Of a stretch of 44,155 bases of DNA, positions 1-44,155 are shown one piece after another (positions within the stretch are counted from its first letter, which is position 1; each line of letters starts with the position of its first letter). Both the position numbers and the translations under genes were made by a program. Source of the DNA: an uncultured Desulfobacterium sp. (GTDB taxonomy: Bacteria; Desulfobacterota; DSM-4660; Desulfatiglandales; Desulfatiglandaceae); assembly GCA_900258555.1 (NCBI GenBank), contig LT984855.1, positions 278,570-322,724 of the forward strand. Reading direction: 5' to 3'. The notes beneath the pieces were generated by a model. That model was not told the DNA's origin, did not search any database, and was given only the letters and a program-made list of their open reading frames with translations.

Positions 1-300
1 TCATCGCCTTGAAACTACGCTAACTCATTCCGGTCAGAAAAACAATAATCCGACCACAACATATTGGGGGCACCCACACAAATGTGCGATGCGGCCAATA
101 TTTTAAAAGTCGATTTTTAAAATATATTTTCTATTTTTATGATATAATTGTTCGGCATGGAACGTTTCAATACGAACGATATTAAAATCACAATTTTCTC
201 TTAATCTCATTTTAATGCTGGCATTTATAAATATGGCTGATATCCAAACAATTATTGGACTATGCTAACAAAGGTTTGGATACAAGGCAACTATGGAGGA
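1..300. other. Left-edge non-coding stretch
   Basis: I see no convincing gene in these 300 bases; both strands carry only short frames. The DNA is AT-rich between 110 and 150. TATAAT at 143-148 could be a -10 element for the downstream + strand operon, but I see no good -35 box at the right spacing, so I do not call a promoter. The first 100 bases could be the edge of something outside the window. Confidence 0.4.
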
Positions 301-408
301 ATGATAATGCTTAATTTTGCTGGCATGAATATCGCTCAAGTCAATAGATATATGAAAGGTTTTTCTAAAATAATAAAATGTGGGGGGAAGCCGTCAAGTT
401 ATGTATAA
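301..408 (+). CDS. Possible 35-residue leader ORF upstream of the YCF48 gene
   Basis: A short frame starts at ATG 301, directly after a GGAGGA motif at 296-301 that is too close to that codon but better placed for the in-frame ATG at 307. It ends with TAA at 406-408, inside the start region of the next gene (ATG 401), so the two frames overlap by eight bases in a way that would allow translational coupling. The peptide has no recognisable domain. It could be a leader peptide, or chance. No function is proposed. Confidence 0.25.
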   Translation: MIMLNFAGMNIAQVNRYMKGFSKIIKCGGKPSSYV

Positions 409-1483
409 CAGATATAGTAAGCACAGTAAGTGGAAATGTGGAATTTTGTCATTCTGTTTGTTTGTTGCAATATTTTTCTCTTCAATCCGTTCGCCTTTTG
501 GTGAGGATGGGCCACCATTGCCCATAGAAGACAATAAATTTGGAGAAAGATGCCCTCCCGGTTTCTGCCAAATGCCTCAAGGTTTTTTAATGAGCCAAAG
601 AGACATGGCATTCGGAGTTCATTTTATTGATGATAAAAGAGGGTGGATAGTTGGCAATTGTGGTTTGGCGTTGATGACGCCAGATGGAGGAATAAGTTGG
701 GAGAAAATAAACATAGCAAACCAAAATTTTAAGGATATTTATTTTTTTGGGGAAAATGGGTGGATAGTAGGCGATGGGGGCCTAATTTTACATACGAGCG
801 ATGGAGGTGCGAACTGGAGCAGACAGCAATCTAACATAAAAAATCCTCTTACATCGGTTTTTTTTCTTGACAGGGAAAAAGGTATCGCAGTGGGGACAGA
901 TGGTATGATTCTAAGCACGAGTGATGGCGGCGCCTCTTGGAAAGCGATTGATATAGACTGGACAAGTATAATTTCAGAGGAGTTAATATCAAATGGGATT
1001 ATTTGCATAAACCTTTATGATGTATTTTTTTCAAATAAACTTTGTGGCTGGATTGTCGGCGATTGCGGGACTGTGCTTAAAAGCGTGGATGGCGGAGAAA
1101 CATGGGATGTCTCTCAAATGGGCTTGTTACCGCCTCTTTTTTCTGTTTGTTTCAAAAATGACCGGGAAGGATGGGTGGTGGGACAAAACGGTTACTTCCT
1201 TAAAACTGAAGATGGGGGGAAGCACTGGCAGAAGGTTCCAAGAATTGCAGAAAAGAGCCTTTATAAAATTAGTATGAACGGTAATTACGGCATAATTGTT
1301 GGAGACAATGGAGTAATATCCAAGACAAACGACGGCGGCAGTACATGGGCTCCTATCAGTTTGGATCTCAAAAAACCTTATCCCTGGCTATCAGATGCAT
1401 TCATTTTACCGTCTGATTCTTTTGCTAATGTTTACATCGTAGGCAAAAGCGTTGCTTTATTAACGCGAATTAACGCAAAATAG
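401..1483 (+). CDS. YCF48-like (BNR/Asp-box) beta-propeller protein, exported
   Basis: About 360 residues. A hydrophobic segment near residues 15-30 looks like a signal peptide or membrane anchor, so the rest should lie in the periplasm. At least six repeats follow, each with G-(W/I)-x-V-G-x-x-G then x-T-x-D-G-G-x-x-W (for example GWIVGDGG and TSDGGANW), the signature of YCF48/Asp-box propellers. I chose ATG 401 because a G-rich site (382-389) precedes it; a GTG at 380 is also in frame. In bacteria without photosystems such propellers often sit beside RND permeases and DUF1302/DUF1329 genes, as here, and are presumed to be assembly or scaffold factors. The name does not imply photosynthesis. 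The fold call is firm; the role is inferred from neighbours. Confidence 0.85.
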   Translation: MYNRYSKHSKWKCGILSFCLFVAIFFSSIRSPFGEDGPPLPIEDNKFGERCPPGFCQMPQGFLMSQRDMAFGVHFIDDKRGWIVGNCGLALMTPDGGISWEKINIANQNFKDIYFFGENGWIVGDGGLILHTSDGGANWSRQQSNIKNPLTSVFFLDREKGIAVGTDGMILSTSDGGASWKAIDIDWTSIISEELISNGIICINLYDVFFSNKLCGWIVGDCGTVLKSVDGGETWDVSQMGLLPPLFSVCFKNDREGWVVGQNGYFLKTEDGGKHWQKVPRIAEKSLYKISMNGNYGIIVGDNGVISKTNDGGSTWAPISLDLKKPYPWLSDAFILPSDSFANVYIVGKSVALLTRINAK

Positions 1484-1549
1484 ATTATCAAAGAATTACC
1501 TAGTGATAGATGAGATGTCAGCGTGGGCTATAAAGGAGGGGGATCATAA

Positions 1550-3883
1550 ATGATAAAAAGATTTAGCAGTGCTTTAATTGAGCACCGACATATTGCTTTC
1601 TGTCTAATTTTTATTGTTACTGTTTTTTTCGGTTTTCAGATCAGGCATATAGTAATACGTACCCAGCTTGAAGACCTTTTTCCTGCGGATCATCCCTTTA
1701 TAAAAATTCACGAGAAATACAAAGATCAACTAGGTAGTCCATTTAAAGTGTTTTTAATGTTAAAGGTTAAGGACGGCGAAATATATAACAGGAAAACATT
1801 AGAGAAGATCAGGCGGATTACCGACAGGCTTGATGCAATTCCAGGTGTCAATCATAATCACATATATTCAATTGGGTCACAAAAACTGAAGAAGCTTAGA
1901 ATCGACAAAGATATGATTCTTACAGAACCAGTTATGCCCGATATCCCATCCTCTATGGATGAATTTAAGGAGATAATCCAATCATCTTCGGGAATTTTTG
2001 GAGTATGGACTTCCCGCGATAATAGTTCGGCAATTTTTAGTGCGGAATTTATCCAACGCGATATGGAATATGATGCCATTTTTAAAGAGCTTCAAAAGAT
2101 AAAAGACGATGAATCCGATGATAACCATATCATTTACATGGCTGGGGAACCCGTATTAATGGGTTGGGTTAACGAATACCAATCAGAAATGTGGTGGATA
2201 TTCGGAATGACGTTTTTATCCCTTTTCGGCCTTCTTTATATTTATTTCAGGAACATTCCTGGAATTATTGCACCCGTTTTATCTACGGTGGTGGGAGGTA
2301 TATGGGGCCTGGGCTTTTGTGGATTGGTGGGCTATAATCTTGAGCCACTTATCTTAGTAATTCCGCTTTTAATTACTGCTAGGGCCTTAAGCCATGCAGT
2401 GCAGATTACCGAGAGATATTTTGAATGTTATTATAAAGTCGGTAATGTAAAAGAGGCATGTATTATTTGCATGACGAGCATACTCCCCCCTGGGACGCTT
2501 GGAATAGTGACTGATGCACTAGGGATTTTTTTCATAGCCGTTGCTCCTGTCCCGGTAATACAAAAACTTGCTTACCTCTGTAGCTTTTGGGCAATTTCGA
2601 TTATTGTTAGCGGCCTTATATTTACTCCTCTTGTTCTCTCTTATATACCTCCCGCAAAAAATATATCCAAAATTGTTGAATACAGAAAGGGTCTGGTTTA
2701 CTCAATATTGACTGCAGTTGGTCGGATGTGTTCTGGAAGAGGTCCTGGCATTATCCTTATAGTAGTGATAATATTGGCTGGTGTTTCGGGTGTTATTGCT
2801 TCCAAGGTTAAAATTGGCGATATTCACCCTGGCAGCCCAATCCTTTGGGAGGATGCTGATTACAATATCTCAGTTGGTCAAATCAACGAAAGCTTTCCTG
2901 GCACGGAGGAGTTATATGTACTAGTTGAAGGAAAGGAGCCAAGGGCCGTAATGAATCCCGATTTTTTGAAAGTGCTAGATACATTTCAGCGTTATATGGA
3001 AAAAAGCCCTCTTGTAGGGCGAAGTCTTTCGGTTGCAGATTTAGTGCCAACCATTCATAGGTCTATATATGCTGGACACCCTAAATTTGAAACCCTTCCG
3101 GTGGAAGAGACCCAATCGGCGCAAATGTTTAATCAAATAGAGGCACATTCCGCACCTGGAGATTATGACCTATATTTTTCTAGAGATGGAAGTGTAGCAA
3201 ATGTAATTATCTGGTATAAAGACCATAAGGGGGAAACACTGAGAAGTGCTGTGTCAAGAGTAAAGAAATTCATGCAGGATTACAAAGATCTTCTTAAAAA
3301 AAAGCATTGCTCCTTTCAACTGGCTTCAGGGAATCTTGGCATCCTCGCTGCGATAAATGACATAGTAGAGAAATCACAGTTGTTGAATTTTGTTCTTGTG
3401 ATGGGGACAACTTTTATTTTGTGTTGGCTTACCTACAGGTCAATTGTGGCTGCATTATTCCTTATTATACCATTAAATATTACTAACATAATTGTCTTAA
3501 GTATCATGAGCGGCCTGGATATAGGCCTCAATATAAATACTCTACCTGTTGTGTCTGTTGGGGTAGGGGTTGGAATTGATTATGGCATATATCTCCTTTC
3601 GAGATTGTGCGAGGAGTTTCAGATCCGAGGTGAATATTCTCGGGATCTTGTTAATGAGGCTTTAAAAACCACAGGTAAGGCCATCTTTTTTACAGCGACA
3701 ACAATGGTCGTTGGAGTGATTTTTTGGTATTTTTTCTCTAGTATGAAGTTTCAGGCAGAGATGGGATTGTTGCTGGCAATTATTATGTTTATAAACATGA
3801 TTGGCGCGCTGGTACTTATTCCGGCGCTTGTAATTTATTTCAAGCCCAAATTTTTGGGAAAAGTTAAACTCTTAGTGGCATGA
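1550..3883 (+). CDS. RND/MMPL-family permease (HAE3-like)
   Basis: 777 residues, within the usual size for single-chain RND permeases of the hydrophobe/amphiphile (HAE3/MMPL) type. A first membrane helix (about 12-32) is followed by a periplasmic domain, a bundle of helices (about 215-370), another single helix (about 400), a second periplasmic domain and a C-terminal bundle (about 610-765) with the glycine-rich stretch VGVGVGIDYG typical of RND TM4/TM10 regions. These pumps use the proton gradient to move lipids or other hydrophobic compounds across or out of the inner membrane. The start is well supported by AAAGGAGGGGG about 6 bases upstream. It lies between the YCF48 gene and a DUF1302 gene in one apparent operon; the next start follows the stop by 9 bases. 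The substrate cannot be read from the sequence. Confidence 0.9.
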   Translation: MIKRFSSALIEHRHIAFCLIFIVTVFFGFQIRHIVIRTQLEDLFPADHPFIKIHEKYKDQLGSPFKVFLMLKVKDGEIYNRKTLEKIRRITDRLDAIPGVNHNHIYSIGSQKLKKLRIDKDMILTEPVMPDIPSSMDEFKEIIQSSSGIFGVWTSRDNSSAIFSAEFIQRDMEYDAIFKELQKIKDDESDDNHIIYMAGEPVLMGWVNEYQSEMWWIFGMTFLSLFGLLYIYFRNIPGIIAPVLSTVVGGIWGLGFCGLVGYNLEPLILVIPLLITARALSHAVQITERYFECYYKVGNVKEACIICMTSILPPGTLGIVTDALGIFFIAVAPVPVIQKLAYLCSFWAISIIVSGLIFTPLVLSYIPPAKNISKIVEYRKGLVYSILTAVGRMCSGRGPGIILIVVIILAGVSGVIASKVKIGDIHPGSPILWEDADYNISVGQINESFPGTEELYVLVEGKEPRAVMNPDFLKVLDTFQRYMEKSPLVGRSLSVADLVPTIHRSIYAGHPKFETLPVEETQSAQMFNQIEAHSAPGDYDLYFSRDGSVANVIIWYKDHKGETLRSAVSRVKKFMQDYKDLLKKKHCSFQLASGNLGILAAINDIVEKSQLLNFVLVMGTTFILCWLTYRSIVAALFLIIPLNITNIIVLSIMSGLDIGLNINTLPVVSVGVGVGIDYGIYLLSRLCEEFQIRGEYSRDLVNEALKTTGKAIFFTATTMVVGVIFWYFFSSMKFQAEMGLLLAIIMFINMIGALVLIPALVIYFKPKFLGKVKLLVA

Positions 3884-3892
3884 AAGGAGGAA

Positions 3893-5371
3893 ATGGTTAC
3901 AATGAAAACTGCGTATCTTGACGGAAAGAAATGGCTATTTATCTTATTATTTCTCTTCTTCGGAGCTATGGAGGCCAGGGCAGATATTCAGCTTTGGGAG
4001 GACAAATTTATTTTAACCGGGTTTCTTCGACAGGAGCTTGCGGTGCATGTGGCCCCAAAAAATCCAAACAATGAGGCTTATCAAGATTCCAATAACAGGA
4101 TAAATCTTTCCAGATCATTTTTTTTGACAGAGTGGATACTCAAACCAAATGATGTATTTAAATTTTATTCAAAGATGAGGCTGATTCACGATCAGACCGA
4201 TATGTTGGAAGATGACCTGTTGGATTATAATGCATTTCCTCTTAGCACACCCAGATACGGATCATATCTAAGGCCTACTGATGACGACAACATCGTTTTT
4301 GAAGTTTGCGAGTTGTATGGAGAGGCCGATCTTGGAAATCTCTGGCTCAGGCTTGGAAAACAGCAGATAGTCTGGGGGGAAATGATCTCGGCTAGGATTA
4401 TGGATATAATAAATCCTCTTGATTACAGTTGGCATTTCATGTTTGAGCCCGAGGAATTTGAAAATATTAGAATTCCTGAGTGGGCGGCACGAATGGTTTA
4501 TAACTTTGATCAAGACACCTTGCCGTGGTTTTCAGAGGCGTTCATTGAGGGATTTTATAACCCGGGGGATGTTTCTCCAAACATAAATCCTCAGCCTGGT
4601 GCGCCTTATAAATTTACACCTGATCCTTCACCGGTATTCGTAACTAATGAAAAAGAAAGGTGGGGTGATGATGAGTTCGGTTTTCGAATCGGGGGCAGGG
4701 TAGGCCAGTTTTTTGGCACCTTGAATTATTTTAACGTATATACAGATTCCGGTTATTGGCAGTATGTATCTGGCGGCCCTAGGCCACCTTTTTTCACTGA
4801 TATAAAATACCCCAAATTAGACATTTATGGCTTAAGCATGAACTATGCTATACAACCCCCTATTGATACTACTGTAACATTTGAAGGCACTTACACACCC
4901 GAGCAGCCATATTACGATATCCAATCAGCAATGCCTGAAATTGTTGAGGAAGGTCAGTGGAAATGGGCTCTTCAATTGCAGCGAAGCACTTTTGTATTTC
5001 CGACACCCATAAGTGCTATGAATCTCAGGATGCAGTTTACCCAGACGGCTGTTGACGGAAACCCTGACAAACTCAAGTCAACACCTGCACCCTTTGATAG
5101 AAAATCCAATAAAGTTGATAAAACGCAGAACGTTCTAGCTTTCTTGGCTGATCAGTATTTTTGGAGCAATCAAATCCTTATTAATGCAAAAGTCATCTAT
5201 GACATGGATGGAGCATACTACATGGTGCCTGGTTTTAAGTACGCTCCTGGAGATTACTGGTATTTCGATATCTACGGGGTATTTTTGGGAGGTTCTGATC
5301 GCAGAGCAGGTACTTTTGCATCCATGTATTGGAGCGACGAGGTTTTTGCGAGGATAACCTATCAATTCTAA
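3893..5371 (+). CDS. DUF1302-type outer-membrane beta-barrel protein
   Basis: About 490 residues with an N-terminal signal peptide ending near AEARADIQ-like residues (cleavage probably after ARA, about residue 30). The mature part is rich in alternating aromatic and polar residues (W, Y, F at strand edges) and ends in an aromatic residue (ITYQF), as outer-membrane beta-barrels do. The motif GKQQIVWGEMISARIMD resembles the conserved GRQ-x-V-x-WGE region of DUF1302 proteins. A ribosome site AAAGGAGG lies just before the start; ATG 3893 is close to it and ATG 3902 is an equally good alternative. It is co-directional with, and 9 bases from, the RND gene, which suggests it is the outer-membrane partner of the permease. 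The fold is likely; transport of a hydrophobic compound is an inference from context. Confidence 0.8.
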   Translation: MVTMKTAYLDGKKWLFILLFLFFGAMEARADIQLWEDKFILTGFLRQELAVHVAPKNPNNEAYQDSNNRINLSRSFFLTEWILKPNDVFKFYSKMRLIHDQTDMLEDDLLDYNAFPLSTPRYGSYLRPTDDDNIVFEVCELYGEADLGNLWLRLGKQQIVWGEMISARIMDIINPLDYSWHFMFEPEEFENIRIPEWAARMVYNFDQDTLPWFSEAFIEGFYNPGDVSPNINPQPGAPYKFTPDPSPVFVTNEKERWGDDEFGFRIGGRVGQFFGTLNYFNVYTDSGYWQYVSGGPRPPFFTDIKYPKLDIYGLSMNYAIQPPIDTTVTFEGTYTPEQPYYDIQSAMPEIVEEGQWKWALQLQRSTFVFPTPISAMNLRMQFTQTAVDGNPDKLKSTPAPFDRKSNKVDKTQNVLAFLADQYFWSNQILINAKVIYDMDGAYYMVPGFKYAPGDYWYFDIYGVFLGGSDRRAGTFASMYWSDEVFARITYQF

Positions 5372-5391
5372 ATCAAAAGGAGGTTTATTAT

Positions 5392-6714
5392 ATGAGGGAT
5401 CAAAATATAAATATAAGCTCTGGCCTATGGCTTTTTTTGACTGCTTTTTTGCTCATATTCTATTTTCCTGGTACCCTTAAGGGAGCAGGCATTCCGTCAA
5501 TTGAGGATGTAATTGAAGAAAAAGCACAAGTGCCCCGCATTGAAGAATTGACAGATGGAAAAGTCAAGGAAGGAGATCTGATAAACAAAGACAATATGGA
5601 TCTGGTCAAGGAATATTTAACGCCAGGCGTTGCTGAGGCCATTAGGCAGGGTATGGTTCTCATAATGAGACCTCAATTACCCGTTGACAAAATAGTTCCT
5701 AAGTTTTTTATAGAACTTACCAAAAAAAATGATGGAAAGGCAATCATTGATGAAAATGGAACAGTTTATTACGAAAAAATGGGAACACCCTGGCCAGGAG
5801 GATGCCCATTTACAAGGCCTAAAAATGCGTTGGAGGCAATGGCTAATACAAAATATGGATGGGTGTTAGACGATGTTAGGCAGTATCCCAACATATTAGT
5901 ATTCAACAGCTCCGATGGGAAAGACTATAAGACATTGTATATGGATCATCTTTATGTAAATTGTAATTGTAGGCATCTTGTGCCTCCTTTCGGCACATAT
6001 CCTGGGTATGAAGATGTTATGTTTAAAAGGATCAGCGTAACAACTTCGCCGCTGGCTCTAAAGGGGCTCGGGCAGTTTACGGTTCGGCATTATGATGATG
6101 CAAAAAAATATGATGCAGGTTTTGCTTACCTTCCGGCATTTAAAAGGACAGTCAGGATAAGCGCGACTACATGGCAGGATAACATCGGCGGATCAGACTG
6201 GACATTTGGGGACGGTGGTATTTTACAGGAGCCATACTCAGACTGGGATTTTAAATCGGCAACATTGAAATATATGCTAATGCCCGAGCCAGACCCACCT
6301 TTTCCCTACATTAAAAAAGACGCAACATTAGATAGTCGACTGCAATTTGATGTTGGCAGGAAATTCGGTAGGCTTGGGTGGGCGATATGGCCTGTATATG
6401 AGGTCGAGGCAATTCCAAAGATTAAACATATATACGGAAAGAAGGTTTTTTACGTCAACACCTGGCCATACTGGCCTGCCACATGGGAGATTAATTTATC
6501 GGATAGCTATGACCGGCAGATGAAATTATGGAAGGTCAGTTGGATGTGTCGTGCAGTGCTCAGCTATAAAGATATGAGCTTTGTCAGCACTAGTAGTGGC
6601 CCTATGCACGATCTACAGACTGGCCACAGTTCAACTTTCTGGTTTATCCAGGAGGTAACCGAGCTCAAACCTGATGACGTAACACTGACGACACTTCTCC
6701 AAGCTGGAAGATAG
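5392..6714 (+). CDS. DUF1329-family exported protein
   Basis: 440 residues from ATG 5392, which has AGGAGG nine bases upstream; a longer in-frame start at 5329 would run into the preceding gene and lacks a site. A signal peptide covers about residues 10-35. The body contains the W-P-G-G-x-P-F segment and a C-terminal region with many W/Y residues (e.g. VWPVYEVEA-like strand pattern), as in DUF1329 proteins, which are thought to have a LolA/LolB-like lipoprotein- or lipid-binding fold. DUF1329 and DUF1302 genes occur together with RND permeases in many proteobacteria. I infer a periplasmic carrier working between the RND permease and the DUF1302 barrel. It is the last gene of this cluster before a strong inverted repeat. 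Confidence 0.8.
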   Translation: MRDQNINISSGLWLFLTAFLLIFYFPGTLKGAGIPSIEDVIEEKAQVPRIEELTDGKVKEGDLINKDNMDLVKEYLTPGVAEAIRQGMVLIMRPQLPVDKIVPKFFIELTKKNDGKAIIDENGTVYYEKMGTPWPGGCPFTRPKNALEAMANTKYGWVLDDVRQYPNILVFNSSDGKDYKTLYMDHLYVNCNCRHLVPPFGTYPGYEDVMFKRISVTTSPLALKGLGQFTVRHYDDAKKYDAGFAYLPAFKRTVRISATTWQDNIGGSDWTFGDGGILQEPYSDWDFKSATLKYMLMPEPDPPFPYIKKDATLDSRLQFDVGRKFGRLGWAIWPVYEVEAIPKIKHIYGKKVFYVNTWPYWPATWEINLSDSYDRQMKLWKVSWMCRAVLSYKDMSFVSTSSGPMHDLQTGHSSTFWFIQEVTELKPDDVTLTTLLQAGR

Positions 6715-6732
6715 TCGAATTAAACAGTATTA

Positions 6733-6781
6733 GCGTCAACCCTGGCTTTATTAATTTTACTATAAAGATCAGGGTTGACGC
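6733..6781 (+). repeat. Perfect 12-bp inverted repeat with inner stem, between DUF1329 and ligase genes
   Basis: GCGTCAACCCTG (6733-6744) pairs exactly with CAGGGTTGACGC (6770-6781), and CTTTAT (6746-6751) pairs with ATAAAG (6762-6767). There is no run of T after either arm, so this is not a standard intrinsic terminator. It may limit read-through, protect the upstream mRNA 3' end, or bind a regulator of the ligase gene that starts 22 bases later. Confidence 0.7.
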
Positions 6782-6802
6782 GCCAAACGAGTGTAAGGAG
6801 AA

Positions 6803-8227
6803 ATGAGGCAAATAATGTCAAGCGTGAAATTCCTTTTTACAGAAGAGAATGTTGGAAAAAGACATGGTGTTTATCCTGACGAGGAACAGGACCGGACAAA
6901 ACCGTATTCTGAAAAATTCTGGTCCAAGGTTGAGACCCTGCCTATAGAGAGAATTCGGGAAATTCAAATGGAAAGATTTAGAAACATCGTGCAATTTGCA
7001 TATGCTCGTAGCCCGTTTTATCGAAGAATATGGGATAATGCAGGTATTAAACCTGAAGATATTCGAGGCTGGGATGATATCAGACATATTCCTATTGTGA
7101 CAAAATACGATTTTGGCGATGATCAAAAAGAAAATCCTCCATACGGGACGGCCTTCACTTCTCCGCCGAATACCCAGTTGAAATATTGGCAGACTTCCGG
7201 AACAACCGCCAAGCCAAGGCTCTGGACTGAGACAAAAGAAGACTGGGAAAATGGGATATTTCTTTACAGCCGTGGGCTTTATGCACATGGAATTCGTCCT
7301 GGCTGGAGGGGATTTTTTGGATTCAGCTATCCGCCATTTATTGCTTTTTGGCTTTGCCATTCGGCATGTGAATCAATGGGTTGTCAAATTGTTCCTAAAG
7401 GACCTCTTTCTACTAAGGCTTGGCTTGGCTTGATCAAAAACCTCTCAACTACTGGTGTTGATTCGTTTTTAGCTGCAACTCCGACGTTTACTATGAGGCA
7501 TGTAGAAATGGCAGAGGAGCTTGGAATCAACTTAAAAGAACTGAATATAAAAGTACTTACCATGGCCGGTGAGCCCGGTGCCTGTGTTCCAAGTACCAAA
7601 AAATATCTGGAAAATGCATGGGCCGCTAAAGCCCACGATCAGTTAGGATCTGTTGAGACAAGCGGGCCGGTTATGTATTCCTGTGCTGAACAGGCAGAAG
7701 AAGAAAATATGTCTGATCATTTAAACCTTGATTCGTTCTTAGTGGAACTGGTTGATCCTGATACACTCAAGCCCGTTGGTGATGGGGAACCTGGGGCCAC
7801 TGTTGTCACTGCGTTGACACGTTTTGGTATGCCGACGATAAGATTTTTGTTGGGAGATTGGATGACGATTTCATATGAGAAATGCAGATGTGGGAGAACA
7901 TTACCCCTGGCCAAGGGAGGAATTAAAGCACGATCTGATGATTTGATTATAATAAAAGGGACTAATATTTATCCATCCCTGATTGAAAATTCTGTCCGGT
8001 CAATAGAAGGACTTTCTCCGGAATATCGAATTAGGGTTAAAAGGACTAACGCCATAGTAATGGTAGAAGCAAAGCCGGGCATTAAAAAAACGGATTATCA
8101 AAAATTAAGTAAAATTTTAGAAGAAGATATCCGTGACAAGACAAGCGTTCGGTTGATGATAGAAGTTAATCCTCCAGGCACATTACCTCGCGAAGATGTC
8201 AAAACGAAAAGAATAATTCGAGAATAA
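6803..8227 (+). CDS. Phenylacetate-CoA ligase (PaaK)-family acyl-CoA ligase
   Basis: 474 residues, slightly longer than the 430-440 typical of PaaK. Adenylate-forming signatures are visible: the phosphate loop QTSGTTAKPR (about 130-140), the DQLGSVET segment at the place of the Y-G-x-T/S-E motif, a GDW-x-T and cysteine pair CRCGR near 355-360, and RSDDLIIIKGTNIYP marking the AMP-binding C-terminal domain hinge. The reaction would be ATP-dependent activation of a carboxylic acid to its CoA thioester in the cytoplasm. The aryl substrate is not readable; the tyrosine of the usual YG-T-E motif is replaced (D-Q-L-G), so the specificity may differ from phenylacetate. AAGGAG at 6795-6800 is very close to ATG 6803; ATG 6815 is an alternative. 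Context suggests activation of a hydrophobic acid brought in by the upstream envelope module. Confidence 0.85.
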   Translation: MRQIMSSVKFLFTEENVGKRHGVYPDEEQDRTKPYSEKFWSKVETLPIERIREIQMERFRNIVQFAYARSPFYRRIWDNAGIKPEDIRGWDDIRHIPIVTKYDFGDDQKENPPYGTAFTSPPNTQLKYWQTSGTTAKPRLWTETKEDWENGIFLYSRGLYAHGIRPGWRGFFGFSYPPFIAFWLCHSACESMGCQIVPKGPLSTKAWLGLIKNLSTTGVDSFLAATPTFTMRHVEMAEELGINLKELNIKVLTMAGEPGACVPSTKKYLENAWAAKAHDQLGSVETSGPVMYSCAEQAEEENMSDHLNLDSFLVELVDPDTLKPVGDGEPGATVVTALTRFGMPTIRFLLGDWMTISYEKCRCGRTLPLAKGGIKARSDDLIIIKGTNIYPSLIENSVRSIEGLSPEYRIRVKRTNAIVMVEAKPGIKKTDYQKLSKILEEDIRDKTSVRLMIEVNPPGTLPREDVKTKRIIRE

Positions 8228-8289
8228 TTCTGACACTCGTTTTGTGACCATCTTAAGGAAGCTCATCAAGAAAATGTTTAGGCTTTGAA

Positions 8290-8585
8290 ATGCCCATTAT
8301 TAATAATCTTTTTTGCTTCACATGGCATGTTTATTCAGAGCCTTATTTGGATCACAAATGGGTTAAGACGACACCGGCCTTCGATTTGCAAACTTGTGAA
8401 ACCAACGGCTTCATTCCTGTTGCATTTGATGGGCTAAATAACGCTATACTTCCGTCCCACTACAAACATGGCAATCTGCATATCGAGTATCTGCCGGACG
8501 CGCTCCTTTTGACAGTGTGCCTCTGCACGATATCCGCAAGGCCTTGATTGAAAGAAACTTGCTAGACATTAGGGAAATAGCTTAG
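8290..8585 (+). pseudogene. C-terminal remnant of a transglutaminase-like protein with a frameshift
   Basis: The frame from 8290 reads F-T-W-H-V-Y-S-E-P-Y-L-D-H-K-W-V-K-T-T-P-A-F, the pattern around the catalytic His and Asp of transglutaminase-like proteins (H-x-Y-x-E-x-Y-x-D-x-x-W-V-x-x-T-P-A-F), then HIEYLPD, the usual family tail. At about 8500 the frame is lost. In the neighbouring frame translation continues sensibly as PFDSVPLHDIRKALIERN and on to TAG 8583-8585, which is the expected end of this family. The N-terminal half with the catalytic cysteine is absent: stop codons block all three frames just upstream of 8290. This is a truncated, frameshifted relic. Confidence 0.7.
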
Positions 8586-8648
8586 TGCCCAAATATCTTA
8601 ATCGAATGAAATCATGAAATTTCCAGTTCTTATTTAAAAGCAATAATA

Positions 8649-10445
8649 ATGATAAAAATTTCACCCCATGACCCGCCATCCCTCATTTCAATCGCATGTG
8701 GAAGAGCTCCATCTGATATTTATCTTGCAAATGGCAGGATTGTAAATGTTTTGACAGGCGACATTTTACACGGCAGAGGGGTTGCCATCGGGAATAACAG
8801 AATTGCATATGTAGGTCCTGAAACGAATATGATTGGCTCTAAAACAAAGGTTATAGACTGTAACAATTCTTATATCCTGCCAGGTTACGTTGACTCGCAT
8901 TGCCATGCGGATTATTTCTATAATCCCTCTGCATTTACAAGACATGCATTGGCAACAGGGACAACCACACTATTGACCGAGTTGACTGAAATATGCGGTT
9001 CCGTCGGTCCAAAAGGCCTGGACTATATGTTAAGCGCCACAGATAAACTTCCTTTGAAATTTTTTTTCAGTTTGCCGTCTTCTATCCCTCCATTGCCGGA
9101 AATTGAAGGCTATGATTACTTCCCGCTGTCCGATATGAAAAGATATGTTGAAAACAGGCGCATATTGACTTTGGGTGAGATTACCTCGTGGCCCCGGATA
9201 ACGGCCATGCATCACGACATTATTGACAAAATAAATTTCGCAATATCAAACGGATTATTAGTAGAGGGGCATCTGACGGGATGCAAAAATTATGAGATCA
9301 ATGCCCTTGCCGCCGCCGGTATAACATCCTGTCACGAGTCTATAACTTCCGGTGAAGCCAAGGAAAAATTGTGCCTTGGGCTTTATGTAATGCTCAGGCA
9401 TGGCTCCATAAGAAGCGATATGGAGGAGCTAAGCCGTCTGGTCACTGGCAACCCCGGCATCAATACATCAAGAATCATACTCATACTGGACTGGATGAGC
9501 CCTGAGGATATGGTGCTTCATGGCTATATGAATTATCTTGTGAAATGCGCCGTTGACTGTGGTGTGGAGCCTATTACTGCGATACAGATGGTCACGATCA
9601 ACCCGGCAACATATCTCGGGCTTAGTGGGGAAATAGGCAGTGTCAGTCCCGGAAAAATCGCAGACATCCTGATTGTAAAAGAGCTGGAGCAGGGCACCCC
9701 TGAAGTGGTTATTGCACACGGGAAGATGGTTGCTTGTTCGGGAAGGTTATGTAATGACGTCGTAATCCCGGAGATTTCTCACCAGGGCCTTTTACCAATA
9801 AATTGGCCAGGAAACAAATTTACTGCTCTGAACTTTCAGATATATGCACCTAATGAATCAGAGAAGTTCACAATTTTTCCGGTAATAAAAGTCGTCAATA
9901 AAACCATAACCAAACGCATGGATAAACAGTTTGAAATTCAAAACGGGATTATCAGTCCTGATCATGAAAAAGACATTATAAAAGTGAGCGTTATTCGCGC
10001 GGATGGAAATGTAGCATCCGGCCTTTTGCACGGTTTTGGCGGAAAGATCGGGGGACTGGCTACAAGCATTGGAGTCTGCACCAACAAACTCGTTATTCTG
10101 GGTAGAGATGATGTTGATATGGCTGTGGCAACAAACAGGATGCTGGAGTTAAACGGCGGTGTAGTTCTTGTGAAAAATGGAAAGATAATATCTGAGCTTC
10201 CTTTTGCAATTGCAGGGATACAGTCATATGAAGATATAGAAACGCTGTCTGGTCAGATGGAGGAAATGAAGAAGGCAATAAAAGAGATGGATTGCTTACT
10301 TGAAGACCCCTTGTTTACAATTCACTTTTTGACTATGTCCGGGCTGCCTTTTATTAGGATACTTCAAAATGGAATTTTTGATGTCGTTAACAAAAAGATA
10401 ATATTTGAACCGTATTTTATTAAGTCAGGTTCTAGCCCCTTATAA
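8649..10445 (+). CDS. Adenine deaminase-family amidohydrolase, divergent active site
   Basis: 598 residues, matching the usual adenine deaminase length (about 570-600), with the two expected parts: an amidohydrolase barrel and a C-terminal adenine-deaminase domain (from about 430: HGFGGKIGGLATSIG, then a D-x-x-D-M-A-x-A-x-N-R segment). Metal-binding motifs are altered. The DAHVHIES-type motif reads DSHCHADYF, the DPHEIANV motif reads TELTEICG, and the T-D-D-R-H-P-E-D segment reads LDWMSPED, keeping the metal-binding Asp but losing the second Asp and His. LGEITSWP and EGHLTGCKNYEINALAAAGITSCHE match LGEMMN and the D-G-H-A-P-x-x-x-x-x-x-L-N-x-Y-x-x-A-G-x-x-x-x-H-E region. So it is clearly in the family, but the substrate may not be adenine. 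The start has only a weak ribosome site. It precedes the acyl-CoA synthetase by 30 bases and is probably co-transcribed. Confidence 0.8.
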   Translation: MIKISPHDPPSLISIACGRAPSDIYLANGRIVNVLTGDILHGRGVAIGNNRIAYVGPETNMIGSKTKVIDCNNSYILPGYVDSHCHADYFYNPSAFTRHALATGTTTLLTELTEICGSVGPKGLDYMLSATDKLPLKFFFSLPSSIPPLPEIEGYDYFPLSDMKRYVENRRILTLGEITSWPRITAMHHDIIDKINFAISNGLLVEGHLTGCKNYEINALAAAGITSCHESITSGEAKEKLCLGLYVMLRHGSIRSDMEELSRLVTGNPGINTSRIILILDWMSPEDMVLHGYMNYLVKCAVDCGVEPITAIQMVTINPATYLGLSGEIGSVSPGKIADILIVKELEQGTPEVVIAHGKMVACSGRLCNDVVIPEISHQGLLPINWPGNKFTALNFQIYAPNESEKFTIFPVIKVVNKTITKRMDKQFEIQNGIISPDHEKDIIKVSVIRADGNVASGLLHGFGGKIGGLATSIGVCTNKLVILGRDDVDMAVATNRMLELNGGVVLVKNGKIISELPFAIAGIQSYEDIETLSGQMEEMKKAIKEMDCLLEDPLFTIHFLTMSGLPFIRILQNGIFDVVNKKIIFEPYFIKSGSSPL

Positions 10446-10475
10446 GCAAGTCTAATACACTAAAAAAGGTAAACA

Positions 10476-12593
10476 ATGAAAAAGTTCTTTTACACGAATA
10501 GCATAGCTGTTGCGGGAGCTTCATCAACAAAGAATAAACTCGCAAACTTTGTAATTTCAAATCTTGTTGAAATAGGCTACCAGGGAGAAATCTTTGCCAT
10601 TGGGACTAATCGGGGGGAAATTTTCGGCAAGCCTATTTTTATTTCTATTAAAGAGATACCAAAACCTGTTGATCTACTGGTGATTGTTGTTCCCTCTGAC
10701 TTTGTGCCCGGGCTGTTGGCAGATGCCGGCGAGGCCGGAATTAAAAGGGTTGTAATTATTAGTGCAGGCTTTAATGAGTTAGGGGGCAAGGGTGATCTGC
10801 TGGCAAAACAATTGAAAGAAATCGCGGTCAGATTTTCCATCAGATTTATTGGCCCCAATTGCCAGGGTGTTATTTGTGCAAGCACGAGAGCCTGTGTGTC
10901 CTTTTCTCCCTTTTCCATGGAACATGTAAGACATGGAAGGGTGTCCATAATTACTCAGAGCGGTTCTATTGGTTGGATAGGCACTTCCTATCTTTCTCAT
11001 GAAATTGAAGGGATAAGCAAGGTCGCGAGCATTGGGAATAAACTCGATATAGATGAGCTGGAGCTTCTGGAATACTTCATAGGGGATAAGGAAACAAAGA
11101 TTATTGTTCTTTATCTTGAGAGTTTCTCTGATGGAAGAAAATTGTTTGAGCTTTGCAGGCATTCTCCAAAACCTATCATTGTATTTAAATCCAATATCAG
11201 TGGTAAAGAATCCGAGCTTGCTCTTTCACATACCCTTGCACTCGCATCAGACGACAGGGTTGTAGATGCAGCACTGGCGCAGGCTGGTGTTTTAAGGGCC
11301 TTCAGATTCAAAGATGTGATAGACATGTGTAAGGCCTTATCGTTACCAGCCGCAAAAGGGAATAATTTTGCCGTGATGGCCTCTTCAGGCGGTATGGCGA
11401 TTATCGGTGGTGACACGGCCTTAAGAGAAAGCCTTAACCTGGAACCCTTTTCAAAAAGTTTAATTCAAAGAATCGGGCAGATGGGGAACTGGACCCTGCA
11501 TAACATCACTAACCCTCTCGATGTCGGAGGCATTTTTCAAAATTCAAATATCTTAGATATTATCGACGCAATATTATCGAACGAAAAGATAGACGGCGTC
11601 GCCCTGTCAGTATTCGGAACAGGGCCGCCCATGTACGAGCTTGGACCTTACGAGATTATTGATGGAGTTGAAAATATTTCAAGGAAGCATCATAAACCAA
11701 TTGCCATGACCATAGTATGTGACCCCTGTTTTATAACTGAAATAAAAAATCAAACTGATTTTACCATCTTTGATACCATGGAAGATGCTGTTTGCGCTTT
11801 ATCCAATCTGTGGAAATATCAAAGAATGGCCGTGAGGGTTAGATCTCCTTATCAGGACACGGAATTAGGGAGGATAGAAGCTGAAAAAATATTTTCCGAA
11901 ATAACAGAAAACAAAACGGCCGATAATGGCCTTATGGCACTGCGGCTTGCGAAGGCATACGGTATAGCATGTGAGATTCCTGAATTTGCCGCAGACTTAG
12001 ATGAGGCAAGATTGAAAGCAGTCAAAATCGGATATCCTCTTGTGATGAAAATCAGCTCCCCTGATATTTCCCATAAGACAGATGTAGGCGGAGTGAAGAT
12101 CAATATTAAAAATGAGAATGAACTTGAACAAATTTTCATAGAGATTATGGATGAAGTGAAACACAGGGCTGGATCGGCGCGCATCCATGGAGTAATGCTT
12201 CAGAAGATGGTTTCCGGAGGAATGGAGTTAATCTTTGGCGGCAGATGTGATCAAGATTTCGGCCCTGTAGTCATGCTGGGTATGGGGGGAATTTTTGTTG
12301 AGACATTAAAAGATGTTGTTTTTCGACTGGCTCCTATCTGCTGTGAAGAGGCCCATGAAATGATAGAAGAGCTAAAGGGGGTTGCTCTTTTAAAAGGTGT
12401 TCGCGGTCAAAAGCCCCTTGATGTATCCACCCTTGCAAACGCGCTGGAGAGGTTCTCCATCCTGTTGCACGACTTTCCGGAAATTTCTGAAATCGATCTT
12501 AACCCTGTTAAAGTATTAGGTGACGGAAACGGCTTGATTATTGTGGATGGAAGGCTAAAGATAGATGGAAGCAGGAGCGACACAATTAGATAA
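10476..12593 (+). CDS. Acetate--CoA ligase (ADP-forming), fused alpha/beta
   Basis: 705 residues carrying all domains of fused ADP-forming acyl-CoA synthetases: N-terminal CoA-binding Rossmann domain (AVAGASSTKNKLAN), succinyl-CoA-ligase-like flavodoxin domains with SQSGSIGW and the phosphohistidine region ESELALSHT-LALAS (about 240-260), and a C-terminal ATP-grasp domain with SSPDISHKTDVGGV and the metal-site tail SEIDLNPVKV. It interconverts acyl-CoA + ADP + Pi with acid + ATP + CoA in the cytoplasm, usually conserving energy from acetyl- or other acyl-CoA during fermentation or syntrophic oxidation. AAAGG precedes ATG 10476. All catalytic motifs are intact. A broken copy of its first 160 bases lies at 13054. 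The specific acid is unknown; adjacency to the amidohydrolase and acyl-CoA ligase hints at a catabolic set. Confidence 0.9.
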   Translation: MKKFFYTNSIAVAGASSTKNKLANFVISNLVEIGYQGEIFAIGTNRGEIFGKPIFISIKEIPKPVDLLVIVVPSDFVPGLLADAGEAGIKRVVIISAGFNELGGKGDLLAKQLKEIAVRFSIRFIGPNCQGVICASTRACVSFSPFSMEHVRHGRVSIITQSGSIGWIGTSYLSHEIEGISKVASIGNKLDIDELELLEYFIGDKETKIIVLYLESFSDGRKLFELCRHSPKPIIVFKSNISGKESELALSHTLALASDDRVVDAALAQAGVLRAFRFKDVIDMCKALSLPAAKGNNFAVMASSGGMAIIGGDTALRESLNLEPFSKSLIQRIGQMGNWTLHNITNPLDVGGIFQNSNILDIIDAILSNEKIDGVALSVFGTGPPMYELGPYEIIDGVENISRKHHKPIAMTIVCDPCFITEIKNQTDFTIFDTMEDAVCALSNLWKYQRMAVRVRSPYQDTELGRIEAEKIFSEITENKTADNGLMALRLAKAYGIACEIPEFAADLDEARLKAVKIGYPLVMKISSPDISHKTDVGGVKINIKNENELEQIFIEIMDEVKHRAGSARIHGVMLQKMVSGGMELIFGGRCDQDFGPVVMLGMGGIFVETLKDVVFRLAPICCEEAHEMIEELKGVALLKGVRGQKPLDVSTLANALERFSILLHDFPEISEIDLNPVKVLGDGNGLIIVDGRLKIDGSRSDTIR

Positions 12594-12713
12594 TCCTTTA
12601 GTAGCGTTGTCAATAGGAGACCTGAAATAAAACTCTCCATTTCGTCACCGGGGTATAACATTCCCCTCAAATTCTAGCAAAAAAGAAACTAATCTTTATT
12701 TTATAAAATGATG

Positions 12714-12767
12714 GATTGAGCGAACCGAGCGGAGCCCATGCGTAGCTCAGGCTCGGCTCGCTCAATC
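12714..12767 (+). terminator. 17-bp imperfect inverted repeat, likely terminator of the synthetase transcript
   Basis: GATTGAGCGAACCGAGC (12714-12730) pairs with GCTCGGCTCGCTCAATC (12751-12767) with one mismatch, and an inner GAGC/GCTC pair shortens the loop. The + strand continues with a T-rich but interrupted tail (CCTTTCCTTGTTCT). It lies 120 bases after the acetyl-CoA synthetase stop. A terminator fits best; a short mobile repeat is the alternative. Confidence 0.55.
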
Positions 12768-13053
12768 CTTTCCTTGTTCTATCCTTATGCATCAAACCCG
12801 TTATAATAATATGCAAGGCGAACCTTAGTGACATTGAGAGACACGCTCATACTCCACTTGCTCACATTGACCCTCATGTTAACCGTCGTTCCATTCTACT
12901 GGTCGTCTTCCCTTCCAACCGATTTTCTATAGTTGTAAACATATCGCCGCGGGCATTATCAATACGATGCGGTATGCGTAAATCCATTTTGACTGCAAAA
13001 GTCTATTATTTTTTCAAACCGTTTCCTTTTTGAGGCAATCATCGCTTCAAACC

Positions 13054-13240
13054 ATGGAAAAGTTTTTTTACCCGAATATAATAGCCGTTGCAGACGCTTC
13101 ATCAACAAAGAATAAACTGGCAAATTTTGTAATTTCAAACTTTGTTGAAATAGGATACCAGTGAGGAATCTATGCCATTGGGGGTAATCAGAGATAAATT
13201 TTCGACAGACCTGTTCCCACACCTATTAGGGAAATACAAG
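13054..13240 (+). pseudogene. Broken duplicate of the 5' end of the ADP-forming acetyl-CoA synthetase
   Basis: From ATG 13054 the DNA aligns without gaps to the intact gene from 10476 (constant offset of 2578 bases) for about 155 bases, roughly 85% identical by eye. The shared protein reads x-A-S-S-T-K-N-K-L-A-N-F-V-I-S-N. A TGA at 13162-13164 (where the intact gene has GGA) ends the frame after 36 codons. Weaker similarity continues to about 13240 with an apparent deletion. No upstream ribosome site matches that of the intact gene. This is a decayed partial duplication or the relic of a paralogous synthetase. Confidence 0.85.
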
Positions 13241-13411
13241 TAGTTAAGTGGAAGTTACTGAGTTCGTACTGACGATTGGTCGGAATACATTAATGTGGAT
13301 GACTGCTGATTTAGTCATAAGATCGTCGGATCAAACGAACTCAAATGTGTTCATTCATTCGCGGCATTATTGAAGAGTTGACTTCATCGAAATCATTTTA
13401 GGCAGGAGTGT

Positions 13412-13440
13412 GGGCGGAGGGGTTTCCCTCCGCCCGTTTT
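13412..13440 (+). terminator. Strong GC-rich hairpin with short T tail
   Basis: GGGCGGAGGG (13412-13421) pairs perfectly with CCCTCCGCCC (13426-13435) around a four-base loop, followed by GTTTT on the + strand. On the minus strand the stem is not followed by T residues, though its position about 50 bases after the hdrA stop could still help end that transcript. No intact + strand gene ends nearby, so if it is an intrinsic terminator on that strand it served the now-decayed locus. Confidence 0.7.
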
Positions 13441-13487
13441 CGGGAGGTTTTCGTTGCGCTGTGATTGCGCCTGACGGGAACTTTTTC

Positions 13488-15923
13488 TTACCCGATATTG
13501 TAATATGGAGTTCTGTCCTTATATATCCTGTGGATCAGTCCTTCCTTCACCATTCCGGCCAGGCATTGCGCCACCTGTGATTTGTCTTCTCCCAGGGCAT
13601 TGGCGACAATATTCCCCCTGACTATCTCACCTGCCCCTCTCAGGATATTAAGCACCCTTGCGCGCAGGAATTCCTCTGTCAGCACATCAGAGAGGGTCTC
13701 ATCATAGGCAAGGGCGTTTCTCTGGTCGCCGGGATAGGTCTCCTCCCTGGGCCTTCTAAGCCCCGCCCCCAGAACCCACCTCATCCGTGGATTCTGCAAT
13801 GTTTCATACAGACCTTGAAGCCTTTCTTTGGTTGTGGTGTCGCGTCTGATTGGTCCAAGCCTTTCCATTGTGGCCATGAAGATATCTACAATCCTCACAT
13901 AGTGCTTCGGGTCGTTTAAATCCGCATGGGCCATGGCGATCCTCTCCCGTTCCAGTCCGCAGAGGCTCAAGAGTTTTTTGATGACATTCACCCTGCTCCA
14001 TGTATGGTCAAGGCCATAGCTGTGGTGGCATTGCTCTGGCGGGCAGCCGATAAGGAGGAGCCCATTGGCGCCCTCCAGAAAGGCCCTTCCCATCACCCGG
14101 GGGTCAAGTTGACCGATACAGGATATCGGAAGGAGATAAAAGCCCGGATCGGACTTAAGTCCTCTGAGCCCTGCAAGGTCAGCCGCGGCAGCCCCTCCCC
14201 AGTTGCACGCAAAGCCCATGACCTCGTTTGATTTCAATTGCCTTACCAGGGTTGCTGTCCTTGCCTCCATCTGGCCGAAGGTATTGGTCTGGAGTGTCAG
14301 GGCATTATAAGGACATGCCGCTGCACAGGTGCCGCCGCCTGTGCAGACCATGGGATCTACGCGCCTGGGAATGCCCCCTCCGGCACCCTCGACCGGCTCA
14401 ATGCCGCCGCAGTCGCAGATCTCCTTGCACAGCCCGCAGCCTGTACATTTGGACTCGTCCACTGTAACAATAACCTTTGGGGCATACAATTGCCCTGCGC
14501 GTGCCTTTTCAACCATTTCGACGACCTTTGATGCGGCACGCCTTCCCTGCCTGAGGCTCTCCTGTAGATCGCACGGCCTGCGTGCAGAGCCTGCAAGCAG
14601 TTTTTCCTCCTGGCCGACCTGCTCAGGCCTGACCATCTGTGGATTCCTCTCCAGAAACCGGCCCTCGACAATGTCATAGCCCAGGATTTCCGCCACCTTT
14701 AATACCTCCACCCCAATGCCGCGCACAGGTGAGAGCACCAGTCTGTCCCAGTTTAACTCCTCCTCGATCTGAACATCCCTGCGGGTATAGGTAATATAGC
14801 CCGCAAGGACCGTCGGTCTGACAGACCCGTCGTATGGGATCCATTTTATGCCCATCTGCCGGGATTTGGCCCTTTCAGTAGCGCTCAGGGGCAATTGTAT
14901 CCTGTCGTTATAGAGGATGGTCAACTGCGCCAGGCCGGAGTGCTCACGGATATATCTCGCCATATTCCATGCAGAACGTGCGGAGAGGTGCGCCCATGGT
15001 TGATCATTTTCAAGGTCATTCACCCAGAACACCAGGTTTTCATGCAGGGGGCCGTGGAGCCAGATATATTCCTCCAATTCCGTATGGCAAAGAATCCTTT
15101 CTCCATCGTGGCCATAGTTGTCGCCCTGATTAACCATGTGTGTATCCAGCGCCGCGATTATGGCGCTTGCATTATACTGCTGTGTCTGTCCGTACTGTGT
15201 GCTGAAGGCGACCGAATAATCCCCGACCGGACCCATAACCTTTTTCAGGTCGCAGCCGGTGATCCTTTCCACATAAGGACTTTCCATCACCTCCTGCATT
15301 ATCTTTCTTAAATGCCTGTGATAGTGTCGTTCACCCGGATAGAATTCATGGACTGTGCGGATCTCATCCTCGATATCTTCGGTGTCCACTGCAATCCTCA
15401 CATCTATCTGGTGCCTGATTAGTTCGTGGGCTGCTGAATAGCCGGCTATTCCTCCGCCGACGATCATCACCGGACCGTTCATCTCGACCTTCTGCCTGGG
15501 CATCGGTGTAAGGGCTTCCAAACCCGCTGCCCATGAACCTATCAGCTTGGCCGCCTTTACCGCCAGTTCCTCCGGTTCCCCGTCAGATGCCTGGGCCACA
15601 TGATCCCTGAGATTTACCACTGCTATCTGGCCCTGCTCCAGACCGGAGTCAAGGAGTTCCCTTTCGAATTTTTTGAGTATTATGCGGGACTCGCACCCGG
15701 CCACTACGATACGATCAAGTTTTTTGTCTTCCACCGCCTTTCTGACCGCCTTTAAACCCGGCGCCGAACATGGGTAGGGGTTGATCTCGACATAGGTGAC
15801 CATGGGGTCATTTTTTACGTGATTCTCAAGGGCATTGAGATCTATCTTCGAGGCGATCTTGTTTCCGCATTCACACAAGAACACCCCGATTCTGGCCTTT
15901 TTCTCATTTATTGAATCTTTCAT
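13488..15923 (-). CDS. hdrA: HdrA-like flavoprotein fused to an MvhD-type domain
   Basis: 811 residues. N-terminal HdrA cap with FLCECGNKI (16-24) and VVAGCESR; FAD-binding IVGGGIAGYSAAHEL (154-168); two ferredoxin motifs (C-T-G-C-G-L-C-K-E-I-C from 493; C-T-G-G-G-T-C-A-A-A-C-P from 527); an MvhD/FrhD-like iron-sulfur domain (GFACNWGG from 570; CIGQLDP; GCPPEQCHH about 627). The tail (about 745-811) has a winged-helix look. HdrA proteins perform flavin-based electron bifurcation or confurcation. In the second ferredoxin motif and in the CNWC motif one cysteine each is Gly, so cluster binding may differ from classic HdrA/MvhD. AAAGGAGAT precedes ATG. It is last in a four-gene operon with nuoE/nuoF-type genes, so NADH is a likely partner. 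No HdrBC or hydrogenase genes are present here. Confidence 0.85.
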   Translation of the reverse strand: MKDSINEKKARIGVFLCECGNKIASKIDLNALENHVKNDPMVTYVEINPYPCSAPGLKAVRKAVEDKKLDRIVVAGCESRIILKKFERELLDSGLEQGQIAVVNLRDHVAQASDGEPEELAVKAAKLIGSWAAGLEALTPMPRQKVEMNGPVMIVGGGIAGYSAAHELIRHQIDVRIAVDTEDIEDEIRTVHEFYPGERHYHRHLRKIMQEVMESPYVERITGCDLKKVMGPVGDYSVAFSTQYGQTQQYNASAIIAALDTHMVNQGDNYGHDGERILCHTELEEYIWLHGPLHENLVFWVNDLENDQPWAHLSARSAWNMARYIREHSGLAQLTILYNDRIQLPLSATERAKSRQMGIKWIPYDGSVRPTVLAGYITYTRRDVQIEEELNWDRLVLSPVRGIGVEVLKVAEILGYDIVEGRFLERNPQMVRPEQVGQEEKLLAGSARRPCDLQESLRQGRRAASKVVEMVEKARAGQLYAPKVIVTVDESKCTGCGLCKEICDCGGIEPVEGAGGGIPRRVDPMVCTGGGTCAAACPYNALTLQTNTFGQMEARTATLVRQLKSNEVMGFACNWGGAAAADLAGLRGLKSDPGFYLLPISCIGQLDPRVMGRAFLEGANGLLLIGCPPEQCHHSYGLDHTWSRVNVIKKLLSLCGLERERIAMAHADLNDPKHYVRIVDIFMATMERLGPIRRDTTTKERLQGLYETLQNPRMRWVLGAGLRRPREETYPGDQRNALAYDETLSDVLTEEFLRARVLNILRGAGEIVRGNIVANALGEDKSQVAQCLAGMVKEGLIHRIYKDRTPYYNIG

Positions 15924-15935
15924 AGGTCATCTCCT

Positions 15936-16574
15936 TTAGTGTGCGTGACCGTGTCCGGTTCGTTGCGAGATATCGCCGCGCACCTGATCAAGGCGCGCCT
16001 GCATCGCGCCGGTCGGACAGACCGTTACGCATGAACCACAGGCTACGCATGCAGTGCTGGGTACTTTATAAGGGGTGGCAATTTCCTTGCTTGTCCCTCG
16101 GGAAGCAAAGGAAATTGCATTGACTCCTACAATCTCGTTACACACCCGGACACAGAGGCCGCAGAGCATGCATTGATTTTCTTTATCTACAGACGCAAAC
16201 CTGGAAGAGCTAACCCCATATTCTGCGGCCAGGGCCTGAATCTCCTTGCTTGCGGGACATTCCGCCAAAAGCATCTCCAGCACCCATCGCCTGACGTTGT
16301 GAACACGGGGGCTGTCGGTCAGGATCTCAATCCCTTCCTTTACGGGATACATGCAGGATATTACCACCTTGGACCAGTCTCCTTCCCTGACCTCAACCAC
16401 GCAGAGTCTGCATGCCCCGCTGGGTTCAATAGCCTCATGATAACACAGGGTGGGGATGTGAAATCCGTTGTATCTGGCCGTCTCCAGAACAGTCCAACCC
16501 TCTTCGGCCTCCACGGCCTGACCATTAATGGTAAAGCCGATGATATTTTTTTCTTTTATTGAATTTTTGCTCAT
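15936..16574 (-). CDS. HoxU/NuoG-N-like iron-sulfur subunit
   Basis: 212 residues. A [2Fe-2S] domain with C-Y-H-E-A-I-E-P-S-G-A-C-R-L-C (about 45-60) is followed by two ferredoxin motifs, C-M-L-C-G-L-C-V-R-V-C (about 136-146) and C-V-A-C-G-S-C-V-T-V-C-P (about 175-186). This is the layout of HoxU and of the N-terminal part of NuoG, without the large molybdopterin-like region. In the linking segment AECPASKEIQ the usual His/Cys ligands of the D-C-P-x-C site are missing, so that extra [4Fe-4S] cluster is probably absent. It would carry electrons between the NuoF-like and HdrA-like subunits. GGGAGGTG lies 5 bases before ATG. It sits 11 bases downstream of the nuoF-like gene. Confidence 0.85.
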   Translation of the reverse strand: MSKNSIKEKNIIGFTINGQAVEAEEGWTVLETARYNGFHIPTLCYHEAIEPSGACRLCVVEVREGDWSKVVISCMYPVKEGIEILTDSPRVHNVRRWVLEMLLAECPASKEIQALAAEYGVSSSRFASVDKENQCMLCGLCVRVCNEIVGVNAISFASRGTSKEIATPYKVPSTACVACGSCVTVCPTGAMQARLDQVRGDISQRTGHGHAH

Positions 16575-16585
16575 AATTCACCTCC

Positions 16586-18487
16586 CTATCGGACCACGAC
16601 AGCGCTGAACTTGCAGGAATCCAGACACATGCCGCAGCGTATGCATTGGGCCGGGTCCAGGTTGTGGGGTTTTTTCTTCTCACCTGTAATACATCCCTGC
16701 GGGCAGGAACGGGCGCATGCCCCGCAGCCTGTGCATTTTTCAGGATCAATGATGTAACTTATCAGATCCTTACAAACCCCGGCAGGGCAACGCTTTTCCT
16801 TGATGTGGGCCTCGTATTCATCGCGGAAATATCTTATGGTGGTCAATACCGGGTTTGGGGCGCTTCCCCCCAATGCGCACAAGGAGCCATCCTGCACGGC
16901 CTTGGCGAGGTTCTCAAGCTCTGCCAGGTCTTCCAATGAGCCCTCGCCCCTTGCAAAGCGGTTCAGGAATTCCAGCATCGCCTTCAGCCCAAGCCTGCAC
17001 GGCAGACACTTGCCGCACGATTCCTCCTCAAGAAAGCGCAGAAAGTAACGGGCCACATCCACTACACAGTCATGTTCGTCCATTACGATCATGCCGCCCG
17101 AGCCCATCATGGAGCCGGCCTTGGTCAGTGAATCAAAATCCACCGGCACATCCCCCAGTTCATAGGGAAGACATCCTCCGGACGGGCCACCGGTCTGGAC
17201 CGCCTTGAATCGTCCTGCGCCGGGAGTTCCTCCGCCTATTTCCTCAATAAGACGGTTTAGGGGTATTCCCATCGGGACCTCTACAAGACCGACATTTGCG
17301 ATCTTTCCCACCAGGGAAAAGACCTTTGTGCCGGTGCTGTGGGGCACTCCGATATTTTTGTACCAGTCTGCTCCCCGTTCTATAATGAGTGGGACATTGG
17401 CCCATGTCTCAACGTTATTCAGTACTGTCGGACGGCCCCACAGACCCTCTTCCACCGAACGGATGTATTTGGGTCTGGGTTCTCCCGCCCGGCCCTCAAT
17501 GGAGGTGAAAAGAGCCGTTGACTCGCCGCAGACAAACGCCCCTGCGCCCCTTGCGATTTCCACATCAAAGTCAAAGCCGCTCCCCAGGATGTTCTTGCCA
17601 AGAAGTCCCAGTTCCCTTGCCTGTTCAATGGCGATGTTAAGATGCTTTATTGCAAGGGGATATTCCGCCCTGACATACATAAAGCCCTGATTGGAACCCA
17701 CTGCATAGGCGCCAATAATAAGACCTTCCAGGACCGCATGCGGGTCACCCTCCATCACGGTCCTGTCCATGAACGCCCCTGGGTCACCCTCGTCGCCGTT
17801 TACCACCACATATACAGGGCCGGGCCTTTTCTTTGATGCGGCCACCGCGCTTGCCCATTTTCTACCGGTCGGAAAACCGGCCCCACCGCGGCCCCTCAGT
17901 CCTGATGTCTCAATGGCGGATACGACATCCGCGGGGCTCATCCGGCTTAGGACCTTGGCCAGGGCCAGGTAGCCTCCTGCTCCTATGGTGTCATAGATAT
18001 CAGTGGGGTCAATCTTGCCGATATTTTTAAGTACGATCCTCTGCTGGTGTTTATAAAATGGGATCTCGTAATCGTGTATGATGCGCTCTCCTGTCTTTGT
18101 GTCTTCATAGAGCAGCCTTTCAACAGGCCTGCCTTCAACCAGGGTGGCCTGTATGATCTCCTGGGCATCATCAGGCTGCACCCTTTGGTAAAAAATGCCC
18201 GCGGGCTGCATGATCACAAGCGGGCCCCGTGAGCAGAATCCGTGACAGCCGGTGGTCTTGATCTGGGGTACCACTTTCGCCGCTATGCCTGCCTCTTTTA
18301 TCGCCTGGCGCAAGGCCTCTGCCACATTAGGGCTTCCGTTTGCAAGGCACCCTGTGCCGTGACAGACAATGATGACAGGCCTTTTTTCATCCCGACGTCC
18401 CCGTATGCTCTCAGTCAGGGACAAGAGATCTTGAGTTGAATTCAAACGGGATTGATCCAGTTTTTCTGCCGTACTTTGTTGAGTCAT
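16586..18487 (-). CDS. nuoF: NuoF/HydB-type NADH-binding flavoprotein subunit
   Basis: 633 residues, the long form found in soluble NAD-linked hydrogenases and formate dehydrogenases (HydB/HndC). Order: thioredoxin-like [2Fe-2S] domain (CHGTGCLANGS about 43-53 and TGCHGFCSRGP about 104-114); FMN/NADH-binding domain (SGLRGRGGAGFPTGRKW, NGDEGDPGAFMDR); the [4Fe-4S] site ESCGKCLPCRLG; and a C-terminal two-cluster ferredoxin domain (C-T-G-C-G-A-C-A-R-S-C-P and C-I-R-C-G-M-C-L-D-S-C). All cofactor ligands appear intact. It would oxidise NADH or reduce NAD+ and exchange electrons with the neighbouring subunits. GTAAGGAGAAGAG leads into ATG. It follows nuoE by 9 bases. Confidence 0.92.
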   Translation of the reverse strand: MTQQSTAEKLDQSRLNSTQDLLSLTESIRGRRDEKRPVIIVCHGTGCLANGSPNVAEALRQAIKEAGIAAKVVPQIKTTGCHGFCSRGPLVIMQPAGIFYQRVQPDDAQEIIQATLVEGRPVERLLYEDTKTGERIIHDYEIPFYKHQQRIVLKNIGKIDPTDIYDTIGAGGYLALAKVLSRMSPADVVSAIETSGLRGRGGAGFPTGRKWASAVAASKKRPGPVYVVVNGDEGDPGAFMDRTVMEGDPHAVLEGLIIGAYAVGSNQGFMYVRAEYPLAIKHLNIAIEQARELGLLGKNILGSGFDFDVEIARGAGAFVCGESTALFTSIEGRAGEPRPKYIRSVEEGLWGRPTVLNNVETWANVPLIIERGADWYKNIGVPHSTGTKVFSLVGKIANVGLVEVPMGIPLNRLIEEIGGGTPGAGRFKAVQTGGPSGGCLPYELGDVPVDFDSLTKAGSMMGSGGMIVMDEHDCVVDVARYFLRFLEEESCGKCLPCRLGLKAMLEFLNRFARGEGSLEDLAELENLAKAVQDGSLCALGGSAPNPVLTTIRYFRDEYEAHIKEKRCPAGVCKDLISYIIDPEKCTGCGACARSCPQGCITGEKKKPHNLDPAQCIRCGMCLDSCKFSAVVVR

Positions 18488-18496
18488 CTCTTCTCC

Positions 18497-18961
18497 TTAC
18501 TCGGCATCAAGCCTCTTAATGGACTGTTTAACCTTTTTTGAATTGGTGTTGGGCAGGTATTCCTCATCCAGCACAACAACAGGCGCCAGGGCGCATGCCC
18601 CAAGGCAGTTGACCGTATCAAGGGAAAACCTCAGATCCTTTGTGGTACAGCCGGATTTTACACCCAACTCCCTCTCCAGCCCCTCAGCCAGGCGAGTACC
18701 ACCCTTCAGGTGGCATGCAGTACCGAGACAGACCTTGATGGTGTGTTCACCCCTGGGTTCCACACTGAAGGATTTGTAAAATGTAGAGGCGGCCCAGGCC
18801 CGTGACAGGGGGACTCCCGTGTGTCCGCAGACCAGTGTCATTGCCTCTCTGCTGATATATCCATGCTCGGCCTGAATGTCCTGGAGCAGGCTGATCAGAT
18901 ACCTGGGCTCCCCCGGATACCTGTCCAGTATCTCATCAATAGTTTCTGCTTGTTCTTTCAT
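18497..18961 (-). CDS. nuoE: NuoE-like [2Fe-2S] subunit
   Basis: 154 residues, standard NuoE/HndA length. A helical N-terminal part (Y-L-I-S-L-L-Q-D-I-Q-A-E-H-G-Y-I) leads to the thioredoxin-like domain with ligands C-L-G-T-A-C (about 96-101) and N-C-L-G-A-C (about 132-137). It is the partner of NuoF in NAD-dependent complexes. AGGAG lies 6 bases before ATG. It is the first gene of the operon, with a -24/-12 promoter about 55-70 bases upstream, and therefore the whole nuoE-nuoF-hoxU-hdrA unit is expected to depend on sigma-54. Confidence 0.92.
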   Translation of the reverse strand: MKEQAETIDEILDRYPGEPRYLISLLQDIQAEHGYISREAMTLVCGHTGVPLSRAWAASTFYKSFSVEPRGEHTIKVCLGTACHLKGGTRLAEGLERELGVKSGCTTKDLRFSLDTVNCLGACALAPVVVLDEEYLPNTNSKKVKQSIKRLDAE

Positions 18962-19015
18962 ATTTTTCTCCTAATGTGTTTTCGCATATTGAGCTGTGAT
19001 TCTGCTAATCGCTAG

Positions 19016-19031
19016 AGCAATAACCTTGCCA
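19016..19031 (-). promoter_or_regulatory. Sigma-54 (-24/-12) promoter for the nuoE-hdrA operon
   Basis: Read on the minus strand the sequence is TGGCAAGGTTATTGCT. GG and GC are separated by exactly 10 bases, and both the TGGCA and TTGCT halves match the consensus well. It lies 55 bases before the nuoE start codon. A sigma-54 activator gene is divergent in position, though transcribed in the same direction, just beyond two palindromes. Confidence 0.8.
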
Positions 19032-19107
19032 ATCAGATAACTTCTTGTTATTACACGGAAAACATGAAATACGAAGATTTGGTGCTTTCAGAAAACATCA
19101 ATGTGAC

Positions 19108-19123
19108 GTTTCATTTCTGAAAC
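19108..19123. promoter_or_regulatory. Palindrome GTTTCA-N4-TGAAAC, probable activator site
   Basis: Half-sites GTTTCA (19108-19113) and TGAAAC (19118-19123) form a dyad. It lies about 80-90 bases upstream of the -24 element, the usual place for an enhancer bound by a sigma-54 activator. The same half-sites recur at 19193-19212. Confidence 0.55.
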
Positions 19124-19170
19124 ATTGCGTTAGATAATACTATAACTTATTGATTTAAAGGAGATTAATT

Positions 19171-19209
19171 ATGTCGCAGATTAAAGACAAAAGTTTCACG
19201 TTAACGTGA
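19171..19209 (+). CDS. Possible 12-residue micro-ORF
   Basis: ATG 19171 is preceded by AAAGGAG at a good distance, and the frame runs 12 codons to TGA 19207-19209, ending inside the larger palindrome. It may be a leader peptide, the start of a lost gene, or chance. It has no recognisable homology. Confidence 0.2.
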   Translation: MSQIKDKSFTLT

Positions 19210-19212
19210 AAC
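19193..19212. promoter_or_regulatory. Perfect 20-bp palindrome GTTTCA-N8-TGAAAC, probable activator/autoregulatory site
   Basis: GTTTCACGTTAACGTGAAAC is fully self-complementary. It shares outer half-sites with the dyad at 19108-19123 and lies 36 bases beyond the 3' end of the activator gene, about 165 bases upstream of the nuoE promoter. It is most likely an upstream activating sequence; a transcription-termination role for the activator gene is less likely because there is no T tract. Confidence 0.55.
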
Positions 19213-19248
19213 ATAGCATAACGCTGGTCCTGGTGAGTCTTTGGCCGA

Positions 19249-20979
19249 TTATGTGATACGGTAATCCTTCATCTTCCTCCAAAGTGTGCTGCGGCTGATA
19301 CCCAGACTTTTGGCAGCGTGATCGCGCCTGCCCCCGGATTTTTCCAGGGCCTTGATGATCCCCTGGAGTTCATCTTCCCTCATGACGGCATCATTGGGAT
19401 GCGCTTTTGAGGTCGGCCCCTCTTCAGCTTCCTGCAGTTTTGGCAGGTGGGCAATGGTGATCACCGGGCCTTTGACAAACACGAAGGCATATTCCAGGAG
19501 GTGTTGGAGTTCGCGGATGTTACCGGGCCAGTGATATTGCGCCAGAAGCGCCATCACCTTAGGGTCGAGTCCACGGACATTTTTTTGGTACTTGGCATTC
19601 AGCCTTGATACAAAATGGTTTACCAGCAAGGGTATGTCTTCTACCCTTTGCCTTAAGGGAGGAAGAGTCAAGGGTATGGTGCGAAGCCTGTAATAGAGGT
19701 CTTCGCGGAATCGGCCCTGACGGACATCCTGAATCAGGTTTCGGTTGGTCGCGGCGATCAATCTGGCATCCATGGAAATAGGCCGGATACCGCCTACCCT
19801 TTCAAACACCCTTTCCTCAAGCACTCGCAGCAACTTGACCTGGATATCGGGCTTGATCTCCCCTACCTCATCCAGGAAGAGCGTGCCTCCTCTGGCCAGT
19901 TCAAAGCGACCGACCTTGCTGTTTATGGCGCCGGTAAAAGCGGCCTTTTCGTGGCCGAACAGCTCTGATTCCAGCAGTGTTTCAGTCAGGGCAGAACAGT
20001 TTACAGCGACAAACGGGCCGTCGGATCTGGGGCTCAAGTTATGGATGGCCCTGGCTACAAGCTCCTTGCCGGTGCCTGATTCGCCTTCCAGCACGACCGA
20101 GGCCTCTGATGAGGCTATGTCCGGAAGCAGCTTCAGCATTGCGGATAATATGCTGCTTTTTCCGATTATGTCGGACACTCCCGTTGTTGCAGGTGCAGCT
20201 ACCTGGCCCGATTTTTCAGTTGATATCAGCGGCCTGAAGGTCTCCACAGCGCCCAAGACCTCATCGTCCTTGTTTTTGAGCACAGATGTATTAACCAGGA
20301 TGGATAGCCTTTTGCCATACTTGCCTGCAATGCGGACATCCTGATCCATACGCATAACCCCTGTCTCAAGGGTGGTCTTCAACGGGCAACTGGACTGGCA
20401 GAGGTCGCTTTTAAAGATGTTCCAGCAGTTGCGACCCAAGACCTCTTCGCGATTATAACCGGTAATCTCCTGCGCCCGTTTATTAAATGATGTGATCCGC
20501 CAGCGCCTGTCTATAGTGAATACGCCTTCCGCCAGATTTTCAAACAGATCATCGTATTCCACATTACTAAGAGGCCCTAAAAAAGCGGCCTTGGAAGACA
20601 CAGGATTATTGTCCCGGAATGTTAAAACAACGCCGGTAATTTTATCATCCATATCATAGAGGGGCATTATCGAGTAGGTGACTGAGACAGGGAGACCTGA
20701 GGTCAAGCGCACTGTTGCAACCAGATTTGAACGGGAGTGTCCTTCATTCAGCGCCTCACGCAGAGCCTCTTCCGCCTGGGGAAGATACTGAGCATTGATG
20801 ACTTGCCCTAACTTGAGGAACTCCCCCCTTTTAAATCCAGACCTGAATATCTTTTCAGCCTGAAGGTTGCCCGCCAATATGCTTCCTTCTTTTGAGATGA
20901 CCAACACACCATCCCCATCAGGCAATTCATCGAAATCAGGTTCGCTTGTCTCAGGTGATTCTGAATTTTCTTCCGTCAT
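19249..20979 (-). CDS. Sigma-54-dependent transcriptional activator with two PAS domains
   Basis: 576 residues: PAS domain (about 20-125), second PAS (about 140-250) with C-Q-S-S-C near 194-198 that could sense redox state, AAA+ domain with Walker A GESGTGKE (299-306) and Walker [10 protein letters not shown] (366-374), then a Fis-type helix-turn-helix at the end ([20 protein letters not shown]). The sigma-54 contact loop, normally GAFTGA, reads AAFTGA (346-351). There is no receiver domain, so control is by ligand or redox sensing, not phosphorylation. The ATG overlaps the stop of the 92-residue gene (ATGA), implying coupling. Its position suggests it drives the adjacent nuoE-hdrA operon through the two palindromes. 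The family call is certain; the target is inferred. Confidence 0.92.
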
Positions 20980-21254
20980 TGGTCCTTACCGACCTTTAGG
21001 CCAAGTCGTTTGAAGTCTTCGTCAGTCAACAGGGAGGAGATGTTCCAGCACAAGGATCTCACCGTCTGCTTGGGCAGCTCATTTCTCATTATCTGTTCGC
21101 CCTCACCATAGCCTCTTTGGCCGGCAAGGTGGACCAAATGCTCAAGCGTCTTTTTTGCCTGCAGATCTCCCAGCATGTTGGCCTGTTCGTGCAACTGGCA
21201 CAACAGATTTACCCTGGTGATGGAACATCTTCTACATAATTGAATATCAGTCAT
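20976..21254 (-). CDS. Conserved-looking 92-residue protein coupled to the activator gene
   Basis: I do not recognise this protein. It is 92 residues, soluble and mostly helical by composition, with four cysteines including an N-terminal C-R-R-C pair, a leucine-rich middle, and a C-terminal segment [11 protein letters not shown]. The stop overlaps the activator start (ATGA), a hallmark of translational coupling. There is no clear ribosome site at ATG 21254. It could be a partner or anti-activator, or a small metal or redox sensor for the activator; this rests only on gene order. Confidence 0.65.
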
Positions 21255-21295
21255 AATCAGAGTCTATCAGTTGGGAAAATCATGTAAAGTAATTT

Positions 21296-21439
21296 TTAAA
21301 GGCTGATGATTAAGGGATATAGTCTGCTATTATATTTTGAGAGGGTCTTGATATCCTCAGGAGAAAAACTACTGAAAAAATCCATCTTTAAAATGAGATT
21401 TAACACCTTTTGTTGATAATCAATTGTATATTGCTTCAT
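21296..21439 (-). pseudogene. N-terminal remnant of a cyclic-nucleotide-binding (Crp-like) domain protein
   Basis: A 47-residue frame from ATG 21439 (AAGGA just upstream) to TAA 21296-21298. The stretch KMDFFSSFSPEDIKTLSKY matches the entry helix of cNMP-binding domains (F-x-x-L/F-S-x-E-E-L-x-x-L). The expected beta-roll that follows is missing, and the downstream DNA is not coding. It is probably a truncated gene; it could also be a real small protein. Confidence 0.5.
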
Positions 21440-21445
21440 AAATCC

Positions 21446-21967
21446 TTAGGCCTTCTGCATGCCAACTTTTAGATACTTGAGTGCGAGATCAACATATATC
21501 TGTTTTGCACGCGCCCACATCTTTTCATCCTCTACTGTTACATCTCGGATAAACCTGGCAGGATTTCCTGCAACCATCACTTTCTGTGTGATCTCCTGCC
21601 TCATGGTGACGATGGCCCCCTCTGCAACAATTGCTCCGGCGCCGATTACTGAACGTATACTGAGCACCGCACCCATACCGATTACAGCATTATCGCCTAT
21701 GCTCTTACAGTGTATGATTGCACCATGCCCTATTGTAACCCTGGAACCTATACTGCAAAAGTCATCGGGCGGCGCATGGACAATTACGCCTTCTTCAATG
21801 GCAGTGCCTGATCCGACTGAGATCATGCCATAGTCTCCCCGCAAGATAGCGCCGTGGCCTATGTAACAATTATCGCCGATTGTTACATCTCCAATGACGC
21901 TGGCAAGATCGCTTACATATGTGTCTTTGCCGATCTCTGGTATTTTTCCGTCAAATCTGTAGAGCAT
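21446..21967 (-). CDS. Gamma-class carbonic anhydrase-family protein (left-handed beta-helix)
   Basis: 173 residues, the usual length of the YrdA/PaaY/Cam family. Hexapeptide repeats run through most of the chain (V-I-G-D-V-T-I-G-D-N-C-Y-I-G-H-G-A-I-L-R-G-D). Zinc-ligand histidines are visible in VIVHAPPDD, TIGHGAIIHCKSIG, and the ILRGDYG motif is conserved. Members are zinc- or iron-dependent trimers, some carbonic anhydrases and others CoA-thioesterases such as PaaY. It starts 10 bases after the YhaM-like gene stop and is probably the last gene of that operon. Activity cannot be assigned beyond the family. Confidence 0.88.
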   Translation of the reverse strand: MLYRFDGKIPEIGKDTYVSDLASVIGDVTIGDNCYIGHGAILRGDYGMISVGSGTAIEEGVIVHAPPDDFCSIGSRVTIGHGAIIHCKSIGDNAVIGMGAVLSIRSVIGAGAIVAEGAIVTMRQEITQKVMVAGNPARFIRDVTVEDEKMWARAKQIYVDLALKYLKVGMQKA

Positions 21968-21976
21968 ATGAAATGA

Positions 21977-23023
21977 TCATGATCCAGGAGAAAAAAGCGT
22001 CCACTGTCTGTTACTGGTATCGTCTTCTGCCGGCACTTCTCCGGGGCCTTCTTCAACAGAACGTATCTCTCCCTTGAGGAAATATCTGTCAAACAACCTG
22101 TTATAATCAGTCCACGAACCATCCTGCCGGTCTTTTTCCATAAAACGGCCAAGGCCGTTTATCTTTGCATCCAGGTCATCAAATAAGTGAAGGGCAAAGG
22201 CCTCCAGAAACTTTGGCCTTTTTGGAGATCCGAATTCGTATTCTCCATGGTGGCTGAGTATCATGTGTCTAAGCTTAAGGGCGAGATCGTGAGGAAATGA
22301 CCTCATATCCCTCAGCTTTTCATCCACCATCTCCACCCCCAACACCAGATGCCCCAGGAGTCTTCCTTCATCAGTATAATCAATGTGAAGATCACAACTG
22401 TATTCACGGATCTTGCCGATGTCGTGCAGAAAAGATGCTGTTACCAGCAGGTCCCTGTCCAGTTGCGGATAATGATCAGCCACCTTTGAAGCCATCCGGC
22501 ATACAGAGAGAGTATGTTCCAGAAGCCCCCCCAGGTATCCGTGATGAAAGTTTTTAGCGGCAGGGGCCTTCTTAAATTGAGAGACAAAATGGGTGTCGGA
22601 CATGAACCTGTCATTGAGCGCCCTTAGATGTTTGTCGCTGACACCTTTTAAGATATCCCTTAAAGACTTTATCATCTCAGTGACGTTACCGGCCGTTGAT
22701 TCAATGAATATCGCAGGATCCGGCTCCACTTCCGGAGGCTTTAAGTCTGTGACAGTGATCTGCACCTGGCCGCGATAGGCGCCTGCGCGGCCCGTCACTT
22801 CAATAATGTCGCCGTCATGGAACAGTGATGACAATTGGTCGGCATTATCCCAGACCTTTGCTTCCAACTCCCCTGTACGATCGGCCAGGACAAGATTGAT
22901 AAAGGACTTGCCCACCCTGGTTGTCCCCAGTCTCTTGTTTTTGGCCAGGTAACAGCCCTTGATATCTGTTTCCTCCTTAATGTCCTTAATAAACAGGTGC
23001 TGAAGATGGGGATCCTGATTCAA
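21977..23023 (-). CDS. YhaM-like OB-fold + HD-domain 3'-5' exoribonuclease/phosphohydrolase
   Basis: About 348 residues. N-terminal OB-fold nucleic-acid-binding region (from I-N-L-V-L-A-D-R-T-G-E-L-E-A-K-V-W-D) and a HD domain with LLEHTLSVC, ASFLHDIGKI and LSHHGEYEFGSP carrying the metal-binding His/Asp set. This is the layout of YhaM-type 3'-5' exoribonucleases. I choose TTG 23023 as start because a perfect AGGAGG (23030-23035) sits 6 bases upstream; a longer frame from 23071 would begin inside an inverted repeat and has no site. It lies between the class II aldolase gene and the carbonic anhydrase gene. Confidence 0.85.
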   Translation of the reverse strand: MNQDPHLQHLFIKDIKEETDIKGCYLAKNKRLGTTRVGKSFINLVLADRTGELEAKVWDNADQLSSLFHDGDIIEVTGRAGAYRGQVQITVTDLKPPEVEPDPAIFIESTAGNVTEMIKSLRDILKGVSDKHLRALNDRFMSDTHFVSQFKKAPAAKNFHHGYLGGLLEHTLSVCRMASKVADHYPQLDRDLLVTASFLHDIGKIREYSCDLHIDYTDEGRLLGHLVLGVEMVDEKLRDMRSFPHDLALKLRHMILSHHGEYEFGSPKRPKFLEAFALHLFDDLDAKINGLGRFMEKDRQDGSWTDYNRLFDRYFLKGEIRSVEEGPGEVPAEDDTSNRQWTLFSPGS

Positions 23024-23039
23024 TTTGGTCCTCCTGATT

Positions 23040-23070
23040 TGTGTCTGAACGAAAAGGCCGTTCAGACACA
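23040..23070. repeat. Perfect 12-bp inverted repeat just upstream of the YhaM ribosome site
   Basis: TGTGTCTGAACG (23040-23051) pairs exactly with CGTTCAGACACA (23059-23070), loop of 7. On the + strand it is followed by ATTTTT, so a terminator in that direction is possible, but no + strand gene needs one. On the minus strand it ends only a few bases before AGGAGG, so it could affect translation or mRNA stability of the YhaM-like gene. Confidence 0.65.
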
Positions 23071-23112
23071 ATTTTTAATTCTTAATTTTGAATTTTTTAA
23101 TAAGGAAGGAAT

Positions 23113-24396
23113 CTAATCTTCGAAGTTTCCCTTCTTTCCCTTGTCTGCATTTATGGATGCCGCCCTTTCGCGGATCTTGGCCTCAGTCCACTGGACCGGG
23201 TCTTCGATCCGACTGCACTTCGGGCCCAGATCATAGCCCCCGGCCTTAATAATCGCCTCAATGCCCAAGGGTGCGGTATCCTGTGCATTAAAAACCTTGG
23301 TCAGAAGGTCATATACAAAGTCTTCCACCCCCTTTATCATCCTCTCACGCACATCGGCTGGCTGGGCATGGAGTTTATTCTCATAGGGAAGATTAAGTTT
23401 TTTATAGTTACCTCCCTTAATCCCCTTTTCCTTGGCATAGGCCGCCATATCGGCCCAGACTTCTTCAGTAACTCCCTCGCCCCGGACCTTTATAAAATCC
23501 CCGTTTTCATCCAGTTGGGCATTTCCGAATTCGTTTACCTTAACACCCCATGTAATCATCTGGAGGGCGGTGGCCACATTGGCCTTGGTGGTGTTGGTCT
23601 CCTGTGCGATACGTCTCAGGCGGTCGGAATTATTGCCCGATGTACCGTGCTGGGCGCCCGAGACCTTGTACTTTGAAATTACGTCATGTATCTTCTTTGT
23701 TAATTCAACCTGTATACCTGCGTCACTGGCCTCAATGCCGTGGGTAGTCCCGTTATTTAAGGCGATCCAGTCAGGAAATATACCATGGGCGTTCAGCCCT
23801 TGTACGAGGAATAACGCTTCTTCAGGGGTTGAAAGACCTTCCTTTCCCTTGATCTCGCCCACCTCTGTCTCAAAGCCGGCCCATTTGGGCACCTGAGCGC
23901 TCAGAGCAATGCTTGCCAGGAGATTTTCAGCGTCAGGCAGGTGCGAGGCGTCAATAGCGATGGATGTGATACCGGCGTCAAACATGGATGGTATCTCGGT
24001 CTTTCCCGTCTTAACATCTTTATCGCCCTTAATGCCGTAATGATCCGCATGAATGGCAACAGGTACGGTAACGCCGAGCTCATTCATGATTGCGTCCACC
24101 TTGCTTGCCAGATTCCAGAAGTTGCATGCACAGTAGGCGGATGTGCCTCCTTCTGACTTGGCTATCTCGATTATGATGGCTGCATTCGCCCTCTGGGCGG
24201 CCCTAATGGCCCCGTAAATCACAAAATGGTTTCTTCCGTTGGCCGCAATGGTCATGGCCTTTCCCTTTGCCATCATGGCCCTGTCTATCACCTTGCCGCT
24301 CACAATCAATGCCCTGGAATTAGGGAACAACCGGACAACGTTTGGTGGACGGCCGATTTCGAGAGCCTTTTCAAATTCTGCTGACGCCTTATACAT
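23113..24396 (-). CDS. fba: Class II (metal-dependent) fructose-bisphosphate aldolase family protein
   Basis: 427 residues, of the long class II type. Visible motifs: the metal site A-I-H-A-D-H-Y-G (H-x-D-H), EVGEIKGKEG, NNGTTHG and SGAQHGTSGNN, which supply the catalytic Asp and the remaining metal and phosphate-loop residues. It would cleave or form fructose-1,6-bisphosphate in glycolysis/gluconeogenesis. GAGGAGGGTAC leads into ATG. It is preceded on the same strand by a zinc dehydrogenase gene (180 bases away) and an LsrF-like aldolase. That association of two aldolases and a dehydrogenase leaves room for another sugar-phosphate substrate. Confidence 0.9.
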   Translation of the reverse strand: MYKASAEFEKALEIGRPPNVVRLFPNSRALIVSGKVIDRAMMAKGKAMTIAANGRNHFVIYGAIRAAQRANAAIIIEIAKSEGGTSAYCACNFWNLASKVDAIMNELGVTVPVAIHADHYGIKGDKDVKTGKTEIPSMFDAGITSIAIDASHLPDAENLLASIALSAQVPKWAGFETEVGEIKGKEGLSTPEEALFLVQGLNAHGIFPDWIALNNGTTHGIEASDAGIQVELTKKIHDVISKYKVSGAQHGTSGNNSDRLRRIAQETNTTKANVATALQMITWGVKVNEFGNAQLDENGDFIKVRGEGVTEEVWADMAAYAKEKGIKGGNYKKLNLPYENKLHAQPADVRERMIKGVEDFVYDLLTKVFNAQDTAPLGIEAIIKAGGYDLGPKCSRIEDPVQWTEAKIRERAASINADKGKKGNFED

Positions 24397-24576
24397 AGTA
24401 CCCTCCTCAATTAGTTGATTGAAGGTTTATGATTGATGAATTCGTAAGAAGTCAAATTCATCATGTTTTAGATCGTAAGTACTAAGTTTTAGGTTATGTT
24501 TTGCCGGTAGGATTAAATACTTGAAACCTAAAGCTTAAAACTTAACACTTAAAACTTGTTGGTCCTCGGTCGTTAA
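24397..24576. other. AT-rich spacer with short repeats
   Basis: It holds an 8-bp inverted repeat, GATGAATT (24435-24442) with AATTCATC (24455-24462), and a run of degenerate CTTAAAACTTA-like repeats (about 24510-24555). The latter resemble decayed low-complexity repeats seen elsewhere in the window (23080-23100, 26600-26630). I see no gene, no -24/-12 element and no clear terminator. Confidence 0.5.
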
Positions 24577-25620
24577 TTAATTCCCTTTTTGGGGTTCTAC
24601 AATAACCTTTACGCACTGATGCTCCACCGGGGATGCGACAGCGCGAAACCCGTAAGCCGCCTCCTCCATTCCCAGCCTGTGGGTGATGGTTTTTTCCACC
24701 GGGACTGTCCCCGCCCTTAAAAGATCAAGGGCTGTCTTACAGTCATGCGGCCCTCCCGCATATGAGCTTGTCAGTGTTGTCTCTTTTCTCCAGAAGATGT
24801 CGTTAATAGTTGCCGGGATCATTGCGCCTTCTGCTGCGCCTGCAAAAAACAGCAGCGTCCCTCCCCTTTCAACTGCATCAAAGGCCAAGGGGATAAATCC
24901 GTCAAAACATATGATGACAAGGTCTGCCAGACGCCCTGCATTTGCCGCCCGGATTGATGGGATAAGGTTTCCATCCGCTTCAACGGCAAGATCAGCCCCC
25001 ATCTCTCCGGCCATCTTGAGCCTGAAATGTATAGTGTCTGCGGCTATTATTACGCCAGCCCCGAGCGCCCTGGCAAGTCCCACGTGAAGAAGCCCTGATA
25101 TGCCGCTCCCCAGGACCAGGACAGTCTGCCCGGGCCTAAGCCGCGCATTTCTCTGGCCCCTTAAGACACAGGCAAGAGGTTCCATAAACGAGGCCTTCTC
25201 GAAGGAAAGCCCTTCAGGTATATGAAAGACCCCACGGTCAACATTTATGGCAGGGATCCTGATAAATTCTGCAAACCCGCCGGGATAAAAGGATGTGCCC
25301 CTCAAGAGTGTATCGCACACCGTGTGATGGCCGCTTAGGCAATAATGGCATGTGTTACAGGGCACGTGGTGGGTTGCGCATATCCTGTCTCCTGGCTTAA
25401 ATCTTTCCACTCCTTCACCTGCCTCAATCACCTCTCCTGAGACCTCGTGGCCCAATACCAGGGGCACCTTGTCGCGTCTGTACCACTCCATTACGTCGCT
25501 TCCGCATATGCCGCTTGCGACAACCTTCATCAGGATTTCGCCAGGCCCTATTTCGGGGATCGGCATCTGTTGAACGCGTACGTCCAGATTGCTGTAATAC
25601 ATCAAAACGCGCATTGTCAT
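24577..25620 (-). CDS. Zinc-dependent medium-chain alcohol/polyol dehydrogenase
   Basis: 347 residues, typical for the threonine/sorbitol dehydrogenase branch. Catalytic zinc site GICGSDVMEW and GHEVSGEV; structural-zinc cysteine loop C-N-T-C-H-Y-C-L-S-G-H-H-T-V-C (about 93-107); NAD(P)-binding LVLGSGISGLLHVGLARALGA (glycine motif, about 170-190). It would oxidise a secondary alcohol of a sugar, polyol or amino alcohol with NAD(P). Gene order (LsrF-like aldolase 34 bases upstream, class II aldolase downstream) suggests a role in a sugar or keto-sugar pathway. The precise substrate is unknown. Confidence 0.88.
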   Translation of the reverse strand: MTMRVLMYYSNLDVRVQQMPIPEIGPGEILMKVVASGICGSDVMEWYRRDKVPLVLGHEVSGEVIEAGEGVERFKPGDRICATHHVPCNTCHYCLSGHHTVCDTLLRGTSFYPGGFAEFIRIPAINVDRGVFHIPEGLSFEKASFMEPLACVLRGQRNARLRPGQTVLVLGSGISGLLHVGLARALGAGVIIAADTIHFRLKMAGEMGADLAVEADGNLIPSIRAANAGRLADLVIICFDGFIPLAFDAVERGGTLLFFAGAAEGAMIPATINDIFWRKETTLTSSYAGGPHDCKTALDLLRAGTVPVEKTITHRLGMEEAAYGFRAVASPVEHQCVKVIVEPQKGN

Positions 25621-25654
25621 TTGTCTGATGCAGGATCAAGATATCTAACGAAAA

Positions 25655-26545
25655 TCAACTCCCCTTCACGGTCATGAAAAGATCGAGTGCCTGCCTGGGT
25701 GTTGCATTTTCATGGATGATGGAGTTAAGCGCCTTCATCATGGCGACAGGGTGCTGGTGTTGCCATACGTTTCTCCCCAGATTGACGCCTATGGCGCCTT
25801 TTTGCATGCCGTCATATACAAAGTCAAAAACCTCCATCTCTGTATCACACCGGGGACCGCCTGCGATAACAACAGGGACAGGGCAGCCGTTGGTTACCTT
25901 GTCGAAGTCTTCGGCGCTGTAATAGGTCTTGACTATCTTTGCACCCAGTTCGGCGGCTATACGGCAGGAAAGGGCAAGGTATCTCGCGGTTCGTTTCTCC
26001 AATTCCTTTCCCACAGCAGTTACGGCCATTACAGGTATGCCGCAACCCTCACACATATCAACAAGGTCTGCCAGATTCTTTAAGGTCTGCTTCTCATATT
26101 CCGTTCCGACAAAGATGGAAAGACCGACCGCAGCTACATTAAGCCTGATCATCTCCTCGACGGATGTGGTGACCACCTCATTTGCAAGGTCCTGTCCAAC
26201 AACGCTGGTGCCGCCGGACACCCTCAGGATAATGGGGGTTTCTATGTCTGGGTCAATCGAGGCGCGAAGCATGCCCCTGGTGACAAAAAGCCCGTCTGCG
26301 TATGGAAGCAGATCGCGTATGGTCTCCTGGGGCCTCTCAAGACAGCGGGTAGGTCCCTGAAAATAGCCGTGATCAATGGGGAGAAACTGGCAATGGCCGT
26401 CGGATTTGATTAGACGGGAAAGCCTGTTTCTCATGCCCCATCCCAGATTGCCTCCGCCCTTAATATCTTTTCCTCTAAGGCTCTTGGATGCAGGCGGCAT
26501 CTCGGTTGTATCCCTGGCATCCAGAAGACCTGCTGCGTCAGGCAT
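25655..26545 (-). CDS. LsrF/DeoC-family class I aldolase
   Basis: 296 residues. The run DHGYFQGPTRCLERP, then PYADGLFVTRG and GTEYEKQTLKN, closely follow the LsrF pattern (autoinducer-2 thiolase); the Schiff-base lysine is in A-K-I-V-K-T-Y-Y; the phosphate-binding end has GVNLGRNVWQHQHPVAMMKAL. Related proteins make 2-amino-3,7-dideoxyheptulosonate in the alternative shikimate route or act as fructose-bisphosphate aldolases. No lsrACDB, lsrK or DHQ synthase II gene is near, so AI-2 use is not supported. The start is firm: AGGAGGAAGGCAT before ATG. It is first in the minus-strand set with the zinc dehydrogenase and class II aldolase. Confidence 0.85.
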   Translation of the reverse strand: MPDAAGLLDARDTTEMPPASKSLRGKDIKGGGNLGWGMRNRLSRLIKSDGHCQFLPIDHGYFQGPTRCLERPQETIRDLLPYADGLFVTRGMLRASIDPDIETPIILRVSGGTSVVGQDLANEVVTTSVEEMIRLNVAAVGLSIFVGTEYEKQTLKNLADLVDMCEGCGIPVMAVTAVGKELEKRTARYLALSCRIAAELGAKIVKTYYSAEDFDKVTNGCPVPVVIAGGPRCDTEMEVFDFVYDGMQKGAIGVNLGRNVWQHQHPVAMMKALNSIIHENATPRQALDLFMTVKGS

Positions 26546-26727
26546 ATGCCTTCCTCCTCATAGTTCCCTTAATTAAACTACGTTGCTTTTCAAACTTAAA
26601 GTTCACGATTAAGAATTCAAAATTTTAAAGACCTTAGGTTTTGTCCTGTGTAATTGTTAAGTCAACGGTCTGACTATGTCAAGAGGATTCGGGATATGAG
26701 GTCTAGAACGGCCGAGGCCCCAATGCA

Positions 26728-26756
26728 TTGACTGACACGCAAGATTTCTTTATATT
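26728..26756 (+). promoter_or_regulatory. Sigma-70 type promoter for the DUF1285 gene
   Basis: TTGACT (26728-26733), a 17-base spacer, and TATATT (26751-26756). The start codon follows 36 bases after the -10 box, with AAGAGGA in front of it. Confidence 0.65.
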
Positions 26757-26792
26757 TGGCCGCGTCAAGATGCTTAATTTTCAAGAGGACCT

Positions 26793-27272
26793 ATGACTGA
26801 AACAGACACAAAAGACATGGCCCCGTGCCTTATCTTCATTGACAAAGAGGGCGTCTGGCACCATAAGGGTGTAGAGATGGTCCGACGCGATTTCATACGC
26901 TTGTTTTATCAAAATATGGAGCTTGATCCAGACGGCTGTTATGTAATCAACTGGGGCGGCAAACCCTGTTATGTGGAGGTGGAGGACACGGCCTTTGTGG
27001 TCCGCAATGTGCACTATGTGGAGGATTCAAAGGGTGAAGAGGACAGGTTTGTATTATCTCTGAGCGATGATACAAACGAAGATCTGATGCCGGAGACCCT
27101 TTATGTGGGAGACAATAATGTGATGTATTGCAGTGTGAAAAACGCCGTCTTTCCCGCCCGTTTCAATCGTACAGCCTATTATGAACTTGTCAAACACATC
27201 GAGGAGAAAAACGATTCATATTACCTGCCTGTCAGCGGCAGGGATTATGAGATTAAAGGCATATCAGAATAG
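26793..27272 (+). CDS. DUF1285-like protein
   Basis: 159 residues. The pattern L-I-F-I-D-K-E-G-V-W-H-H-K-G then R-R-D-F-I-R-L-F and DGCYVIN, V-E-V-E-D-T-A-F-V-V matches DUF1285 proteins, which are small beta-rich cytoplasmic proteins of unknown function. AAGAGGA is 8 bases before ATG. It is a single gene with its own promoter, convergent with ppiD (28 bases between stops). I cannot assign a role. Confidence 0.75.
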   Translation: MTETDTKDMAPCLIFIDKEGVWHHKGVEMVRRDFIRLFYQNMELDPDGCYVINWGGKPCYVEVEDTAFVVRNVHYVEDSKGEEDRFVLSLSDDTNEDLMPETLYVGDNNVMYCSVKNAVFPARFNRTAYYELVKHIEEKNDSYYLPVSGRDYEIKGISE

Positions 27273-27300
27273 GCACACCTAAAACTTGAAACCCTCTTCC

Positions 27301-29193
27301 TTACGGAGGAGTGATTATCTTGATATCGGCGCGCGCCTTCAAATAATAAAGCCAGTCTTCAAACAGCCTGGAGTGCTTTTTCTGCATCAAACTTAAGCGC
27401 TGCTTTTCCTTTTCTCCCTGAAACTTGGCCTGATCAATGCCCTGGTATCCCTCCCACCTGATAAGGAAGGCACCATTGCTGTTTTCAAATACCGTATCCG
27501 GATATCGTTTACCCTCATTGAGCCTGAATAGCTTTTCCTGTAATTCCGGCTCATAACCAATCTTGGGGATCGCACCCTGTCGGGAGAAAAAGTCTGTCTG
27601 TTCGATCTGTAGCTGTTTTTCCTTTGCCAGGTCATCCCATGACCTGCCTTTTTGCAGGTCGGCCAGCAGGGCTTCAGCCTCGGTCTTCGCCGCCTTTGCA
27701 GCCAGGTCGTCCGTCAAATCGCTCTTTACCTTTTCCAACACTTCTGCCAATTCAGGCAGATAGGATGCCTTTTTGTCCGCTGCTTGGAATATATAATATT
27801 TTTCTCCAAGTTCCAGCAACTCGCTGACCTCGCCTTTTGCCAGGGAAAATATGCCCTGCAGCAGTTTTTTGTCGCCCTGAATACCGGGGATCGGTTGGTT
27901 GGAAGCAAGATAGTCCGTGAACTTGGCCTCAAGTCCCTGACCTGTTACATACTGGGAAAGATCTGCGTCATATGGCATCTGGTCAATGAGCGTCTGCCCC
28001 TTTTCGTAAGCCAACTCCAGGCTGGCATTGTGGATTAATGTCTCTACAATCTCTCCCCTGACCTCTTCCAATGGTCTTGTCCTCGCCTCCTTGACATCCT
28101 CAACCTTAATAATGTGGAAACCGAATTCGGTCCGCACAAGGTCGCTGATCTCCCCTGCCTTTAATTTAAAGGCGGCCTCTTCAAAGGGTTTGACCATCTG
28201 GCCTTCGGAAAAATACCCCAGGTCACCACCCTTTGCCTTGGACGGGCAATCAGAGTATTTCTTCGCAAGTTCCGCAAAATCCTTCCCGTCCCGCACCTCT
28301 TTCAGGACGGATTCGGCCTTTTCTTTAACTTCATTTTCCTTATCCCCTGTCGCCTTGGCGTCCAGCTTGAACAGGATATGACTTGCCTTTACCTTTCTTT
28401 CTTCTTTGAAGGAGGATAAATTGTCTTCGTAATAATTCTTGATCTCGTCCTCTGTAGTCTTGATCCCTTGCTCAAAAGATTTTGGATCAATCACGACATA
28501 GGCGAATTTGATCTGATCCGGGACCCTGTACTTTTCCCTGTTCTTTTCAAAAAAATCCTTTATAGATGCTTCATCCGTTGAAACCGACTTTTTAAAGGCA
28601 TCCCGCTTAACCTGAATGAAGCTGACCTTTATCTTTTCATTATTAAATGTGTAGTTGTCCAATACCTCCTGGTCGGTCACTTCTGAAAAGGAATACAGGA
28701 ATTGCTTTAATTTCATCCCAAGCATATCCTTTGAAATTGCAGCCTCAAAATCCTCTGGTTTCATGCGGTTTCGATTCAACATAGCCCTGTACTGACCCAT
28801 ATCAAATCTGCCGTTTACCTGGAACACAGAATATTCCTGGATGGCCTGCTGGATCTCCTTTTCTGTGACCTCAAGCCCCAGCCTTTCTGCCTCCTGGTTT
28901 ATCAGTCTCTCGTTGATAAGGTTTGTCAACGCCTGATTCTTGAGATCAAGGGCCTTTACTATTTCCTCATTCCACATGTCCTTATACTGGCGTTGCAATG
29001 ACTCGACCAGTTCACCATATGCCTTGCGGTATTCTTCAGTAGTAATCAGGTCCCCGTTTACATAGGCTGTTTTTAACCCCCGTCTGGCCGTAAATGAATA
29101 GCCAAAATAAAAGATGAAGACCACTGCGATAATGAACATCAAGGTCTTTATAAGCCAGGACTGCGCATGCTTTCTCATCAAACTCAATATCAT
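27301..29193 (-). CDS. ppiD: Membrane-anchored periplasmic peptidyl-prolyl isomerase (PpiD/SurA type)
   Basis: 630 residues, the size and layout of PpiD. One N-terminal membrane helix (about 12-32: SWLIKTLMFIIAVVFIFYFG), a SurA-type helical chaperone domain (about 35-260), a parvulin (PPIC) domain (about 265-360: K-A-S-H-I-L-F, F-A-E-L-A-K-K-Y-S-D-C-P-S, G-G-D-L-G-Y-F, G-F-H-I-I-K-V) and a second, degenerate parvulin-like region towards the C-terminus. It assists folding of exported and outer-membrane proteins. AGGAGGAAAAGCC leads into ATG. No operon partners are visible; an inverted-repeat element lies upstream. Confidence 0.9.
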   Translation of the reverse strand: MILSLMRKHAQSWLIKTLMFIIAVVFIFYFGYSFTARRGLKTAYVNGDLITTEEYRKAYGELVESLQRQYKDMWNEEIVKALDLKNQALTNLINERLINQEAERLGLEVTEKEIQQAIQEYSVFQVNGRFDMGQYRAMLNRNRMKPEDFEAAISKDMLGMKLKQFLYSFSEVTDQEVLDNYTFNNEKIKVSFIQVKRDAFKKSVSTDEASIKDFFEKNREKYRVPDQIKFAYVVIDPKSFEQGIKTTEDEIKNYYEDNLSSFKEERKVKASHILFKLDAKATGDKENEVKEKAESVLKEVRDGKDFAELAKKYSDCPSKAKGGDLGYFSEGQMVKPFEEAAFKLKAGEISDLVRTEFGFHIIKVEDVKEARTRPLEEVRGEIVETLIHNASLELAYEKGQTLIDQMPYDADLSQYVTGQGLEAKFTDYLASNQPIPGIQGDKKLLQGIFSLAKGEVSELLELGEKYYIFQAADKKASYLPELAEVLEKVKSDLTDDLAAKAAKTEAEALLADLQKGRSWDDLAKEKQLQIEQTDFFSRQGAIPKIGYEPELQEKLFRLNEGKRYPDTVFENSNGAFLIRWEGYQGIDQAKFQGEKEKQRLSLMQKKHSRLFEDWLYYLKARADIKIITPP

Positions 29194-29238
29194 TTGGCTT
29201 TTCCTCCTAAACGGTGCAGGCAGAGATTGATATATAAA

Positions 29239-29396
29239 CCTAAAAAAAGCTGTTAGCTGTCAGCAGTTAGCTTAAGGAATTCAAAATAATGCACCAATTT
29301 ATATCTTCACCCATTGGGTGAAACCATTGAAGTTGTCAACATGTCGAAACTCCTTGCCTAATAGCTAACCGCTAAGTGCTGACTGCTTTTTTTAGG
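29239..29396. mobile_element. 158-bp MITE-like inverted-repeat element upstream of ppiD
   Basis: The left arm (29239-29277, starting CCTAAAAAAAGC) is the imperfect reverse complement of the right arm (29352-29396, ending GCTTTTTTTAGG); 12 terminal bases match exactly, and the stems share TTAGCTGTCAGC- and TTAGC-like blocks. In the middle is a second palindrome, TTCACCCA-T-TGGGTGAA (29306-29322). There is no coding capacity. It could be a miniature transposable element or a bidirectional terminator-like structure. Confidence 0.5.
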
Positions 29397-29545
29397 ATAA
29401 AACCTCAAGTTATCAAAGTTGATAAGGATTCCAATTTTTTAGAGAAGTGAGTATAGGTAAATCCAAGTTATGTGTCAATGGAGTATCTGGAATGACCGCT
29501 ACTTTAAAAATTCGCCAAAGTCCATTAAGACCTATCGCCTTTTCA

Positions 29546-29692
29546 TTAAAAACAAAGAATGAATTCCGCGTCGGGGACAATTTTGACTTTATAAGATTCA
29601 TCTGCCGATATCAAATGCAACCGAAATATCGGGGCATCTCTCACATCCTCCACCAATGGCAATAACGGTTTGACAATGGCGTATATCTCCAT
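29546..29692 (-). CDS. Possible 48-residue ORF (unknown)
   Basis: A frame from ATG 29692 to TAA 29546-29548 reads as a plausible small protein (MEIYAIVKPLLPLVEDVRDA at the start). There is no ribosome site, and it overlaps the putative promoter of the + strand dehydrogenase gene. It may be a gene relic or chance; no domain is recognised. The rest of the 29397-29763 gap shows nothing else of note. Confidence 0.25.
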   Translation of the reverse strand: MEIYAIVKPLLPLVEDVRDAPIFRLHLISADESYKVKIVPDAEFILCF

Positions 29693-29700
29693 GCTATATT
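29670..29700 (+). promoter_or_regulatory. Possible sigma-70 promoter for the 3-hydroxyacyl-CoA dehydrogenase gene
   Basis: TTGACA (29670-29675) and TATATT (29695-29700) are good boxes, but the spacer is 19 bases, longer than optimal. The start codon is 64 bases downstream. Confidence 0.4.
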
Positions 29701-29763
29701 TAATTTTTATAGCAGTGTTACTTAAAATATGCCCTAAATCTGGATGAAATAAGAGGATGTTAC

Positions 29764-30636
29764 ATGGCAGAAATAAAAAAAATAGGAATATTGGGCGGGG
29801 GAATGATGGGCTCGGATATCGCGCTGTCTTGCGCCCTGGCCGGATATAAGGTTCTGGTAAAGGAACTCAATAAGGAATCGGCGCAATCGGCTTACACCAG
29901 AATGGTTTCAAATTTAAAAAAGTGGGTATCAAAAGGTAAATTAGATATTGACGATGAAGCTGCAAAAGGCGCTGTAAGGCACATTACCACTACGGATTCT
30001 TTTGATGAATTCAAAGATGTAGATCTTGTGATTGAGGCCATTTTTGAAGACCCGCAGACAAAGATAGATAACTATCTGATGTTGGAGAAAATTTGCCCGC
30101 CACACTGTATTATCGCATCCAACACCTCTTCAATATCCATAACAAAACTCGGTGCCTGTTTTGAGGATTCTTCCAGAAAGGAACAATTTGTAGGAATGCA
30201 TTTCTTTTCGCCTGCTGTAGTTATGAAACTGGTTGAAGTGGTCAAAGGAGAGGAAACCTCACAGCAAACTGTGGATGCGGCATATGATTTTTGCATAACA
30301 ATCGGTAAAGAACCGGTTAAAATCGTGGATGGTGTGGGCTTCATTGTCAACCGAATACTGTCTGCCCTTACCAGTGAAGCCATGAGACTCTATGAAGAGG
30401 GTTTTGCATCACCGGAGGATATTGATAAGGCATGCCGATTGGGCCTTGGACACCCGGTAGGTCCTTTTGCCCTGATGGACCTGGCCAGTAATGATTTGGG
30501 TCTGAAGATCTTGAGGACCCTTCATGAGGCCTATGGAGAAAGATTCCGACCGAGACCATCTCTGGTGAAAAAGGTGGATGCAGGTCACTTCGGAATTAAG
30601 GCCGGAAAAGGATGGTTTACTTATAATAAGGGATAG
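29764..30636 (+). CDS. 3-hydroxyacyl-CoA (3-hydroxybutyryl-CoA) dehydrogenase
   Basis: 290 residues, the standard single-function length. NAD-binding GILGGGMMGSDIA (about 7-19); IASNTSSISI; catalytic His in FVGMHFFSPAVVMKLVEVV (about 140-158) with the conserved Asn/Glu partners; C-terminal helical dimer domain with NRILSALTSEAMRL and DLASNDLGLKIL. It interconverts 3-hydroxyacyl-CoA and 3-ketoacyl-CoA with NAD(H), in beta-oxidation or butyrate-type metabolism. GAGGATG precedes ATG. It is not in an operon with other beta-oxidation genes; its 3' end overlaps glnD's 3' end by 20 bases in convergent orientation. Confidence 0.92.
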   Translation: MAEIKKIGILGGGMMGSDIALSCALAGYKVLVKELNKESAQSAYTRMVSNLKKWVSKGKLDIDDEAAKGAVRHITTTDSFDEFKDVDLVIEAIFEDPQTKIDNYLMLEKICPPHCIIASNTSSISITKLGACFEDSSRKEQFVGMHFFSPAVVMKLVEVVKGEETSQQTVDAAYDFCITIGKEPVKIVDGVGFIVNRILSALTSEAMRLYEEGFASPEDIDKACRLGLGHPVGPFALMDLASNDLGLKILRTLHEAYGERFRPRPSLVKKVDAGHFGIKAGKGWFTYNKG

Positions 30637-33238
30637 GACGATTGGCCAGCCTGTAGTGAAGCGCCTCCCTGATCTCTTTCAGTTGACCCTCATCCTCAAT
30701 CTTCTGACCGTCAAAGTCGCGCACATAGAATATATCCGCGATCTGATCCGCCTTCGTGGCTATCTTGGCGATCCGTATATCCAGTTTGAGCGCAGACAGT
30801 ACCTGGGTGATCTCATACAGAAGCCCTACGCGATCATCTGCAAACACCTCGATAATAGTAAAAAAGTCTGATGTCTTATTGTCTGTTATCACCTTTGGAG
30901 GGCGTGAGGGTCTTATCTGTTCAGAAGATACGAAAGGCCTTGCCTTTTGCCCGAGGCGATAGCCCAGAGAGAGCCTTCCCTTGAATGTATTTTCCAGGTC
31001 CTTCTCCACCTTGTGCCATGTCTCCTCCGGATGGATGGGGTCAAGAGGTCTACTGACCCTGAATATGTCCACCACTGTCCCGTCACGCCATGTGTAGATG
31101 TCCGCGGAGAGGATATTTATGTTGTTGAGGGCGAATACCCCTGCAAGCTCTGAAAATACACCGGGCCTGTCTTTGGCTGTGAATATGATTTCCCAGCAGC
31201 CATCGGCGGGTTTTTCCCTTGTATCCAGCAAAAAACCGTGAGGCCCGCCGCTGCTCAACCCGGATTTAAAATCCCTGACAATGGCTATATGACGTGTTAT
31301 TTCTCTGGGTGCGACATTCAGGATATACCTCGTTGTCATAATGTCGAAAAAGGCCTCCAGTTCCCCCCCCTCAATATTGCCTGCCATAAGGCGCCTGACC
31401 TCGGACAGGGTGTCTTCCATGATCTGTGAGGCGCTGACCGTTGCAAGCTCTTTCCTCTCCAGGATATGAAGTATCTTAAAAAAGAGCTCCTGCACCAGAT
31501 TTGAGGTCCATGAATTCCACACCTTTGGTCCTGTGGCCTTTGAGTCCGCCCAGGTAAGCAGATAAAGCATCTTCAGGCGGTTGACGTCACTGATGATCCG
31601 GCAGCAGGATACTACTATCTTTTCATCGTTTAAGTCCCGGCGGGTGGCGGTCTCTGCAAGGAGGAGATGATTTTTTATCAGAAATACAACATCTTCTGTC
31701 ACCTTCCTGTCGCAGGCCCATCTCTTAAGTATTTTCTCAGCCATGTCTGCACCCTTGATGCTGTGGTTTTCGCCGGTCTTTCCTATATCATGAAGCAGCG
31801 CCGCCAGGAAAAGAGGCAGGGTATCCGGCAGCTCCGACAGAATTGCGGGAAAGACCAGTTCCTTCTGCCGCGCGGCCTCTTTCAGGTGTCTGAATGTCTC
31901 CAGGAGGTGTCGGCCTACAGGAAACATGTGGTATGCATCATACTGAACACGATCTTTTATCTCGCCGAATTCAGGGATAAAGGCATCGAGGAGTCCGGTT
32001 TCGAACATCTGATCAAGGGCGTCGTGGGCAAACTTGTTGGAAATGATATTGAGAAAGGCCGCAACCGTCCTCTTCGATCTCCTGAAGCCATCATCAACAA
32101 GATAGGTAAACTCCCTAACAAGCCTCAGAGATTCCAAAGAAAGCTCAATGCCTGATACAGAGCGCCTTTCAAAGATGTCCATGAGGATATGGGGGTCAGA
32201 GAGGATCACTGTTGAAGATTCAAAATATATCTCCTGCTGATGGACATAAAGGCCTTTGGAAAGCCCGGTCGGCGTGTCTGCCGTCCCAGACGCCGGCCTC
32301 TTGGTCAGGTGGGCGCAGATGAAGGAACGGTGCAAGGATTTTATCGCCGACATCGAGCAGTGAAGCCTGCCCAGGAATTGCTCCACAGCAGGGAAATTTT
32401 TCTTGTCTTTAAATCCGGTTTTTTCAGCAATCTTATCCTGATAATGAAAATGGAGCCGGTCGTTTCTCCTGCCTGACAGCATGTGCAGGTGATTTCTGAC
32501 CAGCCATATAAAGGCAAGGTTATCCCTTAGTTCCTTATATTCCTTATGGGTGAGCCTGCCATAATATTCCAGATCTCTGGGCACACCCAGATTAAAAAAG
32601 GCCCTGGCAAGCCAGAGGATATGGTGATAATCCCTGAGCCCCCCGATACCCTCCTTAAGATGCGGCTCAAGCATGTAGCTTGCATCTCCGAATTCCTCCC
32701 CCCTGATCTTATCCTGGTCCTCCAGCCATCTGCCGAACGAGGCCGCCCTCTTGGGAAGGACCCTTTTCTGGAGATCCTCCATAAGTGTGAGATAAATCGT
32801 CGAGTCGCCGCATACAAAACGGGCATCCATGAGCGATGTAAGGGCCTGGAAATCATCCAGTGAAAGGGAAATGCAGTCTTTGATGCTGCGTATGCCGTAT
32901 CCAATATCCAGACCCAGATCCCACAGGGGGAAAAAGATCTCCTCTGTCAGCACCTTTGCGCCATCAGGGATCTTGGATCTGAACAGGATCATGACATCCA
33001 GGTCAGAATGAAGGCAAAGCTCTTTTCTGCCGTATCCTCCCACTGCCACAAGCGCAAAGGGGTGCTTCCCTGTAAACAGAGCCTGGCCGTTTATGCTCTC
33101 TTCATGGGTCTGTCTGAAATACTGATCCATAATCTCAGTATATTGGGACTGAAAATTGTCCTGTAAGCCGTTGTCGGCAAAACGCTTGACAAGAGATGCT
33201 TTGGCCTGTTTGAGCTCTTCAAAGGCAAGGGTCTTCAT
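30617..33238 (-). CDS. glnD: GlnD, bifunctional PII uridylyltransferase/uridylyl-removing enzyme
   Basis: About 873 residues. Nucleotidyltransferase motif GGYGRKELCLHSDLDVMI (G-G then D-x-D), a long helical linker, HD domain with LFLAALLHDIGKTGENHS, and two C-terminal ACT domains (about 700-780: KDRPGVFSELAGVFALNNI; about 800-873: DDRVGLLYEITQVLSAL). It senses glutamine and modifies PII. I place the start at ATG 33238, 14 bases after the glnB stop; a GTG at 33277 would overlap glnB. It is the last gene of the amtB-glnB-glnD operon. The 3' end overlaps the convergent dehydrogenase gene. Confidence 0.93.
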   Translation of the reverse strand: MKTLAFEELKQAKASLVKRFADNGLQDNFQSQYTEIMDQYFRQTHEESINGQALFTGKHPFALVAVGGYGRKELCLHSDLDVMILFRSKIPDGAKVLTEEIFFPLWDLGLDIGYGIRSIKDCISLSLDDFQALTSLMDARFVCGDSTIYLTLMEDLQKRVLPKRAASFGRWLEDQDKIRGEEFGDASYMLEPHLKEGIGGLRDYHHILWLARAFFNLGVPRDLEYYGRLTHKEYKELRDNLAFIWLVRNHLHMLSGRRNDRLHFHYQDKIAEKTGFKDKKNFPAVEQFLGRLHCSMSAIKSLHRSFICAHLTKRPASGTADTPTGLSKGLYVHQQEIYFESSTVILSDPHILMDIFERRSVSGIELSLESLRLVREFTYLVDDGFRRSKRTVAAFLNIISNKFAHDALDQMFETGLLDAFIPEFGEIKDRVQYDAYHMFPVGRHLLETFRHLKEAARQKELVFPAILSELPDTLPLFLAALLHDIGKTGENHSIKGADMAEKILKRWACDRKVTEDVVFLIKNHLLLAETATRRDLNDEKIVVSCCRIISDVNRLKMLYLLTWADSKATGPKVWNSWTSNLVQELFFKILHILERKELATVSASQIMEDTLSEVRRLMAGNIEGGELEAFFDIMTTRYILNVAPREITRHIAIVRDFKSGLSSGGPHGFLLDTREKPADGCWEIIFTAKDRPGVFSELAGVFALNNINILSADIYTWRDGTVVDIFRVSRPLDPIHPEETWHKVEKDLENTFKGRLSLGYRLGQKARPFVSSEQIRPSRPPKVITDNKTSDFFTIIEVFADDRVGLLYEITQVLSALKLDIRIAKIATKADQIADIFYVRDFDGQKIEDEGQLKEIREALHYRLANRPIPYYK

Positions 33239-33251
33239 AAAGATTCCATTT

Positions 33252-33608
<357 letters not shown>

Positions 33609-33615
33609 TTATCAA

Positions 33616-33668
33616 AGCCGGTTCAAAATATCCCCTGTTTTCATGACAAGGATATGTTGATACCGGCT
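33616..33668 (-). repeat. Inverted repeat between amtB and glnB
   Basis: AGCCGGT (33616-33622) pairs with ACCGGCT (33662-33668), and ATATCC (33628-33633) with GGATAT (33650-33655). There is no T tail on the minus strand, and the operon logic (amtB, glnB, glnD) argues against full termination. It may set the stability or relative amount of the two parts of the transcript. Confidence 0.55.
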
Positions 33669-33675
33669 TATCGGA

Positions 33676-34896
33676 CTAAAAACTGTATCCGCTCTCATTG
33701 TGAAGGCTGACGTCCATACCCCTGACCTCTTCTTCCTCTGTGATTCTGACGCCGATTACTATATCAAGGATCTTGAGGATAATAAATGTCATAATAAAGG
33801 CAAAGGCCATTGTCACAATGACAGAGACAAATTGCACCCACAGTTGAGCCGCGTTTCCGAAGAAGAGACCATCAGCGCCTGCCGGATTAATCGCTTTGCT
33901 GGCAAAAAGTCCTGTTGCCAGCGCTCCCCATGTGCCGCCCAGTCCATGGACACCGACCACATCAAGGGAATCGTCGTAACCAAGCCTGGATTTTACCAAC
34001 ACACCGCCGTAACAAATAAGACCTGCCATGGCCCCGATGATGATCGCAGAGAGCGGCCCCACGAAACCGGATCCCGGTGTAATGGCGACAAGGCCTGCCA
34101 CAGCGCCACTCGCCGCGCCCAGGGTGGTTGGTTTCCCCCTGTGAATCCATTCAAGAATAATCCATGAAAGCGCAGCGGCGGCAGATGCAATGTGGGTTAC
34201 TGTAAAAGCGCTGGCAGCAAGTCCGTTACATGCAAGGGCACTGCCCGCATTAAAGCCGAACCAGCCGAACCACAAAAGGGCCGCGCCTGTTATGGTCATC
34301 GGAAGGTTATGAGGTATATATGCGGTGCTGCCGTAACCAAGGCGCTTACCCAATATGATCGCCGCAGCCAGGGCTGAAACACCGGAACTGATGTGGACAA
34401 CGGTCCCGCCTGCAAAGTCCAGTGCGCCCAGGCCCCTGATCCATCCTCCGACGGCCCATACCCAGTGACACAAGGGGTTGTAGACCAGCGTGGCCCACAG
34501 AATTGTAAACAAGAGAAATGCGCTGAATTTCATCCTCTCCGCAAACGCCCCTGTAATCAGCGCAGGAGTAATCACGGCAAACATACATTGAAAAATCATA
34601 AATGCCAGATGCGGGATGGTGCCGCAATAATCCGCATTGGGCTCCATTCCGACCGAATCAAGTCCCAACCAGTCAAGCCCACCGATAACACCACCGTGAT
34701 CCGGTCCAAAGGCCATGGAATAACCCCAAAGCACCCATTCAATGCTGATAATTCCAAGGATGATAAAACTCTGCATTATGGTCCCCAGCACGTTTTTGCT
34801 CCGCGTCATTCCACCGTAAAAAAGCGCGAGCCCAGGTGTCATCAACATCACCAAGGCCGCCGACATCAAGACAAAAGCTGTGTCTCCCGTGTTCAT
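33676..34896 (-). CDS. amtB: AmtB-type ammonium transporter
   Basis: About 406 residues and eleven predicted membrane helices. Pore features: the His pair in GGTVVHISSGVSAL and GVVGVHGLGGTWGAL, and the N-terminal phenylalanine/tryptophan gate region MTPGLALFYGGMTRSKN. It conducts ammonium/ammonia across the inner membrane and is blocked by PII at high nitrogen. ATG 34896 follows GGAGGG; the longer frame from 34920 includes that site as coding and is less likely. First gene of the nitrogen operon with a -24/-12 promoter about 50 bases upstream. Confidence 0.95.
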   Translation of the reverse strand: MNTGDTAFVLMSAALVMLMTPGLALFYGGMTRSKNVLGTIMQSFIILGIISIEWVLWGYSMAFGPDHGGVIGGLDWLGLDSVGMEPNADYCGTIPHLAFMIFQCMFAVITPALITGAFAERMKFSAFLLFTILWATLVYNPLCHWVWAVGGWIRGLGALDFAGGTVVHISSGVSALAAAIILGKRLGYGSTAYIPHNLPMTITGAALLWFGWFGFNAGSALACNGLAASAFTVTHIASAAAALSWIILEWIHRGKPTTLGAASGAVAGLVAITPGSGFVGPLSAIIIGAMAGLICYGGVLVKSRLGYDDSLDVVGVHGLGGTWGALATGLFASKAINPAGADGLFFGNAAQLWVQFVSVIVTMAFAFIMTFIILKILDIVIGVRITEEEEVRGMDVSLHNESGYSF

Positions 34897-34945
34897 CTCC
34901 AAATCCCTCCGTGGCATCAAATTTGTGTTTCGACATTAGAGCAAA

Positions 34946-34960
34946 GCAACGGTTGTGCCG
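34946..34960 (-). promoter_or_regulatory. Sigma-54 (-24/-12) promoter for amtB-glnB-glnD
   Basis: On the minus strand the sequence reads CGGCACAACCGTTGCTTT, with GG and GC exactly 10 bases apart and a good TTGCTTT half. Only the first base of TGGCAC differs. Its distance to ATG 34896 is about 50 bases, consistent with a nitrogen-limitation promoter activated by an NtrC-type protein encoded elsewhere. Confidence 0.75.
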
Positions 34961-35320
34961 CTGTTGACAATATCCATATAAACCAGACACACCCGATTTT
35001 ATTCCAATGAAATATTTAATTTAATTTCAATATGTTAAGAAATATAAAGCCTAAAAGGTTTTTGCTTGAGGAGGGATTCTGTCTCACAAGCCACAGTGTA
35101 GACAATAAGTTTAATGAATATTTCTATTACAAATTTGTATTGTTTGGAAATATTACATACAATTCTGTAGCGTAAATAAGAAATGGGATCAAAATGAGAT
35201 TTCAAACTGCGGTTGGATGAACAGACTGTTGCTTGACAGGCATTGTTCTTTCATTTACTTTTATTTTGTAAAAATCACATCTTGATCATGTGGCTATGGG
35301 TATCTTAAGAGGCATATGTT
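34961..35320. other. AT-rich divergent intergenic region
   Basis: About 360 bases separate amtB from the + strand regulator gene. TTGACA at 35233-35238 is a fair -35 box for the regulator, but the -10 region 17 bases later (TACTTT) is poor. I see no terminator or gene. Activator sites for the amtB promoter would be expected here, but I could not pick out clear dyads. Confidence 0.45.
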
Positions 35321-36619
35321 ATGGAAGAAGACCTAAGAATTGACTCGGGGGTCAGTCAGCTCGATCATATCCTTGGAGGGCTCCGCATCGGCGACAATGT
35401 GGTATGGTATGATGATGTCGGAAGTCTTGCCCCTGCGTTTTGTCTGAATTTTATCAAGGTATCCAGGGCCGAAAAAAAACCGATTATCTACCTGAATTTC
35501 GACCGTTCAATAAAAAATCTCCTGGAGCAGTTGGGCCCTCTAGCTGATTACGATCAATTGACTATCCTTGACTGCTTTACCCATGGCAAGGGAGAAGGCG
35601 CCGAGGTTTTTATGAAATTCTACGCTGAGGGCGATAAGGCCAGGCGATGCAAGATCATCAAGATAGAAAAGCCGCGAAATGCAGACCATGTGACGGGGGC
35701 CTTTTACAGCCTTCACAAGACCATGACCGGGGATGTCCGTTTTGTTTTTGACAGCCTTACCGGGATGCAGGAATTGTGGGGTGGTGAAGATCAGATCCTG
35801 AAATTTTATTCACACTCCTGCCCAAGGTTGTATGAACTCAATACGATTGCCTACTGGATTGTGGAAAAGGGGGCGCATTCCCCGAGACTAAAGGCACATA
35901 TCAACAAGATCGCCCAGGTCGCCATAGACCTGTCACTCAAGAGGGGAAAGACATCTCTTACAGTGGTAAAGGCCCAAAACCGTGACCTGGAGGCACTGAA
36001 TAAGACCTATAATTACTGGACCAAAGACCTCGCCATTACCTTTGACTCTGAAAGACATACCACAAGCCAGGTGGACCTGGGCACAAGACTCAGGGACCTG
36101 CGCAAAAAAAGGGGCCTGTCGCAGACCGAACTTGCAAAACTGGTGGGTGTGACATCAAGCACAATTTCCCAGATTGAAAGCAATCAGATCTACCCTTCCT
36201 TACCGGCGTTGATCAAGATGTCCGAGATCCTCTCTGTAAAGGTAAGCTCGTTTTTCGGCGAATTGGACAGGGCCTCTGAGCGGGTGATATTCACCCCTTC
36301 ACAGGCGATGGATGTGCAGTTTTCCGTCTCCACAAGGGAGACTATTGCGGGAAAGGCCCTGACACCCCTGGATCTTGAGCCAAAGGCGGAGCCCTACCTT
36401 ATCGAGATAATGCCGGATAAAAGCCTTCCTTCCCATTTCTTCAGCCACAAGGGGGATGAGATCGGATATGTTCTCTCAGGCAAGCTGCAACTGAAAATGG
36501 GGAGCAAATTCCACAGCGCCAAGGCAGGGGACATAATATATCTGTCAACCGAGGCCCCTTCAGGATGGAAAAACCCGGGACCTGAGCCCGCCACCATGCT
36601 TTGGATCAAGGTAAAATAA
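35321..36619 (+). CDS. KaiC/RAD55-like + XRE helix-turn-helix + cupin fusion regulator
   Basis: 432 residues with three parts. (1) 1-240: a RecA/KaiC-type core (SGVSQLDHILGGLRIGDNVVWY at the start, Walker-B-like VRFVFDSLTGM at 139-149), but the Walker A lysine loop G-x-x-G-x-G-K-T is replaced by GDNVVWYDDVGS, so ATP hydrolysis is unlikely. (2) 253-312: a clear XRE/Cro DNA-binding domain (RKKRGLSQTELAKLVGVTSS). (3) 365-430: a cupin with H-F-F-S-H-K-G-D-E-I-G-Y-V-L-S-G, a possible metal or ligand site. XRE+cupin regulators are common; the extra N-terminal KaiC-like module is unusual. AAGAGG precedes ATG. It is likely a transcription factor sensing a small molecule and perhaps a nucleotide; target unknown. 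Its 3' end faces the ferredoxin gene 10 bases away. Confidence 0.85.
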   Translation: MEEDLRIDSGVSQLDHILGGLRIGDNVVWYDDVGSLAPAFCLNFIKVSRAEKKPIIYLNFDRSIKNLLEQLGPLADYDQLTILDCFTHGKGEGAEVFMKFYAEGDKARRCKIIKIEKPRNADHVTGAFYSLHKTMTGDVRFVFDSLTGMQELWGGEDQILKFYSHSCPRLYELNTIAYWIVEKGAHSPRLKAHINKIAQVAIDLSLKRGKTSLTVVKAQNRDLEALNKTYNYWTKDLAITFDSERHTTSQVDLGTRLRDLRKKRGLSQTELAKLVGVTSSTISQIESNQIYPSLPALIKMSEILSVKVSSFFGELDRASERVIFTPSQAMDVQFSVSTRETIAGKALTPLDLEPKAEPYLIEIMPDKSLPSHFFSHKGDEIGYVLSGKLQLKMGSKFHSAKAGDIIYLSTEAPSGWKNPGPEPATMLWIKVK

Positions 36620-36629
36620 TCCGTCGTTA

Positions 36630-36860
36630 TCAGGTTACATGTTTGGCAAATACAGCTTCCAAGGGACAGACCTCAATGCAATCCCAGCATCCCATGCACA
36701 TATCCTGAAATATTATGGGTTGTTCATAGGCACCATCCATCTGTTTAATCACTTTGTGATCGCATGCCTGCACAGCGGCGCACCGCCCTTCTTCGGGATT
36801 GCATATATTGGGGTTACATAAATCATAATTAATCGAAGCAAATGATTTTTTAGGCTGCAC
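36630..36860 (-). CDS. Small ferredoxin-like protein with extra N-terminal cysteines
   Basis: About 76 residues from GTG 36860, which has AAAGGA six bases before it; a GTG at 36899 is in frame but lacks a site. The C-terminal half carries one [4Fe-4S] motif, C-M-G-C-W-D-C-I-E-V-C-P. The N-terminal half has C-N-P-N-I-C-N-P-E-E-G-R-C-A-A-V-Q-A-C, four further cysteines that could bind a second, unusual cluster or zinc. It is probably a cytoplasmic electron carrier or a small sensor. It converges with the KaiC/XRE/cupin gene. The 36861-37137 gap beyond it holds nothing I can identify. Confidence 0.75.
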   Translation of the reverse strand: MQPKKSFASINYDLCNPNICNPEEGRCAAVQACDHKVIKQMDGAYEQPIIFQDMCMGCWDCIEVCPLEAVFAKHVT

Positions 36861-37137
36861 AAATATTCCTTTACATTGAGCCGCTGTCTGAGCGCTCACT
36901 TTTGTTCAAATTACATCTCTGAACCCTATCGTTATTATGACACTATCCATAGTTTAAAAAATGTCCCCCTGCCATTTTCCATCGAGTCCAGCCCCAAAAA
37001 GCCCGAAGTCCCATTAATTTGCCAACAGCCCAGGGGACAATGCAAGTCCTCAATCGGCCTTCATGCAGTAACTGGATGTCTTGACTCGAGATATAATGCC
37101 ATTATCTTTTCCAAGGAATAAGAGAAGGAGAAGTATC

Positions 37138-37431
37138 ATGAATAATCATCAATTAAAATGTCCTTACTGTCAAAAGGAGTTAATGACATGGGAACCCTCT
37201 CCCTATACGGGTTGGGGAGACAATATGCTTTACTGTGATAATAATGAGTGCAGCTATTTTGTCCGCGGAAGGGAAAAAATATGCCGTGAATATGACAGAA
37301 ATTTTGCTTATCGCTACTGCTTCAATCCGAAAAACGGAAAAGAAGTGCCCATTATTGCATGGTGCTACGGAGAGTTATCATTAAAAAAAGGAAGGTGCAA
37401 GGTATCAGGTAAATCTGAAAATATGTTGTAG
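37138..37431 (+). CDS. Zinc-ribbon protein of unknown function
   Basis: 97 residues from ATG 37138, which has GAAGGAG in front. C-P-Y-C near the N-terminus and C-D-N-N-E-C twenty-odd residues later make a zinc ribbon. A conserved-looking centre (W-E-P-S-P-Y-T-G-W-G, then F-A-Y-R-Y-C-F) resembles a widespread hypothetical family of anaerobic bacteria; some are annotated ogr/Delta-like zinc fingers. No function is assigned. An inverted-repeat element begins 4 bases after its stop. Confidence 0.75.
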   Translation: MNNHQLKCPYCQKELMTWEPSPYTGWGDNMLYCDNNECSYFVRGREKICREYDRNFAYRYCFNPKNGKEVPIIAWCYGELSLKKGRCKVSGKSENML

Positions 37432-37434
37432 CTA

Positions 37435-37616
37435 AGGACCCGCTCAGAAGTAACATATACCTTTAAGCGCTCAGATTTGGGTCAGATTTGGCTAATTCGA
37501 AGTCGCAAAACCGCAGGACTAGCACCGCTAATTCGAGGATTTTGCGACTGAGAATTGGGCTAAGATGGCCCGAAGGGGAGATGCTTAAAGGTATATGTTA
37601 TTTCTGAGCGGGTCCT
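37435..37616. mobile_element. 182-bp MITE-like element with 34-bp terminal inverted repeats
   Basis: Left arm 37435-37468 (AGGACCCGCTCAGAAGTAAC and onward) and right arm 37583-37616 are reverse complements with a single mismatch over 34 bases. Inside are nested inverted repeats: AGTCGCAAAA near 37511-37520 with TTTTGCGACT near 37540-37549, flanked by paired AATTC blocks; GCTAATTCGA occurs twice as a direct repeat. There is no coding capacity. No clear target-site duplication is visible. It can fold into one long hairpin and could double as a terminator for the two convergent genes. Confidence 0.7.
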
Positions 37617-37663
37617 AACGATGAGGGGATTATAATAGGGCCTTTAATTGTTGAATAACACTT

Positions 37664-38194
37664 TCATGGTCTTCCCATTCCCTCCCTTGGGTGACGGAAA
37701 ATTTGCCACTGACGATCAAGAAACTGAACCTCTTTTTCAAAGGTTGCACCGATGGCAACAGCAAGATTAATTGAGGCCACGTTTTCCGAGAGGATGAAAC
37801 TTATAAGTGAGACATCAGGCAGATATTCTCTTCCTACCTTCTGGACGGCTCTTGCTGCTTCACTGGCGAAGCCCTTACCCCAGTGCTGACGAGCCAGTGC
37901 CCACTTTATTTCCGGGCCCGGCCAGATATTCGGATAAAAGAAGCCTACAGGCCCCAGAACTTTTCCACTTGCCTTTTCTTCAACCGCGTAAGGGCCATAC
38001 CCGCGCAACTGCCAATGACCGATCATGCCGCACATGATAAGCCACCCGTCTATTTCTGATAATTTACGGCCAAAGGTGTATCTGGTTGCAATTTCATCAG
38101 AATAGTATTCATATAAATCATTAAAATCCTCGTTACGAAATTGCCTGAGAATCAGTCTTTCTGTTTCTATAGTTTCCGGAACAATAAAACCCAT
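37664..38194 (-). CDS. GNAT-family N-acetyltransferase (RimJ/RimL type)
   Basis: 176 residues, typical length. It opens with E-T-E-R-L-I-L-R-Q-F, the RimJ/RimL signature, and has the acetyl-CoA loop ARQHWGKGFASEAARAV (Q-x-x-G-K-G-x-A) followed by N-V-A-S-I-N-L-A-V-A-I-G-A-T-F-E. It would transfer an acetyl group to an amine, perhaps a ribosomal-protein N-terminus, an antibiotic or a metabolite. GAGGG lies 12 bases before ATG. It is a stand-alone gene; its leader is duplicated at 40920-40961. Confidence 0.85.
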   Translation of the reverse strand: MGFIVPETIETERLILRQFRNEDFNDLYEYYSDEIATRYTFGRKLSEIDGWLIMCGMIGHWQLRGYGPYAVEEKASGKVLGPVGFFYPNIWPGPEIKWALARQHWGKGFASEAARAVQKVGREYLPDVSLISFILSENVASINLAVAIGATFEKEVQFLDRQWQIFRHPREGMGRP

Positions 38195-38234
38195 TTATTT
38201 TTTAACCCTCTATTTCATGTGAAACATAACGCAG
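38192..38234. repeat. Leader repeat, copy 1 (upstream of the GNAT gene)
   Basis: CATTTATTTTTTAACCCTCT through CATAACGCAG. This matches 40920-40961 at nearly every position over its two ends, with a variable middle. On the minus strand it ends at the ATG of the acetyltransferase gene and includes its ribosome site GAGGG. Confidence 0.75.
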
Positions 38235-38385
38235 AGGTCAAGTCCGCCATTGACTAATCTTAAAATAATATTACTTTTGCCAACGAACCCTTTAACCCTA
38301 TAGCCTATTGCAGCACTATTTATATAAAATTTTAAACATGAGTCAAGCGTAGATTCGGCCTCCTTCACAATTGGGCACCTTATTT

Positions 38386-40722
38386 CTATTTTGGTTTGCC
38401 AGCCTGATCCTCCCTTTTCCCAAAGGCCTTCAGAATCTTTTCAGGAGTGATCGGTAACTCCTTTATCCTCACCCCTGTAGCATTGTAGACCGCATTTGCA
38501 ATGGCTGACGGCGTTGCCACCTGTGTGCCTTCTCCTGCTTCTTTTGGTTCAAAGGGGTCATCGGGGTTTTCAGTATCAACAAGAATACACCTCACCTGAG
38601 GCATATCCATGGAGGTATGAATTCCATATTCAAGAAAGGAGGTGTTCATGATCAGCCCTTTTTTACTGACTATTTCTTCCATCAGAGTCTGGCCCATTCC
38701 CATGGAAACCGAGCCTTCCAGTTGCCCTTCAACTGCCATTGGGTTAATGGTCGTGCCAGTATCATGACCAACAGTCATATTCACCAGTTTGACTTTTCCG
38801 GTTTCGTGATTTACCTCCACCTCGGCAATCTGGGACTCAAAGCTGTATGCAGGGGTAACATTGCCTTCTCCGGTTTCAAAATTAACAGGATCAACCCGGG
38901 CCTTGAAAAAGCCTCTCCCCATTATAGGATTACCGTCCCTTGCCATCATGCTTGCCAGGATAACATCTTTGATTGGGATAGCCTTATCCAAAGAACCTTT
39001 AACGAATATTTTACGGTCACGGGCCTCTAAATCTTCGGGATTTGCCTCAAGAATAGCTGCGGCCACCTCAAACAATTGTTTTTTTGCATCCAGCGCAGCA
39101 GCCCTTACCGCCTTTCCTCCCCAGTAAGTGCCTCGGCTTGAAAAGCTGCCCGCATGGACAGGCGTAACCTCAGTGTCACTGGATATTACCCTGATATCAT
39201 CAATATCAACACCCAGCACATCAGCAGTAATCTGGGCCAAAACCGTATCCGATCCCTGGCCGATTTCTGTCACCCCTGTAAATAGGCTCACACCCCCGTC
39301 TTCATGGAGTTTCACCTGTGCGCCGCTGGTAGTATGTGGTGGGATTGCCATTCCGGATATAAAAGCCCCTGCTGAGATACCAACACCCTGGCCCTGTATT
39401 GGAGATTTTATCTTTTCAGCCCATCGAGTCTGTTGCGCGCTTATCTGTATGCATTCTCTTAGCCCGCAGGTTTGTACCCTGAACTTGTTGGGGGTAATAT
39501 CTCCAGGATGAAGGGCGTTTTTCAATCGAATGTCCACCGGATCAATTCCCAGATCTTCTGCAATCATATCCAACTGGGATTCGGCTGCAAATCGCGGCTG
39601 AACCGCCCCGTGGCCTCGCTGTGGACCGCTTGGAATATTATTGGTAAACACCCTGATGCCACTGTATCGGACATTTTTCAGCCGATAAAGGGTTACAAGA
39701 AAGGCCCCTGCCAAATACATCACAACAGGCCCTGTATGAAAATAGGCACCTCCGTCAGCGATGATATTACACTGCATGGCTGTAAGAATTCCATCCCTGG
39801 TTACCCCTGTCTTAAGATCAATAACCATGGGATGACGCCTTGATGTGGAGGTGAACTCCTCTTCCCTGGTATAGGTAATCTTTACTGGTTTGTTTGTAAT
39901 GCGTGAAAGTAACGCCGCCTGATAATCAGGTTCGCAGAAACAGACTTTTCCCCCGAAACCTCCACCTACAAAAGGTGTTATTACCCTGATCTTGCTCTCA
40001 GGCATGTTAAAGACAATGGAAAGCTGCCTTCGACGATAATACGGGGCCTGGGATGAAGTCCACAAGGTCAGTTTCCCTGTCTTGTCAAAGACCGCCATAC
40101 ATCCCCTTGGCTCAAGAGGGGCATGGGTAACGGCACTGGTAATAAATCTGTCTTCACGGATGAGATATGCCTCTTTAAACCCCTTTTCAACATCCCCAAA
40201 GTCCCAGAAGATTTTGTTGCTGATATTTCTTTCTGCAAAATCGTGAACCCTTGGTGCAGCCTCGTCCATAGCCTTAATAGGATCAAAAACACCTGGAAGT
40301 AATTCATATTCAACTCTTATTAATTCCAAGGCCTCCAGGGCAGTTGCCTCATCTACAGCTGCAACGGCTGCAACCTCATCTCCGATATAACGTACTTTTT
40401 CCATTGCAAGGGGATGTTTATCACTATCATAATTAGCGACTTTGCCTGCCAGGTTAGGCGGTAGATATTTCGCCGCGTCACCTCTTCCATATGGGATACC
40501 AAGGGTATCTTGTCCTGTGACTACTGCCTTCACCCCTGGCAGACGTCTGGCTTGGTCCACATCTATTGCAACAACACGGGCATGGGGATAAGGACTTCGA
40601 AGAATCTTTCCCCAAAGCATGCCGGGAGAATAAAGATCATCGGCATACTTGGCCTCTCCTGTTACTTTGGCAACCCCATCCAAACGAGGTGTTCTATTAC
40701 CTATTATCACATAATCCGCCAT
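38386..40722 (-). CDS. Xanthine dehydrogenase-family molybdopterin-binding large subunit
   Basis: 778 residues, close to 4-hydroxybenzoyl-CoA reductase alpha and CoxL-type subunits. Motifs: an N-terminal a/b hammerhead (RLDGVAKVTGEAKYADDL), FVGGGFGGKVCFCE around the molybdenum-cofactor region, GAVQPRFAAE, TEIGQGSDTVLAQ, GSFSSRGTYWGGKAVR, and the catalytic glutamate in P-K-E-A-G-E-G near residue 730. It would hydroxylate or dehydroxylate an aromatic or N-heterocyclic substrate. The FAD subunit and the [2Fe-2S] subunit, normally adjacent, are absent on both sides. AGG precedes ATG, and a perfect inverted repeat sits 15 bases upstream. The substrate cannot be read. Confidence 0.88.
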   Translation of the reverse strand: MADYVIIGNRTPRLDGVAKVTGEAKYADDLYSPGMLWGKILRSPYPHARVVAIDVDQARRLPGVKAVVTGQDTLGIPYGRGDAAKYLPPNLAGKVANYDSDKHPLAMEKVRYIGDEVAAVAAVDEATALEALELIRVEYELLPGVFDPIKAMDEAAPRVHDFAERNISNKIFWDFGDVEKGFKEAYLIREDRFITSAVTHAPLEPRGCMAVFDKTGKLTLWTSSQAPYYRRRQLSIVFNMPESKIRVITPFVGGGFGGKVCFCEPDYQAALLSRITNKPVKITYTREEEFTSTSRRHPMVIDLKTGVTRDGILTAMQCNIIADGGAYFHTGPVVMYLAGAFLVTLYRLKNVRYSGIRVFTNNIPSGPQRGHGAVQPRFAAESQLDMIAEDLGIDPVDIRLKNALHPGDITPNKFRVQTCGLRECIQISAQQTRWAEKIKSPIQGQGVGISAGAFISGMAIPPHTTSGAQVKLHEDGGVSLFTGVTEIGQGSDTVLAQITADVLGVDIDDIRVISSDTEVTPVHAGSFSSRGTYWGGKAVRAAALDAKKQLFEVAAAILEANPEDLEARDRKIFVKGSLDKAIPIKDVILASMMARDGNPIMGRGFFKARVDPVNFETGEGNVTPAYSFESQIAEVEVNHETGKVKLVNMTVGHDTGTTINPMAVEGQLEGSVSMGMGQTLMEEIVSKKGLIMNTSFLEYGIHTSMDMPQVRCILVDTENPDDPFEPKEAGEGTQVATPSAIANAVYNATGVRIKELPITPEKILKAFGKREDQAGKPK

Positions 40723-40736
40723 GTTCTATTACCTGG

Positions 40737-40769
40737 CTAAAAGGTCTTTATGTCACAAAGACCTTTTAG
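40737..40769. promoter_or_regulatory. 13-bp inverted repeat immediately upstream of the molybdoenzyme gene
   Basis: CTAAAAGGTCTTT (40737-40749) pairs perfectly with AAAGACCTTTTAG (40757-40769), loop of 7. It ends 14 bases before the minus-strand ATG. It may be an operator or an mRNA hairpin that controls translation; on neither strand does a T tract follow cleanly enough for a normal terminator. Confidence 0.6.
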
Positions 40770-40821
40770 AAAAATGTTGTCCTTACTATAGCCTTAAAGA
40801 AAATGTCCCCAGTAATGAACT

Positions 40822-40913
40822 GTGGGACGGTAACAATAAAATAACCAACCCGCCCTCTTCAACCAAAACAAATTAACAAGAGTAAGTTGTTTACTTAATT
40901 ACCACCGTCCCAC
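40822..40913. repeat. Distant inverted repeat in the 40.7-41.1 kb intergenic region
   Basis: GTGGGACGGT (40822-40831) is the exact reverse complement of ACCGTCCCAC (40904-40913). The enclosed 72 bases are AT-rich and non-coding. It may be a small element remnant. The rest of 40723-41096 holds the 13-bp inverted repeat, leader copy 2 and an unassigned stretch at 40962-41096. Confidence 0.5.
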
Positions 40914-40919
40914 CACCCT

Positions 40920-40961
40920 CATTTATTTTTTACCCTCTATTCAATACAAATCATAACGCAG
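40920..40961. repeat. Leader repeat, copy 2 (no gene follows)
   Basis: CATTTATTTTTTACCCTCTA through CATAACGCAG; matches 38192-38234. On the minus strand it ends at an ATG whose frame stops after seven codons. So here the leader is present but its gene has been lost or replaced. Confidence 0.7.
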
Positions 40962-41096
40962 CAATAACTTCTGCTCCTGACTCACCGCAAAATATATACT
41001 TCAACTAATTAACTTTGTCTACAACTGGTGCAGTCTCCTCTCACCTCACAACTTGTTCTTGATGCTATAACGTGTAGTAATCGGTTGTGCCGCCCA

Positions 41097-41855
41097 CTAT
41101 TTGCCAGGGCCATCCTTTTTGAAAACATAGATTGCCCATCCAAATGCCTCCCGCCCCCACCTCAGATAATTCTCTCTATTTGCACGTACCCGTTTCAACA
41201 CCTCTTCCACATCAGGGTCTTCCGGATGCCTGCTCGCCCACGCCGCTGCTGCATACCACTGCAACCCTTCATATCTGTCCCAATCATCTTGACTGCTCAC
41301 TAACGTGTAGACCAGCTCTAATCCAAGCTCTCGCCCGACTTCCGCATTCTCATAATGCGTCCCATAGTTGCTACGTTTTTCGCCTATGGCCTCCAAATGC
41401 GCCGCCGCTGGCTCTTGTCGCCAGTACGGCTCCCCAACTACCACCCAACTTCCGGGAACTGCCATCCCGGTCAGTGCCTTCAAAGTCCCTCGATGCCCGC
41501 CATAAATCCAACTCGCTCCGATACAAGCCACCAAATCGAAGCTTGTCGGTTCTTCCGGCTTGTAATCAATCCCGTCCATCTCCAAGAACTTCAACTGAGC
41601 ATCCGGGATACGTTTTCTTTGCTTCTCACGGGCATCTGAAATACAGTATGGTGAGATATCTACTCCTACCCCTTCAATCCTGTACCGTTCAGCTAGCCGA
41701 ATGATGAATTCGCCCTTCCCTGTGGCGATCTCCAGCACTCGCGCACCGGACCGCAATCGCAGAAGAGCAATAAGTTCCTCGAGCTTCTCAACACTCATCG
41801 GATTGCACAGAACGTGTTCTCGATGTGTGATATCAAAGAATTTCCATAGGTCCAT
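41097..41855 (-). CDS. SAM-dependent class I methyltransferase
   Basis: 252 residues. Motif I VLEIATGKGEFIIRLA (about 40-55), the acidic motif GVGVDISPYC, motif II/III LKFLEMDGIDY and FDLVACIGASWIYGG, then GSWVVVGEPYWRQEP give a complete Rossmann-like SAM-binding core. The C-terminal part is tryptophan-rich (W-D-R-Y-E-G-L-Q-W-Y-A-A-A-A-W). The substrate is unknown. I start at ATG 41855, which has TAGGAGATTTTGAGG before it; a TTG two codons earlier is less likely. It stands alone on the minus strand. Confidence 0.85.
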   Translation of the reverse strand: MDLWKFFDITHREHVLCNPMSVEKLEELIALLRLRSGARVLEIATGKGEFIIRLAERYRIEGVGVDISPYCISDAREKQRKRIPDAQLKFLEMDGIDYKPEEPTSFDLVACIGASWIYGGHRGTLKALTGMAVPGSWVVVGEPYWRQEPAAAHLEAIGEKRSNYGTHYENAEVGRELGLELVYTLVSSQDDWDRYEGLQWYAAAAWASRHPEDPDVEEVLKRVRANRENYLRWGREAFGWAIYVFKKDGPGK

Positions 41856-42025
41856 CCTCAAAATCTCCTATAACACGCAGCATAACGACAGGTGTCAGTT
41901 GACGGCGGATTTATTACGCAAAAAGCCGCATAGCCGCTGAACCTATTTATAGGTAAGAAAGCTTTTATGACCGCAAAGATTAGCCGATCAACTGCACACC
42001 ATGGTTGGAAAAATTGTGACAGTGA

Positions 42026-42256
42026 TTAGGCTGTTATCCGTAATGCTTCTTGCGCTTCCACAGGCAGCTGTATGAGAATGAAATAGGATGCGGGATAAAG
42101 ATAATCTTCACCTGATTCATCAATCACTCTCAGATAACCGTCCTTTTGTGCATCTTCATCTGGAAGGACTTGATAAATTTTTCTTTTCTCCAGATCTTCG
42201 CAATCCCTATTTTCTACGCAAAGAACATACCTTGGTTTGTTCTCAATTTTTTCCAT
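42026..42256 (-). CDS. Conserved small protein, second gene of an unknown two-gene module
   Basis: 76 residues. The run K-P-R-Y-V-L-C-V-E-N then D-L-E-K-R-K-I-Y-Q-V-L-P-D-E and G-Y-L-R-V-I-D-E-S-G-E-D-Y-L-Y-P looks like an SH3-like small barrel and, from memory, belongs to a widespread hypothetical family. It starts 4 bases after the stop of the partner gene at 42261-42506, so the two are surely co-transcribed. A toxin-antitoxin or similar paired function is possible but unproven. Confidence 0.65.
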   Translation of the reverse strand: MEKIENKPRYVLCVENRDCEDLEKRKIYQVLPDEDAQKDGYLRVIDESGEDYLYPASYFILIQLPVEAQEALRITA

Positions 42257-42260
42257 AAAC

Positions 42261-42506
42261 TTAATCCAAAAATTGTTTTATTTTCATTTTGACTCTGCCA
42301 AAGCCGTGGGCTTCATACCAATGCAACTCGGCCTTTCTCACTTTTCCATTTTGAAGGCGGATAGAGGCGTTCCCTTTGAGTTTCCGCCATCTTCCAGCAC
42401 CATATTGTTTGCGAAGGCGCATGATATCTCGAATATTTCCACCAACAGCGATGGTTTCAATATCCTCAATCTCTTTTATTATATCAAAATGCATAGGAAA
42501 ATCCAC
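42261..42506 (-). CDS. Conserved small basic protein, first gene of an unknown two-gene module
   Basis: 81 residues and strongly basic in the second half. The core D-I-E-T-I-A-V-G-G-N-I-R-D-I-M-R-L-R-K-Q then GRWRKLKGNASIRLQNGK and A-E-L-H-W-Y-E-A-H-G-F-G-R-x-x-M-K-I-K-x-F-L-D resembles a conserved hypothetical family seen beside the downstream gene. Length, charge and pairing resemble type II toxins, but no known toxin motif is evident. The first Met 42506 and Met 42494 are both possible starts. Confidence 0.65.
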   Translation of the reverse strand: MDFPMHFDIIKEIEDIETIAVGGNIRDIMRLRKQYGAGRWRKLKGNASIRLQNGKVRKAELHWYEAHGFGRVKMKIKQFLD

Positions 42507-42588
42507 TTAATTGGTTTTTCATCAATTTTCAACGCCCAGGCTGACATTTGTGCGGATGCCTTTCCCGCACATATTGTCCAGACTGATG

Positions 42589-42819
42589 TTATGGATGGCG
42601 GGCTGTATATTCATCCAGCAGCCTGCGAATCATTTTCTGATACTGAGTATTGTGTTTTTTTGCTTCGTTCTTAAAAAACTCTACGCTCGCCTTGCTTAAA
42701 GCAATAGTTACCTTAACGGTTTCATCCTTTAAAACCAGGTCCCCAGGTGAAGGTAGAAAATCTGAAACAACCTTCACTTTCCCCATAGGCTCGTCAGTGT
42801 ATTTTATTTTCTTCTTCAT
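42589..42819 (-). CDS. brnA: BrnA-type antitoxin
   Basis: 76 residues from ATG 42819; a longer frame to 42855 would extend further into brnT. The C-terminal half (V-T-I-A-L-S-K-A-S-V-E-F-F-K-N-E-A-K-K, then Y-Q-K-M-I-R-R-L-L-D-E-Y) is a ribbon-helix-helix DNA-binding domain as in BrnA. It would neutralise BrnT and repress the operon. It overlaps the 3' end of brnT by 26 bases, the normal toxin-first order. Confidence 0.85.
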   Translation of the reverse strand: MKKKIKYTDEPMGKVKVVSDFLPSPGDLVLKDETVKVTIALSKASVEFFKNEAKKHNTQYQKMIRRLLDEYTARHP

Positions 42820-43084
42820 ATATCTTTTTGCCTTTCCGCCAATACAAGGCACCAATGATTCTGATTTTATTGTTTCGATAAGTAAATCTTACGGTAATGA
42901 TTCCGTCGGAAACTCGGCCAATACAATAATATCGCTTCGCATACCCTCCATGTTCCAGATCTTCTAAAATAACACGGTTAGAATCCAGAAAAGCAAGATG
43001 AGCAATGGCAAAAGATACGCCATGTTTCCTTTGATTCAATTTGTCTTTGGCAGAATCCCACTCGAAATCAGACCGTTCTTCCAT
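42794..43084 (-). CDS. brnT: BrnT-type ribonuclease toxin
   Basis: 96 residues. F-E-W-D-S-A-K-D-K-L-N-Q-R-K-H-G-V-S-F near the N-terminus and I-R-I-I-G-A-L-Y-W-R-K-G-K-K-I-Y-E-E at the end are the BrnT signatures. It should be an RNase-type toxin acting on cellular RNA, held by BrnA. There is no ribosome site before ATG 43084, and the likely -10 box ends only 7 bases upstream, so the message may be leaderless. Confidence 0.88.
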   Translation of the reverse strand: MEERSDFEWDSAKDKLNQRKHGVSFAIAHLAFLDSNRVILEDLEHGGYAKRYYCIGRVSDGIITVRFTYRNNKIRIIGALYWRKGKKIYEEENKIH

Positions 43085-43090
43085 TTGCTT

Positions 43091-43119
43091 AAGATATGAT
43101 AGATTAAGGTGTGTGTCAA
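43091..43119 (-). promoter_or_regulatory. Sigma-70 promoter of brnT-brnA
   Basis: On the minus strand: TTGACA (43119-43114), a 17-base spacer, TATCTT (43096-43091). The predicted transcription start falls at or next to the brnT ATG. Two tandem 12-bp repeats lie just upstream of the -35 box. Confidence 0.65.
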
Positions 43120-43121
43120 TA

Positions 43122-43145
43122 TATTTATATGGCTATTTATATGGC
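43122..43145. repeat. Two perfect tandem 12-bp repeats upstream of the brnT promoter
   Basis: TATTTATATGGC occurs at 43122-43133 and again at 43134-43145. Position directly against the -35 box suggests a binding site for BrnA (ribbon-helix-helix proteins bind short repeats) or another regulator. Confidence 0.6.
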
Positions 43146-43168
43146 TTTTACATCCATAACGTAAACAT

Positions 43169-43185
43169 CTGCGGCTAGGCCGCAG
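43169..43185 (+). terminator. Hairpin CTGCGGC-TAG-GCCGCAG
   Basis: Seven GC-rich pairs with a 3-base loop. The + strand continues CATGTTTTGG and later GGGCTTTTG, a weak T-containing tail. On the minus strand it lies downstream of the 43268-43822 gene and could end that transcript before brnT. The rest of 43085-43267 is the brnT promoter and repeats. Confidence 0.45.
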
Positions 43186-43267
43186 CATGTTTTGGTTGGG
43201 CTTTTGTGTTTTTCGATTGATATTTTGAAGAGGATGTCCCCTAGCCCTTCACGATCGTTCGCCCTGT

Positions 43268-43822
43268 TCATTGTCTTCCCAAACCGAACTTTAGTTTTAC
43301 TCTTTTTAACAAATGGTCACCCGAAGGGAACTCAACTTTGCACATATCAGTGTGCTTATGAGTAGATTCTAGAATAAATTGTATGTTACTCGCTTGCTCA
43401 TTGTGCTGCTTTTCAATGTCCCAGTCAACCTCATAGCCGAACGGCCCTGCTGGTAGCCCTGGTTGCAAATTTGTGGTGGTAATAGGGAGGAATTCCAGGA
43501 CAAGCATGAAAGAAGTATTTCGTTCGTTATAGCTCAGAAGGGTTTGGAAGGTATTAGCAGGAACGTGGGTTTCAACCTCGAAGCATTGTTGCTGTGTGAA
43601 GGCCAAATCTAGATTGGTCCACCCCGGAAAATACGTGATGCTTGCAAGTTGCGGTTCTCCTTCATGTATACGAACTGTCCCTTCAGTGACATATCCCTTG
43701 CCTTTGACTCTTAGTTTCGTAGATCCAAGAGATACGTCGAAAATCAGAGTCCTTTCGCTGTATTCCTTAGATATTTCGTGAATGAAACGGCGATTAACTA
43801 AATGGAGGTTTAAGCTCGTCAT
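43268..43822 (-). CDS. Unknown 184-residue protein
   Basis: I do not recognise it. It is soluble and beta-rich by composition, with an N-terminal RTLIFDVSLGSTKLRVKGKG stretch, FPGWTNLDLAF, and a mid-section P-I-T-T-T-N-L-Q-P-G-L-P-A-G-P-F-G-Y-E-V-D-W. No membrane helix or catalytic motif is visible. ATG 43822 is preferred over GTG 43840; a GGGA site lies about 10 bases before it. It may form an operon with the short frame just upstream. It is an accessory gene in a region of similar small genes. Confidence 0.6.
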   Translation of the reverse strand: MTSLNLHLVNRRFIHEISKEYSERTLIFDVSLGSTKLRVKGKGYVTEGTVRIHEGEPQLASITYFPGWTNLDLAFTQQQCFEVETHVPANTFQTLLSYNERNTSFMLVLEFLPITTTNLQPGLPAGPFGYEVDWDIEKQHNEQASNIQFILESTHKHTDMCKVEFPSGDHLLKRVKLKFGLGRQ

Positions 43823-43847
43823 CTTTATATCTATTCCCACTATGCTC

Positions 43848-43994
43848 TTATACTTGCTCTAGAAGATCATTTTCTTGCTCAGAAGGATCTTTCAAAATTA
43901 ATGATTTTTGGCGCAATGATTGAGCAATCCTTCTGGGTAGACTACGTACATGAAAATATGAAGCGAGATAACTATTGTTGATTTTTATTTTCAT
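43848..43994 (-). CDS. Doubtful 48-residue ORF just upstream of the unknown gene
   Basis: A basic peptide (R-S-L-P-R-R-I-A-Q-S-L-R-Q-K) ends 25 bases before the next gene. The frame could start at 43994 or 44036; neither has a good ribosome site, and a 13-bp inverted repeat, CATGAAAATATGA (43949-43961) with TCATATTTTCATG (43991-44003), covers the start. It may be a gene fragment or regulatory DNA. Confidence 0.25.
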   Translation of the reverse strand: MKIKINNSYLASYFHVRSLPRRIAQSLRQKSLILKDPSEQENDLLEQV

Positions 43995-44071
43995 ATTTTC
44001 ATGTTCCGCATTACCGCATGAAAGCATGAAGGCCATTAATATTGATGGAGTTCAGCCAGCAAACTAAACCA

Positions 44072-44121
44072 CCCTCGACTATAAGTCGAGGGGTTTTATG
44101 AGGGGTCGATTTCAAATCGAC
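44072..44121 (+). repeat. Two consecutive perfect hairpins at the right edge
   Basis: CCCTCGACT (44072-44080) pairs with AGTCGAGGG (44084-44092) around ATA, followed by GTTTT. Then GTCGATTT-C-AAATCGAC (44105-44121) forms a second dyad. The first could be an intrinsic terminator on the + strand. The pair is also the kind of structure found at the ends of IS200/IS605-like elements or their guide RNAs, but the window ends before that can be judged. Confidence 0.5.
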
Positions 44122-44155
44122 TATCATCAGGAATCGGCTCCCCTTCTTGCTTTTG

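Follow-up and report, generated by a model that had tools for sequence, protein, structure and literature searches.

PuuR and similar regulators, in which an XRE domain is followed by a cupin domain, are repressors. Proteins of the KaiC/RAD55 family (PF06745), such as the KaiC CII domain and PH0284 (2dr3), share a core fold that carries a P-loop with Lys and Thr together with a pair of catalytic glutamates. At the RNA level, a dual-hairpin rule has been described for nitrogen genes under ANTAR antitermination (Ramesh et al., 2012; PMC3369931). Nitrogen control has been little studied in Desulfobacterota, and in the literature searched we found no description of an architecture that combines KaiC, cupin and helix-turn-helix domains.

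The window, which is the whole 44,155-nucleotide stretch of DNA analyzed here, encodes a protein of this kind, denoted REG (Table 1). Comparison of profiles and structures, conservation among orthologues, gene neighborhoods and promoter analysis together suggest, with a probability that we put at roughly two in three, that in Desulfobacterota REG serves as the dedicated transcriptional repressor of a glutamate-synthase-like gene, GltB1, and that it acts through the palindrome TTAGTNNNACTAA as an oligomeric pseudo-ATPase. The predicted operator and the gltB-like target are additions to a sequence-only reading of the same DNA, which had described REG as a three-part regulator beside nitrogen genes. 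With this reading, a family of regulators from sulfate-reducing and related bacteria gains a predicted operator, a target gene and a testable mechanism.

REG is a 432-residue protein encoded by an open reading frame that has an ATG start and contains no internal stop. Its XRE and cupin parts both score above the curated Pfam cut-offs, HTH_3 at residues 257-308 (E 3e-15; 56.3 bits against a cut-off of 23) and Cupin_2 at residues 360-429 (E 2e-12; 47.3 bits against 27.2). REG resembles PuuR (NF007408) and the Vibrio cholerae protein 1y9q in the order XRE then cupin (residues 253-430) and in having a predicted palindromic operator, but differs from them in the presence of an extra 243-residue pseudo-KaiC domain, in the lack of two metal-ligand positions and in its gltB-like predicted target; its score against the PuuR model, 68.2 bits, lies below the equivalog cut-off of 211.

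Table 1. Features of the window discussed in the text (positions are those of the window; residues are those of REG).
Feature	Position	Strand	Basis
glnD, PII uridylyltransferase	30617..33277	-	GlnD_UR_UTase E 5e-35
glnB/glnK PII protein	33252..33590	-	PF00543 E 2e-32
amtB, ammonium transporter, divergent from REG; start codon uncertain	33676..34920	-	PF00909 E 4e-131
Sigma-54-type -24/-12 element CGGCACAACCGTTGCT of amtB, not of REG	34945..34960	-	sequence motif
Palindrome TACAAATTTGTA, probable sigma-54 enhancer-binding-protein site of amtB, not a REG operator	35128..35139	.	motif comparison
Palindrome TACAATTCTGTA, 30 bp from TACAAATTTGTA	35158..35169	.	motif comparison
REG (pseudo-KaiC domain, XRE helix-turn-helix, cupin)	35321..36619	+	ORF, Pfam, AlphaFold2 model, orthologues
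KaiC/RAD55-like N-domain, residues 1-243	35321..36049	+	profile and fold searches
GDNVVW signature and vestigial P-loop, residues 24-38 (GDNVVWYDDVGSLAP), without Lys/Thr	35390..35434	+	KaiC alignment, conservation
DRS, residues 61-63, at the place of the KaiC FEES catalytic glutamates	35501..35509	+	alignment; D61 68/68, R62 66/68
Family-specific motif DCFTHGKG, residues 84-91, end of third core strand	35570..35593	+	68/68 invariance; strand 80-84
XRE/Cro-C1 helix-turn-helix, residues 253-308	36077..36244	+	Pfam; most conserved REG domain
Cupin, residues 356-430, incomplete metal-ligand set	36386..36610	+	Pfam, conservation
Small 4Fe-4S ferredoxin-like gene, convergent with REG	36630..36899	-	PF00037 E 4e-5

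The affinity of the N-terminal domain is weak in a single sequence, with residues 1-245 alone giving no Pfam match and only a weak match to the KaiC model TIGR03881 (residues 6-74, E 0.017), and becomes clear with a set of 51 family members: PF06745 was found in 39 of the 51 N-domains (best E 5e-9) and TIGR03881 in 48, and the 51-member profile matched the PDB KaiC entry 8zn7 with an E of 7e-8. The AlphaFold2 model of REG (mean pLDDT 85.6) aligns with KaiC CII and PH0284 over 207-218 residues (VIA Z 23-24, rmsd 2.2-2.3). Common to these proteins are a core fold of about 210 residues, the N-terminal region and a Walker-B-like strand; REG differs in that it has a single such domain, fused to XRE and cupin domains, in the low identity (13-16% in most structural alignments), and in the replacement of the P-loop Lys/Thr and the catalytic Glu pair by other conserved residues. 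The RecA-like Elongator subunit Elp4 (PAXNEB, PF05625) is also matched weakly by 37 of the 51 members (best E 1.4e-5), but REG is bacterial and fused to DNA-binding and cupin domains, and the KaiC profile match is better.

In the HMMER alignment, the equivalent of the KaiC P-loop GTSGTGKT is DDVGSLAP, residues 31-38 of REG. The Walker A pattern GxxGxGK[ST] is absent and none of 68 orthologues has a Lys at that place; the KaiC FEES, with the catalytic glutamates after strand 2, aligns to FDRS. The replacing residues are themselves near-invariant (D31, G34 and L36 in 68/68 orthologues, A37 in 66/68), so that the loss of the P-loop is an ancestral feature that has been maintained, and not decay, chance or a sequencing artefact. 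The KaiC/RAD55-like core without the P-loop lysine that the sequence-only reading had seen in about residues 1-240 holds up, and its prediction of a non-hydrolytic domain is supported by the missing P-loop Lys and Thr/Ser and the replaced Glu pair; its placing of the Walker A replacement at GDNVVWYDDVGS needs adjustment, since the replaced segment only starts at the C-terminal part of that stretch.

Another set of residues could have taken over. D84, F86, G89, K90 and G91 of the motif DCFTxGKG are invariant in all 68 orthologues, and residues 84-91 are a candidate new ligand site. The idea that the domain still binds or hydrolyses an NTP by way of a relocated lysine, either K90 in GKG or K217, draws on the invariance of both residues (68/68 for K217 as well), on the location of K90 just after the third core strand and on the retention of the Walker-B-like acid at position 144 (E in 63 and D in 5 of the 68). 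We consider it unlikely, because the P-loop has lost its Ser/Thr and glycines along with the Lys and other residues stand in for the catalytic Glu pair, and because the P-loop is likewise missing from the cupin-less and PPDK-fused homologues described below.

The scan of public genomes yielded 106 relatives of REG, 80 of which were kept and 77 of which gave an almost full-length alignment, the conservation counts being made on 68; the labels of their records assign every one of them to Desulfobacterota/Deltaproteobacteria lineages or to unplaced Proteobacteria MAGs. The N-domain is present in 146 of 395 Desulfobacterota genomes, and proteins of the REG kind, with the N-domain followed by XRE, in about 79 of the 395, a figure counted from the rows listed, in which unread sequences were assigned by their score and the length of the open frame. 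These fall into a core group of 53, a group of 12 divergent three-part proteins and a group of 13 that are mostly cupin-less (among the members read, six lack the cupin, one of these confirmed by Pfam, and two have it). Most other genomes with the N-domain encode proteins of about 870 residues in which it is fused to PPDK_N, the ATP-binding domain of pyruvate phosphate dikinase; the window's own genome carries such a fusion (G000:C1:1845141, L002), and others are L135 and L136. Hence the architecture that the sequence-only reading had called unusual belongs to an uncharacterised, widely conserved regulator family, whose N-domain is also joined to other outputs. The plasmid matches listed fall largely in the XRE-cupin part and none spans 80% of the protein; no phage match to the N-domain was found. 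The GDNVVW signature or a close variant is present in all N-domain members read except for a very divergent three-part paralogue in two genomes (L124 and L125, in G162 and G187), which has PETVLW instead. One locus (L133; G334:C10:243203-248331) holds a broken REG gene, reduced to an N-domain fragment, with GltB1 still adjoining.

With respect to function, the expected link to nitrogen genes extends beyond the window, in which amtB, glnK and glnD adjoin REG: genes of nitrogen or glutamate metabolism lie within the flank in 46 of the 80 loci, many of which are short contigs. The most frequent neighbor is GltB1 (28 loci), followed by GAF-ANTAR (11), GltB-type genes (8), AmtB (7) and GlnA (7), and the cupin-less and divergent members adjoin the same kinds of genes. 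GltB1 encodes a gltB-like, FMN-type PF01645 protein of about 540 residues, for which the PF01645 match is partial and no NCBIfam model matches. Each genome in which it was detected has just one copy, so that the probability of chance adjacency to REG is well under 1%. Moreover, GltB1 is present in 39 of 40 genomes with REG compared to 21 of 50 without it (Fisher p 4e-9, indicative only, the genomes being related by descent). In the window organism, GltB1 is located on another contig (G000:C3:387502-389151).

An unbiased palindromic EM search of the GltB1 promoters recovered the motif TTAGT-NNN-ACTAA (TTAGTNNNACTAA), with a log-likelihood of 77.5 for TtAGT...ACTaA compared to 18-20 in shuffles. 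Exact matches number nine in 927 kb of REG loci, all of them within 350 bp upstream of four kinds of genes, namely GltB1 (4), c3Cys (3), GAF-ANTAR (1) and REG itself (1). When promoters fetched separately from whole genomes were scored with a position weight matrix (PWM) at a threshold of at least 10, a site was found at GltB1 in 27 of 30 genomes with REG (null 0.8) versus 2 of 21 without it (null 0.2), and at amtB of REG-containing genomes in only 2 of 29 (null 0.6). When up to two mismatches to the plain consensus are allowed, the counts are 27/30 versus 6/21 (p 1e-5), and a TTGACA-like -35 element lies just upstream of the site in 19/30 versus 2/21 (p 1e-4); these p-values are indicative, as the test set may include assemblies that also supplied training loci and the genomes with and without REG are phylogenetically dependent. 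The exceptions are few: of the two positives without REG, G070 has its site at -40 and lacks a -35 element there, and G017, in which no REG was detected, is congeneric with REG-containing genomes; in two genomes with REG (G208 and G252), GltB1 lacks a good site.

Operator pairs cluster at 53-56 bp (8 versus 0.02 expected) and at about 29-32 bp. A strict pair, 52-54 bp apart, occurs at five places in 40 genomes with REG, all at GltB1 and about 140-200 bp upstream, and a genome-wide search of 49 genomes without REG found none. Pairs at 28-32 bp number four: GltB1 accounts for two, another precedes asnB at about 2 kb from REG (G252), and the last is near hisF/aspS (G390). In the window's own genome, the GltB1 sites lie at -267 and -214 (C3:387232 and 387285), 53 bp apart, the proximal one between TTGACA and TAATAGT. 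The contrast with REG-less genomes and the genome-wide pair search are stronger evidence than the p-values. In the divergent REG subfamilies the sites at GltB1 are weaker or different, as expected for changed recognition helices.

We infer that REG itself probably binds the TTAGTNNNACTAA motif, given the co-occurrence, the gene adjacency, the XRE domain and the sites at some REG promoters; another XRE protein that co-occurs with REG could also own it. The operator often falls within the -35/-10 spacer of GltB1, and the position of the sites suggests repression. According to the proposed mechanism, the XRE domain would bind TTAGT-NNN-ACTAA, and REG bound over the spacer would block RNA polymerase; a second operator at a distance of 29-32 or 53-56 bp, which corresponds to about three or five turns of the helix, would allow cooperative binding of at least two REG units. 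Oligomerization is likewise suggested by the homology to KaiC and the spacing of the sites. That REG instead activates GltB1, with the distal site as the activating one, would fit the site pairs that often include one upstream of the -35 element and the unusual distances of some operators, but the most regular of the sites lies over the -35/-10 spacer, the classical position for a repressor, and repression is the mode of action of XRE-cupin relatives like PuuR, so that we regard activation as distinctly improbable. No sigma-54 promoters were found for REG or GltB1.

Under repression, the KaiC-like domain, having given up ATP hydrolysis, would serve as a module for oligomerization and/or the sensing of small molecules, in which the rim of a conserved DCFxxGKG/SLTGM pocket would replace the P-loop, and the cupin would be a second module for dimerization or ligand binding. 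REG appears to present a KaiC-like domain kept as a pseudo-ATPase inside a transcription factor. The sequence-only reading had proposed gating by a cupin ligand. Of the four canonical metal ligands of a cupin (HxH..E and the motif-2 His, matched by eye), the REG cupin lacks two: position 374 is Phe in 67/68 orthologues and the motif-2 His position, 414, is Ser, Thr or Asn, while H376 is retained in 63/68 and E380 in 68/68. A classical metal cupin is accordingly unlikely, and a metal-cupin ligand cannot be assumed. Nor does it seem at all probable that the N-domain is a structural relic without a ligand, leaving the cupin alone to sense the signal: the loss of all catalytic motifs would be compatible with a relic, but the share of invariant columns in the N-domain is twice that in the cupin (18% versus 9%), the dN/dS of the N-domain, 0.063 in comparison with a 92%-identical orthologue (L007), reflects purifying selection, and cupin-less members exist next to the same kinds of genes. 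More tentatively, and as a possibility that we hold open to doubt, the ATPase-stripped KaiC-type ring domain might be a ligand-gated, oligomeric DNA-binding scaffold, with multimeric repressors spanning operator pairs three or five turns apart and the DCFxxGKG pocket reading a nitrogen or energy metabolite; the same module, coupled to XRE, XRE-cupin or PPDK_N outputs, would then be a sensor of general use in Desulfobacterota.

The GltB1 transcript seems to be subject to further control. The GltB1 promoter (TTGACA-N-TAAGTnnnnCTAA) lies upstream of tandem ANTAR hairpins (GCAC[AANGGC]GTGC and GAC[AANGNC]GTC), which are followed by a terminator and are present in 11 of 23 GltB1 leaders versus 0.2 in shuffles and in 2 of 78 REG leaders. 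A1/G4 hexaloop hairpins that overlap the terminator occur in L012, L015, L020, L022, L044, L068, L075 and others; in the window genome the hairpins are at about G000:C3 387320-387440 (L197/L241), and they are kept at GltB1 in the divergent REG subfamilies. The first EM motif obtained from full GltB1 leaders was rejected as a protein site, as it corresponds to these hairpins. Tandem A1/G4 hexaloop hairpins plus a terminator before glutamate-synthase-type genes match the described arrangement (Ramesh et al., 2012; PMC3369931). The target of ANTAR is RNA, once initiation has taken place; REG, in contrast, is not an ANTAR protein and is predicted to bind DNA at the promoter of the same gene. After promoter escape, the transcript would meet the hairpins and terminator as a second checkpoint, and we predict a two-layer control of one gltB-like gene by a DNA repressor and then by ANTAR antitermination. 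A GAF-ANTAR gene is often located next to the GltB1 leaders with ANTAR hairpins.

Control by REG of the neighboring amtB-glnK-glnD genes via the TACANNNNTGTA palindromes that lie between amtB and REG (35128-35169) is very improbable, for although two palindromes lie 30 bp apart between divergent genes and the same pairs precede the glnD/amtB operons in L010 and L039, they stand before sigma-54 -24/-12 elements in genomes with and without REG alike, as expected of an NtrC-type activator, and no TTAGT-type site was found near amtB, the PWM detecting none in the window's amtB/REG intergenic region. For the same reason, TACAAATTTGTA palindromes were rejected as a REG operator. The operon in the window looks to be under sigma-54 and enhancer control. 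The TACANNNNTGTA pair with a sigma-54 element upstream of amtB recurs across Desulfobacterota in an arrangement that differs from the enterobacterial NtrC site, and may represent the phylum's own NtrC-type site. The ferredoxin-like gene has no REG-type site upstream, and no Rfam family was found in the window.

Autoregulation of REG as a general rule was also rejected, the final PWM scoring only 11 of 77 REG promoters (null 2.3) and most lacking a site; searching the REG upstream regions for palindromes and by EM returned nothing but AT-rich noise, and no convincing shared site emerged from pairwise footprints of six REG promoter pairs from congeneric genomes. Finally, c3Cys, a small Cys-rich protein of about 140 residues with no Pfam or NCBIfam match, is encoded beside or near REG in L049 (8660-9079) and in L018, L019, L036, L039, L045, L052 and L063. 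All 8 c3Cys promoters carry a TTAGTNNNACTAA-type site (PWM of at least 10; null 0.5), often two, 29 bp apart.
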